From positions 1,835,441 to 1,899,440 of the forward strand of contig NZ_CM001489.1 of the NCBI RefSeq assembly GCF_000262465.1: 64,000 nt of DNA, given 5' to 3'. The DNA is from Frankia sp. QA3 (GTDB lineage: Bacteria; Actinomycetota; Actinomycetes; Frankiales; Frankiaceae). How positions within the stretch are numbered: position 1 is the first letter of the stretch; each line of letters opens with the position of its first letter. Under the pieces are notes generated by a model. It was not told where the DNA came from and made no database searches. It saw only the letters and a program-made list of their open reading frames with translations. The translations under genes were made by a program, and so were the position numbers. Below are positions 1-64,000 of this stretch, piece by piece.

Positions 1-162
1 CCCGCCGTCACCGCCTCTCCCGCCGTCACCGCCTCTCCCGCCGTCACCGCCTCTCCCGCCGTCACCGCCTCTCCCGCCGTCACCGCCTCTCCCACCGTCA
101 CCGCCTCTCCCACCGTCACCGCCTCTCCCACCGTCACCGCCTCTCCCGCCGTCACCGCGTCG
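1..162 (+). repeat. 18-bp tandem repeat encoding PAVTAS
   Basis: Eight 18-bp units (cccgccgtcaccgcctct, with units 6-8 reading cccaccgtc...) plus a degenerate ninth. They are in phase with the lipase frame and encode (PAVTAS)5(PTVTAS)3PAVTAS. The array probably begins before the window. The unit length preserves the frame, so copy number can vary without destroying the protein. Confidence 0.9.
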
Positions 163-1317
163 CTGTTGTCGACCGCGGGACCCGCGGACCGCGGTGGCGT
201 GGTCTCGTCCGAGCGGTTGCGCGTGCTGTCCGCGGCGCAGGTGCGGGCGGTGCTGACCGCAAGCGGGTTCGACGCCGACCCGGCGGTCCTGCGCTCGGGC
301 GTGGCGACCTACCGGCTGGTCTACCGCACGATCGACCCGCACGGGCGGGCGAGCACCGCCAGTGGCCTGCTGGCCCTGCCGGACACCGATACCCGCCGGC
401 TGCGCGTCGTCTCCTACACCCACGGCACCGAGATCGCCCGCGCCGACGCCCCGTCGACGGCGACGGACCTGGCCGCGGACGGCTGGGGCCAGGCCCCCGC
501 CCTGACCTACGCCGCGGCTGGCTTCGCCGCAGCCGCCCCCGACTACCTCGGCCTCGGCGTCGGGCCGGGCCCGCACCCGTGGATGGACGTGCCCTCCGAG
601 GTGTCCGCGGCGCTCGACCTGCTGCGCGCCACCCGGGCGTTCGCCGCCTCGCAGGGACGCACGGTCGACCCGCGGGTCCTGGTGACCGGATTCTCGCAGG
701 GCGCCTCGGCGGCGACCGGCCTCGCGACGGCGCTGCGCACCGGCGCCGACGCGTCATTGCGGCTCGCCGCCCTCGCGCCGGTCAGCGGTGCCTATGACTG
801 GCGCTCGGTGGAGCTGCCGGCGTTGCTCGACGGGCGGGTCGAGTGGCCCTACGGCGTCGCCTACACCGCCTACCTGCTCGTCGCGTTCAACCGGCTGCAC
901 CACCTGTACGACTCGCCCGCCGAGGTCTTCCGCGACCCGTCGGTCGAGGCGCTGTTCGACGGCGAGCACTCCGGCCCGCGGTTCGTCGCCGGCCTGCCGG
1001 CGAGCCTCGACGCGCTGCTCACCCCCCACGGCGCCGAGCTGCTCCGCCATCCGCGAGGCAGGTTCGCGGCGGCGCTGGCGGTGGCCGACGCGACCTGCTC
1101 CACGCCGCCAGGCCCGGCGCCGGTGCGGCTCTACGTCGGCGGCGCGGACACCCAGGTGCCCCGGGCGAACAGCGAGCACTGCCGCGCGGCGCTGCGCGGG
1201 CACGGCGTCGACGCCTCGATCGTCGACCTCGGCGCGGGCGTCGACCATCTCGGCTCCAACCGGGCCGGCACCGCGGCCGCCGTCCGCTGGTTCCTGACCT
1301 CCGGCGGCCCGCGCTGA
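1..1317 (+). CDS. Secretory-lipase-like alpha/beta hydrolase, 5' end outside window
   Basis: Probable exported lipase or esterase of the alpha/beta-hydrolase fold (LIP-like family). The nucleophile elbow GFSQG is at about nt 688-702. A likely acid residue is in YVGGADTQVP and the likely His in GVDHLGSN near the C-terminus, so the triad looks complete. The frame is open to base 1 and runs through a PAVTAS/PTVTAS hexapeptide repeat (1-162). No ATG or GTG occurs in that part, so the true start and any signal peptide should lie upstream. TTG at 166 is the only plausible internal start and has no clear ribosome site. The repeat would then be a Ala/Thr/Ser/Pro-rich linker between export signal and enzyme. 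Family and triad are seen; export is inferred. Confidence 0.75.
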   Translation, partial: PAVTASPAVTASPAVTASPAVTASPAVTASPTVTASPTVTASPTVTASPAVTASLLSTAGPADRGGVVSSERLRVLSAAQVRAVLTASGFDADPAVLRSGVATYRLVYRTIDPHGRASTASGLLALPDTDTRRLRVVSYTHGTEIARADAPSTATDLAADGWGQAPALTYAAAGFAAAAPDYLGLGVGPGPHPWMDVPSEVSAALDLLRATRAFAASQGRTVDPRVLVTGFSQGASAATGLATALRTGADASLRLAALAPVSGAYDWRSVELPALLDGRVEWPYGVAYTAYLLVAFNRLHHLYDSPAEVFRDPSVEALFDGEHSGPRFVAGLPASLDALLTPHGAELLRHPRGRFAAALAVADATCSTPPGPAPVRLYVGGADTQVPRANSEHCRAALRGHGVDASIVDLGAGVDHLGSNRAGTAAAVRWFLTSGGPR

Positions 1318-1440
1318 GGTCGTACCCCCGGCGGGCCGTGCGCCGCGGCCGCGCCCGCCCGGACCTGCGCCGGCCACGCCGGGGGTGTGATCGAGGCGTG
1401 CGGGGGTCGTGGATGTGCCAGGCTCGACGGTTGACATCCT

Positions 1441-1460
1441 CCTCCGCGTGAACGCGGGGG
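1441..1460. repeat. IS200/IS605-type end hairpin
   Basis: CCTCCGCG, loop TGAA, CGCGGGGG form an 8-bp stem with one T-G wobble, set in a 'ttgacatcct...attccaac' context typical of the subterminal hairpin next to the 3' end of TnpB-encoding IS605-family elements. The adjoining minus-strand TnpB remnant ends a few bases away, as expected. Confidence 0.6.
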
Positions 1461-1470
1461 ATTCCAACTC

Positions 1471-1917
1471 CTACCCATCCGCCGGAGGGGGTGTGCAGCG
1501 TTGAGGTTCGCGGTTCACGGGCCGGCTGTCGGCGTCGCCTCCCCGCGCAGTCACCCAGGTGGTTGCCCACTGAGGTCCCAGGGCGATGTTGCGTGCCGCG
1601 TTCACGTCGGCGTTCGCCTGCTGCCCGCAGCCCCGGCAGCCGAAGACGGCTTGGTTCTCGCGCGCCTGGCGGTCCCGAATCCCGCAGGTGTTGCAGGTCT
1701 GCGACGTCCACACAGGATTGATAACCCCGCCGACCGGCCGCGTTTGCGCCACGACGGCCGGCGGTGCGAACCCCGGAAGAAGTTCGCCATGGCCGCGGCG
1801 CGGATTCCACCACGACTGCTGCTCCACCGCGAGGTTCCACACGTACCGCGCATGCCCGCAATGGTCTGCCAGCACCGCCGCCTGTTCGACGGTCGGACAA
1901 AGCCGGTAGCGGGACAG
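1471..1917 (-). pseudogene. tnpB: TnpB (IS200/IS605 family) remnant with large internal deletion
   Basis: The N-terminal part reads LSRYRLCPTVEQAAVLADHC followed by GHARYVWNLAVEQQSWW, typical of the start of OrfB/TnpB. It then jumps to the C-terminal zinc ribbon (CNTCG ... CRGCG) and the NADVNAARNI motif. TnpB proteins are about 400 residues; about 145 are left, so most of the RuvC-like core is missing. The frame has no ATG at its 5' end (TGA lies just upstream). The remnant cannot be catalytic. A 3' hairpin follows at 1441-1460. Confidence 0.75.
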
Positions 1918-2013
1918 GCCTCAATTCTAGCGGAAGGGATATCGACCGATGAACAAGATGGGACGGCGTTTCGTTCTCGCCGTGAACGGCGGGGTCTCCA
2001 CGCCGCAATCCCG

Positions 2014-2724
2014 ATGACGTCTGCTGTAGCGGGGCTACCTGGGGGGAGGGCGCCGGCGGCGGTGCTGTTCGACATGGACGGCCTGCTCGTCGACACCGAG
2101 CGGCTGTGGACGCGGGCGCAGGAGGATCTCGCCGCCCACCTCGGCGGCGTGTTCACCCCGCAGATCAAGGCGGCGCTCATGGGCCGCGGCCCGGACACGG
2201 CGCTGCACCTCATGCTGTCGCTGCTCGGGGTGGACGGATCGCGGTTCGCCGAGGCGGCGGACTTCGTCATGGGCCGCATCGTCGAGCTGTTCGCCGCGCC
2301 GGGGGCGATCGTCGCGCGGCCCGGCGCCGTCGACCTGCTCGGCGCGCTCGCGGCGCAGGGGGTGCCGCTGGCGCTGGTGTCGTCGTCCGCCCGGGTGCTC
2401 ATGGACCACGTGCTCGGCGCGGTGGGCGCCGCCCGCTTCCAGGTGTCGGTCGCCGGGGACGAGGTGGTGCGCGGCAAGCCGGATCCCGAGCCGTACCTGC
2501 GGGCCAGCCGCCTGCTCGCCGTGCCGCCGGCGCGCTGCGTCGTGCTGGAGGACAGCGCCTCGGGCGCGACGGCGGGACTGGCCGCGGGCTGCGTGACCGT
2601 CCTCGTCCCCTCCACGCCGCAGCCCCCCGACGTCCCCGCCGACGCCGTCGTGCCCAGCCTCGCCCACGTCACCCCCGCGTGGCTGGCCGCCCTGGTCGAC
2701 CGTCGGGCTCCCCGGGAGGGATGA
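2014..2724 (+). CDS. HAD-superfamily hydrolase (subfamily IA, beta-phosphoglucomutase-like)
   Basis: Cytosolic phosphatase or phosphomutase of the haloacid-dehalogenase fold. Motif I FDMDGLLVDTE is at residues 18-28, motif II VSSS near residue 128, the motif III lysine in RGKPDPEPY and motif IV LEDSASG. The helical cap lies between motifs I and II. Length (236 aa) is normal. The frame is open far upstream into the TnpB relic, but ATG 2014 places motif I at the usual distance from the N-terminus. The 3' end overlaps the opposing methyltransferase remnant by 56 bp. Substrate cannot be told; sugar phosphates are usual in the family. Confidence 0.8.
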   Translation: MTSAVAGLPGGRAPAAVLFDMDGLLVDTERLWTRAQEDLAAHLGGVFTPQIKAALMGRGPDTALHLMLSLLGVDGSRFAEAADFVMGRIVELFAAPGAIVARPGAVDLLGALAAQGVPLALVSSSARVLMDHVLGAVGAARFQVSVAGDEVVRGKPDPEPYLRASRLLAVPPARCVVLEDSASGATAGLAAGCVTVLVPSTPQPPDVPADAVVPSLAHVTPAWLAALVDRRAPREG

Positions 2725-3178
2725 CGTCGGTCTCGGCGTCGGTCGCGGCGTCGCGGGCGATGCGGCCGTCCTCGCCGTGGTCCGGACGGCGTGCCCAGAA
2801 CAGCGCGTGACCGGTGCTGCCCGCCGGGACGAAACGTTCGGACTCGACGATGAGTCCGGACGCCGCGATCCACGACCGGTAGGTGGCGGCGTCGGCCTGG
2901 CTCCACCACATCGGCCGGCCACCGCCGAGCCAGTCCTGCTCGACGCCGGTCCACGCGTGCTGGCCGGTGACGGCGAGCAGCCAGCCGCCCGGCCGCAGCC
3001 AGGTGGCGATCCGGGCCAGCAGCGTCGGTTGTTTGCGCAGCGGCATGTGTATCAGCGCGTACAGGCTCACGACCGCGTCGAAGGCGGTGGGCGGGAGGTC
3101 GACCTCGGCCGCGTCGGCGTGGAGGAAGGTGGCCCTCGGCATGAGCGTGCGCGCACGTCGCACCTGTTCGGCGGAAGC
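2669..3178 (-). pseudogene. SAM-dependent methyltransferase, C-terminal half only
   Basis: Reads SAEQVRRARTLMPRATFLHA, DVVSLYAL-like FDAVVSLYALIHMPL and WLRPGGWLLAV, which are the second half of a class I Rossmann methyltransferase (post-I, motif II and post-II regions). The glycine-rich motif I (E/DxGxGxG) that should precede SAEQ is missing. The upstream sequence in the same frame (to about 3685) does not resemble a methyltransferase, so a rearrangement joint lies near 3178. Non-functional as a methyltransferase. Confidence 0.7.
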
Positions 3179-3411
3179 TAACGTCCCACCAGCGCCGCGG
3201 CGCCCCGTTTTCTGGAGCGTTCCGACGACGACGCCCGGCCCGCTCGCGAGGGTGTCGCCGCTGGCGGTGGTGATGTGCACCGGGCCGTTGCCCAGGTGCG
3301 GCGGCACGGTGCGACAGACTCGGCCGAGGAGCGGTGCGACCGGCGTCCGCGCCCACCGAACGCGGCGTCGGGGCACGGCTCCGCGGAACACCATGATCGT
3401 TGGGGTTGGGG

Positions 3412-3528
3412 CGGGATGCCCCGGCCGGCGCTCCTCCGCTGCGTCAGCCCCGGGTAGATCATCCCGGAGTTCCCGGTGGAGTCCTGATGGACCAGCGAGC
3501 CGCGCAGCACCCAGGTGACGATCTCCAT
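3412..3528 (-). pseudogene. Duplicated pirin fragment
   Basis: The translated stretch MEIVTWVLRGSLVHQDSTGN through IYPGLTQRRSAGRG is nearly identical, in DNA as well as protein, to the intact pirin gene at 7066-7839 (matching about 7515-7635). Similarity stops abruptly on both sides. It is a roughly 117-bp copy without flanking pirin sequence. Bases 3179-3411 and 3529-3724 hold open minus-strand frame (including FDTWYLSRIVNHAKHHVFLV-like residues near 3630-3720) that I cannot assign. Confidence 0.75.
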
Positions 3529-3724
3529 AGCGATGCGACCGACACGAGCTGCGAGTGCTGCCGTGGGGCCATGACGGTCGGCGGGCGAACATGCGGTGCT
3601 CGGTAGGGCCGACGGACGCCCTGAGGCGCCACGGGTTCCAACCACGGTCGGCAACCAAGAACACGTGGTGTTTGGCGTGGTTCACGATGCGGCTGAGGTA
3701 CCACGTGTCGAATCGGCCTGTCGG

Positions 3725-4303
3725 TTAGGCCGGGGTTACCCGGAGGACGGCCCGGTATCGGCCGGGGGACACCCCGTCGGGAGACGGTGCTGGCGTCAGC
3801 CTGGTCAGAGCGACGGCGAACGGACCAACCGTCGCGGTGGTCGCGAGGCCGGTGCCGGTGTGCAGCTCCGCCGTGACGCCCGACGGCGGTCGGCCCGTGG
3901 CCCGGTTTCGGACGACGACGGACAGCTCGACGGTCGCGTCGCCCGCCCACACGCAGCTGACCCCTGCCGGGCAGCGGCTGTCGGCACTCACGCCGACGAA
4001 CGTGATGTCGAGGTCGGCGCCGTCGACCTCGGCGACCTCCCGCGGCGCCAACGTGAACTCTTCGCCCAGCGGCGGCCTGACCACTCGTGCGTCCACGACG
4101 AACCGCGTGCCCGGGGCGGTCGTCGTCGGCCCGTTGGATGCCGTCAGCCTGCCGGCCTCAGCCAGGTCGCCGTCCCGACCACCCCCACAGCCGACGACCG
4201 TGGCGGCCAGCGCGAGCGCGAGCGCGCGGGCGAGCACCGAGCCGCCGCCCGCCGCCAGTCGGCGCCGAGGCGCCCAGGAAGGGCTGGCCACAGAAGTGAT
4301 CAC
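3725..4303 (-). CDS. Putative lipoprotein
   Basis: 192 residues from GTG 4303. The N-terminus is basic (APRRR), followed by a hydrophobic stretch ending in a lipobox, LALAATVVGC, so the mature protein should start at a lipidated Cys on the outer face of the membrane. The mature part is beta-rich and carries an RCPAGVSCVWAGDATVEL segment with two cysteines, a signature seen in many uncharacterised secreted proteins. GTG overlaps the stop of a short upstream frame (GTGA), suggesting translational coupling; an AAGGA lies only 2 nt upstream of GTG, so an in-frame GTG at 4291 is an alternative start. Function unknown. Confidence 0.65.
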   Translation of the reverse strand: MITSVASPSWAPRRRLAAGGGSVLARALALALAATVVGCGGGRDGDLAEAGRLTASNGPTTTAPGTRFVVDARVVRPPLGEEFTLAPREVAEVDGADLDITFVGVSADSRCPAGVSCVWAGDATVELSVVVRNRATGRPPSGVTAELHTGTGLATTATVGPFAVALTRLTPAPSPDGVSPGRYRAVLRVTPA

Positions 4304-4428
4304 CGTCCTTGTGTCGCGTCGACGGCGAGACCGGCCGTCGGCGGCTCGTCTTCGCCGTAGGCCAGCGCGATCGAGCCGGTGCCGCCCGGCGCGACGGCCA
4401 GCGCTGGTTCTCCCGCGACGTACGCCAT
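4300..4428 (-). CDS. Short ORF coupled to the lipoprotein gene (or gene remnant)
   Basis: A 42-residue frame (MAYVAGEPALAVAPGGTGSI ... ATQGR). ATG 4428 has a good ribosome site, GGAG, 6 nt upstream, and its TGA overlaps the lipoprotein GTG. The frame is closed by TAA about 80 bp upstream. It may be a real leader-like peptide that couples translation, or the 3' tail of a decayed gene (the composition resembles the end of a secreted protein). No family recognised. Confidence 0.3.
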   Translation of the reverse strand: MAYVAGEPALAVAPGGTGSIALAYGEDEPPTAGLAVDATQGR

Positions 4429-5059
4429 CGCGGACTCCGCAGGAAGTTCGGGGAATGGACTGTTGCCAGCCGGGCCGGCGACACGCTGACTTTACAGGTG
4501 ACTTGGGGTTCCTCGCTGACCTCGACTCCCGTTCACGATGTTTCCGCGCTGTCAGGTGCGGTCCGCCGGCTCCGGCGCGAGTCCGAGCAAGAACGCCGCC
4601 CCTCCACGGCGGCCCGCCGGAACCATCCGCCAGTATTGGCATCCGATGTCCGTCTGGCCCCTCTTGTGTTGGCCGGTCCGGCTCGGGGAGCATGAGATAC
4701 CCGTTGCGATTCGCCTAAGCCGGCGGTAGGTGCCGGCGCGCGTTGCGGGCTCGGCGCGGCAGCCGAACAATGAGACACGACAAGTGAAAACAGCGGTCGG
4801 TCGGGCTCTTGCCTTTCGACAACACATCGAAGACGGCCGATCCAGGCTACGGCCTGGCCTGTTCCGCCGAGGAAGGAGCTCGTGGTGCGGCGGGACACCG
4901 GTGGCGCCAGCCACCGACTGTGCGCCAGAAAATCGGTGTGGCCATAGAAATGCAGGGCCGGTCGCCGTCGCCTTCGGATCCGCAAACAGGGAACGACGCC
5001 GTGGCCTCGCGTTCCTCGCCAAGGTTCACGACACACTCACTGACGAGAGGATGCTCTCG
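4429..5059. other. Intergenic region, divergent, no gene supported
   Basis: 630 bp between the leftward lipoprotein unit and the rightward orphan gene. G+C drops along it from about 4750. Several frames are open, but none has codon bias, motif and ribosome site together. The promoters for both directions presumably lie here; no convincing -10/-35 pair was identified. Confidence 0.4.
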
Positions 5060-6247
5060 ATGGGATCTTCATCCGCCGATCAAGTGGTGCAGACCGTCAC
5101 GTCGCAGTGGTACAACGCGCTGGTCGATCAGCTGAATCTCAGCCCTGACCAGTTCCAGCTGGCGCAGGGGAACGTCTCTCTCCCCGGTACGTCGCCAGAG
5201 CTGTGGAACTTCCTGGACTCGATACCGCCGTACTCGGTCACGCAGTACTGGACGGGGTTCGGCCGCAATTCCTTCTCCGGCCAGTACGGACTGCTGGTTT
5301 CGCGTCTGCAGGACAATTTTGGTGACGCTTTCAAAGTGGACATGGGTGATTATTACCCCAGCTGGGTCGCTTATGCCGCGAGCAACGACCCCAAATCCTA
5401 TGACGCGAAGGGTTTCGTCGACCGTCTCGGCGGCTGGGCATACGGAAATATGCCGCCCGAGCAGGCCTCGAAATGCATCTCTGATTTCCGGACCTCGCTC
5501 GACGGGACGATTGGCCAGGCGAACACGCTTTGGGGGGCCACCGGCGGACCTGGTGGGATCAAAGCGTACCAGGGCACGGTCGACGACGTGAAGAACAAAA
5601 TAGGTAGGGCACTCTGGGGCAGTGTGACTATCAACAGCAACACCACGAGTTCGGACCTCTCCCGGACCTGGGCCAGGGGCTCGATCGAGGGACACCATGC
5701 GGGATTCTTCGGAAAGATCGGCGCCGAATATTCGAGCGCTACCAGTCAACTGAATGATGCCGGATTCTCGGTGACGGCGAACTTCACGAACGTATTGATA
5801 CTCCCCGTCCAGCCACTGTCCCAGGGAACCGTCCTGGCCGGTACTGCAACCTACAATCCGTGGTACGTGCCGCAGGCGCTCGCCAGCGGGTACAACAACA
5901 ACAACTATCGGGTGTGGTACTCGGGGAATCCTGGCTGGAATTCGTTCTTTGCTCCGGGTGGATCGCTTCCGCGAGCCGTTACCTCGCTCGTCGTGGTCGA
6001 TGGGATCGAGGCCATCCTCACTTCCAACTCCGCGATCGCCAGCAGTGACCAGCAGGCGGTCGGCGCGTCGTTCAGCGCCGGCTTCTTCCCGTTCTTTGCC
6101 GCTAATGGCCAGGGCGGCTGGTCGACCGACCACGGGTTCAACGCCGAAGGTAGGATTACCGCTACATCGAAGTGCCCGGTGGGAAGCCCGCAGATTCTTG
6201 GAATCCTGCAGTCTCCCATCTCGGCGCTTGTCGGAGCGGCCGGATAA
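5060..6247 (+). CDS. Orphan protein of unknown function, low-GC, probably acquired
   Basis: 395 residues. ATG 5060 is chosen because AGAGG lies 9 nt upstream; ATG 5051 abuts that same site. No signal peptide, lipobox or clear membrane helix. The protein is rich in aromatic residues, Asn, Ser and Gly (for example ASGYNNNNYRVWYSGNPGWN), with several Val/Ala/Ser strands in the C-terminal half suggesting a beta-rich fold, and a single cysteine pair too distant for a motif. The base composition is far lower in G+C than its neighbours, and AAA, AAT, TTT and ATT codons are common, which points to horizontal transfer. A hairpin terminator follows at 6274. I do not recognise a family. Confidence 0.7.
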   Translation: MGSSSADQVVQTVTSQWYNALVDQLNLSPDQFQLAQGNVSLPGTSPELWNFLDSIPPYSVTQYWTGFGRNSFSGQYGLLVSRLQDNFGDAFKVDMGDYYPSWVAYAASNDPKSYDAKGFVDRLGGWAYGNMPPEQASKCISDFRTSLDGTIGQANTLWGATGGPGGIKAYQGTVDDVKNKIGRALWGSVTINSNTTSSDLSRTWARGSIEGHHAGFFGKIGAEYSSATSQLNDAGFSVTANFTNVLILPVQPLSQGTVLAGTATYNPWYVPQALASGYNNNNYRVWYSGNPGWNSFFAPGGSLPRAVTSLVVVDGIEAILTSNSAIASSDQQAVGASFSAGFFPFFAANGQGGWSTDHGFNAEGRITATSKCPVGSPQILGILQSPISALVGAAG

Positions 6248-6273
6248 ACGTCGGCACGAGCCGGCCGCCAGGG

Positions 6274-6309
6274 AGGGCGGTGACAGAGCCCCGGCGACGT
6301 CACCGCCCT
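6274..6309 (+). terminator. Hairpin downstream of the orphan gene
   Basis: Perfect 11-bp inverted repeat AGGGCGGTGAC / GTCACCGCCCT with a 14-nt loop, 27 bp after the orphan gene stop. There is no T-run beyond 'tt', as is common for actinobacterial terminators. Confidence 0.65.
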
Positions 6310-6844
6310 TCGTGCGCAGCGGGACCGCCAGCGCATGGCCCGTCTACGACGCGCCCGACCTGCTCGAACCGCTGGGCAACCTGCTCGACGAGCCGATCAC
6401 GGCGATCTGGGCGCGGTACCGGTTCCAGCGCAACCACTACGCCAAGTACTTGGGGCGCTCGATCCACGCCGTCGCCCGCGCCGACCGGCCACCGTCAGCG
6501 CGCCAAACGCTCAGGATCATCGGCCATGCGTGCGGCGACCAACCTCGGCTGGACAGACACCCCGTTCGGTGCCGCCCGGCGGCCGTTCGCCGACGAGCTG
6601 GCGGGGCTGACTGCCGCCGGTGGCGAGCCGGCCCACACGTGGGATCACCGCGGTAACCGGTGCCTGGAAGGACGGAAACACCGCACGCGGACTCGCCCAC
6701 CTCCACGACACGGCGAGCAACCCCGCACCGGCCACCCTCGCGGACGTGTGCGCCGGCCACCGCCTCCACGACCTGCCCCCCGGCCTCGTACCGGCAGGGT
6801 CCGCCGCCTGCGCAGCACCACAGATCCTGCCAAGGAGCCCGCTG
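6310..6844 (+). other. Degenerate coding remnants
   Basis: Plus-strand frames in succession look protein-coding but are joined by frameshifts: YDAPDLLEPLGNLLDEPITA and RYRFQRNHYAKYLGRSIHAV near 6345-6470, TNLGWTDTPFGAARRPFADE near 6537-6600, then ITAVTGAWKDGNTARGLAHL near 6645-6710. They may be one decayed gene upstream of, and perhaps co-transcribed with, the kinase remnant. I cannot assign a family. Confidence 0.4.
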
Positions 6845-7030
6845 ATGCTGCGTGACTGCCTCGTCAGCGTGACTGCCTCGTCAGCGTGACCGCCTCGTCA
6901 GCGTGACCGCCTCGTCAGCGTGACTGCCTCGTCAGCGTGACCGCCTCGTCATCGCTGTGGAGGGCACCCACGCCGCCGGCAAGACCACCCTCACCCACGC
7001 CCTCGCTGCTGCGCAGTCCGGCCCCGTCCG
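6845..7030 (+). pseudogene. P-loop (thymidylate-kinase-like) gene broken by 17-bp repeats and truncated
   Basis: An excellent ribosome site AAGGAG (6832-6837) sits 7 nt before ATG 6845. If the six 17-bp repeats are collapsed to one, the gene reads MLRDCLVIAVEGTHAAGKTT then LTHALAAA, a textbook Walker A start of a nucleotide or AAA-type kinase. With six copies the frame meets TGA at 6887 after 14 codons. Downstream the homology ends within about 30 codons of the P-loop, where the convergent pirin gene begins, so the gene is both frameshifted and truncated. Confidence 0.65.
6850..6951 (+). repeat. Six tandem 17-bp repeats
   Basis: Six units of gcgtgaccgcctcgtca (some with gact instead of gacc), head to tail, inside the first codons of the kinase remnant. 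The unit is not a multiple of three, and one of its three frames contains TGA, so any array of three or more copies closes the gene. Confidence 0.95.
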
Positions 7031-7065
7031 ACCGCGTGCACGGTGGGACGGGGGCCGGGCTCGGC

Positions 7066-7839
7066 TCAGTGCGACAGTGCGGCGTGCATCTCCCAGACCA
7101 GGACCTCGGCGGGCTCGGTGCCGGTGACCTGCTGGCCGCCGATGCCGGTGAACCGGACCGCGTCGCCGGCGTGCAGCGGGCCGGCCCCCTCCAGCGTGAT
7201 CTCGCCGCGGGCGACGAACAGGTGCAGGTACGGGGCGTCGGGTAGCTGCACGCTCTGCCCGGCACCGAGCCGGGCGACGTGCAGGGCCGCGTACCTGTTT
7301 CTGATCCGGATCGCGCTGGCGCCGTCGTGGCGCGCCATCCCGGAGACGACCGGGACGAGGCCGCCGCCGAGGAGCTCGCTGTCGATCTCGAGCTGCTCGT
7401 AGCCCGGGGTGATGCCCTGCTCGTCGGGCACGACCCACATCTGGACGAAGTGGACCGGCTCGTCGTGCGGCTCACCGCCACCGGCGAGGCGCCAGGCGTC
7501 GTTCTTCTCCGAGTGCAGGATGCCCCGGCCGGCGCTCATCCGCTGCGCCAGCCCCGGGTAGATCACCCCGGAGTTACCGGTGGAGTCCTGATGGACCAGC
7601 GAGCCGCGCAGCACCCAGGTGACGATCTCCATGTCGCGGTGTGGATGGGTCTCGAAGCCCGCGCCCGCGCGCACCGTGTCGTCGTTACTGACCAGCAGCA
7701 GCCCGTGGTGGGTGTTGGCCGGGTCGTAGTGGTGGCCGAAGGAGAAGGAGTGCTTCGAGTCAAGCCAGTCGATCTTCGTCGTCGGGCGCTCGGCGGCGCG
7801 GCGAATGTCGATCTTCGGCTGCGGTGTCACGCTGGCCAT
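7066..7839 (-). CDS. Pirin-family bicupin protein
   Basis: 257 residues, full length for pirin. The N-terminal cupin carries the metal ligands as HPHRDMEIVTWVLRGSLVHQ (His-x-His plus Glu and a later His), and GRGILHSEKN follows. The C-terminal cupin is less conserved, as usual. Pirins bind Fe and act either as redox-sensing cofactors or as quercetin dioxygenases; which applies cannot be told. It is divergently transcribed from a MarR gene with two TGACGTGTCA boxes between them, so the MarR protein probably controls it. An upstream GGAAGGG precedes ATG by 6 nt. A 117-bp segment is duplicated at 3412-3528. Confidence 0.9.
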   Translation of the reverse strand: MASVTPQPKIDIRRAAERPTTKIDWLDSKHSFSFGHHYDPANTHHGLLLVSNDDTVRAGAGFETHPHRDMEIVTWVLRGSLVHQDSTGNSGVIYPGLAQRMSAGRGILHSEKNDAWRLAGGGEPHDEPVHFVQMWVVPDEQGITPGYEQLEIDSELLGGGLVPVVSGMARHDGASAIRIRNRYAALHVARLGAGQSVQLPDAPYLHLFVARGEITLEGAGPLHAGDAVRFTGIGGQQVTGTEPAEVLVWEMHAALSH

Positions 7840-7860
7840 GACGGACCCTTCCCATCTTCA

Positions 7861-7890
7861 TGACGTGTCATTAAGCTAGATGACGTGTCA
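7861..7890. promoter_or_regulatory. Two MarR-type operator boxes between pirin and marR
   Basis: The near-palindrome TGACGTGTCA (TGAC-NN-GTCA) occurs at 7861-7870 and again at 7881-7890, two helical turns apart centre to centre. It lies between the divergent pirin and MarR starts. This is the usual arrangement for a MarR repressor that controls itself and its neighbour; binding is inferred. Confidence 0.6.
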
Positions 7891-7926
7891 AGTAGATCTG
7901 GGATCGGTGCATTCCCGGCAGGGCCC

Positions 7927-8484
7927 GTGCGGTGGCTCGATGCGCGCGAGCAGCGGGTCTGGCGCCGCTACCTGCTGATGACCAGCCAGCTCACCGCGCA
8001 GATGAACCGCCAGCTCGCCGCCGACGCGGGGCTCTCGCTGGCCGACTACGAGGTCCTCGTCCGCCTCACCGACGTCCCCGCCGGGCGTCTTCGGGTGACC
8101 AGGCTCGCGCGCGATCTGTCCTGGGAGCAGAGCAGGCTCTCCCACCACGTCTCCCGGATGGAGCGCCGTGGCCTGGTAGCCCGGGAGGAGTGCGCCGACG
8201 ACGGCCGTGGTGCCCTGGTGGCGCTGACCGAGCACGGGCGGACGGCGATCGAGCGCGCCGCACCGGCGCATGTGGCCTTCGTCCGGGCCGGTGTCTTCGA
8301 CGCCCTCACCGACGCCCAGGTGGACGCTCTCGACGCGATCACCGGTTCGGTCCTGTCGGGTCTCCTCCCGGACGAGCGCCGCCCGACCCGGCCGGCAGAC
8401 GACGCCGCGACCGACCAGAACACCTCGGCTGGTCACGAGACCTCGTCCGGTCGTCGAACGGTTCGGCTGGGCGACCGGGATTGA
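7927..8484 (+). CDS. MarR-family transcriptional regulator
   Basis: Winged-helix regulator. WLDAREQRVWRRYLLMTSQL starts the dimerisation helix, then SLADYEVLVRLTD and SRLSHHVSRMERRGLVAREE (recognition helix) and a DDGRGALVALTEHG wing. GTG 7927 is preferred: the alternative GTG 7885 lies inside the second operator box and would add 14 atypical residues. The tail after about residue 150 (PTRPADDAATDQNTS) is low complexity. Probably represses the divergent pirin gene in response to a small aromatic or oxidant ligand, as is common in the family. Confidence 0.85.
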   Translation: MRWLDAREQRVWRRYLLMTSQLTAQMNRQLAADAGLSLADYEVLVRLTDVPAGRLRVTRLARDLSWEQSRLSHHVSRMERRGLVAREECADDGRGALVALTEHGRTAIERAAPAHVAFVRAGVFDALTDAQVDALDAITGSVLSGLLPDERRPTRPADDAATDQNTSAGHETSSGRRTVRLGDRD

Positions 8485-8487
8485 GCT

Positions 8488-8610
8488 GCGCAGGCGTCCA
8501 GGTCGTCACGGCGGACGCCGAGGATGCGCTGGGTCTCGTGGATGCCGCTCCCGGATGATCCCGGCCTCGCGCAGGATTCGCCGATGGTGCGAGAACGTCG
8601 TCTGGCCGAC
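8488..8610 (-). pseudogene. ArsR-type regulator fragment with frameshift
   Basis: Minus strand reads VGQTTFSHHRRILREAGIIR, the recognition helix and wing of an ArsR/SmtB winged helix, then after a frame change ETQRILGVRRDDLDA, the usual C-terminus. N-terminal half is absent. Lies between the MarR gene and a 22-bp repeat array; non-functional. Confidence 0.55.
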
Positions 8611-8617
8611 CTGACAG

Positions 8618-8683
8618 GGCCGCCGGCCCACAGGCGAGGGGCCGCCGGCCCACAGGCGAGGGGCCGCCGGCCCACAGGCGAGG
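8618..8683. repeat. Three tandem 22-bp repeats
   Basis: Three identical units of 22 bp starting ggccgccggcccacaggc, noncoding, between the ArsR fragment and the 3' end of the hydrolase gene. Each unit contains ggccgccggcc, which can fold back on itself. Confidence 0.9.
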
Positions 8684-8708
8684 GGCGCCGTCCGTGACGG
8701 CGGTTCGG

Positions 8709-9464
8709 TCAGACGGCGGAGCCGGGGATGGAACGGCCGCCGCGGTCGAGCAGGATCCGGGCCAGTTTTGCCGGCTCGCTGATCATGGCGTTGTGGCCGG
8801 TGTCGAGGTCGATGATCTCGTCGACGCCGCCGAGAGCCTCGATGGAGCGGCGCTGGGTGGCCACCGTCTGGGCGCGGTCGCGCAGGGTCAGGATCCAGGT
8901 GCGGGGCACGGAGCGGTCGAGGTCGGTGCGGTCGGTGGGCTCGATCGTCACCGAGGTGGACTCGCCGTGGAGCCGGGACAGGCTGAACGCCCGCTGCTCG
9001 CGGGTCATGCCGTTGCAGAACGAGTAGCGGGCCAGCAGCCGTGGCATCGGCGCGGCGGGGCGGCCGGTCGCGGCCTTGCGGCGGGCGACCCAGCCCAGGA
9101 TGCCGGGCACCGTGTCGACGATCGAGCGGCCCTGCGGCGGCACGGCCGCGCCCAGCAGGATCATCCGGCGCACGCGCGCCGGTCCCAGCCGCGCGACGAC
9201 GCCGGGCACGGTCAGGCCGGCCATCGAATGGCCGACGATGATGAACTCGCCGATGCCGGCGGCGTCGATCTGCGCGATCGTGCTCGTCACCCAGTCGTCG
9301 ACGGTGACTGTGGCGAGGTCGGCGGGCGCCGAGCGCCGGCCGGGCAGGTCGACGGCGAGGACCGGGGTGCCCGGCGCCTGTAATTCGATCTCGGCGACGG
9401 TGGGTTCCCAGCAGTCCCCGGCGTGCTGACCGCCGTGCACGAGCACGATGCCGACGTCCGCCAT
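8709..9464 (-). CDS. Alpha/beta hydrolase
   Basis: 251 residues. Oxyanion-hole motif VLVHGGQHAGDCWEP near the N-terminus, nucleophile GHSMAG at about residue 88, and catalytic His in DTGHNAM near the C-terminus, all as in the AB-hydrolase_6/esterase group (salicylate esterase, hydroxynitrile lyase relatives). Start ATG 9464 has GGGAGG 6 nt upstream. No signal peptide, so cytoplasmic. Substrate unknown; plant-hormone-ester-like or small aromatic esters are common in the family. Confidence 0.85.
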   Translation of the reverse strand: MADVGIVLVHGGQHAGDCWEPTVAEIELQAPGTPVLAVDLPGRRSAPADLATVTVDDWVTSTIAQIDAAGIGEFIIVGHSMAGLTVPGVVARLGPARVRRMILLGAAVPPQGRSIVDTVPGILGWVARRKAATGRPAAPMPRLLARYSFCNGMTREQRAFSLSRLHGESTSVTIEPTDRTDLDRSVPRTWILTLRDRAQTVATQRRSIEALGGVDEIIDLDTGHNAMISEPAKLARILLDRGGRSIPGSAV

Positions 9465-9678
9465 CCCCGACCTCCCGTATCCGTCCATCCCGATCAAACG
9501 TGAGAAGACCTTAGATGATCTGACGATCGCGTCAAGAGGTGCGGCGGCGGGCGAGCCGGTGGCGGCATCCGGCGCGAACGGGTCGTAACGTGACGGCCGG
9601 GGCGTCCGCATCGCCGACCGGCCTGGCCGCGGTGGACGCCGCACACCGCATGCCGACGGGACGGGGACGGGAGCGCCG

Positions 9679-10617
9679 ATGCCGCTGTGGCAGCAGGCCG
9701 CGGTCGGGGCCGGGGCGCTGCTGGCGCTGGCCGTGGTGGCCCGGGTGGTGCACCGGTGGTGGCCGCGGCGCGCCGTCGAGCTGCTCTCCGCCGCCAGCCG
9801 GGAGGCCGGCATCATCCTCGGCCTGTTCACGCTCTGGCAGGTCGCTCGCATCCTCGGGGTGACCAGGGTCGACGGCGGCATCGAGCGCGCCGAGTGGATC
9901 TGGCGGGCCGAGCAGTGGCTGCACCTGCCGAGCGAGCTCGCCATGGAGCGGTTCATGCTCGGCCACGAGAGCCTGCTGCGGGCGGCGAACGACTTCTACG
10001 CCTGGGTGCACTTCCCGGCGATGAACCTGTTCCTGGTGTGGCTGTTCGCCCGCCACCGCCGCGCCTACCCGTCGGTGCGCACGACGATCGTGCTGTTCAC
10101 CGGCTCGTCGCTGCTGTTCCACATGTTCCTGCCGGTGGCGCCGCCGCGGATGCTGACCTCCGTCGGCTTCGTCGACGAGGCGGTGCTGCTCGGCCAGTCG
10201 GTGTACGGCGAGTTCGGCAGCGGGGTCGCCGCGCAGCTCTCGGCGCTGCCCTCGGTGCACGTGGGCTGGGCGTTCCTCATCGCCTACGAGGTCATCCGGA
10301 TCAGCCCGAGCCGGTGGCGATGGCTGATCATCGTCCACCCGGTCGTGACGACCCTGGTCGTCGTCGTCACCGCGAACCATTTCTGGGCCGACGGCATCGT
10401 CGCCGTCGTGCTGCTGGTGCTGGCCGAGCTGGTCGGCCGGGCCCTGACCCGCGGGCTGCGCCGGCTGCGCGAGTGGATCCGCGCCCGGCGCGCCCCCGAG
10501 GCCGGGCGGCGTCCCGACGCCGTTCCCGCCCTCGTCGCGCTCCCGCGCCCCGCCGGTGGCGACGGGCGCCGGGAAGCGTCGGCCGCGGGCCCCGACCCGA
10601 CGACCATGGCCCGGTAG
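9679..10617 (+). CDS. PAP2-superfamily membrane protein (inositolphosphotransferase-like)
   Basis: 312 residues with about six membrane helices. The PAP2 signature is present as LPSVHVGWA (motif C2) and TANHFWADGI (motif C3, with the catalytic His and Asp). This is the divergent PAP2_3 group that includes phosphatidate phosphatases and inositol phosphorylceramide-type transferases. The C-terminal 50 residues are basic and disordered. ATG 9679 is preceded by GGGAG. Converges on the CoA-transferase gene with an 17-bp gap. Likely acts on a lipid phosphate at the outer membrane face. Confidence 0.8.
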   Translation: MPLWQQAAVGAGALLALAVVARVVHRWWPRRAVELLSAASREAGIILGLFTLWQVARILGVTRVDGGIERAEWIWRAEQWLHLPSELAMERFMLGHESLLRAANDFYAWVHFPAMNLFLVWLFARHRRAYPSVRTTIVLFTGSSLLFHMFLPVAPPRMLTSVGFVDEAVLLGQSVYGEFGSGVAAQLSALPSVHVGWAFLIAYEVIRISPSRWRWLIIVHPVVTTLVVVVTANHFWADGIVAVVLLVLAELVGRALTRGLRRLREWIRARRAPEAGRRPDAVPALVALPRPAGGDGRREASAAGPDPTTMAR

Positions 10618-10634
10618 CGGGGGCGTCGGGCGGG

Positions 10635-13166
10635 TCAGCCGCCCACGATGCCGCGGTCGCGCAGGTCGGCGATGTCGGCCTCGCCGTAGCCGAGCTCGGC
10701 GAGGATCGCGTCGGTGCGCGCGCCGGCGTGGGTGAAGCCCTTCGGACTCGTCGCGGAGCGGGAGAACCGGGTGGTGGGGCCGGGGCGCAGGTGCTCGTCG
10801 AACACGTCGCTGTGCACCGTCACGCAGTATTCCTCCGCCGCGGCCGGCTCCACCTGGATGATCGTCTGCTGGGAGCGCTCGGCGACCTCGACGCAGCCGA
10901 CGCCGGCCGCGGTGAGGTCGCGTTCCCAGTCGGCGGCCGGCCGGGTGCCGAACGTCTTCGCCAGCACGTCGACGAGTTCGGCCTCGTGCCCGGCCCGGCC
11001 CGGCGCGGTCGCGAACCGCGGGTCGGCGTCGAGGGCGACGTGGGCGGCGAGTGCCGCGGTGAGCCGCGGCCACTCCTTGTCCGCCGGGGCGGCGAGGAAC
11101 ACCCAGCCGTGCGCCGCCGGGTAGATCCGGTAGAGCGCCGAGGGGCCCCAGGCATCGTCGTCGACCTCCCGCGGCGCCGGCTTGCCGGGGTAGTCCACGA
11201 CCTGGTCGAGGATGGCGTGGGTGGCGGTCGCGAGCATCGTCGCCGTCAGCGCGCCCGTGGCCCGGCCCCGGCTCCTGGCGACCAGGCCCAGCAGGATCGC
11301 CGAGGCGGCGCCGAGGGCGGCGATGCCGTCGGCCTGCACCGGCACGGCGGCCGCGGCGGCGAAGCAGCGCACCGCGCCGGTCTTCTTCTGCGCCACCGTG
11401 GTCACCGCGCTGCGCACACCGGGCGCGTCGGTGAGTGCCAGCCCGCTGGCCGCGCCGATCGCCGGGGCGTAGGCCGGGCGGTGGCCGTACGGGCCGCCGG
11501 TTCCGTAGCCGGGGGCGTTGACGTAGACCAGCTCGGGGTTGAGGGCGCGCAGCGTCGCGGCGTCGACGCCGGCGCGTTCGGCCGCGCCCGCCCGGAACGC
11601 CTGCAGGACCACGTCGGCCCGCTTCGCGAGTTCGTGGACGATCGCGCGGCCCTCGTCGGTGGCCAGGTCGACGCACAGGCTCTCCTTGCCCTGCATGACC
11701 CTGGCGCCGCCGGACTCGGGGAAGCCGGCGACCCGGCGGATCGTGTCGCCCTCCAACGTCTCGATCTTGATGACGCGGGCGCCGAGGTCGGCGAGCAGGG
11801 TCGCGGCGAACGGCCCGGCGAACATCAGCCCGAAGTCCAGCACGGTGATCCCGGCGAGCGGCTGCTCTGGCGCGGCGCCTGCCAACGGCGTGGTGGCGGT
11901 CGACGCGGCCTCGGGCGTGGGCGTGAGCGGGGTGGCGTCGGACGGGGTGGATGCGGGGCCGGACGCGAGGGGGGTGGCCGGGGCGGGGGTCGCCGGCTGG
12001 CCGAGGCGGGGTGCGGGCGCGAGCTCGCGCAGCGGCCGGCCGTCGTCGTGGACGAGGGTGGAGGGCTGCACGACCGGGCCGAGCTCGGGGTCGGTGACGG
12101 TGACGCGGCGCCCGTCGTGGACGAGCTGCGGGTGGCCCAGCGCGTCGGAGCCCCGGCGGAACGGTTCGGCGGAGATGTCGCCGTTCGCGGCGAAGACCTC
12201 CTCCCATTCGGCGAGGGTCCGCCGCCCGACCCGCTCGATCATCAGCTCCCACAGCTCGGTGCGCAGCTCCTGCGTCGGCAGCGCGGGGATGCCGGCCCAC
12301 TTCGGGTCGGTGAACACCTCCGCCAGGCCCAACTCCCGCATCAGCGCGAGAAACAGCCGCGGCTCGACCTGCGCGAACTGCAGCCAGGTGCCGTCCTTCG
12401 TCGGCGCGGTCAGCAGCGGGTACACCAGCGGCCCCTGGACCTCCCCGGCGGCGTTGAACGCGTTGACGACGGTGAACGCGTCGGGCCAGCGGATGCCGAC
12501 GATCTCGGTGTAGAAGTTCCAGGTGTCCAGGGCGCCGACGCCGCGGGCGAGGTCGGCCTCGACGTGCTGGCCCAGCCCGCTGGCGTCGCGTTCGAGCAGC
12601 GCGGCGAGGATGCCGTGGACGGCCGTGTGCGCCGCGCCCCAGGAGGCGAACGGCACCGACACGTACGCCGGCCCCCGCCGGGCCGTGATCGCCTCCTTGA
12701 TGTGGAAGACGCCGAGCTTGGCCAGCACCAGCCCCTCGTAGCCGGGCAGGTCGCGCCACGGCCCGCCCGGTCCGAAGCCGGTGATCGACGCGCTGACCAG
12801 CCGCGGGTGGGCCGCGGCGAGGTCGGCCGCGGTCAGCCGCAGCGCCGCGAGCGTGGCCGGCCGGTACGTGGTGACCAGGACGTCGGCGTCGGCGAGCAGG
12901 GCGTCGAGCTCGTCGCGGCCGCCGGCGGCGCGCAGATCGAGCACCACGCTGCGCCGGCCGCGGCCGAGGACCGGCCAGTCGACCCGCCGGCGCAGCGCAC
13001 TGCCGCCGGGCGGCTCGACCAGCAGCACATCGGCCCCGGCGTCGGCGAGGAACAGTGTCGCCAGCGCCCCGGGCAGGCTGCCCGACAGATCGATGACGCG
13101 CAGCCCCGCCAGGGGTCCCTGCCCGGCCGGCCCGGCCTGCCCTGCGACGGAAGTGGTCTCTGTCAC
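10635..13166 (-). CDS. Tandem class III CoA-transferase (two CaiB/BaiF domains)
   Basis: 843 residues, about twice the usual 400. Domain 1 (about 10-400) starts PLAGLRVIDLSGSLPGALAT; domain 2 (about 435-840) starts PLAGITVLDFGLMFAGPFAA and has the better-conserved fold (LLADLGARVIKIETLEGDTI). A Thr/Pro/Ala-rich linker joins them. Class III enzymes move CoA between carboxylic acids and work as interlocked dimers, so the fusion may be a built-in pseudo-dimer. GTG 13166 is preceded by GAGGGAG at 6 nt. The upstream residues to 13199 are not part of the family. Substrate unknown; a fatty, bile-like or aromatic acid is plausible. Confidence 0.85.
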   Translation of the reverse strand: MTETTSVAGQAGPAGQGPLAGLRVIDLSGSLPGALATLFLADAGADVLLVEPPGGSALRRRVDWPVLGRGRRSVVLDLRAAGGRDELDALLADADVLVTTYRPATLAALRLTAADLAAAHPRLVSASITGFGPGGPWRDLPGYEGLVLAKLGVFHIKEAITARRGPAYVSVPFASWGAAHTAVHGILAALLERDASGLGQHVEADLARGVGALDTWNFYTEIVGIRWPDAFTVVNAFNAAGEVQGPLVYPLLTAPTKDGTWLQFAQVEPRLFLALMRELGLAEVFTDPKWAGIPALPTQELRTELWELMIERVGRRTLAEWEEVFAANGDISAEPFRRGSDALGHPQLVHDGRRVTVTDPELGPVVQPSTLVHDDGRPLRELAPAPRLGQPATPAPATPLASGPASTPSDATPLTPTPEAASTATTPLAGAAPEQPLAGITVLDFGLMFAGPFAATLLADLGARVIKIETLEGDTIRRVAGFPESGGARVMQGKESLCVDLATDEGRAIVHELAKRADVVLQAFRAGAAERAGVDAATLRALNPELVYVNAPGYGTGGPYGHRPAYAPAIGAASGLALTDAPGVRSAVTTVAQKKTGAVRCFAAAAAVPVQADGIAALGAASAILLGLVARSRGRATGALTATMLATATHAILDQVVDYPGKPAPREVDDDAWGPSALYRIYPAAHGWVFLAAPADKEWPRLTAALAAHVALDADPRFATAPGRAGHEAELVDVLAKTFGTRPAADWERDLTAAGVGCVEVAERSQQTIIQVEPAAAEEYCVTVHSDVFDEHLRPGPTTRFSRSATSPKGFTHAGARTDAILAELGYGEADIADLRDRGIVGG

Positions 13167-13403
13167 GCCGTACTCCCTCGTCCACGATGAACCCGGCATC
13201 CGTGACGGGCATCCTAGTGCACTAGGTCAGCGAAGAGAACTTCGTTGGTGCGCGGCCGCGGCAGGGTGGATCGGCGAGGATCACCTTCTCGTGGCAGGAC
13301 AGGAGAAGTCGGAGTAGTGACTGGACGGTCACGACGGGGTGGCTCCGAATGCGGCGGAGATCCGTGGCTGGGCGGGCGGCTTCCGCCCCCGCCCGGCTGC
13401 GGG

Positions 13404-14261
13404 TCAGCGCAGTTGCTGCGAGGTCGCCGCCTCGGGGCGCAGGTCGGCGAGGGTGAGCGGGTGCGCCGGGGGATCGGGCAGGACGGTCACGCAGTGCACC
13501 TGCCCGCCGGCGCCGACGTGGACGAGTTCGCCCGAGCGCAGCGGGCGCCAGTCGGGATGATCGTCCATGGGTTCGCTGGCTAGGACGACGGCGGGCGCGC
13601 TCGCCAGCTCCGCCGCGTGGATCCGGGTCGCTCCCGTGGCGTCACTGTGGTGCAGCGGCCGTCCGTCGGCGGGTCGCCGCAGCAGGTACAGGCGGTTGGT
13701 GTCCGGATACCGCAACGCCCACAGGTTCCTGGGGGTGATCAGTACCAGGTTGATGCTGTAGACCGGCAGGGTGGCGGCCACCCAGCGAACCGCGGCGGTG
13801 ATCCCGCCCCCGATGTCACCGCCGGCGACCTGGATCTCCCGGGTGATCAGCGCGAAGAGTCGTTCGGAGTCGGTGTCGCCGGCGACCCGCGCCATCGCGG
13901 CGCCGAGATGCGCCTGCAGGACGTCGAGGCCCTCGATCACCCCGTTATGCGCGAACAGCCGGCCGTCCTGGTGGAACGGGTGGGTGTTGCGCGGCGCGAG
14001 CCCGCCGGTGGAGGCATGCCGGACGTGGGCGACGAACGTCGTGGACTGTGCCTGGCGCGCCCGCGCGGCGAACTGGCGGTCCTCCCAGGCGGCGATCGGC
14101 TGGCGGAACAGCTCCGCCCGGCCGTCGGCGTCGAAGTAGCCCAGGCCCGTGCCATCCGGGTTGCGGCGGCTCTGGGCGTCGAGGCTGTCCGGGGCGTCGA
14201 GCAGCCAGAACGTGGCCCGGGTCCGTCGCGGGGCCCCGGTCAGCCCGAACAGTCGGCACAT
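13404..14261 (-). CDS. Class II glutamine amidotransferase
   Basis: 285 residues of the Ntn-hydrolase GATase_4 family (EgtC/YafJ-like). The catalytic nucleophile is Cys2 (MCRLFGLTG). VAHVRHASTGG and NTHPFHQDGRLFAHNGVIEG form the glutamine-binding region, and the DTDSERLF motif follows. Length is normal. EgtC removes the glutamyl group in ergothioneine synthesis, but no other egt gene is next to it, so this is more likely a stand-alone amidotransferase of unknown substrate. GAAGGA lies 9 nt upstream of ATG. Confidence 0.85.
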   Translation of the reverse strand: MCRLFGLTGAPRRTRATFWLLDAPDSLDAQSRRNPDGTGLGYFDADGRAELFRQPIAAWEDRQFAARARQAQSTTFVAHVRHASTGGLAPRNTHPFHQDGRLFAHNGVIEGLDVLQAHLGAAMARVAGDTDSERLFALITREIQVAGGDIGGGITAAVRWVAATLPVYSINLVLITPRNLWALRYPDTNRLYLLRRPADGRPLHHSDATGATRIHAAELASAPAVVLASEPMDDHPDWRPLRSGELVHVGAGGQVHCVTVLPDPPAHPLTLADLRPEAATSQQLR

Positions 14262-14312
14262 AGGCGCACGTCCTTCCTGACCCGTCCCGGCGTCGTCCGT
14301 CCTAGCGTCGTC

Positions 14313-16208
14313 CTACCCGGGGGGCGGCCCAGGAGGTGCGGGGGACAGGGGCGCCGGACCCGCGCTCAGGCGCATCCAGTCCTGGTGGACGACGCAGCGT
14401 CCGGCGCCGGCGCGCTTGGCGGCGTACATCGCGATGTCCGAGGCGTTGAGCAGGCGATCGGGGTCGGTGAGGCCGGGCCCGGAGACCGCCACCCCGGCGC
14501 TGGCGGTGATGGTGACGGTGATGCCGTCGATCGTCACCGGCTCGGCCAGGGAGGCCAGGACCCGCGCGGCGACCCGCTCTACGGTGTCGACCGACTCGAT
14601 CCGCGTGCAGAGCACGGCGAACTCGTCGCCGGCGAGGCGGGCGACCACGTCGCACGGTCGCACCGCGGCGCGCAGCCGGCAGGCGACCGTGCGCAGCAGC
14701 GCGTCGCCGGCCAGATGCCCGTAGGTGTCGTTGACCGCCTTGAAGCTGTCCAGGTCGACGAACACGATGCCGGTGCGCCCCGCGCCCGCCAGGCCCTCGC
14801 CGTCCCCCGCCCGCTGGTCCCCCGCCCGCTGGTCCGCCGCCAGGCTGCCGCGCAGCCGCTCCAGCAGCGACGCCCGGTTGGGCAGGCCGGTGAGCATGTC
14901 GTGCTGCGAGCGGTAGCGGATCTCCCGCTCGGCGGCGAAGCGGGCCGCGGCCGCACCGAGCACGCCGGCCACCGCCGCCACGAAACTGCGTTCGGAGTCG
15001 TTGAAGGCTCCGACCCCCGCCGGCAGGACGGTCCCAGGGGAGGTGTACGGGGGCCCGGCAGCGCCCGGGGGCCGCAGGACGGCGACGACCGCCGCGGGTT
15101 CGCCGCGCAGCCCTATCGGCTCGGCGAGGGTGAACCAGCCGTCCTGGCGCGGGTCCACCTCGCCGCCGGCGGTCGCCGACCGTGACCTCGCGGGTCCGCG
15201 CAGGGCCTCCTGGGCGACCGCGGCGGCCACGGTCCGCGACACCGACGGGCCGTCGGCGGCCACCAGACCCAGCGCGCCGGTATCCCCGTCGACCTCGTGC
15301 AGGGTCGCCGTCGCCCCGAGATGCTCGGCGAGCACCGCCGTCGCCCGGCGCCACAGCACGGCCGGCTCGAGGGTGACCAGGGCCTGGCGGGCCAGGTCGG
15401 CGAGGTGGGCCTGCGCGGCGCGGGCGTTTTCCCGCTCGGTGATGTCGATCGTGATGGCCGCGACCAGGCTGACCTGGCCCCTGGGGTCGCGGATCGGCAT
15501 CACGTGCAGGTCGAGGTAGCGGCCGAACGCGCCGACGATCCGCGCGCCGGGCTCACCGGCGAGACCCCGGCGCAGCATGGCCATCGGCTGCGGGTGATCG
15601 GCGAACACCTCGAACACCGACGCCGACTCGGCGGCGGCGAGGCCCGCGGCCTCCTCGGCCGTGTGCGCGCCCACCCCGAACACCGAACGGCCCGACTGGT
15701 CGATCAGCAGCATCGACACCGGGCTGTGGTCCAGCACGAGCCGCAGGTACCGGTTCGCCTGCTCCTGCTCGGTGACGTCCTGCACCCGGCTGACGACCTG
15801 CGGCCCGTCGTCCCCGGGCACCGCCGTGGCGACGATCAGCACCGGCACCAGCGAGCCGCCCGGGCGGACCAGGCGCACCGCCAGCGGCGGCTCCGGCGCC
15901 TCGCCCGCAGCCCGGCCGCGCACCGCAGCGTGGGCCGGGCCCGGTGGGAGGCGGGCGAGCTGACGGTGGTGGTAGTCCCGCAGCCGGGCGGCGTCGCCGG
16001 GCAGCAGATGGTCCGCCAGACGGGAGCCGATCAGTGCGGCCCGGTCACGGCCGAGGATCCGGCTCGCGGTGTCGTTGACGTCGCTGATCACGCCGTCGGA
16101 CGCCGTGGTGGCCAACAGGCCGATGTCGAGACGTTCCAACAGACGGTCGGTCACGTCCAGGGCGGGTCCGGCGGTCCCCCCTCCGTCGAGCGACGCGGAT
16201 CGCGGCAC
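14313..16208 (-). CDS. PAS-PAS-GAF-GGDEF diguanylate cyclase-like protein
   Basis: 631 residues. Two PAS domains (about 20-150 and 150-265; DVTEQEQ and DITEREN mark their ends), a GAF-like region (about 275-440), then a GGDEF domain (about 450-615) with FVDLDSFKAVNDTYGH. The active-site loop reads RLAGDEF, that is AGDEF rather than GGDEF; such variants can keep activity. No EAL domain and no membrane helix, so a soluble c-di-GMP synthase responding to a redox or small-molecule signal is inferred. A short DQRAG duplication sits before the metal-binding strand. The GTG start is not supported by a clear ribosome site. Confidence 0.85.
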   Translation of the reverse strand: MPRSASLDGGGTAGPALDVTDRLLERLDIGLLATTASDGVISDVNDTASRILGRDRAALIGSRLADHLLPGDAARLRDYHHRQLARLPPGPAHAAVRGRAAGEAPEPPLAVRLVRPGGSLVPVLIVATAVPGDDGPQVVSRVQDVTEQEQANRYLRLVLDHSPVSMLLIDQSGRSVFGVGAHTAEEAAGLAAAESASVFEVFADHPQPMAMLRRGLAGEPGARIVGAFGRYLDLHVMPIRDPRGQVSLVAAITIDITERENARAAQAHLADLARQALVTLEPAVLWRRATAVLAEHLGATATLHEVDGDTGALGLVAADGPSVSRTVAAAVAQEALRGPARSRSATAGGEVDPRQDGWFTLAEPIGLRGEPAAVVAVLRPPGAAGPPYTSPGTVLPAGVGAFNDSERSFVAAVAGVLGAAAARFAAEREIRYRSQHDMLTGLPNRASLLERLRGSLAADQRAGDQRAGDGEGLAGAGRTGIVFVDLDSFKAVNDTYGHLAGDALLRTVACRLRAAVRPCDVVARLAGDEFAVLCTRIESVDTVERVAARVLASLAEPVTIDGITVTITASAGVAVSGPGLTDPDRLLNASDIAMYAAKRAGAGRCVVHQDWMRLSAGPAPLSPAPPGPPPG

Positions 16209-16625
16209 CCATTGGGCCTACCCGGTACCGGTGGCCGGAATCGTCGTGAACGGGCCGGTCACACCCCTGTCGTCACCCAGCCGGCGCTGAGGCGCGGCGC
16301 TGCCCGCCGTCGACGCGTCGACGTCCTGGTCGACCTCGCGTCGGGCGAGCGGGCCGGCCGCCAGTCCGTTCCGCCAGCCGACCCGTTGTCCTGGTGAGGC
16401 GGTTCCCGCCGGCCGACCGGCCACAGTGGGCGCGGTCGCCGTCCGTGCCTGACAATTGTCATAACCGGCCCCTTTCTGTCCGCGGGATCCGCATACTGTG
16501 ACGGTGCGAGAGCGTTGTTGCGTAGCGGGTGTGCGCGGCCGGTCCCGGCAGGGGGACGCCCGCGGGAGGTGGACCGTGAACGCCGGGGCCGCCGTCGGTG
16601 CCCCGGCGGGGCGCAGGACGGCCCG
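16209..16625. other. Divergent intergenic region
   Basis: 417 bp between the leftward cyclase and the rightward GGCT-like gene. It holds the palindrome at 16450-16461 but no supported gene. An open frame continues upstream of GTG 16626, without family similarity. Confidence 0.4.
16450..16461. promoter_or_regulatory. Perfect 12-bp palindrome TGACAATTGTCA
   Basis: A perfect AT-centred dyad in GC-rich sequence, 165 bp upstream of the GGCT-like gene and 240 bp upstream of the cyclase gene. The half-site TGAC/GTCA is the same as in the pirin-marR operators at 7861-7890, though with a four-base centre. A regulator site is inferred. Confidence 0.5.
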
Positions 16626-17291
16626 GTGAGTGGACCGGCGCCCGCCGGGCGAGCGGATCAGGCTCGGTCGGTCGGACCCGAGCTGGTCTGGTATGCAAGC
16701 TACGGCTCGAACATGCGCAGGGCCCGGCTGACGTACTACCTTGCCGGCGGCTGCCCGCCGGGCAGCGACCACCGCCATCCCGGCTGCCGGGATCCCCGCC
16801 CGCCCCGGCTGGCCGCCCCGGTGATGCTGCCGGGCGCCGTGTACTTCGCGCTGGAGTCGCGGATCTGGACGGGGGGCATCGCCTTCTACGACCCGGCGGC
16901 CCCCGGGGAGGTCGCCGGCCGGGCCTACCTGCTCACCGCCGGTCAGTTCGCCGACGTCGCCGCCCAGGAGATGCACCGCGCCCCCGACGTCGACCTCGAC
17001 CTGGCCACGGTGCTGCGCACCGGCCGGGCCCGAGTGGGTCCCGGCCGCTACGAGACGCTGGTGCTCGTCGGCCACCGCGCCGGCATCCCCGTCCTGACGT
17101 TCACCGCGCCGTGGTCCCTGGCCGACGTGCACCCGACCGTGCCGTCGGCCGGCTACCTGGCCATGCTCGCCGCCGGCCTGCGCGAGGCGCACGGCTGGTC
17201 GCCACGTCGGATCGCCGACTACCTCGCCACCCGGCCCGGTGCCGCCGGAGCGTGGCAGCCGGCGGACATCGAACGGCTCGTCGCCGAGTAG
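16626..17291 (+). CDS. Gamma-glutamylcyclotransferase-like protein
   Basis: 221 residues. VWYASYGSNM near residue 20 matches the substrate-loop YGSN motif of the GGCT/AIG2 beta-barrel fold, followed by GAVYFALESRIWTGGIAFYD. Start GTG 16626 has AGGA 7 nt upstream; the open frame before it is not conserved. GGCT enzymes release 5-oxoproline from gamma-glutamyl amino acids, but this subgroup is also found as stand-alone proteins of unknown role, some acting like histone-deacetylase-annotated proteins. Cytoplasmic. Confidence 0.7.
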   Translation: MSGPAPAGRADQARSVGPELVWYASYGSNMRRARLTYYLAGGCPPGSDHRHPGCRDPRPPRLAAPVMLPGAVYFALESRIWTGGIAFYDPAAPGEVAGRAYLLTAGQFADVAAQEMHRAPDVDLDLATVLRTGRARVGPGRYETLVLVGHRAGIPVLTFTAPWSLADVHPTVPSAGYLAMLAAGLREAHGWSPRRIADYLATRPGAAGAWQPADIERLVAE

Positions 17292-17594
17292 CGCGCCGGA
17301 CGAGCAAGCCCGAGCTCCAGGCTCGCAGCAGCCCCCGGCTCCCGGCTCCCGGCTTGAAGCTCGGCGATTCGCGGGCTCGCAAATGCCGTGCGCGCCGGTG
17401 TTGATCCCTCGGCATGATCTGGCTGCTCGGTGGCCGGGAGGGCGGGTGTCGTCTGCCGCGCGTCCCGGGCGCCCCGTGGGGGTGGCCGGGCACGCCTGCC
17501 GGGGGAGCGGGGGTTTTGTCGGCACATCGGCGGGGACAGCGAACGTCATCGACGCGGATGGCCGTCATCCGCGCGGACGAGAGGAACGAGGCCG

Positions 17595-17828
17595 ATGTCG
17601 ACCGACAGCCGCCGACCGAGCGATACCGCGAGCCGGGTCTCCGCCGGCTGGCGCGACCAGGCCCGCCACGCCGGCGTCCGCGGGCCGCTGGACGACGACG
17701 TGCTCGCCGCTCGCACCGAGCGGGAACGCGAGGACGCCGGCGTCGAGGACCGGCCGGACCCCGTGGCGGTCACCGACCCCCCGCCGCGCGCCGACGTCGA
17801 CCGCGACCGGGACGAACCGCGGCGGTAG
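17595..17828 (+). CDS. Small hydrophilic protein
   Basis: 77 residues, very rich in Asp, Arg and Glu (TEREREDAGVEDRPDPVAVT), no Cys, no membrane segment, predicted disordered. ATG 17595 has GAGGAA 8 nt upstream. Codon bias fits. No family recognised. The stretch 17292-17594 before it holds a short (cggctcc) repeat and nothing else supported. Confidence 0.5.
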   Translation: MSTDSRRPSDTASRVSAGWRDQARHAGVRGPLDDDVLAARTEREREDAGVEDRPDPVAVTDPPPRADVDRDRDEPRR

Positions 17829-17930
17829 CGGCACGGCCCGGCGGCTGCGATCGCTGGCCGGGCCCGTCCGTGACCGACCGTAGAAGGTGAACAAAGGTTG
17901 AGGTCAACCTCGCCGCCCACGCCACTCTCC

Positions 17931-17980
17931 AAGATAATCAACGCTGTTGACGTTGTGGCGTCGATCAAATTGATCTTGGA
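17931..17980 (+). repeat. Dispersed palindromic element, copy 1
   Basis: Begins aagataa, then core TCAACGCTGTTGA (a dyad with 3-nt centre), then 11 nt later a second dyad GATCAAATTGATC. It is AT-rich in GC-rich DNA. The first part recurs at 44651-44672 and 47949-47970 in the same orientation, and the second dyad also at 47949-47998. It sits 103 bp after the small gene and 170 bp before a CoA-transferase. The rest of 17829-18149 holds no supported gene. Confidence 0.75.
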
Positions 17981-18149
17981 TTGGTGGCCATGGTCGACCA
18001 CGACCTCCGTCGATCCGCCGGCCCGCCGGCAGTCACGTCCGACCGCTTGCTGTCCGTCAGAAGAGTGATCTGGATGACATAACCAACTCTCTCTACTAGG
18101 TTCACGGACTGGGGAGTTCAGGCAGACGCGCAGCGAGGAGAAGCGGACG

Positions 18150-19355
18150 ATGAGCAGACCGTTCGAGGGCGTGAGCGTCGTCGAGATCGCCGGTTGGACG
18201 TTCGTGCCCGCCGCGGGCGCGATCCTCGCCGACCTCGGCGCCGACGTCGTCAAGGTCGAGCCGCCCACCGGCGACCCGCAGCGCCTGCTGCGCAACCTGC
18301 TCAACCAGGACGACAGCGGTCCCAACCCGTTCCTGGAGATCCCCAACCACGGCAAGCGCAGCGTCACCCTCGACCTGACCACCTCCGCCGGCCGCGAGGT
18401 GCTGTTACGCCTCGTCGCCGACGCCGACGTGTTCCTCACCAGCTACCTGCCGGCGTTACGGGCCCGCCTCGGCATCGACGTCGACGACCTGCGGGCGGTG
18501 AACCCCCGGCTGGTCTACGTGCGCGGCAGCGGCTGGGGCAGCCGCGGCCCGATGGTCAACACGGGCGGTTACGACTCGGCGGCGGCCTGGTCCAGTTCGG
18601 GCACCCTGCACAAGCTCACCGGCGCCGCCGACGACGAGCCGATCGCTCAGCCCGCCGCCTTCTACGACCTGCAGGGCAGCAACACGATCGCCGGCGCCGT
18701 CGCGATGGCCCTCTACCGCCGCGAACGGACGGGGGAACCTGCCGTCGTCGACGTCTCGCTGCTCAACACCGGCATGTGGGCGCTGGGCGCGGACATCGCC
18801 GCCGCGCCGTTCACCGGGGAGGTGCCGCGTGCCGACCGCCGCGCCCCGGCCAACCCGATCGCCAACTACTACCGGACCAAGGACGGCCGCTGGATCAACC
18901 TGGTCTGCCTACAGGCCGACCGGTTCTGGGACGAGCTGTGCCTGGTCCTCGACCGCCCCGAGCTCGTCGCCGACCCGCGCTTCGCCGACGCCGCCACCCG
19001 CTACACCCACAACCGTGCGTGCGTGGAGGAGCTCGACGCCATCTTCGCCGAGCGCACCCTCGACGAGTGGCGCGAAACCCTGGCCGGGTTCTCCGGGGTG
19101 TGGGCGCCCGCGCTGACCCCCGCCGAGGTCCACGACCATGTGCAGGTCCGGGAGAACGGATACCTGTCGGAACTGACCGCCGCGGACGGCACGCCGTTCC
19201 GGGTGGTCGCCCCGCCCTACCAGTTCGATGGCGAACCCGCCCGCGCCCGCACCCGCGCCCCCGAACTCGGCGCCGACACCGGCGAGGTGCTGCGCGGCCT
19301 CGGCCTCGACGCCGCCACCATCGACGACTACCGCGCCCAGGGCGCCTTCGGCTGA
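18150..19355 (+). CDS. Class III CoA-transferase (CaiB/BaiF family)
   Basis: 401 residues, full-length single domain. FEGVSVVEIAGWTFVPAAGA and ILADLGADVVKVEPPTGD form the N-terminal Rossmann part; Asp173 in FYDLQGS lines up with the catalytic Asp of formyl-CoA transferase. It should transfer CoA between carboxylates, working as an interlocked dimer. GAGGAGA precedes ATG. This is the second enzyme of the family within 8 kb, but the two are not close copies. Substrate unknown. Confidence 0.9.
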   Translation: MSRPFEGVSVVEIAGWTFVPAAGAILADLGADVVKVEPPTGDPQRLLRNLLNQDDSGPNPFLEIPNHGKRSVTLDLTTSAGREVLLRLVADADVFLTSYLPALRARLGIDVDDLRAVNPRLVYVRGSGWGSRGPMVNTGGYDSAAAWSSSGTLHKLTGAADDEPIAQPAAFYDLQGSNTIAGAVAMALYRRERTGEPAVVDVSLLNTGMWALGADIAAAPFTGEVPRADRRAPANPIANYYRTKDGRWINLVCLQADRFWDELCLVLDRPELVADPRFADAATRYTHNRACVEELDAIFAERTLDEWRETLAGFSGVWAPALTPAEVHDHVQVRENGYLSELTAADGTPFRVVAPPYQFDGEPARARTRAPELGADTGEVLRGLGLDAATIDDYRAQGAFG

Positions 19356-19387
19356 GCCGTTGCACGAGAGCGCCGGATAGCGCGTCT

Positions 19388-19856
19388 TCATGCCGCCTCA
19401 CCTTGCGGTGGGGCACTCCTGGTCTGACCCGCTGTCGCGGTGCCGGGTTCCCGTTTCACAGCCACCTGCCGCACGAGTGCGGTCTTCTGGTCGGCTCCGC
19501 GGGCGTTTTGCGTCTCCGATGTACTGGCGGCGACGAGGTTGTGCAGGCCATCGCGGCGCTGGTCGGCGATCCGGTTCTGGACCTGGGCGAGCGCGGCGGC
19601 CCGCTGCCGGCGGCCGGCGGAGCCGGGCTTCGGCCGGGCGTAGGCCCGGCGACGCCCGGCGTAGTTTCCGCTCGGCCCGCTGGTAGTGCTTCGGGTTGGC
19701 CACGCTCTGTCCGGTCGACAGGACAGCGAGATGGGTCACCCCAAGGTCGACGCCGACCGCGCCACCCGTGCGCTGGCGCCACGACGGCCGGGCGGGAACG
19801 TCGCGCTCGACCTCGACGGTGAACGAGACGAACCAGCGATCGGCGGTCCGGCGCAC
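19388..19856 (-). pseudogene. tnpB: TnpB/OrfB of an IS607-type element, frameshifted and deleted
   Basis: Minus strand reads RWFVSFTVEVERDV and GGAVGVDLGVTHLAVLSTGQ (start of the RuvC-like domain with its first Asp), then KHYQRAERKLRRA, after which the frame shifts and most of the domain is gone. The last codons, QTRSAPPQGEAA then TGA at 19388-19390, match the usual C-terminus of actinobacterial IS607 TnpB. The N-terminus and zinc ribbon are lost. Confidence 0.75.
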
Positions 19857-20170
19857 ATCGACGTCAGGATCTCGGTGATGTCACCGACCAGATCATCATC
19901 GACCTCGGCCGGGTCGACCACCAGCAGACGCCGCCCCTGCGCGGACAGCGCCGCCTCGACGTACTCGGCACCGAACCGGGCGAACCCGTCCCGATGCTCG
20001 ACGACGATCGTCGTCACGGCCGGGTCACGCAGCAGGCCGAGGAACTTCCGCCGATGCCCGTTGAGCGCCGACCCGACCTCGGTCACGACCCTGCCGACAG
20101 CCAGGTTCCGGCGGGCCGCCCAGGTAACAATCCTGGCGACCCGCCGGTCAAGGTCCGGCTTCTGGCCGGG
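19852..20170 (-). pseudogene. tnpA: IS607-type serine resolvase (TnpA), N-terminus missing
   Basis: Reads QKPDLDRRVARIVTWAARRN, VTEVGSALNGHRRKFLGLLR and VVEHRDGFARFGAEYVEAAL, then VDDDLVGDITEILTSMCA. These are the conserved core of IS607 transposase. The MerR-like helix-turn-helix and the segment with the catalytic serine (normally RVSS just before DQK) are absent, and the C-terminus is fused straight into TnpB. Inactive. Upstream at 20160-20310 a plus-strand scrap (RDLLRAFAETAARRRWLEYT) is another unassigned remnant. Confidence 0.8.
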
Positions 20171-20288
20171 CGAGCCCTGCGCCGCGGGCCGGGACCTGCT
20201 GCGCGCGTTCGCCGAGACCGCCGCCCGCCGCCGCTGGCTGGAGTACACCCCCGGCCGCGATCGGCTCCCCGACGCCGACCACGCCCGA

Positions 20289-20606
20289 CTATCTCGTTCC
20301 AGCGCGGCCTGAGCTGCCGGTCGCCCCGCCTGACCGGCGGGCAGCGCGGACCGCGGCCGAAGCGGCGCCGGCAACCAGGTTGGCGAGCAGCTGGGCGACG
20401 ACGTCGGCCGGACTCAGCCAGCCGAGGACGACCAGCCACCCGAGGACGACCAGCCAGCCGAGGACGACCAGCCACCCGAGGACGACCAGCCACCCGAGGA
20501 CGACCAGCATGGCGGCGGCCAGCGCGAGCGCGGCCGGTGCCGTCCTCGGGCGGCCGGCGTGGTCGTGGTGCGGTGCGCGCGGTGTGTCGGCGGGTGCGCA
20601 GATCAT
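20289..20606 (-). CDS. Small membrane protein built from VVLGWL repeats
   Basis: 105 residues. After a short hydrophilic head (MICAPADTPRAPHHD) comes ALALAAAM and then five exact hexapeptides VVLGWL, a continuous hydrophobic run of about 40 residues that could span the membrane twice as a hairpin, followed by SPADVVAQLLANLVAGAAS and a basic tail. The hexapeptides come from an 18-bp DNA repeat. Ribosome site is weak (GGTGACGACGA before ATG). Whether the gene is expressed is unsure; on the opposite strand the same repeat encodes a charged peptide. No family recognised. Confidence 0.45.
   Translation of the reverse strand: MICAPADTPRAPHHDHAGRPRTAPAALALAAAMLVVLGWLVVLGWLVVLGWLVVLGWLVVLGWLSPADVVAQLLANLVAGAASAAVRAARRSGGATGSSGRAGTR
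20419..20508. repeat. Five tandem 18-bp repeats
   Basis: Five units of cagccgaggacgaccagc or cacccgaggacgaccagc. On the minus strand they encode VVLGWL. Two unit variants alternate (cag, cac, cag, cac, cac), which suggests stepwise expansion. Confidence 0.95.
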
Positions 20607-21001
20607 TCGTCGTCACCATCCCGGTTCGGTCTGTCTCGGCTGTCGTTGCGGAGAGCCGCGCCGGGCCCGGATCGTGCAGTCGAGCCGCTGGCCGGCGTGG
20701 GACCGGCAAGCCGGCGTGGGACCGGCAAGCCGAAAAAGGTCCGCGGGTGCTTGCACGATCCGGTGCCGGTTCGGCCACTGAAGGGATGACAACGGAGAAC
20801 ACGACTGGACCGCGGGGGGAAAGAGGCCGCTGCTGCGCTCGATCTTCGGGGGGTCGTGCGCCATCGGAGGGGATGTCCCGCGCCCGCGCCGCACCAGCCC
20901 GTTCGGCTCGGCGGCGCGCGGCGGAGACAACCCGCACCGGGGTGGCGTAACCCAGTCCTGTCCGGTCCTCGGTGAGAGGAATGAGCAAAGATGATCTTTA
21001 G
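20607..21001. other. Divergent intergenic region upstream of the sigma-factor gene
   Basis: 395 bp. Contains a 19-bp direct repeat (ccggcgtgggaccggcaag, two copies at about 20693-20731) and a run of A's (ccgaaaaagg). No supported gene. The ECF gene has an unusually poor leader: TAG directly precedes its GTG, so it may be leaderless or translated from a weak site. Confidence 0.4.
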
Positions 21002-21469
21002 GTGACGGGTCGCGAGGACTTCGAGACGTTCTTCCGCCGCGACTTCCCCCGCCTGGTCCTGTTCCTGGTCAAGAAGGGCGCGACGCAGTCCGACGCGGAG
21101 GACGCCGCGCAGGACGCGATGCTGCGGGCCGCGCTGGCCTGGGCGGATATCGCCAGCCCCGCGGCCTGGGTGCGTATCACGGCGCAGCGGTCGTGGTGGA
21201 AACGGCTGCGGCCGGAGGTCCCGATGCACGACACGGACATCCCGCTGCCCGCCGGCGAGGACCCGACGGCGATCGAGGAGGAGAAGTGGCGGACCGTGCA
21301 GCTGCTGCGCAGCCTGCCGCCGGCACAGCGGGCCGTGGTCGCGCTGTACTACGACGGGTTCAGCACCAGGGAGATCAGCGCCGTCGTCGGTACCTCCGAG
21401 GCCACCGTCCGTTCCTCGCTGCGGCACGGAAGAGCCCGGCTCCGGGAGATGCTTGGCTCCGGTCCGTGA
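21002..21469 (+). CDS. ECF-type RNA polymerase sigma factor
   Basis: 155 residues. Region 2 spans about 5-75 (FRRDFPRLVLFLVKKGATQS, DAEDAAQDAMLRA), region 4 about 100-150 (LPPAQRAVVALYYDGFSTRE, then the helix-turn-helix VVGTSEATVRSSLRHGRARL). There is no C-terminal extension. It likely redirects polymerase to a small regulon. No anti-sigma factor with zinc-binding motif is next to it; the downstream gene for a helical-repeat protein may take a regulatory place. GTG 21002 is directly preceded by a stop codon, so the N-terminus cannot be longer. Confidence 0.9.
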   Translation: MTGREDFETFFRRDFPRLVLFLVKKGATQSDAEDAAQDAMLRAALAWADIASPAAWVRITAQRSWWKRLRPEVPMHDTDIPLPAGEDPTAIEEEKWRTVQLLRSLPPAQRAVVALYYDGFSTREISAVVGTSEATVRSSLRHGRARLREMLGSGP

Positions 21470-21521
21470 GCACGCGTCGACCCGGTACGACGTTCCCGTC
21501 CGCGATGACAGAGAGGATTTG

Positions 21522-23018
21522 ATGAGACACACCGGCCCCGAGGACGAGCGGGACGAGTTCGCGGACGTCGACGCCACCATGCACGCCCTGGATGCGCAGG
21601 CCCTGTCCGAGCTCACCGCCCGCCTGGACGTCTCCGCTCGCCTGGAACGGATCCTCGCGGCGGTCGCGGCGTCCGCCGCCGGCGGCGTGGCGGGTGGTGG
21701 CGTGGCGGGTGGTGGCGTGGCGGGTGGTGGCGTGGCGGGTGGTGGAGCGGGCGGCGACGGGGCTGACGGGGGACACGCCGCAGCGGACGCCGGCTTCTTC
21801 ACCAGCCTGCGTGCGGCCCTGCTGGCCGTCGACGGCGCACCCGTCGTCGACGCGGCGCTTCGCGGGACGCTGCTGTCGCTGCGCCCCCTGCTCGCCGTCA
21901 CCGGTCCCGGCGACGGCGAGCCTGCACCCGCGAGCGGTCGGCGGACGGCGCAGGAGCAGCCGCCCGCCGCGGGCTCGGCGCCGGGTCATGTCCCGGCGCC
22001 GAGCCCGCCTGCACCGCCGGCCCCGACCGCTGTGCCCGGCTGGCATCCGCGGAGCGCCGTCGCCGGGACGGCCGACCCGGTCCGCGCGGTCGACGAGCTC
22101 GCGAGCCGGAGCGACGTCGCCGACCTTCGCCTGCGCGTGGCGGCGGGCGACCGGTACGCCGCCCTGTGCCTGGCGGAGCTGCTGGTCGGGTCGGGGCAGC
22201 GGGCCTCGGCGGTCGTCCTGCTGCGGGGACAGGCCGAGGCCGGTAACTGGGACGCCGCCATCCACCTTGCCGACCTGCTGGTCGGATGGGGCGAGCGGGA
22301 CGCGGCGCTCACCCTGCTGGGCAGGCAGGCACGAGCCGGCGACGCGACGGCCGCCGTCCGGCTGGCGGATCTGCTCGTCGAACAGGGCGATCTCGCCGGG
22401 GCGGTGCGGGCCCTGCGGGCACCGGCCGACGCCGGGGACCGGGAGGCCGCCGTCCGGCTGGCGGAGATGCTCGCCGCCCGGGGGGAGCTGGCCGAGCTGC
22501 GGGTCCGCGGTGACGCCGGTGACCGTTACTGCGCGCGGCGGCTCGCGCAGCTGCTTGCCGACCGGGGGGACCTGCGCGCCCTGCGGCACCGGGCCGACGC
22601 CGGTGACCGGTACGCCGCCGTGCACCTGGCGGACGCACTCGCCGCCCGCGACGAGCTCGCCGAGCTGCGGGTCCGCGCCCGGCGCGGCGACTGGTACGCC
22701 GCGGTCTGCCTGGCCCACCGGCTCGCCCTGCGCGGCGAGCGCCCGGCGGCCACCCAGGTGCTGGCGGGCCTCGCCGACGCCGGTGACTGGATCGCCGCGA
22801 TGTGGCTGGCCTGCCTATTCCCCACCCCCGGCAGCCGCGACCTGGCCGCGCGTGTCCTGCGTCCCCAGGCCCACGCCCGGGGCTGGACGGCCGCTCTGGA
22901 CCGGGCCGACCAGCTCGGCCGGGCCGGTCGGCGCGACGAGGCCCGGCGGCTGCGCGCGCGCTGCCTGGACGATCTGCTCGCTGTCAGCATGGAACCGTAC
23001 GCCCGGAAGGCGGCCTGA
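21522..23018 (+). CDS. Helical-repeat (TPR/Sel1-like) protein next to ECF sigma
   Basis: 498 residues from ATG 21522 (GAGAGG 6 nt upstream). Residues 1-50 are an acidic head; 55-75 a GGVAG repeat; 130-180 Pro/Ala-rich linker; about 195-470 hold eight or more degenerate 30-40-residue helical units of the form AGDRYAAVHLADALAARDEL AELRVRA. The units resemble Sel1/TPR solenoids used for protein binding. It lies 52 bp after the sigma gene and overlaps the next gene by one base (TGATG), so the three form an operon. A role as a partner or modulator of the sigma factor is inferred only. Confidence 0.65.
   Translation: MRHTGPEDERDEFADVDATMHALDAQALSELTARLDVSARLERILAAVAASAAGGVAGGGVAGGGVAGGGVAGGGAGGDGADGGHAAADAGFFTSLRAALLAVDGAPVVDAALRGTLLSLRPLLAVTGPGDGEPAPASGRRTAQEQPPAAGSAPGHVPAPSPPAPPAPTAVPGWHPRSAVAGTADPVRAVDELASRSDVADLRLRVAAGDRYAALCLAELLVGSGQRASAVVLLRGQAEAGNWDAAIHLADLLVGWGERDAALTLLGRQARAGDATAAVRLADLLVEQGDLAGAVRALRAPADAGDREAAVRLAEMLAARGELAELRVRGDAGDRYCARRLAQLLADRGDLRALRHRADAGDRYAAVHLADALAARDELAELRVRARRGDWYAAVCLAHRLALRGERPAATQVLAGLADAGDWIAAMWLACLFPTPGSRDLAARVLRPQAHARGWTAALDRADQLGRAGRRDEARRLRARCLDDLLAVSMEPYARKAA
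21684..21743 (+). repeat. Four tandem 15-bp repeats encoding GGVAG
   Basis: Four exact copies of ggcgtggcgggtggt, in frame, in the linker of the helical-repeat protein. They give a flexible Gly/Val/Ala stretch. Confidence 0.95.
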
Positions 23019-23566
23019 TGACCAATGTCGGCGACCAGCACTCCACCCCCCGTCCGGACCTGGCGAGAAGGATCTTCCTCGTCGGGTTGATGGGCTCGGG
23101 CAAGTCGACGGTGGGCAGGTCGCTGGCCGACCGGCTCGGCTGGCCGTATCTCGACAACGACACGCTGCTCCAGCAGCGGACCGGCCTGGACGCGCCCACC
23201 CTTGCCGAACTCGGCCGCCAGGCGCTGCACGCCCAGGAGTCCCGCCAGCTGCGCGCCCTGCTCGACACGCCGGCACCGTTCGTCGCCGGGATCGCGGCCA
23301 GCGTCGCCGACAACTCCGACGACCTGGCCCTCATGGCCGACGCGGGCCATGTCGTCTACCTGCGCACCACCCCGTCGACGCTGGCCCGCCGGGTCGGCCA
23401 CGGCCGGGGCCGACCCTGGCTGGGCGGCGACCCGCTGACCACGCTGACCGAGATGTTCGATGCCCGCGACGACGCCTACCGCCGCGTCGGGCACGTCGTC
23501 GACACCGACGGACGCAACCCGCACGAGATCGCCGCCGAGCTCGCCCGCCTGTTCGGCGCCGGCTGA
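23018..23566 (+). CDS. Shikimate-kinase-like P-loop kinase
   Basis: 182 residues. Walker A GLMGSGKSTVGRSLADRLGW at about 21-40, then YLDNDTLLQQRTG (shikimate kinases have DxD here), and a lid region with RGRPWLGGDPL. The fold is that of AroK, but the shikimate-binding GGG motif after Walker A reads AGIAAS here, so another small substrate is possible. Its ATG overlaps the stop of the previous gene (TGATG). It is not in an aro cluster, which also argues against housekeeping shikimate phosphorylation. Confidence 0.7.
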   Translation: MTNVGDQHSTPRPDLARRIFLVGLMGSGKSTVGRSLADRLGWPYLDNDTLLQQRTGLDAPTLAELGRQALHAQESRQLRALLDTPAPFVAGIAASVADNSDDLALMADAGHVVYLRTTPSTLARRVGHGRGRPWLGGDPLTTLTEMFDARDDAYRRVGHVVDTDGRNPHEIAAELARLFGAG

Positions 23567-23573
23567 CCGGCGC
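23556..23573 (+). terminator. Hairpin at the end of the sigma-factor operon
   Basis: GCGCCGG, loop CTGA, CCGGCGC: a perfect 7-bp stem that straddles the stop codon of the kinase gene. There is no T-run. Confidence 0.5.
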
Positions 23574-23635
23574 GGTGGACCCCGGGTGAGGTTCGTTCGA
23601 CATCCTCATGGTCCGGTAAGCGATCTGAACTCGTT

Positions 23636-23731
23636 GTGACCGCTCGGACGGCGATCCAGATGGGTCGCCGTCGCCGTGAGGATCTCGGCGGTGATCCTGA
23701 CGGTGTCGGTGGTGAAGGCGGGAAGGTCTGA
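23636..23731 (+). CDS. Very short ORF coupled to DUF2637 remnant
   Basis: 31 codons from GTG 23636 (MTARTAIQMGRRRREDLGGD then PDGVGGEGGKV), highly basic then Gly-rich. Its TGA overlaps the ATG of the next frame. Such overlaps are normal in the conserved gene strings of actinobacterial integrative elements. Probably the tail of, or a real, small element gene. Confidence 0.3.
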   Translation: MTARTAIQMGRRRREDLGGDPDGVGGEGGKV

Positions 23732-23889
23732 TGACCGGCGGGGGCGGGCCGGCGGAGGTGCGGGCGCTGACTGTCCGGCTGGTTGCGGCGATCATGGTCG
23801 TGGTCGTCGCTTTGAGTTTCCTGTTCGCGTGCGGCAATGTGTGGCTGCTCGCGCTGCGGCTCGGCGTGCCCGTCCATGTGGCGCCATAG
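23731..23889 (+). pseudogene. DUF2637 (SpdB-like spread protein) N-terminal remnant
   Basis: 52 residues with ribosome site GGAAGG 4 nt upstream. LTVRLVAAIMVVVVALSFLF followed by ACGNVWLLALRLGVPVHVAP matches the first membrane helix and following loop of DUF2637 proteins, which are found in plasmid-spread and integrative-element gene sets. The protein stops at TAG where the second and later helices should begin, so it is truncated. Confidence 0.55.
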
Positions 23890-24111
23890 GTGAAGTCGTC
23901 CGGAAACTTCTGGAGGAACGGCTCTTCGGTAGACGCGGGGTTGCCGAAGACGGTGGTCATCCCCCTATCCGGGCAGCGCGTCGGGCTCACGACAACCCTT
24001 GCGGGCATCCCTGCCGGTTCGGGCGTCACTTACCTCCTGCCCGGACGGTCCGCAGGAAAACCGAACAATACCGCTTTCGTGAACAGCGGTATTAGGTTTC
24101 ACTGCCCCTAG
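23890..24111 (+). CDS. Short ORF, doubtful
   Basis: 73 codons, GTG directly after the preceding TAG, without its own ribosome site. It includes VGLTTTLAGIPAGSGVTYLL and ends NSGIRFHCP. Base composition is lower in G+C than the neighbours. A perfect inverted repeat lies near its 3' end. It could be the right part of an acquired remnant rather than a gene. 24112-24371 holds no supported gene. Confidence 0.25.
   Translation: MKSSGNFWRNGSSVDAGLPKTVVIPLSGQRVGLTTTLAGIPAGSGVTYLLPGRSAGKPNNTAFVNSGIRFHCP
24067..24093. repeat. Perfect 9-bp inverted repeat
   Basis: AATACCGCT and AGCGGTATT flank a 9-nt loop. It could serve as a terminator stem or as a recombination-site arm of the decayed element; the sequence does not decide. 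Confidence 0.5.
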
Positions 24112-24371
24112 GAGGGATCAAGCTCGCCGGAAGTCGACTCGGGAGTGCGCGGCTGGAGGCTGTTCGGCGTGCCGCGCATTCATTCGCTGTTGGGTGGCGG
24201 ATCTCCGCTGCACTTCGAGCCGGTTGGCGTCGACAGATGGCTGCAAATCACTGTAGGGGGGATCTAGGTTGCGATGGTCGCCGTCGTTGGGGTGGACCTG
24301 CGTCAGCCAGGAATCCGCGCTAGCGTGACTGCCATGTGATTGTGCAGGAAGACGACGGAAGGGTGAGTATT

Positions 24372-24794
24372 ATGGCCCGTTTGTCCGAGCAGCTGGCCTA
24401 TCTCGCGAAGCGTGCCAGGGCTGCCGAGGGTGCTGCGGATGCTGCCGAGGCCGAGACCCGCGAGGAGCTGGCGGCCAAGGTCGAGCAGGCTCGTGCCAAC
24501 GCCGAGCAGCACGCGGGCGAGCTTCGTGAGAAGGCCACGGACGTGACCCAGGAGGCTTCCAGCCGGTGGAGCGAGATCCAGGACCGCTGGAGGGACCACG
24601 TGAGCAAGGTGCGTGCTGAGGTCGATCAGAAGCAGACCGAGCGCGACGCCCAGCGTGCCGAGCGGCGCGCGGAGTACGCGGAGGACGACGCCGTCTGCGC
24701 GATCTCTTTCGCTATCGCCGCGGTGGAAGAAGCCGAGTACGCCGTCCTGGACGCCACCTTGGCGCGCGCCGACGCTGCGGCCGTCAGCACCTGA
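24372..24794 (+). CDS. Coiled-coil protein
   Basis: 140 residues, almost wholly helical and charged (AKRARAAEGAADAAEAETRE, then AEQHAGELREKATDVTQEAS and DQKQTERDAQRAERRAEYA), with heptad-like spacing, and a short hydrophobic C-terminal helix (ISFAIAAVEEAEYAVLDATL). GGAAGG lies 9 nt before ATG. Similar small coiled-coil proteins are common in actinomycetes and have no assigned role. It stands alone between element relics. Confidence 0.65.
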   Translation: MARLSEQLAYLAKRARAAEGAADAAEAETREELAAKVEQARANAEQHAGELREKATDVTQEASSRWSEIQDRWRDHVSKVRAEVDQKQTERDAQRAERRAEYAEDDAVCAISFAIAAVEEAEYAVLDATLARADAAAVST

Positions 24795-24902
24795 TCCTCA
24801 TCTCACTGCCCCGGATTCGGTTGGTGACGCCCTGCACGGCTGTCGCGCGGGCGTGTCTCGGCCTGTAGGTGGGAGACGAGATCGGGGAGCGCCCGCTCTC
24901 CC

Positions 24903-25030
24903 CCCGAGCGGTTGCACGATCTTCGGCACGGCTCGGCGCCGATCATGCTCGGTGAGGGCATCGACATCACGACTGTCTCGACATCACGACTGTCTCGAAG
25001 ATCCTCGGTCACCCGTCGACGTCGATGACC
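24903..25030 (+). pseudogene. Tyrosine-integrase C-terminal fragment with 17-bp duplication
   Basis: Reads ERLHDLRHGSAPIMLGEGID, the HxxR box (HDLRH) of tyrosine recombinases, then ITTVS. A 17-bp duplication (cgacatcacgactgtct, 24962-24978 and 24979-24995) shifts the frame. Collapsed, it continues KILGHPSTSMT, as in phage and integrative-element integrases. The catalytic Tyr and the N-terminal domain are absent. With DUF2637 at 23731 it marks a decayed integrative element. Confidence 0.7.
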
Positions 25031-25061
25031 GGGAACAGGCGCCGGCCTGCCGGCCTCGGTC

Positions 25062-25949
25062 TCAGACCTCGGGCGGGTGGCCGGCGGAGGGCAGGCCGAG
25101 GGCGCGGATCACCGCGCCGGCCTCCGCCACGGCGGCGGCCCGCTCCGGGGTGAGCACGCCCAGCGGGGACCGGGCGACCCGCTCCCACACCACGGCCATC
25201 GCCTCGAACAGCTCCGGCGGCAGGCCCGCGGCGGCCTGGGTCGCTGCGATCTCGCGCATCTCGGCGACGTAGCGGTGCGCCTTGCTCGCCGACAGCGCGA
25301 GCCATGATCCCAGTTCCCCGACCTGGTCGGGGAACGTCGGCGCAAGATCGTCGAGCATCATGTCGAGCACCCCGGCCTGCTCCGCCGCCACGGCCGCATG
25401 CAGGAAAAGGGCGGCGAGCCCCTTGTAGAGGCTCGCCGTGCTCATCTTCAGCGCGCTCGCGGCGCCCACCGGACCCGCCAGCACCCGCGGATCGAGCCGG
25501 GGATGGGCCAGCGCGGCGATCTCGCCGGCCCGTGGCCCGCTCAGGTACAGCCGGGTGCGGCTACGCCCGGACGCCGGTTCCGGCGGCGGGCCGGAGATCG
25601 ACCCGTCGACGAGGTCCAGTCCGCCCAGGGCCCGCCCCACCCGCTCGACCGTGGCAGGGGCGAGCGCGTTGAGGTCGGCGACCAGGGGGGTCACCCCCGC
25701 CGCGGCGGCCGACCGGCGGATGGCGCCGGCCACCGCGAGGGCCTCGCCCGGCGGCACCACCGACAGGACGACGTCCGCCGCCCCGACCGCCTCGTCGAGG
25801 GAGTCGACGAGCTCCAGGCCGTGCGCGAGCGCGCGGGTCCGCTGCGAGCGGCCCGCCACGCAGGCCAGCACCCGGGCGCCGCCCTCGACGTAGCCGCGCC
25901 CCAGCGCCGAGCCCATCGCACCGGGGCTCACGATCGCCACCGTCACCAC
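25062..25949 (-). CDS. NAD(P)-binding dehydrogenase with DUF1932 C-terminal domain
   Basis: 295 residues. The N-terminal Rossmann fold begins VTVAIVSPGAMGSALGRGYV (beta-hydroxyacid dehydrogenase-like, with GAMG in place of GxMG). The C-terminal part (LKMSTASLYKGLAALFLHAA) matches DUF1932, an imine-reductase/6-phosphogluconate-dehydrogenase-like helical domain, with the conserved Lys-like position KMSTAS. GTG 25949 is preceded by GAGGGGG at 7 nt. It probably reduces or oxidises a small hydroxy- or imino-acid; substrate unknown. Confidence 0.8.
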   Translation of the reverse strand: MVTVAIVSPGAMGSALGRGYVEGGARVLACVAGRSQRTRALAHGLELVDSLDEAVGAADVVLSVVPPGEALAVAGAIRRSAAAAGVTPLVADLNALAPATVERVGRALGGLDLVDGSISGPPPEPASGRSRTRLYLSGPRAGEIAALAHPRLDPRVLAGPVGAASALKMSTASLYKGLAALFLHAAVAAEQAGVLDMMLDDLAPTFPDQVGELGSWLALSASKAHRYVAEMREIAATQAAAGLPPELFEAMAVVWERVARSPLGVLTPERAAAVAEAGAVIRALGLPSAGHPPEV

Positions 25950-26040
25950 CCGGCATCCCCCTCCCGCGGCGCAACCCGAAACAATGCTCCCGGCGCGATC
26001 TCGGTTGACCCCCGACGCCTGCTGACATCTGACGTCGTCA

Positions 26041-26080
26041 GTGCGCGGCAGTGCGCGTCAGTGCGCGTCAGTGCGCGTGA
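26041..26080. repeat. Four tandem 10-bp repeats
   Basis: Four units of gtgcgcgtca (first copy gtgcgcggca), in the intergenic region upstream of the DUF1932 gene and the thiolase remnant. The remaining sequence of 25950-26230 holds nothing supported. Confidence 0.85.
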
Positions 26081-26230
26081 TCCAGGATAGGAGGTGCGAC
26101 CGGGTCAGCCCGCCGGCCCCAGGCGCCGGTGTTCCACGCTACGACGGCATCCTTCGACGGCGATTGCGCACGTGGAGCCACTGTCTGAGGCACAGCTCCA
26201 TCGGATGAATCACCATGGTGTGGTGACGGC

Positions 26231-26335
26231 GTCGTGCGGCTCGCCGCCGGCAGGGTCGACGACGCCGACGTGGCGCTCGTCACCGCCGGGGCGGGACGTG
26301 TCGGCGGTGTCCCGGTGTTCGGAGGGGGTCGGTGA
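26231..26335 (+). pseudogene. Thiolase-like C-terminal fragment
   Basis: 35 codons reading VVRLAAGRVDDADVALVTAG then AGRVGGVPVFGGGR and TGA. The G-x-R ... ARVALVTAGGG pattern is that of the last strand of SCP-x/lipid-transfer thiolases. Such thiolases are usually encoded directly before a DUF35 Zn-ribbon/OB-fold partner, which is what follows 20 bp downstream. The catalytic part is absent. Confidence 0.55.
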
Positions 26336-26354
26336 GAACGGCGGTGCGGAGTAG

Positions 26355-27152
26355 ATGATCAGCGGTCAACCTCACGTGCGCGTCCTCCATCCGGTCTCCC
26401 GCCAGGCGGACCCGCCGGCGGCCGGCGCCCCGCCCGCCACCCACCCGTCCACCAGGATCCCGTCGGTCAGGGTGATTCCCCCGGCCGTGCCCGCCACCGA
26501 GCCGTCCCCCGCGGCCCCCGGCACACGGGAGGACCCGGCAGGGGATGCGTCGGTCGCCGATTCGCCGAGCGCAGCGGATCTGGCGCAACGGGCGGCGGCC
26601 GCCGACGTTCCGGACGCGCCGGCTTCCGCCGCGAATATGGGGACCGTCGATCCCGCGACCGAGGCGGACCTCGCCGAGGACGCGCAGACCGTGGTTCTTC
26701 CGGGCGTGGCAGAGCGCGGCGCAGACGCTCGGACCGAGCTCCCGCCGCCCGACGACGACGGCACCGGGCCGTTGTGGGCCGCGTTGCGCGAGGACCGGTT
26801 CGTGCTGTCCCGGTGCCGGGACTGCCGGAGCTGGCTGCCACCGCGCCTGGAGCGCTGCGGGCACTGCGCGGGGCCGACCGCCTTCGAACCGGCGGCCGGC
26901 ACCGGCGTCGTCGACAGCTACCTCGTCATCCGCCATCCCAGCGTGCCCGCCTTCGCCGGCCGCTCGCCGTACGTCCTCGCGCTGGTCACCCTGGACGAGG
27001 GGGTCCGGCTGCCCGGCCGGCTCGACGGGGTCGCACCGGCGGAGGCGAGGATCGGCCAGCCCGTCCGCGCGGCCTTCCACGTCCGGCCCGGCGCGGACAC
27101 CCCCGGCGTCATCTTCCGCCCGCGCCAGCCGGCCGGCGTCGGGGCACGCTAG
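26355..27152 (+). CDS. DUF35 Zn-ribbon/OB-fold protein with long N-terminal extension
   Basis: 265 residues. The family proper is residues 130-265: GPLWAALREDRFVLSRCRDC, a zinc ribbon CRDC ... CGHC, then an OB fold (GTGVVDSYLVIRHPSVPAFA, YVLALVTLDEGVRLPGRL). DUF35 proteins normally have about 130-150 residues and act as partners of thiolase-like enzymes and hydratases in steroid and lipid metabolism. The first 130 residues are Pro/Ala/Asp-rich and disordered and may not be translated. The gene overlaps the convergent MFS gene by 44 bp at its 3' end. Its thiolase partner is only a fragment here. Confidence 0.7.
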   Translation: MISGQPHVRVLHPVSRQADPPAAGAPPATHPSTRIPSVRVIPPAVPATEPSPAAPGTREDPAGDASVADSPSAADLAQRAAAADVPDAPASAANMGTVDPATEADLAEDAQTVVLPGVAERGADARTELPPPDDDGTGPLWAALREDRFVLSRCRDCRSWLPPRLERCGHCAGPTAFEPAAGTGVVDSYLVIRHPSVPAFAGRSPYVLALVTLDEGVRLPGRLDGVAPAEARIGQPVRAAFHVRPGADTPGVIFRPRQPAGVGAR

Positions 27153-28593
27153 CCGTCGCCGGTGGCCGGCCGCGGCGCCGGGTGGGATCGAGCCAGACGA
27201 GGCGGGCCACCAGGGCGGTCATCACGACGACCAGGGCGAGGCCGAGCCAGAAGGCGGACTCGGCGGCGCGGATGTGCGCGCCGCGATCGGGATGGGTGCC
27301 CAGCCGGGCGAAGAACACCGCGCCGAGGACGGCGACGCCGCTGACGCCGGCGAACTGCTGGGTGGTGGTCAGGACCCCGGCGGCGACACCGGACCGCTCG
27401 CGGGGGACGCCGGCCAGCGGCGCTGCGACGAGCGAGGGCAGGATCAGCCCGTTGCCGGCCCCGATTCCGGCGATCCCGGCGACGAGCCAGGCGGGGGACA
27501 GGCCGCCGGGATGGGTGTGCAGGGTCACCGCCAGGGTCAGAAAGCTCAGCGCGGTCACGGCGCAGCCCGCCAGCAGCACCGCCGGGCCGAGGCGGGCGAC
27601 CAGGCGTCGTCCCAGCAGTGAGCTGCCGATCGCCAGCAGGCCCATCGGCGCGAACGCCAGACCGGCCCACAGCGGACTGAGTCCGAGTCCGGCCTGCAGC
27701 AGCAGGCTCAGCACGAACAGGCAGCTGCTGAACGACGCCATGAACGCGGCGTTCACCGCGAGACCGGTGGCGAACGTCGCGGTGCGGAACAGGGCGGGAT
27801 CGACCAGGGGCTGCCCGCCGCCGCGCGCCACCGACCGCTCCCAGCGCACCGCGACCGTCAGCGCGGGGACGGAAGCGGCCAGCAGCAGCCAGCTCCACAG
27901 CGGCCAGCCGGTCTCGTGCCCGACCACCAGCGGCAGCAGCGCGAGCCCGAGCGCGCCGGAGATTCCGACCGCGCCGGGAACATCCAGCTCCAGCCCGGTG
28001 GCCGTCCGCCGCCCGGCGCGGGGCAGCACTCGCGCCGCCACCGCGGCGACGGCCACGCCGACCGCCGCGGTGGCGAGGAAGACGGCCCGCCAGCCCAGGC
28101 CGAACACGTCGGCGTCGAGCAGCAGCCCGCCGAGGACCTGCCCGCCGACCCCGCTGACCGCGCCGGCCACCCCGTACCAGGCCAGCGCGCGGGAGCGCTC
28201 GGCGTCGGTGAACGATGCGGTCACCAGGGCCAGGATCTGGGGGACCATCGCCGCCGCGGCCAGGCCCTGCGCCATCCGGGCCGCCACCAGCTCGACGGGG
28301 CCCTGCGCGAGCCCGCACAGCAGCGAGGCCGCGGCGAAACCGGTCACCCCGGCCAGGAACAGGCGGCGGTGGCCGAACAGGTCACCGAGCCGCCCGCCGG
28401 TGACGACCCCCGCCGCGTAGGTGAACACGTAGCCGCCGACGACGAGTTCGAGCGCCGCGGGCCCGGCGCCGAGCTGGCGTTGCAGGTCGGGAATGGCCAC
28501 GTTCACCACGTTGGCGTCGAAGCCGTACAGGACGTAGGCGGCGAGCACGACTGGTAGCAGCAGCCGGCCGCCGGGATCTCCCTCGAAGCTCAT
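27109..28593 (-). CDS. MFS drug-efflux transporter (DHA2, 14 helices)
   Basis: 494 residues with about 14 hydrophobic segments. Motif A appears as GGRLGDLFGHRRLFLAG after helix 2, motif C-like AVSGVGGQVLGGLL in helix 5. This is the QacA/EmrB-type proton-coupled exporter group. ATG 28593 is preferred over GTG 28614 because the protein then begins MSFEGDPGGRLLLPVVLAAY. It is divergent from a MarR gene, the usual pairing for inducible drug efflux. Short C-terminal basic tail. Confidence 0.85.
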   Translation of the reverse strand: MSFEGDPGGRLLLPVVLAAYVLYGFDANVVNVAIPDLQRQLGAGPAALELVVGGYVFTYAAGVVTGGRLGDLFGHRRLFLAGVTGFAAASLLCGLAQGPVELVAARMAQGLAAAAMVPQILALVTASFTDAERSRALAWYGVAGAVSGVGGQVLGGLLLDADVFGLGWRAVFLATAAVGVAVAAVAARVLPRAGRRTATGLELDVPGAVGISGALGLALLPLVVGHETGWPLWSWLLLAASVPALTVAVRWERSVARGGGQPLVDPALFRTATFATGLAVNAAFMASFSSCLFVLSLLLQAGLGLSPLWAGLAFAPMGLLAIGSSLLGRRLVARLGPAVLLAGCAVTALSFLTLAVTLHTHPGGLSPAWLVAGIAGIGAGNGLILPSLVAAPLAGVPRERSGVAAGVLTTTQQFAGVSGVAVLGAVFFARLGTHPDRGAHIRAAESAFWLGLALVVVMTALVARLVWLDPTRRRGRPPATASVPRRRPAGAGGR

Positions 28594-28666
28594 GCGGCTG
28601 GTTATACCAATCACTGGAGTTGCCAGCTAATAGAGGTGCCAGCGAGTGGTCGCTAGGATGGGCATC
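28594..28666. promoter_or_regulatory. MFS/marR divergent control region
   Basis: AT-richer than the flanks. Contains CTGGAGTTGCCAG (inverted CTGG/CCAG, 5-nt centre) and a direct repeat of tgccagc (ttgccagctaa and ggtgccagcga, 17 bp apart). Placement between an efflux gene and a MarR gene makes MarR binding likely. Confidence 0.45.
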
Positions 28667-29161
28667 GTGACGGTGTCCGACGCCCAGCTGCCCGCCGCCC
28701 AGCTACCCGCCGCGCTGCGTCACCGCACGAGCTTCGTGCTCGCCCGGCTGGCCGCACTGACCCGGATGCACTGCGCCGAGCGGCTGGCCACCCTCGGTCT
28801 CAACCAGCACCAGCACGCGATCCTGTGCTGCCTGGACGAGTTCGGCCCGGCCATCCAGCGCGACGTCGCCGCCCGTCTCGACCTGGACAGCGGCGACCTG
28901 GTGTCCTTCCTCGACCGGCTGCAGGACGCCGAGCTCCTGCGCCGCGAGCGCGACCCGCGCGACCGGCGTCGCCAGATCCTCACCATCACCCCGGCCGGGC
29001 AGCGCCTGCTGCGCCGCGCCGAGGCGCTGCTCGACGAGGCGGAGCCGGACCTGTTCGCCGGGTTGCCCGGCGCCCGGGTGGACGAACTTCGCGCCCTCGC
29101 GACAGACGTACTGGCGCGCCACGCCGCGCAGGCGTGGCGGGACCAGGACGCCCTCGCCTGA
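28667..29161 (+). CDS. MarR-family transcriptional regulator
   Basis: 164 residues. LGLNQHQHAILCCLDEFGPA, IQRDVAARLDLDSGDLVSFL (helix-turn-helix) and RRERDPRDRRRQILTITPAG (the basic wing with the DxRxxR signature). GTG 28667 is chosen because AGGA lies 8 nt upstream; ATG 28658 overlaps that site. It probably represses the divergent MFS exporter and is released by the exported compound. Confidence 0.85.
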   Translation: MTVSDAQLPAAQLPAALRHRTSFVLARLAALTRMHCAERLATLGLNQHQHAILCCLDEFGPAIQRDVAARLDLDSGDLVSFLDRLQDAELLRRERDPRDRRRQILTITPAGQRLLRRAEALLDEAEPDLFAGLPGARVDELRALATDVLARHAAQAWRDQDALA

Positions 29162-29301
29162 CGGCGGCGCACCGTCCCATCGGCCTGGGGGTCCGTCCAG
29201 GCATTTCTCGGTTGGATTTTTGGTGTTGTCTGCTGACGCAGATGGGCGGCCTCGGCGGGCAATGGTCGAGATCCGTGGCCGAAGATCTTCTAGTTCCGTG
29301 G

Positions 29302-29619
29302 GTCTGCGGCGAGTACGGATCCCGGTCGTTGGACACCCTGAAACCCGGAGGGCTGCTGATCGACGTGACGGGCACGACCGGTGCCGGCATCGAGCGCGAC
29401 CTCGCCCGCGGCCAGGCCGCAGCGCGTGGCATCCGGTTCGCCGAGTTCTATGTGAACCCTTCCAGAACCGACCTGGAGGACGTCAACGCATTGATCGAAA
29501 GCGGCAGGCTCCAGGTCGACATTCAAGAAGTGCTGCCTCTCGAAGAGGCGGCCAAGGCCCACGCGATCAGCGGGACAGGACGCACCCAAGGCAAGATCGT
29601 GCTCGGTGTCTCCTCCTGA
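29302..29619 (+). pseudogene. Zinc-type quinone oxidoreductase (MDR), C-terminal fragment
   Basis: Reads EYGSRSLDTLKPGGLLIDVT, then FAEFYVNPSRTDLEDVNALI and VLPLEEAAKAHAISGTGRTQ, GKIVLGVSS: the last third of an NADPH-dependent MDR oxidoreductase. The GroES-like domain and the Rossmann glycine motif are missing. 29620-29753 continues with an open frame (GLFRFACADGVLSLSPQDGD) that I cannot assign. Confidence 0.7.
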
Positions 29620-29753
29620 CGCCGCCGGCGGCCTGTTCCGCTTCGCCTGCGCCGACGGGGTGCTGTCGCTGTCCCCGCAGGACGGCGACAGCCGCCGCCT
29701 GCGCCCCCCGTGCCGTTACGGCAGCGACGGCACCTACTCCGGCCGGCCGGGCA

Positions 29754-31157
29754 TCACATGTTGATCATGTGGCCGGCGAGGCCGTGGATCGCCTCCTTGA
29801 CCGACTCGCCCAGCGTCGGGTGGGCGTGCACGTTGCGGGCGAGCTCGGCGACGGTGAGGTCCCAGCGCTGCGCCAGGGTCAGCTGCGGCAGCAGCTCGGT
29901 GACGTCCGGGCCGATCAGGTGCGCGCCGAGCAGCTCGCCGTGCTTGGCGTCGCTGAGGATCTTCACGAAGCCGGCGGTCTCGCCGAGGCCGTGCGCCTTG
30001 CCGTTCGCCGAGAACGGGAACTTCGCGACCTGCACGTCGTAGCCGGCGTCGCGGGCCTGCGCCTCGGTGTAGCCGAAGCTGGCGACCTGGGGCTGGCAGT
30101 ACGTCGCCCGCGGGATCATCACGTAGTCCAGCGGGTAGGTCTCGGCGTCGCCGATCGTCTCCGCGGCGATGATGCCCATGGCCTCGGCGGCGTGGGCGAG
30201 CATGAGCTTGGCCGTCACGTCGCCGATGGCGAAGATGTGCGCGACGCTGGTGCGGCAGAAGCCGTCGACGTCGATGGCGCCGCGCTCGGTCAGCGCCACG
30301 CCGGTGTTCTCCAGGCCGTAGCCGGTGACGTTCGGCCCGAAGCCGATCGCCTGGAGCACCTTCTCCGTCTCCAGCACCTGCGACACGCCGTCGGAGCCGG
30401 TCACGGTGACCTTCACCGTGTCGCCGGAGTCGTCGATGGAGTCGACGCGGGTCGAGGTCAGCACCTTGATGCCGGCCTTCTTGTAATGGCGGGCGAGCTC
30501 GGCGGAGACCTCGGCGTCCTCCAGCGGCACCACCCGGTCGAGGAACTCCACGATCGTGACGTCGACGCCGTAGTTGCGCAGCACGTAGCCGAACTCGACG
30601 CCGATCGCCCCGGCGCCCGCGATGACGATGCTGCCAGGCAGCTCGGGGCTGAGGATCTGCTGCTCGTAGGTGACCACCCGCTCGGACAGCGACGTGCCCG
30701 GCAGCAGCCGCGGCGTGGCGCCCGCGGCGATGATGGCGTGGTCGAACGTCACCGTGCTGGTCGCGCCGTCCTCGCCGGCGACCGACAGGGTGTGGTCGTC
30801 GACGAACGTGCCGCGCCCGGAGAACTCGGTGATGTTGTTCTTCTTCATCAGGTAGTGGACGCCCTTGACCCGGCCGTCCGCGACCTTCCGGCTGCGTTGG
30901 AACGCCGCCCCGTAGTCGAACGTGAGCTCCCCGTCGACGGAGATCCCGAACGTCCTGGCCTCATGGGTGAGGGTGTGGACGAGCTCCGCGTTGCGCAGCA
31001 GCGCCTTCGACGGGATGCAGCCCACGTTGAGGCACACCCCGCCCCAGTACCGCTCCTCCACGACGGCCGTGGTCAGACCGAGCTGGGCGGCCCGGATCGC
31101 GGCCACATACCCGCCGGGCCCGGCGCCGAGCACCACTACGTCGAAATGTTCGCTCAC
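29754..31157 (-). CDS. lpdA: Dihydrolipoyl dehydrogenase (E3)
   Basis: 467 residues, full length. FAD-binding [20 protein letters not shown] at the N-terminus, redox disulphide [14 protein letters not shown] at about 39-52, NAD-binding [10 protein letters not shown], second FAD motif [17 protein letters not shown], and the C-terminal base pair as [10 protein letters not shown]. It oxidises dihydrolipoyl groups of 2-oxoacid dehydrogenase complexes and the glycine cleavage system, in the cytosol. No E1 or E2 gene is adjacent, as is usual for the shared E3 of actinobacteria. GTG start with a weak AGG 8 nt upstream. Confidence 0.95.
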
Positions 31158-31308
31158 ATCGGCAGCCTAACGACCCCGCCCGGCCACCCCGTTCCCGCAC
31201 CACCCGGCGTTCGGTCACACTCACCCGACCGGCGGCACGGACACCGCCGGCCGGCGCCCGCCTTCGCCACCGGGTCCGCGGCGCATCGCCGTGAGGGCCT
31301 TGACCGAA

Positions 31309-34041
31309 CTACGCCTCCGACGCCTGATCGGCGTCATCCCGGCCCTCCCGATCGCCGGCCCTCCCCGCCTGCTCCTCCTCGATCCGCCGGGCCCAGTAGG
31401 CGATGTTGTGGCGGGTGGTGAGGGTGTCGGGGTGGTGGGGGCCGAGGACGCGTTCGCGGTCGGGCAGGAGGCGGCGGGACAGGTCCAGGGCGCCGGCCGG
31501 ATCCCCGGTCTGCCCGGTCCAGTAGGCGATGTTGTGGCGGGTGGTGAGGGTGTCGGGGTGGCGGGGGCCGAGGACGCGTTCCAAGTCGGGCAGGAGGTGG
31601 TGGAACAGGTCCAGGGCGCCGGCCGGATCCCCGGTCTGCCCGGTCCAGGAGGCGATCTCGTGGCGGGTGTTGAGGGTGCCGGGGTGGTGGGGGCCGAGGA
31701 CGCGTTCGCGGTCGGGCAGGAGGCGGCGGAGCAGGTCCAGGGCGCCGGCCGGATCCCCGGTCTGCCCGGTCCAGGAGGCGATCTCGTGGCGGGTGTTGAG
31801 GGTGCCGGGATGGTGGGGGCCGAGGACGCGTTCGCGGTCGGGCAGGAGCTGGCGGAGCAGGTCCAGGGCGCCGGCCGGATCCCCGGCCTGCCCGGTCCAG
31901 TAGGCGATCTCGTGGCGGGTGGTGAGGGTGTCGGGGTGGTCGGGGCCGCGCAGGGCGTGGACGCGGGGGAGCCAGGCGGCCCAGCGGTCGAGGTTCTGGC
32001 GGGGGGTCGGCAGGGGGCGTCGCCGCAGGGCGCGCAGGGCGTTGGCGACCTGGCCGTTCTGCCAGTGGAACTCGGCCTCCGAGCCGGCGGCCCAGCGGTA
32101 GAGCGGGTTGTCGGTGTAGATGCCGGTGATGGGGGCGAGGTCCTCGATCTCGTTGAGCAGGATGCGCCGGCCGGCCGCCGGGTCGAGCCGGCGGGTGGGG
32201 TGGCCGACGAGGTGGTCGACGAGGGCGGGGTGGGCCAGGCCCACGAGTTCCCGGGCGGTGCCGGGGTGGGCGCGCACGACGAGCCGGTCGAGGCGGGCCA
32301 GCACGCCGCGGACCGCCGCGGGCTGGTCGGGGCCGTCGAGCCAGTCGGCGGCGGCGGCCAGCAGCTCGATCGGGACGGTCGGCCCGGCGCCGGCGGCGAC
32401 CAGCGGGGTGAGCACCGGCAACAGGTGAGCGGTCCAGGAGGCGGGGTCGGCTGCGCCGGCGGTGTCGAGGAGCCGGTCGATCAGGGCGCGCAGCAGCCCG
32501 GCGCGGTCGTCGCCGAGGCCGAGGCGCACGAGCAGCTCGTCGCGTTCGGCCTCGGTGAGGCTGCGGTAGGTGTCGGCGAGCAGCCGGGCGAGCAGCCAGG
32601 CGCCCGTCCCCCGCGCGCACAGCTCGCCGAGCACGTCGCAGGCGCGGTCCGGCACGCCGCGGCGGCGCAGGTAGCGGGCCAGCGGGCCCGCCGCGGGCCG
32701 GTCGACGGCCAGCCCCCGGCCGCCGGGAACGTCCGGTCCGGGCTCGCGGCTGGTGACCACGACGTGCACCCGCGGGCTGTCCGGGTCGGTGGCGAGCGCG
32801 ACCAGGGCCGCGGTGACGCCCTCGCCGACGGTGTCGTCGAGCTGGTCGAGGCCGTCGACGACCAGCCGGACGGGGTCGTCGCCGGGCAGGTGGCGCAGCG
32901 GGCCGGCGACGAACTGGACCAGCGGCGGCCGCTGCTGGCGGGCCTCGTCCGGTTCCGCGCCGCGGTAGGCCGCCAGCGCCAGGTGGAAGCCGGGGACGCT
33001 GACGAGCAGCTGGCGGCGCAGCTCCTCGGCCAGCGACCACACGGTGGTGGCCCGGTCGGCGTAGACGACGGCGTGCACGAACCGGTCCGGGACGGCACCG
33101 GCGGCGAGCTCCGGGCGGGCCAGGGCGGTGACCAGCGTCGACTTGCCCGACCCGGCGGGGCCGTGGACACCGACCCAGCGGGCGCGCCGCGCCCGGGCGA
33201 CCAACCCCTCGACCGTCGGCGGAACCTCCAGCGCGGTGGTGAGCTGCTCGGCGAGGGCCGCGTACGGCGAGGCCGGCGGCGGGACCCGTCCCGGCGGGCG
33301 GCGCCAGTTCGGGGCGAGCCACAGCCCGGGGTCGCCGGCGGCGACGACCTCGGCGCCGTTGACCGACAGGTGCTGGGGGACCTGCCCCGCGCAGACGATG
33401 TCACGCTTGGCGTCGGCGCAGGTCAGCCAGTCGCCGGAGCCGCTGTGGCCGTGGCGGAGCAGGTCGACGAGCCGCCGGGTGAAGCAGCCGTCGGCGGCCG
33501 GGCCGTCGTGGGTGGCGGTGAGCACCTCGAAGCGTCGCCCGGCGGCCATCGCGATGTCGCTGACCAGTCGGGCCACCTCGACCGCGCCCTGACCGCTGTG
33601 GCAGGCGTCGAGGAGCAGGACGAGCCCGTCGATGCGGTCGTGGACGCGCAGCAGCTCCCGCAGCCGGGTCCCGACCAGCCAGGCTCGGTCGCCGGTGGGC
33701 CGCTCGGGGTCGTCGCAGTCGCTGGGCAGCAGGTAGAAGTCGGCGCGTCCGCCGGGGCCGTGGTCGACGCCGAGCTGGCCGTGGCCGACGAACGCCAGCA
33801 GCAGCGTCGAGGCGGTGGCGTCGGCGTGCGCGAACGCCTCCGTCACCGTCGTGCTCAGCTGCGTCATCGACGGGTCGAGCAGCAGGCCCGAGCGGTCGGG
33901 CAGCGCGGACACGCAGCCGCCGAGCGCCGCGTCGGTCAGCGCCTCGTACAGCTCCTCGGCGAGCCCCGGCAGGAACGACAGCGGTCCCGCCGCCGCGCAG
34001 CGCGCCCCGATGACCAGCGCGTGCCGTCCGGCCACGGCCAC
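31309..34041 (-). CDS. Caspase-like peptidase, STAND NTPase and TPR fusion
   Basis: 910 residues. 1-235: caspase-like (peptidase C14) domain with catalytic His87 in FVGHGQLG and Cys147 in LDACHSGQG. About 285-560: P-loop NTPase of STAND/NACHT type, Walker A GPAGSGKSTLV at 294-304, Walker B LVVDGLDQLDD, then VVVTSREPG. About 560-735: helical spacer. About 735-895: TPR-like units of 42 residues (LGPHHPDTLTTRHNIAYWTG). This sensor-switch-protease layout fits an NTP-gated death or defence protein: repeats sense, NTPase oligomerises, protease cuts. Target is unknown. It follows the hydrolase gene by 31 bp and is likely co-transcribed. GTG 34041 or 34035 may be the start. Confidence 0.85.
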   Translation of the reverse strand: MAVAGRHALVIGARCAAAGPLSFLPGLAEELYEALTDAALGGCVSALPDRSGLLLDPSMTQLSTTVTEAFAHADATASTLLLAFVGHGQLGVDHGPGGRADFYLLPSDCDDPERPTGDRAWLVGTRLRELLRVHDRIDGLVLLLDACHSGQGAVEVARLVSDIAMAAGRRFEVLTATHDGPAADGCFTRRLVDLLRHGHSGSGDWLTCADAKRDIVCAGQVPQHLSVNGAEVVAAGDPGLWLAPNWRRPPGRVPPPASPYAALAEQLTTALEVPPTVEGLVARARRARWVGVHGPAGSGKSTLVTALARPELAAGAVPDRFVHAVVYADRATTVWSLAEELRRQLLVSVPGFHLALAAYRGAEPDEARQQRPPLVQFVAGPLRHLPGDDPVRLVVDGLDQLDDTVGEGVTAALVALATDPDSPRVHVVVTSREPGPDVPGGRGLAVDRPAAGPLARYLRRRGVPDRACDVLGELCARGTGAWLLARLLADTYRSLTEAERDELLVRLGLGDDRAGLLRALIDRLLDTAGAADPASWTAHLLPVLTPLVAAGAGPTVPIELLAAAADWLDGPDQPAAVRGVLARLDRLVVRAHPGTARELVGLAHPALVDHLVGHPTRRLDPAAGRRILLNEIEDLAPITGIYTDNPLYRWAAGSEAEFHWQNGQVANALRALRRRPLPTPRQNLDRWAAWLPRVHALRGPDHPDTLTTRHEIAYWTGQAGDPAGALDLLRQLLPDRERVLGPHHPGTLNTRHEIASWTGQTGDPAGALDLLRRLLPDRERVLGPHHPGTLNTRHEIASWTGQTGDPAGALDLFHHLLPDLERVLGPRHPDTLTTRHNIAYWTGQTGDPAGALDLSRRLLPDRERVLGPHHPDTLTTRHNIAYWARRIEEEQAGRAGDREGRDDADQASEA
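31394..31965 (-). repeat. 126-bp tandem repeats encoding 42-residue TPR units
   Basis: Unit starts at 31394, 31520, 31646, 31772 and 31898 are exactly 126 bp apart: four full units and a partial fifth. The units are nearly identical at DNA level (differences such as ttgtgg/tctcgtgg and tgtcggg/tgccggg), so they expanded recently or are being homogenised. They encode the C-terminal sensor repeats of the caspase-like protein. Confidence 0.95.
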
Positions 34042-34072
34042 CCCCCTTCTCCGGCGGCTGGGCGGATGCCGG

Positions 34073-35128
34073 TCAGCCGGCGACGAGCGCGTCGCCGACC
34101 GGCCCGCCGACCTGGCGGGAGGTCAGGTAGTGCAGCGCCTCATGCGGGGCGGAGCCGTTGTCCACCGCCACGTTGACCAGCCCCGCCACGTTGACCAGCC
34201 CCGCCACGGTTTCCAGCCCCGCCACGGTTTCCAGCCCCGCGACGGTTTCCAGCCCCGGCGCGTTGTCCGAGCCCGGCGCGTCGATCCGCGGCCCGGATCC
34301 CGCCGCCGGGGCGCGGCGGGGGAACAGCCCGGTGAGGTCGGGGACGGCGGCGACGATGTCGTCGTCCGCGGCCACGTTCACCCAGCGGCGCACCGCCTCG
34401 GGGTAGACGGGCGGCTGCGGCACCAGCCGGTCGTAGACGATGCGGCGCAGCCCGAGCGGGCTGCCGAGCGTCACCAGCAGCGGCAGCGGCCCGGCCCGCC
34501 GGCAGGCGGCCTCGAACGCCACCACCGAGCCGAGCGAGTGCCCGATGAACACCCGGGTGTCGTCGTCGACGGCGGCGGCGACCCGCTCCTGCACCCGTTC
34601 CCGCATGCCGGGCTCGCCGAGGTAACGCACGACCTCCGCCAGCGCCCGCAGCACGAACCGGTGCGCCACCGCCATCCCGAACGGGGCGAACCAGCGCAGC
34701 CGGGCCAGCGCCGCCAGCGCGCCGCGGGCCGCATTGCCCATCCCCTGGCGCTCGCCGCCGGCGCCGGACAGGTCGGCGAGCTCGGCGCGGGCGACGGCGC
34801 GGTCCCGCTTGCTCGCCGCCGCCAGCGCGGCGCGGCGCAGCCACACCTCGGCCAGTTCCACCGCCGCGGCGGCCTGCGCGGGTGGCAGCCCGGCGAGGTC
34901 GACCGGCGCGGCGCCCTGGCCGTCCGGCCGGTCGAACAGGTCGGCGTAGTAGGCCATCCGCGCGCCGAGCGCGCCGGGGGACCCGGGGGAGCGGCCGACC
35001 CGGTCGGCGAGATCGGTGTGGCCGGCCTTCCACAGCCCGTCGGCGAGCGCCAGCCGCCACGGTTCGCCCAGCGTCGCCGGGCCGCGCTGCCGCTGCCCGA
35101 TCCCGTGCACGAACACGATCTCCGCCAT
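34073..35128 (-). CDS. Alpha/beta hydrolase encoded with the caspase-like protein
   Basis: 351 residues from ATG 35128 (MAEIVFVHGIGQRQRGPATL); an alternative ATG 35182 adds 18 residues. The oxyanion strand is VFVHGIG, the nucleophile elbow FIGHSLGSVVAFEA, and a late HEALHYL may supply the His. The fold resembles lipase-like PGAP1-type hydrolases. No signal peptide or membrane helix. The C-terminal part has a five-fold VAGLET/VAGLVN repeat. The gene precedes the caspase-like gene by 31 bp on the same strand. As partner of a STAND protease it could be a lipid-cutting effector or the protease substrate; this is inference. Confidence 0.75.
   Translation of the reverse strand: MAEIVFVHGIGQRQRGPATLGEPWRLALADGLWKAGHTDLADRVGRSPGSPGALGARMAYYADLFDRPDGQGAAPVDLAGLPPAQAAAAVELAEVWLRRAALAAASKRDRAVARAELADLSGAGGERQGMGNAARGALAALARLRWFAPFGMAVAHRFVLRALAEVVRYLGEPGMRERVQERVAAAVDDDTRVFIGHSLGSVVAFEAACRRAGPLPLLVTLGSPLGLRRIVYDRLVPQPPVYPEAVRRWVNVAADDDIVAAVPDLTGLFPRRAPAAGSGPRIDAPGSDNAPGLETVAGLETVAGLETVAGLVNVAGLVNVAVDNGSAPHEALHYLTSRQVGGPVGDALVAG
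34167..34256 (-). repeat. Five tandem 18-bp repeats encoding VAGLET/VAGLVN
   Basis: Two units of gccacgttgaccagcccc and three of gccacggtttccagcccc (last with one change). On the minus strand they encode (GLETVA)3(GLVNVA)2. In frame near the hydrolase C-terminus. Confidence 0.95.
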
Positions 35129-35448
35129 GTCGCCCCCGCCTCGTCCCCGGTCCCCGCGCACCTGCTCGGACGTTGCTGCCATTACACCCCATCGACTGCG
35201 AAGCGTGACATACCTGGTGTGATTCGCGTACTCCGACGCTGCTGGACGGCGTCGGTCCGTGCACGCCGGCCCCTGCCTGCCGGTCCGCGCATGTCGGCCT
35301 GATGCCGCGGTCAGCCATCTTCAGCCGTCGCCGATAGTGGGCTGGCCTGCTGGACCATGGCGACTCCCCTCCGTGGGCGTGCGCATCTCCGTGGCGCACC
35401 CATCTCCGCGGGCGTGCACATCTCCGGCGTGTGCATGTCTCCATGGGC

Positions 35449-35674
35449 GTGCGAACTGGAGGCCGGGGGCCTGCTGCGGCGCAGTCCCGACCCGGACGCG
35501 CGCGGCACCCTGCTCAGCCTCACCGAGGACGGCGAGGAGGTGGTCGGCCTGCTGCGCCGGCGTCTCGCCGAGCTGCTCGGCCGCCGCCTGGTCGGCTGGT
35601 CGGCGCCCGAGGCCGAGGCCTTCGTCGCCGGGTTGGAGCGCTTCGTGTGGGAGCTGCGCGACGAGCTCGGATGA
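35449..35674 (+). pseudogene. MarR-type regulator, C-terminal fragment
   Basis: Reads LEAGGLLRRSPDPDARGTLL, SLTEDGEEVVGLLRRRLAEL and FVAGLERFVWELRDELG: the wing and dimerisation helices of a MarR protein. The helix-turn-helix is missing and is replaced by a short repetitive region (35380-35448, copies of gggcgtgcacatctccg-like sequence) that probably mediated the loss. Confidence 0.6.
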
Positions 35675-35824
35675 GTGGGCCTGGTCGACCGGGCGACCAG
35701 CGCGCCCAGGGGAGTGGCCCCGCCGGCCCTCGCCGCCGGCCGGATGCCTGCCGGACGCCGGCCCCCGACTGCCGGACGCCGGCCCCGCCGCCCGCCGGCC
35801 CCGCCGTCGATCCGCGCGGGCGGA

Positions 35825-36646
35825 TCAGGCCCTGAGCAGCCCCTCGGTGATCTCGTGGAGGCGGGCCGCCTCATCGCGGTCGAAGTACGGGGTGTCCACG
35901 TCGATGCGCCTGCCCTCCACGAAGGCGCTCAGGGGCTCGGCCGGGGGACGGTCGAGGCAGGGCAGGATCTGCCCGATGCTCTGCGCCACCGACTTGCCGG
36001 ACACCTTCAGCCCGGCGACCTGCGCGGCGGCGACCCGGTCGTACTCCCCGGCGAAGCTGGTCGACACGACGCCCGGGTTGAACAGGATGTACCTGATCCG
36101 GCTGTCCGGGTGCACGGTGGCGAACCCGGCGCCGAGCAGGTCGTTGAGCCGACCGCCGTGGCCCAGCGCCCCGGTCCCGAGGTAGTGCCGGCGCAGTTGC
36201 AGATCGTCCCACTGGATCCGGCCCGTTCCCCCCGGCCCGGCGACATTGAGGACGATCGGTGCCTCGATGCGTTCCTGCAGCGGTGCCAGCCCGTGGCTGA
36301 GCAGGAAACGGCTCAGGTAAAACAGCGCAAAGTTACTTTCCAGGCCCTCGAGCGTCTCCGTGCGCACCGACCGGTGGTAGCGCGCACCCAGCACCAGGAC
36401 GTCGAGTGCGGGAAAGACCCTGCCGATCTCCTCGAGCAGCCGGATGTTCTCCCTGACCAGGCTCAGATCCGCCTGAACGAAGTGGGCCCGGTCGCCGGCG
36501 CCGAGCTCGCGCGCGGCATCGAGGAACCGCTGCCCCTTCTCGGCGCTCTGGCCCACGACGAGGACGGCGTGGCCACGGTGGAGATGGACGTCCGCGAGTG
36601 CCCGACCGATGCCGTCGGTTCCGCCCGTGATCACCATCGTCCTCAT
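35825..36646 (-). CDS. Short-chain dehydrogenase/reductase family protein with atypical active site
   Basis: 273 residues. Cofactor motif VITGGTDGIGRALADVHLHR (TGxxxGIG) and NVAGPGG are present, and FNPGVVSTSF matches the SDR strand after the active site. The usual YxxxK pair is not visible: the segment aligned to it reads HYLGTGALGHGGRLNDLLG. It may bind NAD(P)H without classical catalysis, or use another residue set. GGAGAGGGG lies upstream of ATG 36646. It is followed upstream on the same strand by a MarR gene (36768-37286), which probably regulates it. Confidence 0.75.
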   Translation of the reverse strand: MRTMVITGGTDGIGRALADVHLHRGHAVLVVGQSAEKGQRFLDAARELGAGDRAHFVQADLSLVRENIRLLEEIGRVFPALDVLVLGARYHRSVRTETLEGLESNFALFYLSRFLLSHGLAPLQERIEAPIVLNVAGPGGTGRIQWDDLQLRRHYLGTGALGHGGRLNDLLGAGFATVHPDSRIRYILFNPGVVSTSFAGEYDRVAAAQVAGLKVSGKSVAQSIGQILPCLDRPPAEPLSAFVEGRRIDVDTPYFDRDEAARLHEITEGLLRA

Positions 36647-36690
36647 CGGATCCCCTCTCCGGCTGTGCCCGCCGCCTTCCCAACAATTTT

Positions 36691-36706
36691 GATGAATAAA
36701 AGCATC
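36691..36706. promoter_or_regulatory. AT-rich dyad upstream of the SDR gene
   Basis: gatgaataaaagcatc carries GATG/CATC ends around an AT-rich centre, in the only AT-rich stretch (36685-36710) between the MarR and SDR genes. It overlaps where the leftward promoter should be. Possibly the operator of the adjacent MarR protein. Confidence 0.4.
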
Positions 36707-36767
36707 TCCGCCCGACGCGATGCAAGCCTGCCCGTCATCGGACCGCGGAACGTGGACGACGCGCAGG

Positions 36768-37286
36768 TCAGACCCGGGACGACCCGCCATCAGGACCGTC
36801 GAGCAGGCCCTGGAGCATGTGGGTCTGGACCTGCAGCAGGACCCGCGCCGCCTGGTCGAGATCGACCGTCCCGATCTGGGCGAAGACCTCACCGAGCAGG
36901 TCGCGGCGGGCCAGTCGCACCCGGCGCACCACTTCGCGGCCCTTCGCGGTGATCGCGATCACGGCCACCCGGCGGTCCTGCGCGTCGGCGAGCCGCTCCA
37001 CCAGGTGGTCGCGGCGCAGCGTGCGAAGCTGCAGCGAGACGGTGGAGATGTCGATGCGAAGGCACGAGGCGATGTCCGAGACCCGCATGGGCCCGGCGGC
37101 GTCGAAGTGCTCCAGCAGCCGCAGCTCGCTGGCGGACAGCTCACAGCCGGACCGACGGGTCACCTGCAGCCGGATGTGCTTGCTCTCACTCCAGCGCACG
37201 AGGGCCGACAGCGCCACCTCCAGCCGGGCCAACGGCGAATCGTCGGCCTCGTCCTCCCCGGCAGGGATCGGCGCGGCTGCGTCCAT
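36768..37286 (-). CDS. MarR-family transcriptional regulator
   Basis: 172 residues. CELSASELRLLEHFDAAGPM, RVSDIASCLRIDISTVSLQL (helix-turn-helix), RRDHLVERLADAQDRRVAVI (wing with DxR). A 40-residue N-terminal extension precedes the fold. It is upstream of the SDR gene on the same strand with a 121-bp gap that contains an AT-rich dyad, so autoregulation together with control of the SDR gene is likely. Confidence 0.85.
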   Translation of the reverse strand: MDAAAPIPAGEDEADDSPLARLEVALSALVRWSESKHIRLQVTRRSGCELSASELRLLEHFDAAGPMRVSDIASCLRIDISTVSLQLRTLRRDHLVERLADAQDRRVAVIAITAKGREVVRRVRLARRDLLGEVFAQIGTVDLDQAARVLLQVQTHMLQGLLDGPDGGSSRV

Positions 37287-37729
37287 CCCGCCACGCTACC
37301 GGCATCTCCATGGATGGCTCGTCGCGCCCTCGCATCATCACGAAGGCCACCTCCTTCGCCCCGGGTATCCCCCGATCGCCCCGGCCAGGAATGGGCACGC
37401 GTATATCGAGGGAATTCGTGTAACCCCGGCCGCGGTAGCACCGTAGCCCATTCGTGTTGATGTCCCGGCCTGGCGTCGGTCACGTTCCGGACCGGCGCTC
37501 ACCTGCATTTATCGAGCTGCTCGTGCCGTCTGGCGGGATCCTTCTCGCCCATCCTGCCCATCCGTGTGGAGACGTACGACACAAGTCTGGATGGGCTGAA
37601 CGGCCCGCGGATAAACAGGTACATGGGTACAGGTATCCACGACGCATCCGTGCGTCGATCTGCTAGCATTATTGATCGCGTTGTCAAGGCCTGCACCCAA
37701 TGCCCGGCGACGGGCCGGGGGCGCGCCTG
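37287..37729. other. Divergent intergenic region with dyads
   Basis: 443 bp between marR (leftward) and the acyltransferase gene (rightward), of lower G+C near 37600-37690. It contains GACGCATCCGTGCGTC (37641-37656, perfect 6-bp arms) and TTGATCGCGTTGTCAA (37672-37687, TTGA/TCAA ends). Both lie within 60-90 bp of the acyltransferase start and are candidate operators. No supported gene. Confidence 0.5.
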
Positions 37730-39148
37730 ATGACCCTCCTCGATACGGTCGCGAAGACCGGCTACAACCGGGCTTTCGCCCGTCCGCTGACCGCGGGGGA
37801 CCGCGCCTATCTGGCCTTCCACCGGCTCAATCCCGGTGAATACCAGGACGTCGGCGCGGTGCTGTTCCTCGACGGGCCGGTGGAGCTGGCGGACCTGCGG
37901 GCACACGTCGCCGAACGGCTGCGCGCGCCGCGGGCGCGGATGCTCACCGACCGGTTGGAGACGGTCACGGTCCGCCCGGCCGACCGTCGCTCCACGGTGC
38001 ACGAGACCTACTGGGTCTGCGACCCGGAGATGAAGGTCGACGAGCATGTCGTCGCCCTCGAGCTACCGGGCGCAGCCGAGGCCGCCGGCCTGACCGGCGG
38101 CGACGCGGTCGGTGACCGGCGCATCCGCGCCGCCCTCGACGGGATCGCCACCCGGCCCATCGACACCAGCGGTCAGCCGTGGATGCTCTATCTGCTGTGC
38201 GAGCGCGGGACCGCCGGTCGCGTGGTGGTCTACCGGACCAGCCACATCGCCCAGGACGGCGCCGCGCTCTACCGGTCGCTGCACCTGCTGTTCGGTGGCG
38301 AGGACGAGCCCGACCTGGGGCTGCCCGCGTCGATCCCCCGCCCGCAGGTCGGCGACTACCTGCGGTTCGTCAGCCGGGGGCTCAGCTGCCTGTCGCCGAC
38401 CCGCGTCCTCGACGCCTGGGGCGGCCAGCCGGTCGGCCCGGCGCGGCATTCCTGGATCACCACCGAGCTCGGGCTGATGCGTGACGTCGCCCACCGCCAC
38501 GACGCCTCGGTCAACGACGTCTACCTGGCTGCCCTCGCGGGGGCGGTGCGGGCGTGGTCCCTGCCGGAGTGGCGGGAGGACTCCCGGCCCGTCCACGCGC
38601 TGATGCCCGTCAGCATCCGCATCGCCGCCGACCAGAACGTGCTGTCGAACTACACCTCGGGGGTGCGGGTCCCGCTGCCGTGCGGAGAACCGGACGCCGC
38701 TCACCGCCTGGCGCGCATCGCCGCGGTCACCCGCCGGCTCAAGGACGGTGGGATGGGCGTGGTGGAACATCACCACTTCCCCGCCGTGGCGGCGCGGGCC
38801 ACCCCGCGCATGCTCTCCTACGCGGCGAGCTTCGGGGGCCGCACCCGGGAGCTGGCCATGGTGGCGACCAACGCCCGCACGATCCGCGGGCCGCTGGCCG
38901 TCGCGGGCCGTGCGGTCACCGACCTGATCGGCACGGGACCGCTGCTCGTCGGACGCCAGCACCTGTCCGTCGCGCTGTTCGGTCTCGGGGATCGGATCGG
39001 GATCACGTTCGCGGCCAGCGACAGTGTGCCGAACCACACGCGCCTCGCCCAGCTGTGGCTGGCGGAGCTGACCGAGCTCGGCCGATCGACGCCGCCCGGC
39101 GGCGTGCGGGTGCCGGTCCAGCGCCACGCGGGGCCGCGGGCCCGGTAG
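37730..39148 (+). CDS. WS/DGAT-type O-acyltransferase
   Basis: 472 residues. Wax-ester synthase/diacylglycerol acyltransferase family, which moves acyl groups from acyl-CoA to alcohols or diacylglycerol to make storage lipid at the membrane. The catalytic motif HHxxxDG appears as SHIAQDG (171-177): the second, catalytic His and the Asp-Gly are kept, the first is Ser. The C-terminal PLAVAGRAVTDLIGTGPLLV and LGDRIGITFAASD fit the family. ATG 37730 is preferred; ATG 37700 lacks a ribosome site. A strong hairpin lies 76 bp past the stop. Confidence 0.8.
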   Translation: MTLLDTVAKTGYNRAFARPLTAGDRAYLAFHRLNPGEYQDVGAVLFLDGPVELADLRAHVAERLRAPRARMLTDRLETVTVRPADRRSTVHETYWVCDPEMKVDEHVVALELPGAAEAAGLTGGDAVGDRRIRAALDGIATRPIDTSGQPWMLYLLCERGTAGRVVVYRTSHIAQDGAALYRSLHLLFGGEDEPDLGLPASIPRPQVGDYLRFVSRGLSCLSPTRVLDAWGGQPVGPARHSWITTELGLMRDVAHRHDASVNDVYLAALAGAVRAWSLPEWREDSRPVHALMPVSIRIAADQNVLSNYTSGVRVPLPCGEPDAAHRLARIAAVTRRLKDGGMGVVEHHHFPAVAARATPRMLSYAASFGGRTRELAMVATNARTIRGPLAVAGRAVTDLIGTGPLLVGRQHLSVALFGLGDRIGITFAASDSVPNHTRLAQLWLAELTELGRSTPPGGVRVPVQRHAGPRAR

Positions 39149-39224
39149 GTCCGCCACCGGGCCGGCCGGTCCGGCCGGCGGCGCGCCGCGGGGCCCGTGG
39201 GGGGAGGAACATCTCGTGGCTGGC

Positions 39225-39253
39225 CAGGGGCAGCCGGAACGCGGTTGCCCCTG
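39225..39253. terminator. Strong hairpin after the acyltransferase gene
   Basis: CAGGGGCAGCCG, loop GAACG, CGGTTGCCCCTG: a 12-bp stem with one G-T pair, 76 bp downstream of the stop. It can act in both directions, and also ends the region of the leftward MFS remnant. Confidence 0.7.
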
Positions 39254-39407
39254 ACCGTCAACCGCCGTCGACGGCAGCGGTCCTCCGACGTCGATGGATG
39301 CGGGCGCTTCTTGGGGCGGGCGTGCGCCCGCTGCGGCGCATGCCCGCCCCTGGAGGCGACGGACGGTTCGTACGGCAGCCGCCGCGCGGCGGCCACGGCG
39401 CCCGCCG

Positions 39408-40385
39408 CTACGCGGAGCCGGCCGCCCCGGGGGGCGACCAGGCCGCGCTCTGCCGCCCGGACCGGTCCGACCCGGACGTCCGGGTCGGCTCGTCGGGATA
39501 CGGCTCGTCGCCGTCCTCGGTGACGGTGAGCGGGGCGGCGATGTCCTCCAGGGAACGGCCGGCCGCGTCGACGCCGAACACCAGCTCGGCGACGCCGCCG
39601 ACGGCCATCACCGCCGCACCGACGAGGAAGCCGGCCATCACCGGCCCGGTGCGGCCGGTGTCGATGAGATGGCCGAACAGCAGCGGGCCGGTGATGCCGC
39701 CGATCGTGGTGCCGACGGCGTAGAAGAACGTCGCCGCCACCAGCAGCAGGAACGTCCACGAGTTCAGCGCGCCCGCGGCGAACAGCACCGCGAGCAGGAC
39801 GGCCGGCGCCGCGGCCGCCAGGTAGCTCGCCGCGATCATCGTCGCCGACGATCCGTTCGGCGTCGTCGGCGCGGCCGTGGATGAACAGCCAGCGTGGGCT
39901 TTCCGGCACGTGCCGGCGCACGACGAGGATGACCAGCCCGAGCACCGCGCAGAGGCCGAAGCTGAGCCGCCAGCCGAGCTCCGTCGGGAAAATGTGCTCG
40001 GACAGGAAGAACACGGTCAGCGTGGAGCCCGCCGCGGACCCCAGCCAGTAGGAGCCGTTGATGAGCAGATCGACCCGGCCCCGCACCCGCGCCGGGATCA
40101 GCTCGTCCACCGCCGAGTTGATGGCCGCGTATTCACCGCCGATTCCGGCGCCGGTGAGGAACCGAGTCAGGAAGAAGAACCACGGCGTCCACGAGAATGC
40201 CGTCGCCGTCGTCGCCACGATGTAGACGCCGAGGGTCAGCAGGAACAGTTTCTTCCGACCGAGAGGATCCACACCGTCCCCAGCCCGACGACGATCATCC
40301 AGTGGAACCGGGCCCAGGGCAGCCGGTCGAGCCGGGCCGGAATCGCCGTGCGGATCGTCCCCAACCCGCCGCTGCCATTGCCCGG
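39408..40385 (-). pseudogene. MFS sugar-porter-type transporter with two internal deletions
   Basis: Three pieces in order: [18 protein letters not shown] (start of helix 1, about 40290-40330); [20 protein letters not shown] through RRHVPESPRWLFIHGRADDA (helices 3-6 and the PESPRWL sugar-porter motif); and SYLAAAAPAVLLAVLFAAGA through LFGHLIDTGRTGPVMAGFLV (last helices). The first joint removes helix 1-2, the second (near 39845) removes the loop and helices 7-9 with a frame change. A family member has about 450-500 residues. Inactive. Confidence 0.75.
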
Positions 40386-40618
40386 CAGGCCACCCCCACA
40401 CGTTCGCAGTTCCCGTGCTCGCCGTCCGCCGCGGCCGGTTCCCGCCGCCCTGACGTCCCCACGGATGACGTTGACCTCCGGCTCCCTGGCCGCTTTCGCC
40501 GTCGATATCCCCCGCCCGCCGCCGGGTGCGTCGGGGCAGCCCTGCGCAGCAGGTCGCGTGCGGCTGGGCGGGGGCGAGCGGGCGGGGGTTCGAGCCCGGT
40601 GAGCCAGGTTATCGTGCT

Positions 40619-40825
40619 GTGGTGGCGACCTGGGCGGACATGCGCCGCATCGCGCTGGCCCTGCCGGAGACGACCGAGCGGCCGTCGTACGGCAACGACG
40701 CCTGGCGGGTCCGGGATGCCACGTTCGCCTGGGAACGTCCGCTGCGGCGCACCGACCGCGAGGCGCTGGGGCCGGCGGCGCCCGACGGGCCGATCCTCGA
40801 CACCCTCGACGACGCCCTCGACTGA
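40619..40825 (+). pseudogene. MmcQ/YjbR-like protein, truncated
   Basis: 68 residues: [40 protein letters not shown]. This is the N-terminal half of the YjbR/CyaY-like fold family (usual length about 110-120), which includes DNA-binding-like proteins of unknown role. The C-terminal half is missing, with TGA after DTLDDALD. Starts at GTG 40619 or 40622. Confidence 0.6.
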
Positions 40826-40880
40826 CCGCGCCCGTCCCAAAGCTCCCGGCACACCGCGGGCACGACCGCGGCACGCCGTC

Positions 40881-41108
40881 ATGGCCGCGTTCGTTGCCAA
40901 CGCGGTCGCGGAGATCTTCGGCGCGATCGGTGGGATCTTCGACGACACCGCCGGGCGGATCGCCGTCATCATCCTCGCCGTGGCCTGCGGGATCACCGTT
41001 CTCGCCGGCGGCGACTACGCCCGCCATCCCCAGCCCGGTGGCCCCGGGCCCTCAGCGCAGGGCGAGAGCGACGGCCCGCCCGCCGCGGCGGGCGGGCCAG
41101 GTGCTTGA
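40881..41108 (+). CDS. Small single-pass membrane protein
   Basis: 75 residues. [20 protein letters not shown] and then one clear membrane helix, [19 protein letters not shown], followed by a Pro/Gly-rich disordered tail. No signal cleavage site. The last codons are overlapped by the inverted repeat GGCCCGCCCGCC / GGCGGGCGGGCC (41073-41098), which may end transcription. No family recognised. Confidence 0.5.
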
Positions 41109-41514
41109 ACGCCCTGCATGAGGGGCGCGCAGCAGGGTGGCGTAAGCCACCGCCGGGGTCGGGGGCTCGTCGCGCGCGTCGGTTCCGGGCCGGCGAGGGC
41201 CATGCGAGGACCACCGGCCGGCACGGTCGGGCCGAGCGGGGTAGCCGGGGTAGCCGCGCCGGGTGTCAGGATGCTCACCGCCGGCCACCGGTGTGTGGTG
41301 GCGCGCGACGGGCCCTTTCTACGATGGTCCCAGCTCCGAGCCCCAGATCCGTCGACTGTGGCCGGATGCGAAGCACCCGCCCCGTCCTGCCCGGTTCGCG
41401 AAAGCGGATGGCCGGCCCGATGACCGAGCCTCCGGGCGGGGCGGGTCATGTGCGCACACGGTCCGACGGCGGGGACAGGGCCAGGGTGGGGACAGGGCCA
41501 GGGCGGGAGGAATC
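41109..41514. other. Intergenic region
   Basis: 406 bp upstream of the GTG 41515 gene. It holds a small perfect hairpin GGTGGC-GTAA-GCCACC (41136-41151) and a 17-bp direct repeat (ggggacagggccagggt, from 41471 and 41488) directly before the ribosome site. Frames are open but unsupported. Confidence 0.4.
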
Positions 41515-42048
41515 GTGGGCGGCGGCACCGCTGCGCTTGCGGCGACACGCCTGCTCATCGTCTGCCTGCTGCTCGCCGGTCTCGCGGTCGGGCACGTCCT
41601 GCCCGGCATACCTCCCTGCCTCCCGATCGGCGCGGCCCCCGTCCCGCCGCTGGCTCCCGCCGCTCTGACGGTTCCCATCGCACCCACGAGCCGGACGGCC
41701 CCGGCGGCTCCCACGACCCTGGCGCGTACGGCCATCGTGGCTCCTACAGATCCCGCGGCCACAACGGGCCTGATCTCCGCCGTGGGCCGCGCCGGGCTGG
41801 TCGGAGCCGCGATCGTCGGCGCGCCGCAGGACGACGGGGCGGGTGGCCACCACCGGGTGACCTGTGCCGCGACCCGCCCGCCGCCCGGGCTGGGCGCGCT
41901 GCTGGCCCTGCTGGCCCTCGGCCTGACCGTCCCGTGCGTGCGCACCACGGCCACGAATCGGGGCCCGGCCGGCCACGGGACGCGGCGCCGCGGACCGCCG
42001 CGGGCCGGTGCGTTCCTCCTTCGGGACGTGTGCGTGTGTCAGACGTGA
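41515..42048 (+). CDS. Putative exported or membrane protein
   Basis: 177 residues from GTG 41515, with a perfect GGAGGAA 4 nt upstream. Helix 1 (RLLIVCLLLAGLAVGHVLPG) could be a signal anchor. The middle is Ala/Pro/Thr-rich (APTSRTAPAAPTTLARTAIV) and the second helix is LGALLALLALGLTVPCV. Some His residues occur (GGHHRVTC). It lies 114 bp before a lipoprotein gene with HxH motifs, the two possibly forming a metal-related unit. Function unknown. Confidence 0.55.
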   Translation: MGGGTAALAATRLLIVCLLLAGLAVGHVLPGIPPCLPIGAAPVPPLAPAALTVPIAPTSRTAPAAPTTLARTAIVAPTDPAATTGLISAVGRAGLVGAAIVGAPQDDGAGGHHRVTCAATRPPPGLGALLALLALGLTVPCVRTTATNRGPAGHGTRRRGPPRAGAFLLRDVCVCQT

Positions 42049-42162
42049 CCGGCCGTCACCACCGACGCACATGCCCATCCCACGTCGTGCTGACGTGCAC
42101 GTCCCGAAGGACATCCGAGCTTCGATGCTGCCCGCACGCCCGCGCCGCCCCCGCCCCCGGCC

Positions 42163-43329
42163 GTGTCCGCCGTCCCGCCGCGCCCCCCGGCCCCGGCCCG
42201 GTCCCGCCCCTCGGCCCAGTCCCGACCTCCGGCCCAGTCCCGACCTCCGGCCCAGTCCCGACCTCCGGCCCAGTCCCGACCTCCGGCCCAGTCCCGACCT
42301 CCGGCCCAGTCCCGACCTCCGGCCCTGGTCCGCAGCTCGGCCCAGTCCCAGCCCGCGGTCCAGCCCCGTCCCCCGGCCCAGTCCCGATGCGCGCTGCTCG
42401 TCGCCGGTCTGACCGCGGCGGCGCTGGTCGCGGCCTCGGCCTGCGGCACGACCACCGGCCCGACCCGCTCGGCGACCCATGCGGACGAGCAGGCGCACGC
42501 GGCCTCGACGAGTCCCGCCGCGCACCCGCTCCCGTCACCGGCCGCCGCGCCCGGGACCGGGCACCATCCCGGCACCGGAGTCGGAGCGGCCTCGGCCCCG
42601 GCGGCCCTGACGAGCGACGGCCTCACGCAGGCTGACGGGGTCCGCCTCGTCGCCGCCACGACGACCCTCACGCCGGACCAGCCCACCGCGTTCGCCTTCC
42701 AGATCCAGGGGTCCGACGGTGGGGCGATCACCTCGTTCACGCCGGACCAGGACGAGCTGATGCACCTGTACCTGATCCGCTCCGACCTCACCGGCTTCCA
42801 GCACGTCCATCCGACGATGGCACCCGGCGGCACGTGGACGGCGCACCTCGCGGCCACGCCGAGCGGCTTCTACCGTGCCTACGTCTCCTTCCGCACCCGG
42901 ATCGCGGGCCGTGACACCCCGCTGGTGCTCAGCCAGCTGATCGCGGTGCCCGGGCCGGCGGTGCCCGTGCCGCTGCCGGCGCCGTCGGGCCTGGGCGCCG
43001 TGGACGGCTACACGCTGACCCTCGGCGCCCCGCAGGGCATGCCGGTGGCCGGGATGACCCGCCCGATCACGGTCATGGTGACCCGGGACGGCCGGCCGGT
43101 CACCGACCTGCAGCCGTACCTGTCCAGCTACGCCCACGTCAGCGCCTTCCACGAGGGGGACCTGGCGTTCGCGCATCTGCATCCCGAGGGTTCGACCGGC
43201 GCCGGGCGCGGCGGGCCGGACCTGGCATTCGCGGCGAACCTGCCGCGCGCCGGCAACTGGCGGCTGTTCATCCAGTTCCAGACCGCGGGCATCCTGCACA
43301 CCGCCGCGGTGACCGTGCCCGTCGCCTGA
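42163..43329 (+). CDS. Lipoprotein with HxH motifs and proline-rich N-terminal repeat
   Basis: 388 residues. A lipobox (LTAAALVAASAC) follows LLVAGL at about residue 85, but it is preceded by a 75-residue SRPPAQ repeat region, which is odd for a signal peptide. Either translation starts within or after the repeat, or the repeat is a cytoplasmic extension. The mature part has LMHLYLIRSDLTGFQHVHPT and DLAFAHLHPEGSTG, metal-binding-type HxH/HLH motifs found in secreted proteins near copper-handling genes. It should sit on the outer membrane face. GTG 42163 lacks a clear ribosome site. Confidence 0.65.
   Translation: MSAVPPRPPAPARSRPSAQSRPPAQSRPPAQSRPPAQSRPPAQSRPPAQSRPPALVRSSAQSQPAVQPRPPAQSRCALLVAGLTAAALVAASACGTTTGPTRSATHADEQAHAASTSPAAHPLPSPAAAPGTGHHPGTGVGAASAPAALTSDGLTQADGVRLVAATTTLTPDQPTAFAFQIQGSDGGAITSFTPDQDELMHLYLIRSDLTGFQHVHPTMAPGGTWTAHLAATPSGFYRAYVSFRTRIAGRDTPLVLSQLIAVPGPAVPVPLPAPSGLGAVDGYTLTLGAPQGMPVAGMTRPITVMVTRDGRPVTDLQPYLSSYAHVSAFHEGDLAFAHLHPEGSTGAGRGGPDLAFAANLPRAGNWRLFIQFQTAGILHTAAVTVPVA
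42217..42324 (+). repeat. Six tandem 18-bp repeats encoding SRPPAQ
   Basis: Six exact copies of cagtcccgacctccggcc, followed by three decayed units to 42378. In the lipoprotein frame they encode QSRPPA. Confidence 0.95.
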
Positions 43330-43453
43330 CCCGGCCGTGTCGTCGCGCCGGCCGTCCGGGCTGCGACGATGGGGCCGGGACTCCGGGGACGACGACACGG
43401 GCCGCCGGCCGGGGCGGCTCGCTGCCGACGGGGGAGGGCGAGGGAGGTGCGCG

Positions 43454-44512
43454 ATGAGGGCACGAGGCTCTGCCGTGGGGTGGCCGCGGCGGCGAGGTCA
43501 TCGGCCGATGGGCGGAACGGGCGGTGCCAGCCGCACGGCGGTCATGGTCTGCCAGGGACGGGCCGTCGCGCACGGCAGGCTCGCCCCCGACCGGTTCGAC
43601 GATCCGACGGCGATGGCGTTCCTGCTCCCCGTCGAGCGGGGGATCGTCGACGAGGTGCGCGCCGGCGTCGCTCCGGCCGGCTGGGGACCGCGGCTGACCT
43701 TCGAGATGGTGCGCGCCTGCGGCGAGGTGATGGCACCTCGCACCGTCGCGATCGACGAGGCCGTCCGCCAGGCGTTACCCACCATCGGTGATCTCGCCAC
43801 CGCCGCGGGCCCCGGCACCGACGCCGCGGATGCCGAGCACGCCCCGGATGCCGACGGCGGCGGATCGGGCGGCGGCGCCGTGCCCGCCGCCGCGGCGCAG
43901 GTCGTCATCCTGGGGGCGGGGCTGGACGGCCGGGCGTGGCGGATGGCGGAACTCGCCGCCACGCCGGTGTTCGAGGTCGACCATCCGGCCTCGCAGCGCG
44001 ACAAGCGTGACCGGGCCGGTGAGCTGGCGCCGGTGGGGTCGTCACCGCGTTTCGTGCCCGTGGACTTCAGCCGGGACGACCTCGCCGCGGCGCTGGCCGC
44101 CGCGGGCCACCGCCGGTCGGTCCCGACGATCTGGATCTGGGAGGGCGTCGTGCCCTACCTCACCCGCGGTGAGGTCGCCCGGACGCTGCGGATCGTCGGC
44201 GACCGCTCCGCCGCAGGCAGCCGCCTGATCGTGCATTACCACACCCCGGCGCCCTCGGCGCCGCTCGGCCGGTGGGCGGCGCGCCTGCTCAGCGCCCTGT
44301 CCCGGCAGTCGAACCCGATGACCCGAGAGCCGAACCGCTCGGTGTGGACGCCGGCCGCCATGCGCCGCGCCGTCGGCGTCCGCGGCTTCGCGGTCGCCCG
44401 GGACGACTCCCTGCTCACCCTGGCCAAGGACCTCGCCACCCCGGTTCAGCACCGCCGCTCGCTGCGCAACGGCCGCATCCTCGTCGCCGACCGCGTCCCG
44501 GCTCCGCAGTGA
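43454..44512 (+). CDS. LCM-type SAM-dependent methyltransferase
   Basis: 352 residues. Leucine carboxyl methyltransferase-like family common in actinomycetes: ASRTAVMVCQGRAVAHG, RFDDPTAMAFLL, VVILGAGLDGRAWRM (SAM motif I), VFEVDHPASQRDKRD (acidic residue for SAM ribose), and WIWEGVVPYLTRGEVARTLR. ATG 43454 has GGAGG 6 nt upstream. An Ala/Asp/Gly insertion (about 117-140) precedes motif I. It probably O-methylates a carboxylic acid or polyketide; in mycobacteria relatives are of unknown function. A terminator hairpin follows directly. Confidence 0.85.
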   Translation: MRARGSAVGWPRRRGHRPMGGTGGASRTAVMVCQGRAVAHGRLAPDRFDDPTAMAFLLPVERGIVDEVRAGVAPAGWGPRLTFEMVRACGEVMAPRTVAIDEAVRQALPTIGDLATAAGPGTDAADAEHAPDADGGGSGGGAVPAAAAQVVILGAGLDGRAWRMAELAATPVFEVDHPASQRDKRDRAGELAPVGSSPRFVPVDFSRDDLAAALAAAGHRRSVPTIWIWEGVVPYLTRGEVARTLRIVGDRSAAGSRLIVHYHTPAPSAPLGRWAARLLSALSRQSNPMTREPNRSVWTPAAMRRAVGVRGFAVARDDSLLTLAKDLATPVQHRRSLRNGRILVADRVPAPQ

Positions 44513-44517
44513 TGCCC

Positions 44518-44540
44518 GGATCAGCCGCCGCGGCTGATCC
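44518..44540 (+). terminator. Hairpin after the methyltransferase gene
   Basis: GGATCAGCC, loop GCCGC, GGCTGATCC: a perfect 9-bp stem 5 bp after the stop codon. Confidence 0.65.
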
Positions 44541-44650
44541 TCAGTGTCCTCGGCGGCGACGGGAGCTCGGCCGGTCACCGAGCCATGGGAGCAGGCCGAC
44601 GAGAACGGGCGTCGGAACACACGGTGGTTGTGCCCACATCCTTGGTTATC

Positions 44651-44672
44651 AAGATAATCAACGGTGTTGACG
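44651..44672 (+). repeat. Dispersed palindromic element, copy 2
   Basis: aagataa then TCAACGGTGTTGA then cg, the same as the first 22 bp of the copies at 17931 and 47949 apart from one central base. The second dyad is absent; GAATTC follows instead. It lies 138 bp after the methyltransferase gene. The rest of 44513-44973 has a 15-bp repeat (gccggccttgtgctt, about 44905-44935) and no supported gene. Confidence 0.75.
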
Positions 44673-44973
44673 AATTCTCGCGACATCCGGACAGCCCAGT
44701 CGGTCCGGGTTCCGCCGCCACCTGCTGTCGCTCTGTCCGTCAGTCGCTCTGTGCCGTCAGCGGTCGGGTACAGAATCATGCCGAGGACTAGTCGCGGTTT
44801 CCCGGCCCAAAACCGTGCTTAGGCCTCGGCACGATCTGGCCGTTGTCTGGCCGGGAAGTCGTGGGTCGGTCTTCCTGACGGCAGCGGCGCGGGGTCCGTG
44901 CCGGCCTTGTGCTTGCCGGCCTTGTGCTTGCCGGTCGCGGTGCTTGCCGGCCGCGTAGGAGGCGACGCAGGGG

Positions 44974-46107
44974 TCACCCGACCAGCCGGGCTGCTGCCGT
45001 GCGCCGATGATCGGCCAGGGCCCGGGCGACGTCGTCGTCGACGAGATGACGGTTGATAGCGGTCGCGGCGGTCGTGCCCGCCCCGGCCGCGGTGACCAGC
45101 TGGGCGGGGGAGTCGACGACGTTGCCGGCCGCCCACACCCCGGGCACGCTGGTTCGGCCGGTGGGATCGACGGCCACCCAGCCGTTCCCGCCGCGGGCGC
45201 AGCCCAGCGCCGCCAGCAGCTTGTCGCGGGGTACGAACAGGGGGCCGACGAACACCGCCGAGCGTGGCACGACCCGCCCGTCGGCGAGCTGCACGCCGCC
45301 GAGGCGAGTGCCGGCGACCAGTAGCCGGGCGACCGGGCCCTCGACGACCCGCACCCCGCGGGCGTCGAACCGTTCCCGTTCCGGCTGGGTCAGCGTGATG
45401 CCGTTCGGGAGGAAGACCAGGTCGGCCGACCACTGGCGGACCAGCGTCGCCTGGTGCAGGGAGAAGTCCCGTACAGGCCCGCCGATCACGGCCAGCGGCG
45501 CGTCGCGCACCTCGTGGCCGTGGCAGTAGGGGCAGTGCAGCACATCGCGGCCCCAGCGTTCGCGTACCCCGGGGATGTCGGGCAGCTCGTCGCGCAGCCC
45601 GGTCGCCACCAGCAGCGCACGGGCACGTAGCGCCGGACCCGCGGCGCGGCGCACGGTGAAGCCGCCCCCGCCGTTCTCGGCCTCCCCGCCGTCCCTCGTG
45701 CCACCGCCGTCCCTCGTGCCACCGCCGTCCCTCGTGCCACCGCCGTCCCTCGTGCCACCGCCGTCCCGGGCGTCGCCGGGGTCCCCGGCGTGCTCGGAGT
45801 CGCCGTGCTCGGTGCCGCCGGCGTGCTCGACCGCGGTCACGGTGTCCTCGATCAGCTCGCCACCGTAGCCGGCGACCTCGCGCCGCCCCGCCGCGAGCAG
45901 CTCCGCCGGCGGCATGCCGTCGCGGGACAGGAAGCCGTGCAGGTGCGCGGCCGGGGCGTTGCGCGGCGCACCGGCGTCGATGACCGCCACCCGCCGGCGT
46001 GCCCGGGCCAGCACCAGCGCGGCGCTCAGGCCGGCGGCGCCTGCGCCGATGACCACGACGTCATGTGGGTCCTCGCCGGTGGTGTCCGTCCTCGTCGACT
46101 TCGCCAT
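44974..46107 (-). CDS. Thioredoxin-reductase-like flavoprotein
   Basis: 377 residues. FAD-binding VVVIGAGAAGLSAALVLARA near residue 16, LLVATGLRDELPDIPG, the redox pair CPYCHGHEVRD, then FVGPLFVPRDKL and GVWAAGNVVDSPAQLVTAAG (second FAD motif). This is the group of NAD(P)/FAD-dependent oxidoreductases close to thioredoxin reductase and gliotoxin-oxidase types. An insertion of about 35 residues, (DGGGTR)4, sits in the FAD domain and comes from an 18-bp repeat. ATG 46107 has a weak ribosome site. No thioredoxin gene is adjacent. Confidence 0.8.
   Translation of the reverse strand: MAKSTRTDTTGEDPHDVVVIGAGAAGLSAALVLARARRRVAVIDAGAPRNAPAAHLHGFLSRDGMPPAELLAAGRREVAGYGGELIEDTVTAVEHAGGTEHGDSEHAGDPGDARDGGGTRDGGGTRDGGGTRDGGGTRDGGEAENGGGGFTVRRAAGPALRARALLVATGLRDELPDIPGVRERWGRDVLHCPYCHGHEVRDAPLAVIGGPVRDFSLHQATLVRQWSADLVFLPNGITLTQPERERFDARGVRVVEGPVARLLVAGTRLGGVQLADGRVVPRSAVFVGPLFVPRDKLLAALGCARGGNGWVAVDPTGRTSVPGVWAAGNVVDSPAQLVTAAGAGTTAATAINRHLVDDDVARALADHRRTAAARLVG
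45686..45772 (-). repeat. 18-bp tandem repeat encoding DGGGTR
   Basis: About 4.5 units of ccaccgccgtccctcgtg, in frame within the flavoprotein gene; on the minus strand HEGRRW is avoided and the used frame gives (RDGGGT)4. Confidence 0.9.
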
Positions 46108-46207
46108 GACGCCATCTATACCGGACGTGTCGCTCGGATCGGTGAGCCATGATCTGGTGTGCTGCAGGGCCGGCCGTCTCGCCGTCCGCGACCGGCACCC
46201 GTGTCGG

Positions 46208-47092
46208 TCAGCGGGCTGGTGACGGCAGCAGAGCCGCCAGGGCCTGGTGGTTGGCGGCCAGGAAGTCGTCGAAGGTGCGGGGCGCACGGCCGGTGAGGTC
46301 CTGGACCGCCGTGGTCGTCGGGGCCAGGATGCCGCTCGCCACCCCCTGGAGGAGGACGGCGACGTCGTCGGCGAACTGGGGCGGCAGCCCCTGGGAGGTC
46401 AGGGTGGCGGCCAGTTCGTGGGCGGGCAGGTTCACGTAGCGCACGGTCCGCCCCAGCGCGGCGGAGAGCTTCTCGGCGATCTGCGCGTGGGTCAGGGCCT
46501 GCGGCCCGGTGAGCAGGAAGGTCTCGCCGTCGCGGAGCCGGCCGGTCAGCAGTGCGGCGGCGCAGGCGGCGATGTCCTCGCAGTCGATGTAGGAGACCGC
46601 GGCGTCGCCGTAGGCGCCGACGAGGTTCCCGTCGGCGATGAAGACGCCCTGTCCGGTGACGAAGTTCTGCATGAAGCCGTTCGGCTGCAGCACCGACCAG
46701 CCCAGCCCCGATGCCTTCAGGTGCTGCTCGATCTGCCAGTGGGCGCCCTCGGCGAGCCGTCCACCCTCGTGGGCGTGCAGGACCGACACCTTCACCACCC
46801 GGTCGACGCCGGCGGCGCGGGCCGCGTCGATGATCGCCGTCTGCTGGCGGACCATCGGCTGCTCCCCGTCCGCCGGCTGCGCCCCGGCGCCGTTGAGGAA
46901 CAGGCGGTCGACCCCGTCCAGGGCGGCGGCGACGGAGGCCGTGTCGTCGAAGTCACCGACGACGAACTCGCAGTCCAGCGCGCGGCCCTTCGCCTCGTCG
47001 CGGACCAGTGCCCGCACCGCGACGCCGTCGCGCCGAAGCCGGCGCACGAGGGGTCGTCCGATGGAGCCGGTGGCACCGGTTACCAGGATCAT
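46208..47092 (-). CDS. NmrA-like NAD(P)-binding protein
   Basis: 294 residues, an atypical SDR. MILVTGATGSIGRPLVRRLR (GxxGxxG), FVVGDFDDTASVAAALDGVD, VVKVSVLHAHEG, and VLQPNGFMQNF are typical of the NmrA/QOR2 group: NADPH-dependent quinone reductases or redox sensors. GGGAGA precedes ATG by 5 nt. It is divergent from a TetR gene with an operator-like dyad between them. Confidence 0.85.
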   Translation of the reverse strand: MILVTGATGSIGRPLVRRLRRDGVAVRALVRDEAKGRALDCEFVVGDFDDTASVAAALDGVDRLFLNGAGAQPADGEQPMVRQQTAIIDAARAAGVDRVVKVSVLHAHEGGRLAEGAHWQIEQHLKASGLGWSVLQPNGFMQNFVTGQGVFIADGNLVGAYGDAAVSYIDCEDIAACAAALLTGRLRDGETFLLTGPQALTHAQIAEKLSAALGRTVRYVNLPAHELAATLTSQGLPPQFADDVAVLLQGVASGILAPTTTAVQDLTGRAPRTFDDFLAANHQALAALLPSPAR

Positions 47093-47116
47093 CCGTGTCT
47101 CCCGAAGGGCTCGTCC

Positions 47117-47147
47117 GATAATCTGAGGCTGCCTCAGGAAGATTATT
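47117..47147. promoter_or_regulatory. TetR-type operator between nmrA-like and tetR genes
   Basis: Nested dyads: CTGAGGC-T-GCCTCAG at 47123-47137, and outer ATAATCT (47118-47124) / AGATTAT (47140-47146). The site lies 25 bp from the NmrA start and about 32 bp from the TetR start, so one repressor dimer could block both promoters. Confidence 0.65.
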
Positions 47148-47178
47148 CCGAGGCATCCTCGAGTTGTGTGGAGGGTGG

Positions 47179-47748
47179 ATGACCGAATCCGGGCGGAGGC
47201 CGCGCGCCGACGCGCGGCGCAACCGCGAGCGGCTGCTGGCCGAGGCCGACGCGGTGTTCCGCGCCCAGGGCACGAACGCCTCGCTGGAGGGCATCGCCCG
47301 CCGCGCCGGGGTGGCGATCGGCACGCTCTACGCACACTTCCCCAACCGGCGCGCGCTGCTCGGCACGCTGCTGCGCCAGCGCAACGAGGCCCTGTTCGAC
47401 CGCGGGGCGGACCTGCTCGACCAGCCCTCGCCCGCGGCGGCGCTCACCGCATGGGTGCACGCTGTCATCGCGCACGCCGCGGCGTACCAGGGACTCGCTG
47501 CCATGCTCGCCGAGGGCGTCGACGACGAGGCCTCCGAGCTGCACCAGTCGTGCGTCCAGATGACCGACATCGGCGACCGACTGATCGCGCGGGCCCGGCA
47601 GGCCGGCGCCCTGCGCCGAGACGCGACGGGCGTCGACATCTTCGCCCTGATGAACGCCGCCGCCTGGATCGCCGAGCAGATGTCCGCCGAACAGGCCGGC
47701 CGGCTCGTCGACCTCGCCATGGATGGGCTGCTCGCCCCGACGGCCTGA
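47179..47748 (+). CDS. TetR-family transcriptional regulator
   Basis: 189 residues. The N-terminal helix-turn-helix is ARRNRERLLAEADAVFRAQG, ASLEGIARRAGVAIGTLYAH, FPNRRALLGTLL. The C-terminal helices (WVHAVIAHAAAYQGLAAMLA) form the ligand and dimer domain. ATG 47179 has GGAGG upstream; GTG 47164 would add five residues. It most likely represses itself and the divergent NmrA-like gene. Confidence 0.9.
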   Translation: MTESGRRPRADARRNRERLLAEADAVFRAQGTNASLEGIARRAGVAIGTLYAHFPNRRALLGTLLRQRNEALFDRGADLLDQPSPAAALTAWVHAVIAHAAAYQGLAAMLAEGVDDEASELHQSCVQMTDIGDRLIARARQAGALRRDATGVDIFALMNAAAWIAEQMSAEQAGRLVDLAMDGLLAPTA

Positions 47749-47894
47749 CGGCCCGCATCGTCCGCCAGGCCGGAGCCGACCGGGGGAGCGGGGTCCGGCG
47801 CGGGCGCATCGGATACCGGGGCGAGGGGAGCGCCCACCTGGACGGCGACCGGCGGGGACGCCCGAGGTCGGTGACCCGACCCGTGCAGCACGAC

Positions 47895-47930
47895 TTTGCC
47901 GTCGGCCTCCTTTTTGCCGTCGGCCTCCTT
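47895..47930. repeat. Two tandem 18-bp repeats
   Basis: Two exact copies of tttgccgtcggcctcctt in the intergenic region 47749-48299, which holds no supported gene and also carries copy 3 of the palindromic element. Confidence 0.9.
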
Positions 47931-47948
47931 CTCCGCCGCCTCTTCAGC

Positions 47949-47998
47949 AAGATAATCAACGCTGTTGACGATACCTGTTGATCAATTTTGATCATGAA
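47949..47998 (+). repeat. Dispersed palindromic element, copy 3
   Basis: aagataa, TCAACGCTGTTGA, then 10 nt later the second dyad GATCAATTTTGATC, then an A-rich run (tgaaaaaacc). Its first 22 bp are identical to copy 1 at 17931, and the two-dyad layout is the same. It lies 200 bp after the TetR gene, plus orientation. Confidence 0.8.
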
Positions 47999-48299
47999 AA
48001 AACCCAGGAAAAACCGCTCCTGATCACCCAGCCTCGGACCCCGGCTGAGGACTCGCTCCGGATCTCCACGAAAATCGCAGGTGGAACGGACATCCAGACC
48101 GGGCTGCTGGGGAGGTGACCGTCCAACGACGCCGAGCGTGGTCGCGGCGCGGCGGGCGAGTCGTCCATCCGATAGCCGGGTCCGTGGTCGGCGGCGATCA
48201 CGGAGGATCAGGGGTCGCGGGCTGCCGTCCAACGGTGGGCGCCAGGAGGTTCGGCCGGCGGGTCCATCGGTCGGATGATCGAGTGGGAGGGCGGTGGGG

Positions 48300-49379
48300 A
48301 TGGGCGAGGGACGGTTGGAGGTCGACGCCGTGTCCAAGTGCTACGGCGACGTCGTGGCGCTCGACGAGATGTCGTTCGAGGTGCGGGCCGGCGAGCTGTT
48401 CGGGTTCGTCGGCAGCAACGGAGCCGGGAAGACGACGACGATGCGGATCATCCTCGGGGTGCTCGCCGCCGACGCCGGCCAGGTCCGTTACGACGGTGCG
48501 CCGTTGACCCTGCGTACGCGCCGGCGGATCGGCTACATGCCCGAGGAGCGCGGGCTGTACCCGAAGATGAAGGTCGCCGAGCAGCTGCATTACCTCGCCC
48601 AGCTGCACGGACTGGGCCCGGTGGCCGCGCGCCGGGCGGTGGCGCGGTGGACCGAGCGGCTCGGCGTGGCCGCGCGGCGCGACGACGAGGTGCAGAAGCT
48701 CAGCCTCGGCAACCAGCAGCGGGTCCAGCTCGCCGCGGCGCTCGTGCACGATCCGGTCGTCCTGGTGCTCGACGAGCCGTTCTCGGGGCTGGACCCGGTC
48801 GCGGTCGACGTGATGAGCGAGGTGCTGCGGGATCGGCGCGCCGCCGGGGTGCCGGTGGTGTTCTCCAGCCATCAGCTCGAACTCGTCGAGCGGCTGTGCG
48901 ATCGGGTCGGGATCGTGCGGGCGGGCCGGATGGTCGCCTGCGGGCCGGTCGACGAGCTGCGGGCCGGCGGTGGGGGACGGCTCGTCGTCGACGCCCCCGA
49001 CGCGCCGGCGGGCTGGGCGGACGGTCTCGCCGGGGTGCGGGCGCGCGGGTGGGAAGGGTCGCGCACGGTGCTCGAGCTCGGGCCGGGGGCGGACGACCAG
49101 GCGGTGCTGCGCGCGGCGTTGGCGAGCGGGCCGGTGCGCGAGTTCCGCCACCGCCGGCCGTCGCTGGCGGAGCTGTTCCGTGACGTGGTGAGCGGGTCCG
49201 ACGCCCGCGGCGGCGGGGGTGATGGCCAGGGCCAGGGCGGCGCGGGCGATGGCGATGATGGCGGCGGGCAGTCGGTGGTGGCGGCGTCGGCGGAGGTGGT
49301 GCGGACGGAGTCGGATGCGGACGCCGCCGGGGACGATCGGTCCGGGGCGCATGTCGAGTCCGCGGGCAGGCCGGCGTGA
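48300..49379 (+). CDS. ABC transporter ATP-binding protein (NatA-like)
   Basis: 359 residues. Walker A GFVGSNGAGKTTTMRI at about 36-51, Q-loop region GYMPEERGLYPKMKV, signature LSLGNQQRVQLAAALVHDPV, Walker B VLVLDEPFSGLDP, and H-loop VVFSSHQLE. The C-terminal 110 residues are a variable domain ending in a Gly/Asp-rich tail. GGAGGGC lies 7 nt before ATG. It overlaps the permease gene (GTGA), so the two form one exporter; similar pairs export sodium, drugs or lipids. Confidence 0.9.
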   Translation: MGEGRLEVDAVSKCYGDVVALDEMSFEVRAGELFGFVGSNGAGKTTTMRIILGVLAADAGQVRYDGAPLTLRTRRRIGYMPEERGLYPKMKVAEQLHYLAQLHGLGPVAARRAVARWTERLGVAARRDDEVQKLSLGNQQRVQLAAALVHDPVVLVLDEPFSGLDPVAVDVMSEVLRDRRAAGVPVVFSSHQLELVERLCDRVGIVRAGRMVACGPVDELRAGGGGRLVVDAPDAPAGWADGLAGVRARGWEGSRTVLELGPGADDQAVLRAALASGPVREFRHRRPSLAELFRDVVSGSDARGGGGDGQGQGGAGDGDDGGGQSVVAASAEVVRTESDADAAGDDRSGAHVESAGRPA

Positions 49380-50677
49380 GGGCCGGGCCGGCCGCGCCGG
49401 TGGACGACGGCGAGCGTGGCGACGGCGGGCGTGAGGCGGGCGAGCGGTACGCCGGTGATGGCGAGCTGGGGGCGGGCCGGGTGCTGCGCCTGGTCGCCGG
49501 CCGGGAGATCGGCACGCGGGTGCGGTCGCGGGCGTTCCAGATCACCACGGCGCTGTTCGTCGTCGCGATCGCCGCGAGCGTGCTGGTGCTGAGCGCTGTC
49601 GGCGGTTCGTCGGCGCAGCAGGTCGCGGTGACGGCGGCGGACGGCACGCAGGCGGCGGCGATCGGGGCGGCGGCGCGTTCGCTCGACGTCGACGTCGAGG
49701 TGCGCACCTACGCCGACGCGGCGGCCGGGCGCCGTGCGGTGCTCGACGGGGACGTCGACGCCCTCGTGCTGGTGGCGCCGCCGGCGGGCGGGACCGAGGG
49801 GGCGGGTGGGGGTTACCGGGTGGTGGTGAAGAAGGACCTGGGGGATTCGTTGACGTCCGTGTTGACCGTCGCGGCCCGCCAGGCGGCGCTGGAGGGGCAG
49901 ATCTCCGCCCTCGGCGGTGACCCTGCGACGGTGGGCCGGGCGGTCGCGACGGCGGGCGTCGAGGTCACCGCGCTGCGCCCGGAGCCCGAGCGTGACGGGT
50001 CCCGGCTGCTGCTCGGGCTGGTCGCCGGCGGTCTGATCTACGTCTCGTTGCTGATCTTCGGCCCGGCGGTGGCGCAGAGTGTGATCGAGGAGAAGACGAG
50101 CCGGGTGGTGGAGCTGCTGCTGGCCGTCATCCGCCCGTGGCAGCTGATGGCGGGCAAGGTGATCGGGATCGGCGTGGTGGCCCTCGGCCAGCTGGTGCTG
50201 ATCGGCGTGGTCGGGGTCGGGCTGGGGCTGGCCTCCGGGGAGCTCGACATCCCCGCGGGGATCGCCGTGGGGTCGGTGGCGCTGGCGCTGCTGTGGTACC
50301 TGGTCGGGTTCGCGATGTACGCGCTGATGTTCGCCGCCGCCGGGGCGCTGGTGTCACGCCAGGAGGACGCCGGCGGAGTGGTCGCTCCGATGATCTCCGC
50401 GATCGTCATCCCGTACATGCTGGGCTTCTCGGTGCTGCCGACGTCACCGGACAGCGGGCTGATCGGAGTCCTGGCGATCATTCCGCTGTTCGCGCCGATC
50501 CTGATGCCGATGGTGATCGGGATTGGCAGTGTCGCCGTCTGGCAGGTGCTCCTCGCGCTGGTCCTGACCCTGGCGTGGATCGTGGTGCTGGTCTGGCTGG
50601 CCGGGCGGGTGTACGGCAACGCGGTGAAACGCTCGGGGACGCGGGTGCCGATCCGCGACGCCCTGCGCGCCGCCTGA
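49376..50677 (+). CDS. ABC-2 type permease (NatB-like)
   Basis: 433 residues. A cytoplasmic head of about 40 residues, helix 1 (FQITTALFVVAIAASVLVLS), an extracytoplasmic domain of about 150 residues (VAVTAADGTQAAAIGAAARS and on), then five to six helices starting LLLGLVAGGLIYVSLLIFGP with the conserved VIEEKTSRVVELLLAVIRPW loop. This is the NatB/YhaP architecture. The start codon overlaps the ATPase stop. The pair likely exports a toxic ion or compound. Confidence 0.88.
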   Translation: MRAGPAAPVDDGERGDGGREAGERYAGDGELGAGRVLRLVAGREIGTRVRSRAFQITTALFVVAIAASVLVLSAVGGSSAQQVAVTAADGTQAAAIGAAARSLDVDVEVRTYADAAAGRRAVLDGDVDALVLVAPPAGGTEGAGGGYRVVVKKDLGDSLTSVLTVAARQAALEGQISALGGDPATVGRAVATAGVEVTALRPEPERDGSRLLLGLVAGGLIYVSLLIFGPAVAQSVIEEKTSRVVELLLAVIRPWQLMAGKVIGIGVVALGQLVLIGVVGVGLGLASGELDIPAGIAVGSVALALLWYLVGFAMYALMFAAAGALVSRQEDAGGVVAPMISAIVIPYMLGFSVLPTSPDSGLIGVLAIIPLFAPILMPMVIGIGSVAVWQVLLALVLTLAWIVVLVWLAGRVYGNAVKRSGTRVPIRDALRAA

Positions 50678-50826
50678 GCTGCCCGCCGGCGAGCCGCGGT
50701 CGGTAGCATCCGGAGCGATCGACCGGGCGCCGGCCATGCGGGCGGCGCCCAGGCCAGCGATGACCGATGCCGGCCGGTCAGGCGCCGATGCCAGCCGGTC
50801 AGGGAAAAGAGAACAGGGAGCGGTTC

Positions 50827-51768
50827 GTGCGAGACATCGCCGTCTTCAGCGGCAGTGCCCATCCCATCCTCGCCGAGGAGATCTGCGCGCACCTCGACGT
50901 GCCGCTGCACCGGGTGCGGGTCCAGCGGTTCGCGAACGACTGCCTGGAGGTGCAGCTACCGGCGAACTGCCGGGAGCGCGACGTCTTCCTCATCCAGCCG
51001 CTGGTCGCCCCGGTGCAGGAGAACCTCGTCGAGCTGCTGCTGATGCTGGACGCGGCGCGCGGGGCGTCGGCGGCGCGCACGACGGTGGTCCTGCCGCACT
51101 ACGCCTACGCCCGCTCCGACAAGAAGGACGCGCCGCGGATCTCGATCGGCGGCCGGCTCGTCGCGGACCTGCTCGTGGCTGCCGGGGCGAGCCGGGTGTT
51201 GGCGATGACGCTGCATTCCCCGCAGGTGCACGGCTTCTTCAGCGTCCCGGTCGACCATCTGCACGCGCTGCGGGAGCTCGCCAAGCACTTCCGCCGCTAC
51301 GACCTGTCGAACACGACGGTGGTGTCGCCGGATCTCGGCAACGCCAAGGAGGCGGCGGCGTTCGCGCGGATGCTCGGGGTGCGGGTCGCGGCCGGGGCCA
51401 AGCAGCGTTTCGCCGACGACCAGGTGAGCATCAGCACCGTCATCGGGGATGTGGCCGGCCGCGACGTCATCGTCCTCGATGACGAGATCGCCAAGGGCAG
51501 CACGGTGCTGGAGCTGCTCGAGCGGCTGCGTGAGCTGGACGTGCGTTCGGTGCGGGTGGCGTGCACGCACGGGCTGTTCTCCGCGGGGGCGCTCAAGCGG
51601 ATCTCCGACCAGTCGGACGTCGTGGAGATCGTGTGCACGAACACGGTGCCGATCCCGGTGGGTGACCGGGTGCCGAAGCTGGAGGTTCTCACGGTGGCCC
51701 CGCCGCTGGCCGAGGCGATCCGACGCATCCACAACGGCGAGTCGGTCAGCGCCCTGTTCGACGCCTGA
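50827..51768 (+). CDS. prs: Ribose-phosphate diphosphokinase (PRPP synthase), divergent
   Basis: 313 residues. Makes PRPP from ribose 5-phosphate and ATP for nucleotide, His and Trp synthesis. FSGSAHPILAEEICAHLDVP, QPLVAPVQENLVELLLMLDA, HYAYARSDKKDAPRISIGGR and the PRPP loop DVIVLDDEIAKGSTVLELL are all family features. The loop differs from the standard VDDMIDTGGT, and RQDKK is RSDKK, so this may be a second, non-housekeeping isoform. GTG 50827 has GGGAG 6 nt upstream. A short direct repeat (gatgccggccggtcaggc) precedes it. Confidence 0.85.
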   Translation: MRDIAVFSGSAHPILAEEICAHLDVPLHRVRVQRFANDCLEVQLPANCRERDVFLIQPLVAPVQENLVELLLMLDAARGASAARTTVVLPHYAYARSDKKDAPRISIGGRLVADLLVAAGASRVLAMTLHSPQVHGFFSVPVDHLHALRELAKHFRRYDLSNTTVVSPDLGNAKEAAAFARMLGVRVAAGAKQRFADDQVSISTVIGDVAGRDVIVLDDEIAKGSTVLELLERLRELDVRSVRVACTHGLFSAGALKRISDQSDVVEIVCTNTVPIPVGDRVPKLEVLTVAPPLAEAIRRIHNGESVSALFDA

Positions 51769-51891
51769 CCCCCTTCGGCATCCCCTGCTTAGCCAGAGGG
51801 ACGAAACGGGCACGAGAGACTGTGGAAGGGCAGGAGGACGGGAGCCGGTCGGGACCTGGGACCCGCGGGGACGGGGAACAGGTCAGGATTG

Positions 51892-51903
51892 GCTGACGTC
51901 AGC
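51892..51903. promoter_or_regulatory. Palindromic operator GCTGACGTCAGC upstream of the metal sensor gene
   Basis: Perfect 12-bp dyad 20 bp upstream of the ArsR ATG, followed by TACTGT, which could be a -10 box 7 bp before the start, giving a leaderless mRNA. Expected site of self-repression by the ArsR protein. Confidence 0.6.
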
Positions 51904-51923
51904 GTCCGCTGTACTGTTGGGGC

Positions 51924-52328
51924 ATGGTAAAGGTTGCCTCACCGGCGGAGGTCCTTGCCCGGTTCGGTCACGCGCTGTCCGACCCGACCCGGGCAAGGCT
52001 GCTGCTGGTGCTGCGGGCCGGCGCGGCCTACCCGTCCGAGCTGGCCGAGATCCTCGGCGTGGGCCGCACGAACCTGTCCAATCATCTGGCGTGCCTGCGC
52101 GGCTGCGGGCTGGTCGTCGCCACCCCGGAGGGCCGCCGCCAGCGCTACGAGCTCGCCGACGACAAGCTCCGCCATGCGCTGGGTGATCTGCTCGACGTCG
52201 TCCTTGCCGTCGACACCGAGCACGTGCACCCCGAGGGCGGTGCCGTCCCGGCGGCGATGGAGCCGGCTGCCGGGGCCGGGACGGGCGCATCCGCCGCCGG
52301 GCCTCTGGCGGGTGTGAGCGAGTCATGA
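51924..52328 (+). CDS. CmtR-like ArsR/SmtB metal-sensing repressor
   Basis: 134 residues. Winged helix: VLARFGHALSDPTRARLLLV, ELAEILGVGRTNLSNHLACL, RGCGLVVATPEGRRQRYELA. The CxxxC pair in HLACLRGCG on the recognition helix matches the Cd/Pb-binding cysteines of CmtR. The third, C-terminal cysteine of CmtR is not seen; AVDTEHVHPEG offers histidines instead. The tail from about residue 105 is Ala/Gly-rich. Its TGA overlaps the ATG of the CDF gene (ATGA), so sensor and exporter form one operon released by metal. Confidence 0.85.
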   Translation: MVKVASPAEVLARFGHALSDPTRARLLLVLRAGAAYPSELAEILGVGRTNLSNHLACLRGCGLVVATPEGRRQRYELADDKLRHALGDLLDVVLAVDTEHVHPEGGAVPAAMEPAAGAGTGASAAGPLAGVSES

Positions 52329-53440
52329 GCGCGCCCAGCCACGACCACGAGCCGCACGGTGCCCACGATGCCGGCCATGCCCACGGTGCCGGCCATGCCC
52401 ACGGTGCCGGCCATGCCCACGGCTCCGGGCCTGCCCACGGGTCGGGGCCCGCCCACGGTCACGCGCACGGGCACGGTGTGCCGGCGGGGCGGGGGAGCGC
52501 GCGCCAGCGGCGGCGGCTGTGGCTGGCGGCCGGGCTGAACCTCGCGATCGTCGTCGCCCAGGCGGCCGCGGGGGTCGCCGCGGGATCCGTCGGGCTGCTC
52601 GCCGACGCCGGGCACAACCTGACCGACACCGCCGGGGTGGTGCTCGCACTGGTGGCGTTGACGCTGTCGCGGCGGCCCCCCTCGGCTCGGCGCACGTTCG
52701 GCGGGGTCCGCTGGCCGGTGCTCGCCGCGCAGGCGAACGCCGCGGCGGTGCTGGTGGTGACGGCCCTGCTGGCCGTCGAGGCGCTGCGCCGGCTCGGCGG
52801 GAACGGGACGGTCGACGGCCCGGTGGTCGTCGCCGTCGCCCTGGTCGCCGCCGTCGTCAACGGCGTGAGCGCGCTGGTCGTCCACGAGCGCGACGCCGAC
52901 CTGAACACCCGCGCGGCCGTGCTGCACCTGGCCGGGGACGCGGCGGTGTCGGTGGCGGTCGCCGCCTCGGGTCTGGTGATCTGGCTGGTCGGCGGCTGGT
53001 ACTGGCTGGACCCGCTGGTCTCCCTGCTGATCGCCCTGCTGATCGCCGGGCAGGGGGTGAAACTGCTGGTCAGCGCGTCGCGGGTGCTGCTGGAGGCGAC
53101 GCCGGAAAGCCTGGACGTCGCCGCGGTGCGCGCCGACATCCTGCGCGACATCCATGTCCTCGACGTGCACGACCTGCATGTGTGGAGCCTGTCCGACCGG
53201 GTGTTCGCCGCCTCGGTGCATCTCGAGCTCGGCCATCTCGACGGGGCCGAGGACGGCCATCCCAGCCTCGCGCAGGCGCGGGCGGTGTCGGACGGGATCA
53301 AGGCGATGCTCGCCGAGCGGTACGGCATCACCCATATGACGGTCGAGGCCGAATGCGAGCCGTGCACCCCCCCGCACGACGATCCGTGCGGCATCGCCCG
53401 CGGCCTGGGCGGCGACCGGGCGGCGGCCTCGCTGTCCTAG
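52325..53440 (+). CDS. CDF-family zinc/cadmium efflux transporter
   Basis: 371 residues. A His-rich cytoplasmic head (HAHGAGHAHGAGHAHGSG) made by an 18-bp repeat, then six helices. Site A ligands are in AGHNLTD (helix 2) and HLAGD (helix 5), HxxxD in both, as in Zn/Cd exporters. The C-terminal domain has DVHDLHVWSLSDRVFAASVH, the typical metal-binding strand, and a Cys/His tail (ECEPCTPPHDDPC). It exchanges the metal for protons at the cytoplasmic membrane. Overlaps the CmtR-like gene. Confidence 0.92.
   Translation: MSAPSHDHEPHGAHDAGHAHGAGHAHGAGHAHGSGPAHGSGPAHGHAHGHGVPAGRGSARQRRRLWLAAGLNLAIVVAQAAAGVAAGSVGLLADAGHNLTDTAGVVLALVALTLSRRPPSARRTFGGVRWPVLAAQANAAAVLVVTALLAVEALRRLGGNGTVDGPVVVAVALVAAVVNGVSALVVHERDADLNTRAAVLHLAGDAAVSVAVAASGLVIWLVGGWYWLDPLVSLLIALLIAGQGVKLLVSASRVLLEATPESLDVAAVRADILRDIHVLDVHDLHVWSLSDRVFAASVHLELGHLDGAEDGHPSLAQARAVSDGIKAMLAERYGITHMTVEAECEPCTPPHDDPCGIARGLGGDRAAASLS
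52367..52456 (+). repeat. 18-bp tandem repeat encoding the His-rich head of the CDF protein
   Basis: Five units: three close to ggtgccggccatgcccac and two diverged (ggctccgggcctgcccac, gggtcggggcccgcccac). They encode GAGHAH and related hexapeptides, so copy number sets the number of metal-binding histidines. Confidence 0.9.
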
Positions 53441-53508
53441 CGCCGTGCCCGGCGTACGACGGCGAGACCGGCGCGCCGCCGGCGGAGGAGGCCACCCTGG
53501 CGGGTTCG

Positions 53509-55221
53509 CTATGACGCGGCCGAGCGAACGAACTGCACGATCGCTGCTCCACTGTCCGTCTGCGATATCCGTCCGCTGGGAACGAAGCCGACTCGACGGT
53601 AGAGGCGCAGCGCCCGGTCGTTGTCGGCTCCGGTCCACAGCTGCAGCCGTAGGTACCCGTGGCTGCCGGCCTGGTCCGCGAGGTATCCGATCAGTAGCTC
53701 TCCCACCCGCCGTCCCCAGTGGTCGGGGTGGACGAAGACCATCGAGATGTGACACAGCCCGTCCAATCTCGGTCCCTGCCCATCCTGACCGCGGCCCGGT
53801 TCGGCCAGCAGGATGCCGAGAACCTTCGTTCCTGCACAGGCGATCAGCAGGAGAGCATCGGGGGCGGCGAGCTTCGCCCGCACCCTGGCGATCCGCTGAG
53901 CGTCGGGGGGTCGTCCCCGGGCGCTGTTGGCCTCGCGCCAGACGTCCAGGGCGGCGGGACGATCATCGCCGTACGCGACACGGACCGCCACCGGGGCCGG
54001 TTCCAGCACAGGTTCCACGGACACAGGTTCCACGGACACAGGATCCCGGCTCCACCGGACGGCGAGGAGTGCACCGGCAAGTCCCGCGAGGACCAGCGCG
54101 GCGCCGAGGAGGTTGACGCCGGTGAAGCCCGCTCGGTGCAGGATCAGGCCGCCCACCGCGGAGCCACCGGCGATACCGGTGTTGAACACGGAGATGTTGA
54201 CCGCGGCGGCGACATCGGCCGCGGAGCCGGCTTGCTGGGACACGGCGAGTTGAGCGGCGGTGCTGAAGGCGGGGAAGGCCGTCGCCAGAACCAGGGTGAC
54301 CAGCCATGTCAAGATCGAGTCGGTCATGACCAGCGGGACGACGCCCAGGCTGGCGGCGACCAGGGCCGCGGCGACGATCATGGTGTGTTGGGGGTGCCGG
54401 TCGGCGGCCACCCCTCCGGCGAGGTTGCCCGCTGTGGCGGCTATGCCGTTGGTCAGCAACACCGCGCTGGCCGCGGCGGTACTCAGGCCGGTCTGTCGGG
54501 TCAGCAGGACGACGAGGTAGGTGGATGCTGTGTAGTAGCCGGCGGTGATGACGGCGTTGACGGTGAAGGTGGCCAGCAGTCGGGGTCGGGTCAGCGTCCT
54601 GACCGGGGCTGGCAGAGGTGGCGACGACCCGGCCGCGGGCTCTGGCACGACCCGGACGGCAGCTACCAGCGCTCCTGCCGACGCGATGGTGAGCACGCCG
54701 TAGACGGCACGCCACCCCACCACGCTTCCCAGTGCGGTGGCGGCCGGAACGCCGAGGACAGTCGAGACGGTCACCCCGCCGAAGACGACGGCGATGGCAC
54801 GCCCTCGCCGGGCGGAGCCGGCCAGCCCCGTGGCCACGGTCAGGGCGATCGCCACATACACCGCCGCGGCCGCGCCGGTGAGTGCACGGGCCGCCAGCAG
54901 GGCTGGGAAACCGGGTGCGGCTGCGGTGGCCCCGTTGCCGGCGGCGAGCGTCCCCAGCGCGGCGATGAGGACGCGTCTGCGCGGCAGGCACCCCAGCACC
55001 GCGGTCAGCACCGGCCCCGCCAGCGCGACGGCCACGGCGTACACCGCGACGAGGGCGCCCGCCGCGCCTGCGGAGACGTTCAGATCCGCGCTGATGGCGG
55101 GGATCAACCCGGAGACACCGAGTTCACTGGTGCCCAGCACGGCAGTGCCCAGCGCCAGCACTGCCAGCACCGGCGCCGCGGGCGGTCGGGGAGAACCACC
55201 CGCGTAAGAGTCAGGTCGCAT
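53509..55221 (-). CDS. MFS transporter fused to a GNAT acetyltransferase
   Basis: 570 residues. About 1-400: 12-helix MFS exporter of the DHA1 (chloramphenicol/arabinose efflux) type, starting LAVLALGTAVLGTSELGVSG, with LLAARALTGAAAAVYVAIAL. About 405-425: VSVEP repeat linker (15-bp DNA repeat at 54008-54037). About 425-570: GNAT domain with VFVHPDHWGRRVGELLIGYL (acetyl-CoA-binding loop RRxGxL) and LWTGADNDRALRLYRRVGF. ATG 55221 has AAGGTGG upstream. The frame is continuous through the joint. Acetylation and export of one compound, such as a drug, is a reasonable reading. Confidence 0.85.
   Translation of the reverse strand: MRPDSYAGGSPRPPAAPVLAVLALGTAVLGTSELGVSGLIPAISADLNVSAGAAGALVAVYAVAVALAGPVLTAVLGCLPRRRVLIAALGTLAAGNGATAAAPGFPALLAARALTGAAAAVYVAIALTVATGLAGSARRGRAIAVVFGGVTVSTVLGVPAATALGSVVGWRAVYGVLTIASAGALVAAVRVVPEPAAGSSPPLPAPVRTLTRPRLLATFTVNAVITAGYYTASTYLVVLLTRQTGLSTAAASAVLLTNGIAATAGNLAGGVAADRHPQHTMIVAAALVAASLGVVPLVMTDSILTWLVTLVLATAFPAFSTAAQLAVSQQAGSAADVAAAVNISVFNTGIAGGSAVGGLILHRAGFTGVNLLGAALVLAGLAGALLAVRWSRDPVSVEPVSVEPVLEPAPVAVRVAYGDDRPAALDVWREANSARGRPPDAQRIARVRAKLAAPDALLLIACAGTKVLGILLAEPGRGQDGQGPRLDGLCHISMVFVHPDHWGRRVGELLIGYLADQAGSHGYLRLQLWTGADNDRALRLYRRVGFVPSGRISQTDSGAAIVQFVRSAAS
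54008..54037 (-). repeat. Two tandem 15-bp repeats in the MFS-GNAT linker
   Basis: Two exact copies of acaggttccacggac plus a partial third, encoding the VSVEP repeats that join the two domains. Confidence 0.85.
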
Positions 55222-55496
55222 GCCACCTTCTCGGAAGACAGACGGGTCCAGGGGGCGGCAGCGCGGCGTCACCGCTGTCCGTGCGGCGGGCACGCGCGCA
55301 GACGCGTTCTCAGGGGGAGAGCTGAGCCAAAGCGCCAACAGATGACGCGGCGAGCGACGGGTCCGCAGATGGACAGCGGTCACCCGGGAGACGACGGGTC
55401 ACACCCCGCCGATCGGCTCACGCAGAGCGTACCGAGGAGCCGTCGATGCGTGACCAGGATCCGCTACGTGCCGCGCGCCTGGCTGATTACGGGACT

Positions 55497-55870
55497 GTGA
55501 GCACACAGCTGTCGTTGCTGAGCGACCGTCGGCTCGGGCAGGTCGTGGCCGCCGCCGCCGCCCCGCTCGGGTCCGGTATCGGCGGTCGATCGGCGGAGCT
55601 GGACATCGAGGGGACGCGCGTCTTCGTCAAGCGGGTCCCTCTGGCGGACATCGAATTGCAGGCGGAGTACGTGCGGCGGACGAGACCGAGTTCCTCTCGC
55701 ACCACCTCGCGTACGACCACTGCTACACCGCGAGCCACCTGCTCCATCACCACCTGCTCGGCGGCGTGCGCGGCGACGTGGAACGCGAAGCCTTCCTGCG
55801 TGACTGGGATGAGGATGTCGCCACCGCCGGCAATCTGGTAGCACAGAACGAGAACAGAACACGGCCGCCG
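55497..55870 (+). pseudogene. Protein-kinase-like gene with central deletion
   Basis: GTG 55497 starts MSTQLSLLSDRRLGQVVAAA then LGSGIGGRSAELDIEGTRVF and VKRVPLADIELQAEYV, the Gly-rich loop and Lys of a kinase-like fold. After about 55675 the frame changes and a C-terminal piece follows: ETEFLSHHLAYDHCYTASHL, LHHHLLGGVRGDVEREAFLR, DWDEDVATAGNL. The catalytic centre between them is lost. Confidence 0.55.
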
Positions 55871-55879
55871 CGTGCCTCA

Positions 55880-56064
55880 CCCCGGGTTTCAACCGCACCG
55901 CGTTGATCCGCATGTTCGGGAACGCCTTCGCGTACTGCACGGTCATCATGTTGACCGCGGTCTTCGACGCCGGGTAGGCGTACCTCGGGGTGCCCGGGGT
56001 GGTGACCTCGGTCAGCGAGGCCAGGCCGCTGCTGATGTTGACCACGACCGGGACGGCGGAACGC
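55880..56064 (-). pseudogene. Short-chain dehydrogenase fragment
   Basis: Reads VPVVVNISSGLASLTEVTTP, then RYAYPASKTAVNMMTVQYAK (the YxxxK active site), then AFPNMRINAVRLKPG. It covers only the active-site third of an SDR. It is bounded by kinase-like and MmyB-like fragments. Confidence 0.65.
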
Positions 56065-56081
56065 GCCGGCAGCGGGAGAGA

Positions 56082-56202
56082 CGTGCTCAGCGTCGCGGGC
56101 AGCGACCTGCGCATCATGATCTACACGGCCGAGCCCGGCACACGGGACGCCGAACGCCTTGCGCTGCTCGCCGTCCTCGGCACCCAGGCACTCGTCGGAT
56201 AG
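56082..56202 (+). pseudogene. MmyB-like regulator, C-terminal fragment
   Basis: Reads VAGSDLRIMIYTAEPGTRDA then ERLALLAVLGTQALVG and TAG. DLRxxxYTAEPGTxxAExLxLL is the typical end of actinobacterial XRE regulators with an MmyB ligand-binding domain. The helix-turn-helix and most of the ligand domain are missing. Confidence 0.6.
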
Positions 56203-56439
56203 CGGCCCCGCCCACCGCCCCTCGTCCATGGTGGCAGCCTCCCTATCGGGGGATACGCCAGAAATCGGGCAGGTCAGCCGGACTCCGCCCTTTCTTGGTC
56301 CGTGGTCGTTCGTTGCGTCGAGGGCAGCCGCCGTGTGGAACCGGCGGTAGGGGCTCGTACGACGCGTTCCGGAAGTGCCCGGCACCGGGCTCCTGAAAAG
56401 AGTTGGCAACGACGCGTGCAGTTCTGCCAGGATTGGCCA

Positions 56440-57642
56440 GTGGTCCGCGAGCTTCCTGCCGGTCTGGTGGTACGTCATCCCAACTCTGACGATCAGCAAC
56501 GTGTCCTCGCCGTCATGGACGCCTGGTGGATGGGTTCCCCGGGAGACGCCGGGTCGCTGCGGCGTCTTTTGCTGCTACCGCGGTTGTTCTTCCAGCACTT
56601 CACCGCCAGCAGTTACCTGGTAGAACACGAAGACGGTCGCCTGGCGGCGTTTCTCATTGGTTTTCTGTCGCAGTCCCACCCCGAGGTTGCCTATATCCAC
56701 GTCGTCGGGGTTGATCCGTCGCTGCGCCGCCGCGGTGTCGGTGCGGGTCTCTACCACCGGTTCTTCCAACTCGCGGCCACCCGGGGCTGCAGCCGGGTGC
56801 AGTGCATCACCAGCCCCGGCAACGCGGCTTCGACAGCATTCCACACGGGTATCGGCTTCCAGATCGAACCCGGCGATCTCGTGATTAACGGTGTCGCTGT
56901 CCAACGCGACCACGAAGGACCAGGACTACATCGCGTTGCCTTCACTCGGACGCTCACCAACCAGACGTCACCGGTGCGACCACCGGTGATCATCCGAGAT
57001 GTGCGCGTCTGCTTTCTCGGGGATTCCTTCACCGCGGGTGTGGGCGACCCGACCCACCTGGGCTGGGTCGGGCGCCTGGCCGCACGCGCCGAGAACAGAG
57101 GCCTGCACCTCACCGCGTACAACCTCGGGATCCGTATGGACACCTCAGCGGAGATACGAGCCCGGTGGAAGCACGAGTGCCTCCTGCGCCTGCCCGAGGC
57201 GTCCGAGGCCCGGCTGGTGCTGTCGTTCGGGGTCAACGACATGACCCAGGACGGCCAGGGCCTGCGTGTCCCTCCTGACCGGTCGGTGGCCAACCTCACG
57301 GCCCTACTCGCCGAGGCGCTGCCGGTCCTGCCTGTCCTGATGGTCGGGCCGCCGCCCTCCGGGGATCCAGGTAGAGACGAACGCGTCGCAGCACTCAACG
57401 AGCAATACGCCGGCGTCTGCGCAGCAAACGACGTTCCCTACGTCAACGTGTTCGCCGCGCTGCAAGAGCAACCGTCATGGCAGCAGGGGATCGCTGACGG
57501 CGACGGCGCCCACCCCGCAGCGGCCGGCTACGAGCAGCTCACCAACCTCGTCTTCGACCCGTGGTGGCGCTGGCTCGAAGATTTCGATGCTGGCCTCAGC
57601 GGGTCTGTGGTGGCTCGGTGGGCGCTGCGAGCCACTGTGTAA
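56440..57642 (+). CDS. GNAT acetyltransferase fused to an SGNH/GDSL hydrolase
   Basis: 400 residues. 1-180: GNAT fold with YIHVVGVDPSLRRRGVGAGL (acetyl-CoA loop) and ITSPGNAASTAFHTGIGFQI. 190-385: SGNH hydrolase with block I CFLGDSFTAGVG, block III SFGVNDMTQDG, and block V DGAHPAAAGYE (catalytic Asp and His). GTG 56440 has AGGA 7 nt upstream. The frame is continuous and both domains keep their key residues. G+C is lower than in most neighbours, suggesting acquisition. The pairing suggests a protein that adds an acyl group and removes an ester; target unknown. Confidence 0.8.
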   Translation: MVRELPAGLVVRHPNSDDQQRVLAVMDAWWMGSPGDAGSLRRLLLLPRLFFQHFTASSYLVEHEDGRLAAFLIGFLSQSHPEVAYIHVVGVDPSLRRRGVGAGLYHRFFQLAATRGCSRVQCITSPGNAASTAFHTGIGFQIEPGDLVINGVAVQRDHEGPGLHRVAFTRTLTNQTSPVRPPVIIRDVRVCFLGDSFTAGVGDPTHLGWVGRLAARAENRGLHLTAYNLGIRMDTSAEIRARWKHECLLRLPEASEARLVLSFGVNDMTQDGQGLRVPPDRSVANLTALLAEALPVLPVLMVGPPPSGDPGRDERVAALNEQYAGVCAANDVPYVNVFAALQEQPSWQQGIADGDGAHPAAAGYEQLTNLVFDPWWRWLEDFDAGLSGSVVARWALRATV

Positions 57643-57883
57643 CGACAATGGCGGCACCTGTCCCTGGTGACCGTGGAGGATCATTCGTCAGCGCGGGCAG
57701 GTACTCGCAGATGACGATCGTGCGGGACGGTGCGGGCGGGTGGGCGGCGGCGTGCCATGCACGGTGTCGGGGTCATGGAGTGTGCACGGCACGCCGCAAC
57801 GGTCCGTCACGCCTGTCCGGTGTGACGGACGACAAAGGCGGGGCGGCCGGCTCCGTGGTGGGTCAGGCGCGGTGGTTCGTGGG

Positions 57884-59095
57884 TCAGGCGGCGGTGAAGA
57901 CGAGGGTGGCGTTGTGGCCGCCGAAGCCGAACGCGTTGGCCACGGCGGCGTGGACGGTGTCGTGGCGGGCGGTGCCGGTGACCACGTCGAGTTTGATCGC
58001 CGGGTCGAGGCGGTCGAGGTTGCGCACGGGGGGGATCGCGCCGTCGCGCAGGGCGCAGATCGTCGCGATCGCGCCGATGGCGCCGGCGGCGCCGAGGGTG
58101 TGGCCGGTCATCGACTTCGTTGCGGTGACCGCCGGGTGGGTGCCGATGGTCTGGGCGATCGCCTCGGCCTCCAGCGGGTCGCCGACCGGGGTGGAGGTGG
58201 CGTGGGCGTGCACGAGGCCGACGTCGGTGGGCGCCACCCCCGCGCGCGACAGGGCGGTGCTGATGGCGCGGGACTGTCCGGCCGGGTCGGCGGTGACGAT
58301 GTCGAGGGCGTCGGAGTTGACCGCGGCGCCGGCGGCGACGGCGTGCACCCGGGCGCCGCGGGCGGCGGCGAAGGACTGCCGTTCGAGGACGACGATGCCG
58401 GCGCCCTCGCCGAGGACGAAGCCGTCGCGGTCGGCGTCGAAGGGGCGGGAGGCGCCCGCGGGGTCGTCGTGGCGGGTGGACAGGGCCCTCATCTGCGCGA
58501 ACGCGGCGAGGGGGAGGTTGTCGATGGCGGCCTCGACGCCACCGGCGACGACGACGTCGGCGAGATCGTTTTGGATCATCTCCATCGCGATGGCGATCGC
58601 CTCGGCGCCCGACGCGCAGGCGCTGACCGGGGTGCGGGCGCCGGCGCGGGCGCCGAGGTCGATGCTGACCCAGGCGGCCGGGCCGTTGGCCATCAGCATG
58701 ATCACCGCGTGGGGGGACATCTTGCGGGCGTTGCCGGCTTCGACGATGCGGTGCTGGCCGAGGGTGGAGGCCACCCCGCCGTAGCCGGTGCCGATGACGA
58801 CGGCGAGGCGCTGGGGGTCGACCTCGGGGCGCCCGGCGTGCGCCCACGCCTCGCGGGCGGTGACGATGGCCATCTGCTCGCAGCGGTCGAGCCGGCGGCT
58901 TTCCTTGCGGGGCAGCGACGCGGCCGGGTCGACGGGCAGCGGGGCGGCGAGGCGTACGGGCAGGTCCTTCGCCCAGGGGTCCTCGAGGACGGTGACGCCC
59001 GACCTGCCCGCGAGCAGCCCGCTCCATGTGGCGTCGAGGTCACCTCCGAGCGGAGTCATCGCGCCGATCCCCGTGACCACGATCTTCTCGTGCAC
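57884..59095 (-). CDS. fabF: Beta-ketoacyl-ACP synthase II (FabF-type)
   Basis: 403 residues. Condenses malonyl-ACP with acyl-ACP in fatty-acid or polyketide synthesis. The catalytic Cys is in TPVSACASGAEAI, with His in VHAHATSTPVGD and the second His in KSMTGHTLGAAGAIG; the Gly-rich end FGFGGHNATLVF is intact. GTG 59095 has GGGAGA upstream. No acpP, fabD or fabH genes lie beside it, so it may be an extra ketosynthase serving a specialised lipid. 57643-57883 before it holds no supported gene. Confidence 0.92.
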   Translation of the reverse strand: MHEKIVVTGIGAMTPLGGDLDATWSGLLAGRSGVTVLEDPWAKDLPVRLAAPLPVDPAASLPRKESRRLDRCEQMAIVTAREAWAHAGRPEVDPQRLAVVIGTGYGGVASTLGQHRIVEAGNARKMSPHAVIMLMANGPAAWVSIDLGARAGARTPVSACASGAEAIAIAMEMIQNDLADVVVAGGVEAAIDNLPLAAFAQMRALSTRHDDPAGASRPFDADRDGFVLGEGAGIVVLERQSFAAARGARVHAVAAGAAVNSDALDIVTADPAGQSRAISTALSRAGVAPTDVGLVHAHATSTPVGDPLEAEAIAQTIGTHPAVTATKSMTGHTLGAAGAIGAIATICALRDGAIPPVRNLDRLDPAIKLDVVTGTARHDTVHAAVANAFGFGGHNATLVFTAA

Positions 59096-59374
59096 CGCCC
59101 TGTCTCCCTTTCGCCGCGTGGTGGAGCGGGACGGCCGTGTCAAGGTCTCGCTCCGTTGTCGGGTTCACCTTCGCAGCCGCGCCGCGCCGCGCCCAGCACT
59201 GACGCTGCCGAGGTCGGAGGCCTGTCGTTGTGGCTTTCCGACAATGACGCCAATGACGCCGGTGAGCACCGGCGTCGGCGGGGTCCCTCGCGGCGGCTGG
59301 TGCTGCCGATCCGTGTCGTGCACGCTGTGTCCGGGGCGGGTGAGCACTGGTCCGCCCGGGGACGGAGGATGCTC

Positions 59375-60274
59375 GTGGTCGATCTGCCGTTCGCGCTGCC
59401 CGGCCGGTTCTGGCGGGGGAACCTGCACACCCACACCGACCGGTCCGACGGGGCGCTGCCACCGCAGGAGGTCGCGCGCCGCTACCGGGAGGCCGGCTAC
59501 GACTTCCTGGCCGTCACCGATCACTTCCGGGCGGCGTACGGGTTCCCGCTGACCGACACCCGGGCGCTGCGTACCCCCGGATTCACCACGCTGCTCGGCG
59601 CCGAGCTGCATGCCCCGCGCACCGAGCTGTCCTCGGAGTGGCACATCATCGCCGTGGGACTGCCCCTGGGCTTCCCGCCGCCCGAGCCGGGCGAGAGCGG
59701 GCCGGCGCTGGCGCGGCGGGCGCGCGCGGCGGGGGCGTTCATCGGCATGGCCCACCCCGCGGCGTCGCTGCTCACCCTCGCCGACGCCGAAAGCCTGGAC
59801 GCGGCCCACGCCGTCGAGGTCCACAACGCCCTGTCGGCCCGCGAGGACCGTGCCGACAGCTGGCATCTGACCGACATCCTGCTCACCCGAGGCCATCGCC
59901 TCGGCGCCTATGCCGCCGACGACGCGCATTTCCAGCCGCGAGACCCCCCTGCCTGCGCGGCCTGGGTCCAGGTCCGCGCGCGATCCCTCGACCCGCGGGC
60001 GCTGCTCGCCGCTCTCAAGGCCGGTCACTACTACGCCAGCACCGGACCCGACCTGCACGATGTCGCACTCCACGACGGCATGATCACGGTGCGCTGCTCG
60101 CCGGTACGGAAAATACTCCTCACCGGCGGCACCCCGGGCGCGCAGGTGATCGAGGGCGACGGTCTGACGGAATGCTCCCTGCCGGTGGCGATGTTCGGCC
60201 ACGGCTACTGCCGCGTCACCGTCGAAGACGCCACCGCCGGCCGCGCCTGGACCAACCCGATCCCGCTGAGCTAG
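59375..60274 (+). CDS. PHP-domain metal-dependent phosphoesterase
   Basis: 299 residues. The PHP metal site is seen as GNLHTHTDRSDGALPP, FLAVTDHF, GAELHAP, GMAHPAASLL, VEVHN and AADDAHFQP. These ligands are as in YciV/RNase AM-type and histidinol-phosphatase-type enzymes, which cleave phosphoesters with three metals. GTG 59375 is 6 nt after GGAGG; ATG 59369 directly abuts that site. It is divergent from the FabF-type gene. The last 15 codons have a weak second copy at 60478-60510. Confidence 0.82.
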   Translation: MVDLPFALPGRFWRGNLHTHTDRSDGALPPQEVARRYREAGYDFLAVTDHFRAAYGFPLTDTRALRTPGFTTLLGAELHAPRTELSSEWHIIAVGLPLGFPPPEPGESGPALARRARAAGAFIGMAHPAASLLTLADAESLDAAHAVEVHNALSAREDRADSWHLTDILLTRGHRLGAYAADDAHFQPRDPPACAAWVQVRARSLDPRALLAALKAGHYYASTGPDLHDVALHDGMITVRCSPVRKILLTGGTPGAQVIEGDGLTECSLPVAMFGHGYCRVTVEDATAGRAWTNPIPLS

Positions 60275-60603
60275 CACTCGGGGGAGGGTGACGGGCGTGA
60301 CCGAGGAGCTCGGAGGAATCGTCAGGACCCGGGGGTGCTGCCCGAACACGACGCGCCAGTTCGGGCCACGCGGCCCGAACTCGGCCGCCGGACCGAACCC
60401 GATGTCGACCTCGAGGCAGCCGGGTAGCAGAAAGACCCGAGAGACCGCCGAACGGCCGCGGCTCCTGCCGCGGCACCGTCACCACCGCCGGCCGCGCCTG
60501 GACCGAACGGTGTGCGACCTGCGGTACCGGCGGGAGCTCACGGCATTATGCGCGAAGCCCCCGCTCCCTACGGCGATTGGCCAGGTGGGACGTGCGGGGC
60601 TGG
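60275..60603. other. Convergent intergenic region with duplicated 3' end of the PHP gene
   Basis: 329 bp between convergent genes. 60478-60510 repeats the last PHP-gene codons (accgccggccgcgcctggac is shared with 60233-60252). A long hairpin lies at 60358-60381. No supported gene. Confidence 0.5.
60358..60381. terminator. Hairpin between convergent PHP and permease genes
   Basis: AGTTCGGGCC, loop ACGC, GGCCCGAACT: a perfect 10-bp stem. It could stop transcription from both sides. Confidence 0.65.
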
Positions 60604-62859
60604 TCAGTCGCTGCGGGCGGCTTCGGGTCCGGTGATGCGGCGCAGCAGCGGGAAGGTGGAGGCGATGACGGCGAGGGAGGCGAGCAGGCCGGCGAGGACG
60701 ATGAGGTAGTACTCGCCGGCGGGTGGCTGGAGCGACTGGTGCAGCTGGGCGCGTAGGAACAGGCCCGCGGCGAGGAATCCGGTTCCGATCGACACGACGG
60801 TGAGGACCAGCAGCGGCAGCGCGCTTTCCAGGGCGACGACGCGGCGCAGCATCCCGAGGGGGGCGCCGGCGAGCCGTAGCAGGCTGAAGGGCCGTCTGCG
60901 GTCGTTGAGGCCGGCCACCACGCTGACGGCCAGGCTGGCGCCGGCGATCGGCAGGCTGGTGAGGATCACGACGCTGGCCAGCTGCTGGTAGGCGGTGTTC
61001 AGCCGCAGGCCGCGTTCGAGGTCCTCGGCGATGGTGACGGGCTGGTAGGCGTAGGGGTAGGCGCGTTGGAGCACGGTACGGGCTCGCTCGACCGCGGCGG
61101 GACCGTTCGTGCCCACGGCGAGGGACTGGACCCCCAGGTGGTGCAGGTCGTCGGAGGACAGGGCGGCGGCGGGCCAGACCGTGGCGGCGTTGCCGCCTGG
61201 CGAGGCGTCGACGCCGGTGCCGAGGGTCGCGGTGTCCGCCCCGGCCGGGCAGCGGCCGAGAGTCGCGGTGGCGTGCAGCTCGGCGCAGGAGGCGACGCCG
61301 CGCAGCGGGCCGTGGCCGTAGCTGCCGGGGTCGGTGTGGATCACGGTCACGCCGGTCACGCCCGGGATCGAGCGCAGCTCGCCCAGCAGCGAGGTCGGGA
61401 CTGACGCGAGGTCCTGCAGTCCTGACGGTGTGTCGGTGAGGAACCAGTCGAGCAGGGTGTGGCGTTCCGCCGGGCCGCGGGGGGAGACGTGGGTGCGTGG
61501 GCCGCTGCCACCGTAGGCGTTGATCGTGGTGATGATCCCGACGGCGACGCTGGTGACGAACAGGGCCAGGACGAGGCCGCTGATCGCGCGAAAGCCCGCC
61601 TGCGGGTTGTCGGCGAGGCGGCGCCCGGCGATGAGCACGGCGGGCCGGTGGGTGCGCCGGGCCGCCAGGCGGGCCCCGACCAGGGTCAGCCACGGCCCGG
61701 CGGTGATCAGGCCGGCCATGGTCAGCAGGATCCCGGACAGGTAGGCCTGGACCTGGCCGGGGGTGCTGGCGGGGCTGCCGGCGTGGACGAACCAGGCCAG
61801 TTCGCCCAGGCCTGCCAGCAGGGGCAGGACGCGCCAGGCCCGTGGGGGGCGGGCGGTGACCTGGCGGGTCACGCCGAGCGGGGAGATGGTCACCCGGCGC
61901 AGTGCCAGGCGGGCTGCCACCGCGGTCGCGATCGGCACGCCGATCGCGACCAGCGCGACGTCGGGCAGGTTCAGCGACAGGTCGTCGGCGAAGAACGGTG
62001 CTCCGGTGAAGGGGATCGGCGCGAGCGCCGGGCGCAGCAGGCAGAACAGCCCGAACCCGCCGGCCACGCCGCCGATCGCCGCGACGCTCGACTCGACCGC
62101 CGAGATGACCGAGATCTGCCGCGGGGTCGCGCCGATCAGGCGCATGGCGGCGAAGCGCTGCTCGCGGCGGGCCGCGGACAGCCGGGTCGCGGTGCCGATG
62201 AAGATCAGGACCGGGAACAGCAGCGCGGCGGTGACGACGGACAGGACGAGGTCGATGCCGTTCGCGTTGATGCCGATGTCGAAGCACTGCCCGCTGCAGC
62301 TGCTGGGCGGGGTGGTGGCGATGGCGGTGACCTGCGTGGCCTGCGGGATGCCCGCGAGCTGGTCGGCGCGACGACCGACGATGATGATCAGGGAGTCCGG
62401 GGATGGCAGCGCCGAGGGGCCGAGGGTGGCGATCTGGCGTCCCGGGAAGCGGGCGCCGAGTTCGGCGGCCGGGGTGGTGCGCAGCAGCGCGGCGAGTGCC
62501 GGGGAGGCGGAGAACTGCCCCGGCCCGGGTAGCTGCGCGAGCCCCGGCGGGAGCGGTGAGTGCGCTCCGGTGGCGGCGACGTCGACCCGGCCGATCTGCT
62601 CGCCGTGGAACTGGTCGACGCTGAGCAGCCACCACAGCGGGTCCGCCGCGGCACCGCCAGCGGGCGGTGTCGCCGGGTTCGACGCGGCGCCGGTCGCCAG
62701 CCACGCGTAGCGGGCGTTCTGGGCGTTGACGGCGTTGATCCCGGCGAGGGTGGCCAGCAGCATGGCGACGCCCAGCGCCACGGCGACGGCGATGAGCGCG
62801 AGGCGCGCGGCCGCCTGCCGGCCGCCGCGCAGGGTCAGGCGCAGACCGAGGCGGATCAT
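60604..62859 (-). CDS. FtsX-like ABC transporter permease
   Basis: 751 residues. An N-terminal helix (ARLALIAVAVALGVAMLLAT), a large outer domain (about 45-210), helices with TRLSAARREQRFAAMRLIGA and TPRQISVISAVESSVAA (the MacB/FtsX signature of LxxLGAxxxQI type), a central block of helices, a second outer domain (about 460-640), and a last helix bundle. Such permeases move lipids, peptides or drugs out, or signal envelope stress. Its ATG overlaps the ATPase stop (ATGA), placing it last in the PadR, ATPase, permease operon. Confidence 0.88.
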   Translation of the reverse strand: MIRLGLRLTLRGGRQAAARLALIAVAVALGVAMLLATLAGINAVNAQNARYAWLATGAASNPATPPAGGAAADPLWWLLSVDQFHGEQIGRVDVAATGAHSPLPPGLAQLPGPGQFSASPALAALLRTTPAAELGARFPGRQIATLGPSALPSPDSLIIIVGRRADQLAGIPQATQVTAIATTPPSSCSGQCFDIGINANGIDLVLSVVTAALLFPVLIFIGTATRLSAARREQRFAAMRLIGATPRQISVISAVESSVAAIGGVAGGFGLFCLLRPALAPIPFTGAPFFADDLSLNLPDVALVAIGVPIATAVAARLALRRVTISPLGVTRQVTARPPRAWRVLPLLAGLGELAWFVHAGSPASTPGQVQAYLSGILLTMAGLITAGPWLTLVGARLAARRTHRPAVLIAGRRLADNPQAGFRAISGLVLALFVTSVAVGIITTINAYGGSGPRTHVSPRGPAERHTLLDWFLTDTPSGLQDLASVPTSLLGELRSIPGVTGVTVIHTDPGSYGHGPLRGVASCAELHATATLGRCPAGADTATLGTGVDASPGGNAATVWPAAALSSDDLHHLGVQSLAVGTNGPAAVERARTVLQRAYPYAYQPVTIAEDLERGLRLNTAYQQLASVVILTSLPIAGASLAVSVVAGLNDRRRPFSLLRLAGAPLGMLRRVVALESALPLLVLTVVSIGTGFLAAGLFLRAQLHQSLQPPAGEYYLIVLAGLLASLAVIASTFPLLRRITGPEAARSD

Positions 62860-63578
62860 GGCAGGAGCGGCGCGGCGGCGAAGGAGGTGACCGTGCCGTC
62901 GCGGACGATGATCTCGCGGTCGGCGTAGGCGGCCACGCGCGGCTCGTGGGTGACGAGGATGACGGTCGTGCCCTGCTCCCGGGCGCAGGAGACCAGCAGG
63001 TTCATGACGTGCTCGCCGGTCAGCGAGTCCAGGGCGCCCGTCGGCTCGTCGGCGAACAGGACCTCGGGGCGGGCGACCAGGGCGCGGGCCAGCGCGACGC
63101 GTTGCGCCTGACCGCCGGAGAGTTCACCGCAGCGCCGCGTCTGGGTTCCGTCGAGGTCGAGCCGGTCGAACCAGCTCCGGGCGCGGGCCAGCGCCTCGGC
63201 GCGAGGTGTTCCGCTCAGCAGCAGCGGCAGCGCGACGTTCTCCACGGCGCTGAGCTCGCCGACGAGCTGGCCGAACTGGAACACGAACCCGAAGCGGTCG
63301 CGGCGCAGCGCGCTGCGGGCGTTCTCGCGCATCGTGTCCAACCGGCGTCCGGCGAGGAGGATCTCGCCGGTGTCGGGGGTGAGAATGCCGGCCAGGCAGT
63401 GCAGCAGCGTCGACTTGCCCGAACCGCTGGGCCCCATGACGGCCAGGATCTCCCCGGCCTGCACCGCCACGCTGGCGCCGCGCAGCGCCGGCGTCGGCCC
63501 GAACGACAACCCCACGTCACGCGCCTCGATCAGCGCTCCGGGCGCATCGGGGTGCGCCCGCACGGTCTCGGCGTTCAT
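62856..63578 (-). CDS. ABC transporter ATP-binding protein (LolD/MacB-like)
   Basis: 240 residues. Walker A VMGPSGSGKSTLLHCLAGIL, Q-loop FGFVFQFGQLV, signature ELSGGQAQRVALARALVARP, Walker B EVLFADEPTGALDS, H-loop VILVTHEPR. This is the LolD/MacB/YknY branch that powers FtsX-type permeases. ATG 63578 overlaps the PadR stop and its TGA overlaps the permease ATG, a tightly coupled operon. Confidence 0.92.
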   Translation of the reverse strand: MNAETVRAHPDAPGALIEARDVGLSFGPTPALRGASVAVQAGEILAVMGPSGSGKSTLLHCLAGILTPDTGEILLAGRRLDTMRENARSALRRDRFGFVFQFGQLVGELSAVENVALPLLLSGTPRAEALARARSWFDRLDLDGTQTRRCGELSGGQAQRVALARALVARPEVLFADEPTGALDSLTGEHVMNLLVSCAREQGTTVILVTHEPRVAAYADREIIVRDGTVTSFAAAPLLP

Positions 63579-64000
63579 GCACGCACCATGTCCGCGAGTG
63601 CGTCGAGGCGGGCCGCGGTCAGCTCGATCCAGCGCAGATCGGCCTCCAGGTGGAACAGGCCGTGGTCGGCCAGCAGCGCGTCGACCATGCCGCCGGTCCG
63701 CTTCAGGGCGGTCAGCTCGCGCATCCGCTGCAGATGTGCGGCGCGTTGCAGGTCCAGGTAGCCCTCGGCGGAGCGCCCCGACATCAGGGCCAGCACGACC
63801 TTGACGAACAGCACCGTCTGCAGGTGGGGTTCGGGTTCGACCGGCTCGCGCAGCCACGTCTCGACCTCGCTGACCCCCTGCTTGGTGATCACGTAACGCT
63901 TGCGGTCGGGTCCCGCTCCGGGCTCGGTTTCGCCGACGAGCACTTTGCCGTCGCGGGCCAGGCGACCCAGGGTGGCGTAGACCTGCCCGAACGGCAACGG
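63575..64000 (-). CDS. PadR-family regulator, N-terminus outside window
   Basis: At least 141 residues are in view. LPFGQVYATLGRLARDGKVL is the recognition helix and wing entry of PadR proteins, then RKRYVITKQGVSEVETWLRE; the C-terminal helices (ADLRWIELTAARLDALADMV) form the dimer domain. The first part of the winged helix lies beyond base 64000. It is the first gene of the ABC operon and probably represses it until a substrate of the transporter binds. Confidence 0.85.
   Translation of the reverse strand, partial: PLPFGQVYATLGRLARDGKVLVGETEPGAGPDRKRYVITKQGVSEVETWLREPVEPEPHLQTVLFVKVVLALMSGRSAEGYLDLQRAAHLQRMRELTALKRTGGMVDALLADHGLFHLEADLRWIELTAARLDALADMVRA

Follow-up and report, generated by a model that had tools for sequence, protein, structure and literature searches.

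An alpha/beta-hydrolase and caspase-STAND-TPR gene pair in Frankia sp. QA3: a stand-alone form of a widespread bacterial partnership

Results

Two adjoining genes encode a hydrolase and a caspase-STAND-TPR protein

The window analysed here, a 64,000-nucleotide stretch of Frankia sp. QA3 (contig NZ_CM001489.1, positions 1,835,441 to 1,899,440), carries two adjoining, intact minus-strand genes, encoding an alpha/beta-hydrolase (34073..35128) and a caspase-STAND-TPR protein (31309..34035). The gap between them is 31 nt, as an earlier note on this DNA had given it, or 37 nt with the second caspase-gene start (GTG 34035). Because both genes have homologues and confident structure models, neither is a chance ORF.

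The hydrolase (351 aa; ATG at 35128, stop at 34073) begins at a Met that corresponds to the start in most of its aligned homologues, and homologues number 291 proteins at E 1e-3. Its catalytic triad (Ser198-Asp257-His329) is complete, the GHSLGS nucleophile motif claimed earlier is present, and a helical lid spans residues ~62-190. Its structure model (pLDDT 87.0) has a serine esterase/lipase fold. Among solved structures Foldseek ranks the Nir2 DDHD domain first (E 7.4e-3, prob 0.99), a possible likeness to DDHD (PA-PLA1/Nir2) lipase-like domains, and the tied fold matches include acyl-protein thioesterases. An 18-bp repeat array (34165..34274, minus strand; GLETVA/GLVNVA; TRF) extends a disordered loop between the catalytic Asp and His, with a spacing of 71 residues compared to 26-43 in the other 82 rows of alignment A4 (pLDDT <50 at residues 285-313). 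This long loop is peculiar to the window copy, and the family as aligned in A4 has no conserved active-site-blocking insertion like that of gated nucleases.

The caspase-STAND-TPR protein comprises 908 aa from GTG 34035 or 910 aa from GTG 34041. The former appears the better start, since homologues begin at MxGRxxLVIG; residues below follow the 910-aa numbering, in which His87/Cys147 equal His85/Cys145 counted from GTG 34035. All three parts lie on the minus strand: a caspase domain (model residues 3-246, 33304..34035) with His87, Asp145 and Cys147; a STAND NTPase with the following helical region, Apaf-1-like (32182..33300); and a TPR superhelix, the predicted sensor (31354..32106; PF13374/PF13424, with kinesin light chain TPR matches). 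The structure model (pLDDT 90.9) matches MALT1/metacaspase, Apaf-1 and kinesin-light-chain TPR folds. Homologues number 37 proteins at E 1e-3, and across 31 aligned sequences His87 and the Walker B Asp (D396) are invariant, Cys147 is kept in at least 90%, and Walker A (GPAGSGKST) is conserved. The protein thus shows both the His/Cys dyad in a caspase fold that marks the caspase superfamily (C14) and the Walker A/B motifs, AP-ATPase-like fold and repeat C-terminus of STAND NTPases; the dyad, the Walker motifs and the repeats had been read from the sequence in the earlier note.

The TPR array (TPR_10 match, E 2.8e-35) is itself a 126-bp (42-aa) tandem repeat of 4.5 copies, found by tandem-repeat search (31386..31948, minus strand; 93% matching), whose four full units share 90-94% DNA identity. 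Diversifying selection on these units was considered and rejected: pairwise codon differences looked extreme (3 synonymous, 42 nonsynonymous), counting once per alternative codon left 1 synonymous to 14 nonsynonymous (P = 0.054 versus random changes), and the same test with third positions kept G/C gave P = 0.46. An array from Burkholderiaceae showed 7 synonymous to 24 nonsynonymous.

The pair occupies a two-gene insert

Empty-site comparison (blastn versus six congeneric stretches, L210-L215) placed the hydrolase and caspase-STAND-TPR genes, and only these, in a ~4.1-kb insert (31221..~35338). Its left edge is sharp at 31220/31221, homology stopping at 31220 in L210, L211, L212 and L214 and earlier in L213 and L215, and its right edge is approximate, homology starting again at 35339 in L210 (31 bp identical) and at 35817 in L211. 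Beside the insert, the 3′ half of a MarR gene survives in a plus-strand ORF (35357..35674); an intact counterpart lies in L210 (148 aa, L210:2371-2817; PF12802 at 38.2 bits), and the remnant itself has no Pfam match. The insert was not found in related genomes of the genus sample. A Pfam scan of the six neighbouring ORFs (28.6-40.4 kb) returned no transposase, restriction or CRISPR genes, and for these six the earlier statement that no such gene flanks the pair holds.

Hydrolase and caspase adjoin each other across five phyla

In a hydrolase-first survey of 80 loci from five phyla, a caspase ORF lay within 300 bp of the hydrolase in 74. Caspase ORFs were concentrated there: of 78 found in 1,413,458 bases, 76 were adjacent to the hydrolase, two were within 2 kb and none was elsewhere. 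The caspase His/Asp/Cys was retained in 86/86 partners and the hydrolase triad in 90/90 (Asp and His 90/90), the Ser count being partly built in because loci were picked by hydrolase similarity and by patterns including GHSLGS. The orientation of the pair varies (8 changes by parsimony), as does the sensor part of the caspase partners (TPR, WD40, VMAP, Cpn60, iSTAND). Hydrolase and caspase distances correlated (r = 0.85 over 76 pairs, 0/2000 permutations; shared ancestry uncorrected); these 76 remained from 87 rows holding both proteins once shorter ones had been left out. No hydrolase-caspase fusion was seen among the scanned ORFs of loci L012-L169.

That every hydrolase has a caspase beside it was rejected, as 6/80 loci lack a caspase ORF within 300 bp. 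In two of these (L066 and L073) the caspase lies 1920 and 761 bp from the hydrolase; in Nocardia aurea (L020) there is none within 10 kb, with a caspase elsewhere in the genome. The other three genomes have no caspase match: L017, where the sequence stops 429 bp past the hydrolase (2.3-Mb genome), L041, with a partial hydrolase, and L088, whose hydrolase adjoins a TIR-nSTAND1-WD40 gene and a SLATT gene.

A class survey of 296 genomes gave 43 non-self hydrolase places, of which 40 were examined (the three weakest left out); the ten best all had a caspase ORF beside or overlapping the hydrolase, apparently truncated in one (L136), and the lower-scoring hydrolases were mostly without one, for a total of 14/40 places with a caspase ORF within 500 bp, 3 of the 14 being weak (25-41 bits). 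A caspase-STAND profile matched 8 genomes of the same sample at 1e-10. The two strongest matches (own genome and G118) had the hydrolase alongside; the six weak ones did not: G279 and G301 held a hydrolase elsewhere in the genome, and the other four gave no hydrolase match at that threshold. At 1e-30 only the own genome and G118 matched in a 396-genome phylum sample, and a caspase-first search of the family of G050 (250 genomes) gave no match.

In Nocardia the two genes co-occur while mostly unlinked

Among 118 Nocardia genomes, 34 carried both a caspase and a close-clade hydrolase, 1 a caspase only, 0 a close hydrolase only and 83 neither (kinship uncorrected); leaving out one truncated close hydrolase (G755) gives 33 with both and 2 with caspase only. 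The close hydrolase is thus present in 34/35 caspase-bearing genomes and 0/83 others. A second, less close hydrolase accompanies it in eight caspase-bearing genomes, and 5/83 caspase-free genomes have only a less close one. Just 9/34 close hydrolases adjoin a caspase (adjacent by coordinates in L274; in one convergent pair with 31 bp between ORFs), and 71/80 caspase matches lie away from the close hydrolase. Since these genes are mostly unlinked yet co-occur near-perfectly, adjacency is not essential and co-occurrence nearly so.

Up to six caspase sensors accompany one close-clade hydrolase. In a single-contig genome with six paralogues, which also holds a second, less close hydrolase, the close hydrolase lies 1.5 Mb from the nearest full-length sensor; identity between paralogues was higher in the caspase domain (48-73%) than in STAND (36-54%) or TPR (25-52%) parts for all 15 pairs. 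Nocardia caspases without a hydrolase nearby keep Cys in 39/39 and His in 38/39. The sole caspase-only genome (G695, L273) has its catalytic His changed to Tyr, an after-the-fact n of 1.

Two signs had been named in advance as speaking against a partnership. General loss of the dyad does not occur among the survey partners, and rare adjacency does not hold across phyla; it does hold in Nocardia, where near-perfect co-occurrence marks adjacency as too strict a criterion. The positive sign named with them, conserved adjacency in unrelated genomes, was found.

Defence and virus signals are sparse

We found no clear defence-island signal: 17/19 matched PADLOC families each came from 1/109 neighbours, as raw counts (110 were sampled and one, part of a caspase ORF, was left out). 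The best PADLOC match of the pair itself was only E 0.0012, and 50,697 phage records gave no match. In viral_contigs, 7 hydrolase relatives were found, 2 with a caspase ORF alongside, and the caspase query found none. The distribution of the pair is patchy, and plasmid copies occur. Antiphage defence is a possible role, and 'conflict system' a candidate label for which no phage or defence-island evidence was found.

Discussion

The earlier note had suggested a system not described in this form, which is right for the stand-alone form and not for the pairing, since a hydrolase-caspase combination is already reported for vWA-MoxR (VMAP) systems (Kaur et al. 2020, PMC7159879). VMAP ternary systems share with the Frankia pair an N-terminal caspase domain and an adjacent gene of the same hydrolase family, and an alpha/beta-hydrolase gene does lie beside the caspase here; on a Streptomyces plasmid, a locus encoding a caspase protein with VMAP-M2 and VMAP-C scores 185 with the hydrolase HMM and 125 with the caspase HMM. 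The window caspase, in contrast, has no VMAP domain and carries STAND-TPR instead, in one chain. We set the unit apart from VMAP systems because it is without MoxR, vWA and VMAP: Pfam found no VMAP-M/VMAP-C, MoxR or vWA in either protein or in the six neighbouring ORFs (28.6-40.4 kb). The novelty lies in the stand-alone form together with the unlinked Nocardia pattern.

EACC1-caspase systems (NF047832; Kaur et al. 2020) likewise have two genes and a caspase with a variable C-terminus (STAND or repeats), but the 5′ partner in the window is a hydrolase rather than a membrane EACC1 protein, and the NF047832 model scores 45.9 bits on the window caspase (cutoff 140). The FxSxx-COOH TPR protein model NF040586 scores 126.4 bits (cutoff 300), over the TPR part only. 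Unlike Apaf-1/apoptosome and MALT1/metacaspases, the window protein joins sensor, switch and protease in one polypeptide, with TPR rather than WD40 repeats. In Tuck et al. 2025 (PMC12799240), caspase-activated pro-nuclease pairs are demonstrated and other proteolytically activated enzymes predicted. Those nuclease-protease pairs (canu) similarly combine a protease and a dedicated second enzyme with different sensors; here a predicted serine hydrolase takes the place of the MBL nuclease as second enzyme, and no gating insertion is conserved. No MBL-fold pro-nuclease (canu) was matched by Pfam among the six neighbouring ORFs, and the insert holds two genes only.

By analogy, it is quite possible that an NTP-switched, ligand-sensing caspase-STAND-TPR protein cleaves and activates the hydrolase, whose attack on lipids would kill or arrest the cell. 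The TPRs would bind a trigger (phage or other invader), and NTP exchange would oligomerise the protein in an Apaf-1-like manner. The caspase might then cut the hydrolase within its conserved lid motif ARLRWFAPFG, just past Arg143 or Arg145, positions that are Arg/Lys in only 67/83 and 64/83 A4 rows; the site is a guess, made because an Asp sits two residues before the caspase Cys. In metacaspases, an Asp at this place goes with Arg/Lys specificity. Once active, the hydrolase would hydrolyse membrane lipids, leading to death or arrest, in parallel to the pairs of Tuck et al. 2025 with a lipase-like effector replacing the nuclease. An upstream protease and downstream effector fit the one-way dependence in the Nocardia sample, in which several caspases can accompany one close hydrolase and no close hydrolase occurs without a caspase. 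The reading is further favoured by the recurrent adjacency in the survey and among the ten best class places, the retained active-site residues, the persistence of the pair through orientation and sensor changes, the correlated distances and the better-kept caspase domain of the six paralogues. Speaking against it are the missing gating insertion, the inconstant lid Arg positions, the 71/80 Nocardia caspase matches away from a close hydrolase, the less close Nocardia hydrolases and the lack of a clear defence island. More tentatively, several caspase-STAND-TPR proteins with different sensor repeats may feed one shared alpha/beta-hydrolase in a putative immune network, much as plant helper NLRs serve sensor NLRs; the Frankia-type insert would then be the minimal one-sensor, one-effector form and Nocardia the expanded form.

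It is rather unlikely that the hydrolase stays uncut and that an oligomeric caspase-STAND complex holds or recruits it as a second effector, both enzymes acting in parallel once the switch fires. The missing gating insertion would suit this, as would the lid (RLRWFAPFG), whose basic and aromatic residues resemble those of membrane-docking helices by our own reading, and Kaur et al. 2020 (PMC7159879), in their passages on the pairing, say only that hydrolase and caspase operate together; for the one-way dependence in Nocardia, however, a fixed complex is no better an account than a diffusible substrate. Cleavage-activation competes as well with an improbable scheme that makes the caspase the sole effector and the hydrolase its brake or modifier, taking off an acyl or ester group for instance. 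The intact Nocardia caspases without a hydrolase nearby, the thioesterases among the fold matches and the finding that none of the 83 caspase-free Nocardia genomes has the close hydrolase agree with it, but one close hydrolase would need to restrain up to six caspases; G695, where the only caspase without the close hydrolase in its genome lost its His, counts little, as a brake would allow that too. It also seems improbable that the unit acts in development, stress-induced death or self/non-self recognition and not in antiphage defence: many hosts are filamentous actinobacteria (judged from locus titles), the TPR array with its near-identical units resembles fungal allorecognition NLRs, which carry variable TPR or WD repeats (PMC10907252), and defence-island and phage-record signals are missing, but the patchy distribution, the plasmid copies and an insertion not seen elsewhere in the genus sample look like mobile accessory immunity.

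If cleavage-activation of the hydrolase is true, proteolytic partner activation, so far shown for nucleases, would reach lipase-like effectors, and one bacterial chain would unite an apoptosome-like sensor and its own caspase, served by a dedicated executioner. Through the Nocardia pattern, sensor-helper networks would become open to testing in bacteria, and the two-gene insert is small enough for whole transfer into a laboratory host.

Two minus-strand genes fill an insert in the Frankia genome

The two genes, both on the minus strand of a 7.59-Mb genome and spaced 31–37 nt apart, encode an alpha/beta-hydrolase of 351 aa (35128–34073) and a caspase-STAND-TPR protein of 908–910 aa (34041 or 34035 to 31309). 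A Pfam scan returned no confident domain for the hydrolase (best E 0.024), and Pfam C14 did not recognize the caspase domain, which the NCBIfam EACC1-caspase model matched at 45.9 bits, under its cutoff of 140. The hydrolase has 291 homologues at E 1e-3, the best 120 of which extend down to 4e-63; the window's own proteins aside, the top-ranked source-named homologues of both proteins are from Frankia. Diversifying selection on the TPR repeats was tested and is unsupported.

Insert edges were derived by comparison with six congeneric stretches (L210–L215). The left-side match stops at window position 31220 in four of them (L210, L211, L212 and L214), with the end of the contig in L213, and at 31180 in L215. 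On the right, the match restarts in genome G005 at 35339, over 31 identical bp, and again at 35456; in G011 it restarts at 35817, where 13 bp separate the two flanks. The ~4.1-kb segment between these flanks holds the hydrolase and caspase genes only. At the same position, G005 carries a fragmentary MFS sequence (PF07690, 34.9 bits) together with the 5′ half of a MarR gene that is intact there (148 aa; PF12802, 38.2 bits). The 3′ half of MarR survives in the window at 35357–35674; a 17-bp tandem repeat (35369–35452) occupies the expected place of the MarR 5′ half in this truncated gene beside the insert. A search of 12 other genomes of the genus found the hydrolase in 0 and the caspase in one (G002), as a weak, distant match (E 2.6e-8).

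The hydrolase family is paired with caspases across bacteria

Named genomes were scanned with a hydrolase profile (hydrolase-first, similarity-ranked), yielding a best 80 of 380 loci whose titles span Actinomycetota, Pseudomonadota, Cyanobacteriota, Acidobacteriota and Bacteroidota, as judged from names. Using a caspase profile built in part from the same 80 loci, we found that in 74 of these 80 the hydrolase has a caspase ORF no more than 300 bp away; 76 of the 78 caspase ORFs in 1.41 Mb are adjacent to the hydrolase, and none lies more than 2 kb away. The 76 pairs comprise 40 hydrolase-then-caspase, 26 divergent, 6 caspase-then-hydrolase and 4 convergent arrangements, with 8 orientation switches on the hydrolase tree by parsimony compared to a mean of 30 with shuffled labels. 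None of the 29 STAND-group loci is co-directional (24 divergent, 5 convergent), making the gene order in the window unusual for its own subgroup. Hydrolase and caspase trees are correlated (r 0.85, 76 pairs), a correlation that joint vertical descent would also produce.

A class survey found hydrolase matches at 1e-10 in 42 of 296 genomes; 40 of 43 non-self places were fetched, and 14 of these 40, including the ten best, lie no more than 500 bp from a caspase ORF. At one of the ten (L136), the hydrolase match spans 158–303 of 311, is overlapped by a 252-aa caspase ORF, and looks truncated. Twenty plasmid records contain a hydrolase match, and the next gene matches the caspase profile in all three regions examined. 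On a Rhodococcus ruber megaplasmid (L216:1-12387), the hydrolase and a caspase-STAND-WD40 gene are flanked by recombinase genes and an IS1634 transposase, and two IMG/VR contigs (L220 and L221) also host a hydrolase with an adjoining caspase ORF. A caspase-free copy of the hydrolase in Sinomonas (L088:4602-9592) is adjoined by an nSTAND1-WD40 gene (TIR-like by eye) and a tandem SLATT gene. Around 31 loci, a scan of 109 of the 206 neighbouring genes gave few PADLOC matches, as raw counts uncorrected for background.

Over 90 loci, made up of the 80 and the class survey's top ten, hydrolase Ser198, Asp257 and His329 are present in all 90, the Ser198 count being partly guaranteed by the search pattern, unlike the Asp/His and caspase counts. 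The caspase His, Cys and the Asp two residues ahead of Cys are intact at all 86 caspase-bearing loci, in contrast to the vWA-fused effector position, where ~70% of caspases are inactive according to Kaur 2020 (PMC7159879). Partners of this one hydrolase family, given as examples among scanned proteins and not as a census, include caspase-STAND-TPR, caspase-nSTAND1-WD40, caspase-WD40 (L036), caspase-iSTAND (L085) and caspase-VMAP-M2-TPR (L135) proteins; on Streptomyces plasmid L217 the partner is a VMAP-M2/VMAP-C protein whose gene precedes one for an AAA ATPase. Judged by sequence, the sensor part is swappable among partners of the same hydrolase family. At L043:3535-5886, the caspase adjoining the hydrolase is fused to a portion of a Cpn60 chaperonin, the rest of which is encoded by the next ORF.

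Hydrolase and caspase co-occur mostly without linkage in Nocardia

A caspase-first search of 118 Nocardia genomes (the genus of G064) gave 80 matches in 35 genomes, 1–6 each, with a few matches representing fragments of the same gene. The genus name follows from the Nocardia aurea genome (L020), whose coordinates are identical to those of G716. Close-clade hydrolases were delimited at E 1e-110 or better, a cutoff placed once the gap down to the next value (6e-87) was apparent, giving 34 copies in 33 of the same genomes; a G755 copy broken by a contig end was tallied with them. Both genes occur in 34 genomes, caspase only in 1, close hydrolase only in 0 and neither in 83 (33 of 35 caspase-bearing genomes have a close hydrolase if G755 is left out); Fisher's test gives 7e-29, a purely descriptive figure that takes no account of shared ancestry. 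Eight caspase genomes and 5 of the 83 caspase-free ones contain less close hydrolases (E 6e-87 to 2e-31).

Nine of the 34 close copies adjoin a caspase gene, eight in divergent orientation and one convergent, the latter with 31 bp separating the ORFs; the remaining 25 are on a different contig from the caspase or more than 1 Mb off, and 22 of 30 close-hydrolase loci examined have no caspase within 1.5 kb. The hydrolase triad is complete at all 30. Caspases without a hydrolase found nearby retain Cys and Asp in 39/39 and His in 38/39; the lone loss (Tyr instead; L273:4694-7672) affects the sole caspase copy of G695, the only caspase-bearing Nocardia genome without a close hydrolase, an observation made afterwards (n=1).

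Among six paralogues of the single-contig genome G707 (15 pairs), identity is 48–73% for caspase, 36–54% for STAND and 25–52% for TPR segments; the caspase domain is the most conserved in 15/15 pairs, and TPR exceeds STAND in 2 and equals it in 2. Caspase-STAND-TPR genes are duplicated in tandem at L311 (G707:C1:4445500-4453500), and neighbouring caspase matches also occur in G668, G677, G718, G725, G739 and G753. The presence of several caspases with one close hydrolase, never found without them in this 118-genome sample, is the main argument for a pathway with the caspase upstream of the hydrolase.

Proposed order of action

A stand-alone caspase-STAND-TPR plus hydrolase system is unnamed in open-literature titles and abstracts among the matches listed, most subscription papers being outside that scope. 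From the parts of these sources available, VMAP systems always accompany the caspase with an alpha/beta-hydrolase gene (Kaur 2020), and Kaur 2021 (PMC8195603) describes alpha/beta-hydrolases as bDLD3 fusions, not as a caspase pair. Tuck 2025 (PMC12799240) describes gated pro-nucleases activated by proteases and suggests other enzyme classes; activation of the hydrolase by the caspase would parallel this scheme. Unlike the pro-nucleases as described there, the hydrolase family has no conserved active-site insertion, and a long loop is found in the window copy alone, so a strict copy of that mechanism is disfavoured.

We propose that the TPRs of the caspase-STAND-TPR protein would bind a trigger, that an NTP switch would follow and activate the caspase, and that the active caspase may then cleave the hydrolase lid, with Arg143/Arg145 as a guess at the site. 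The cleaved hydrolase would attack membrane lipids, leading to cell death or arrest.
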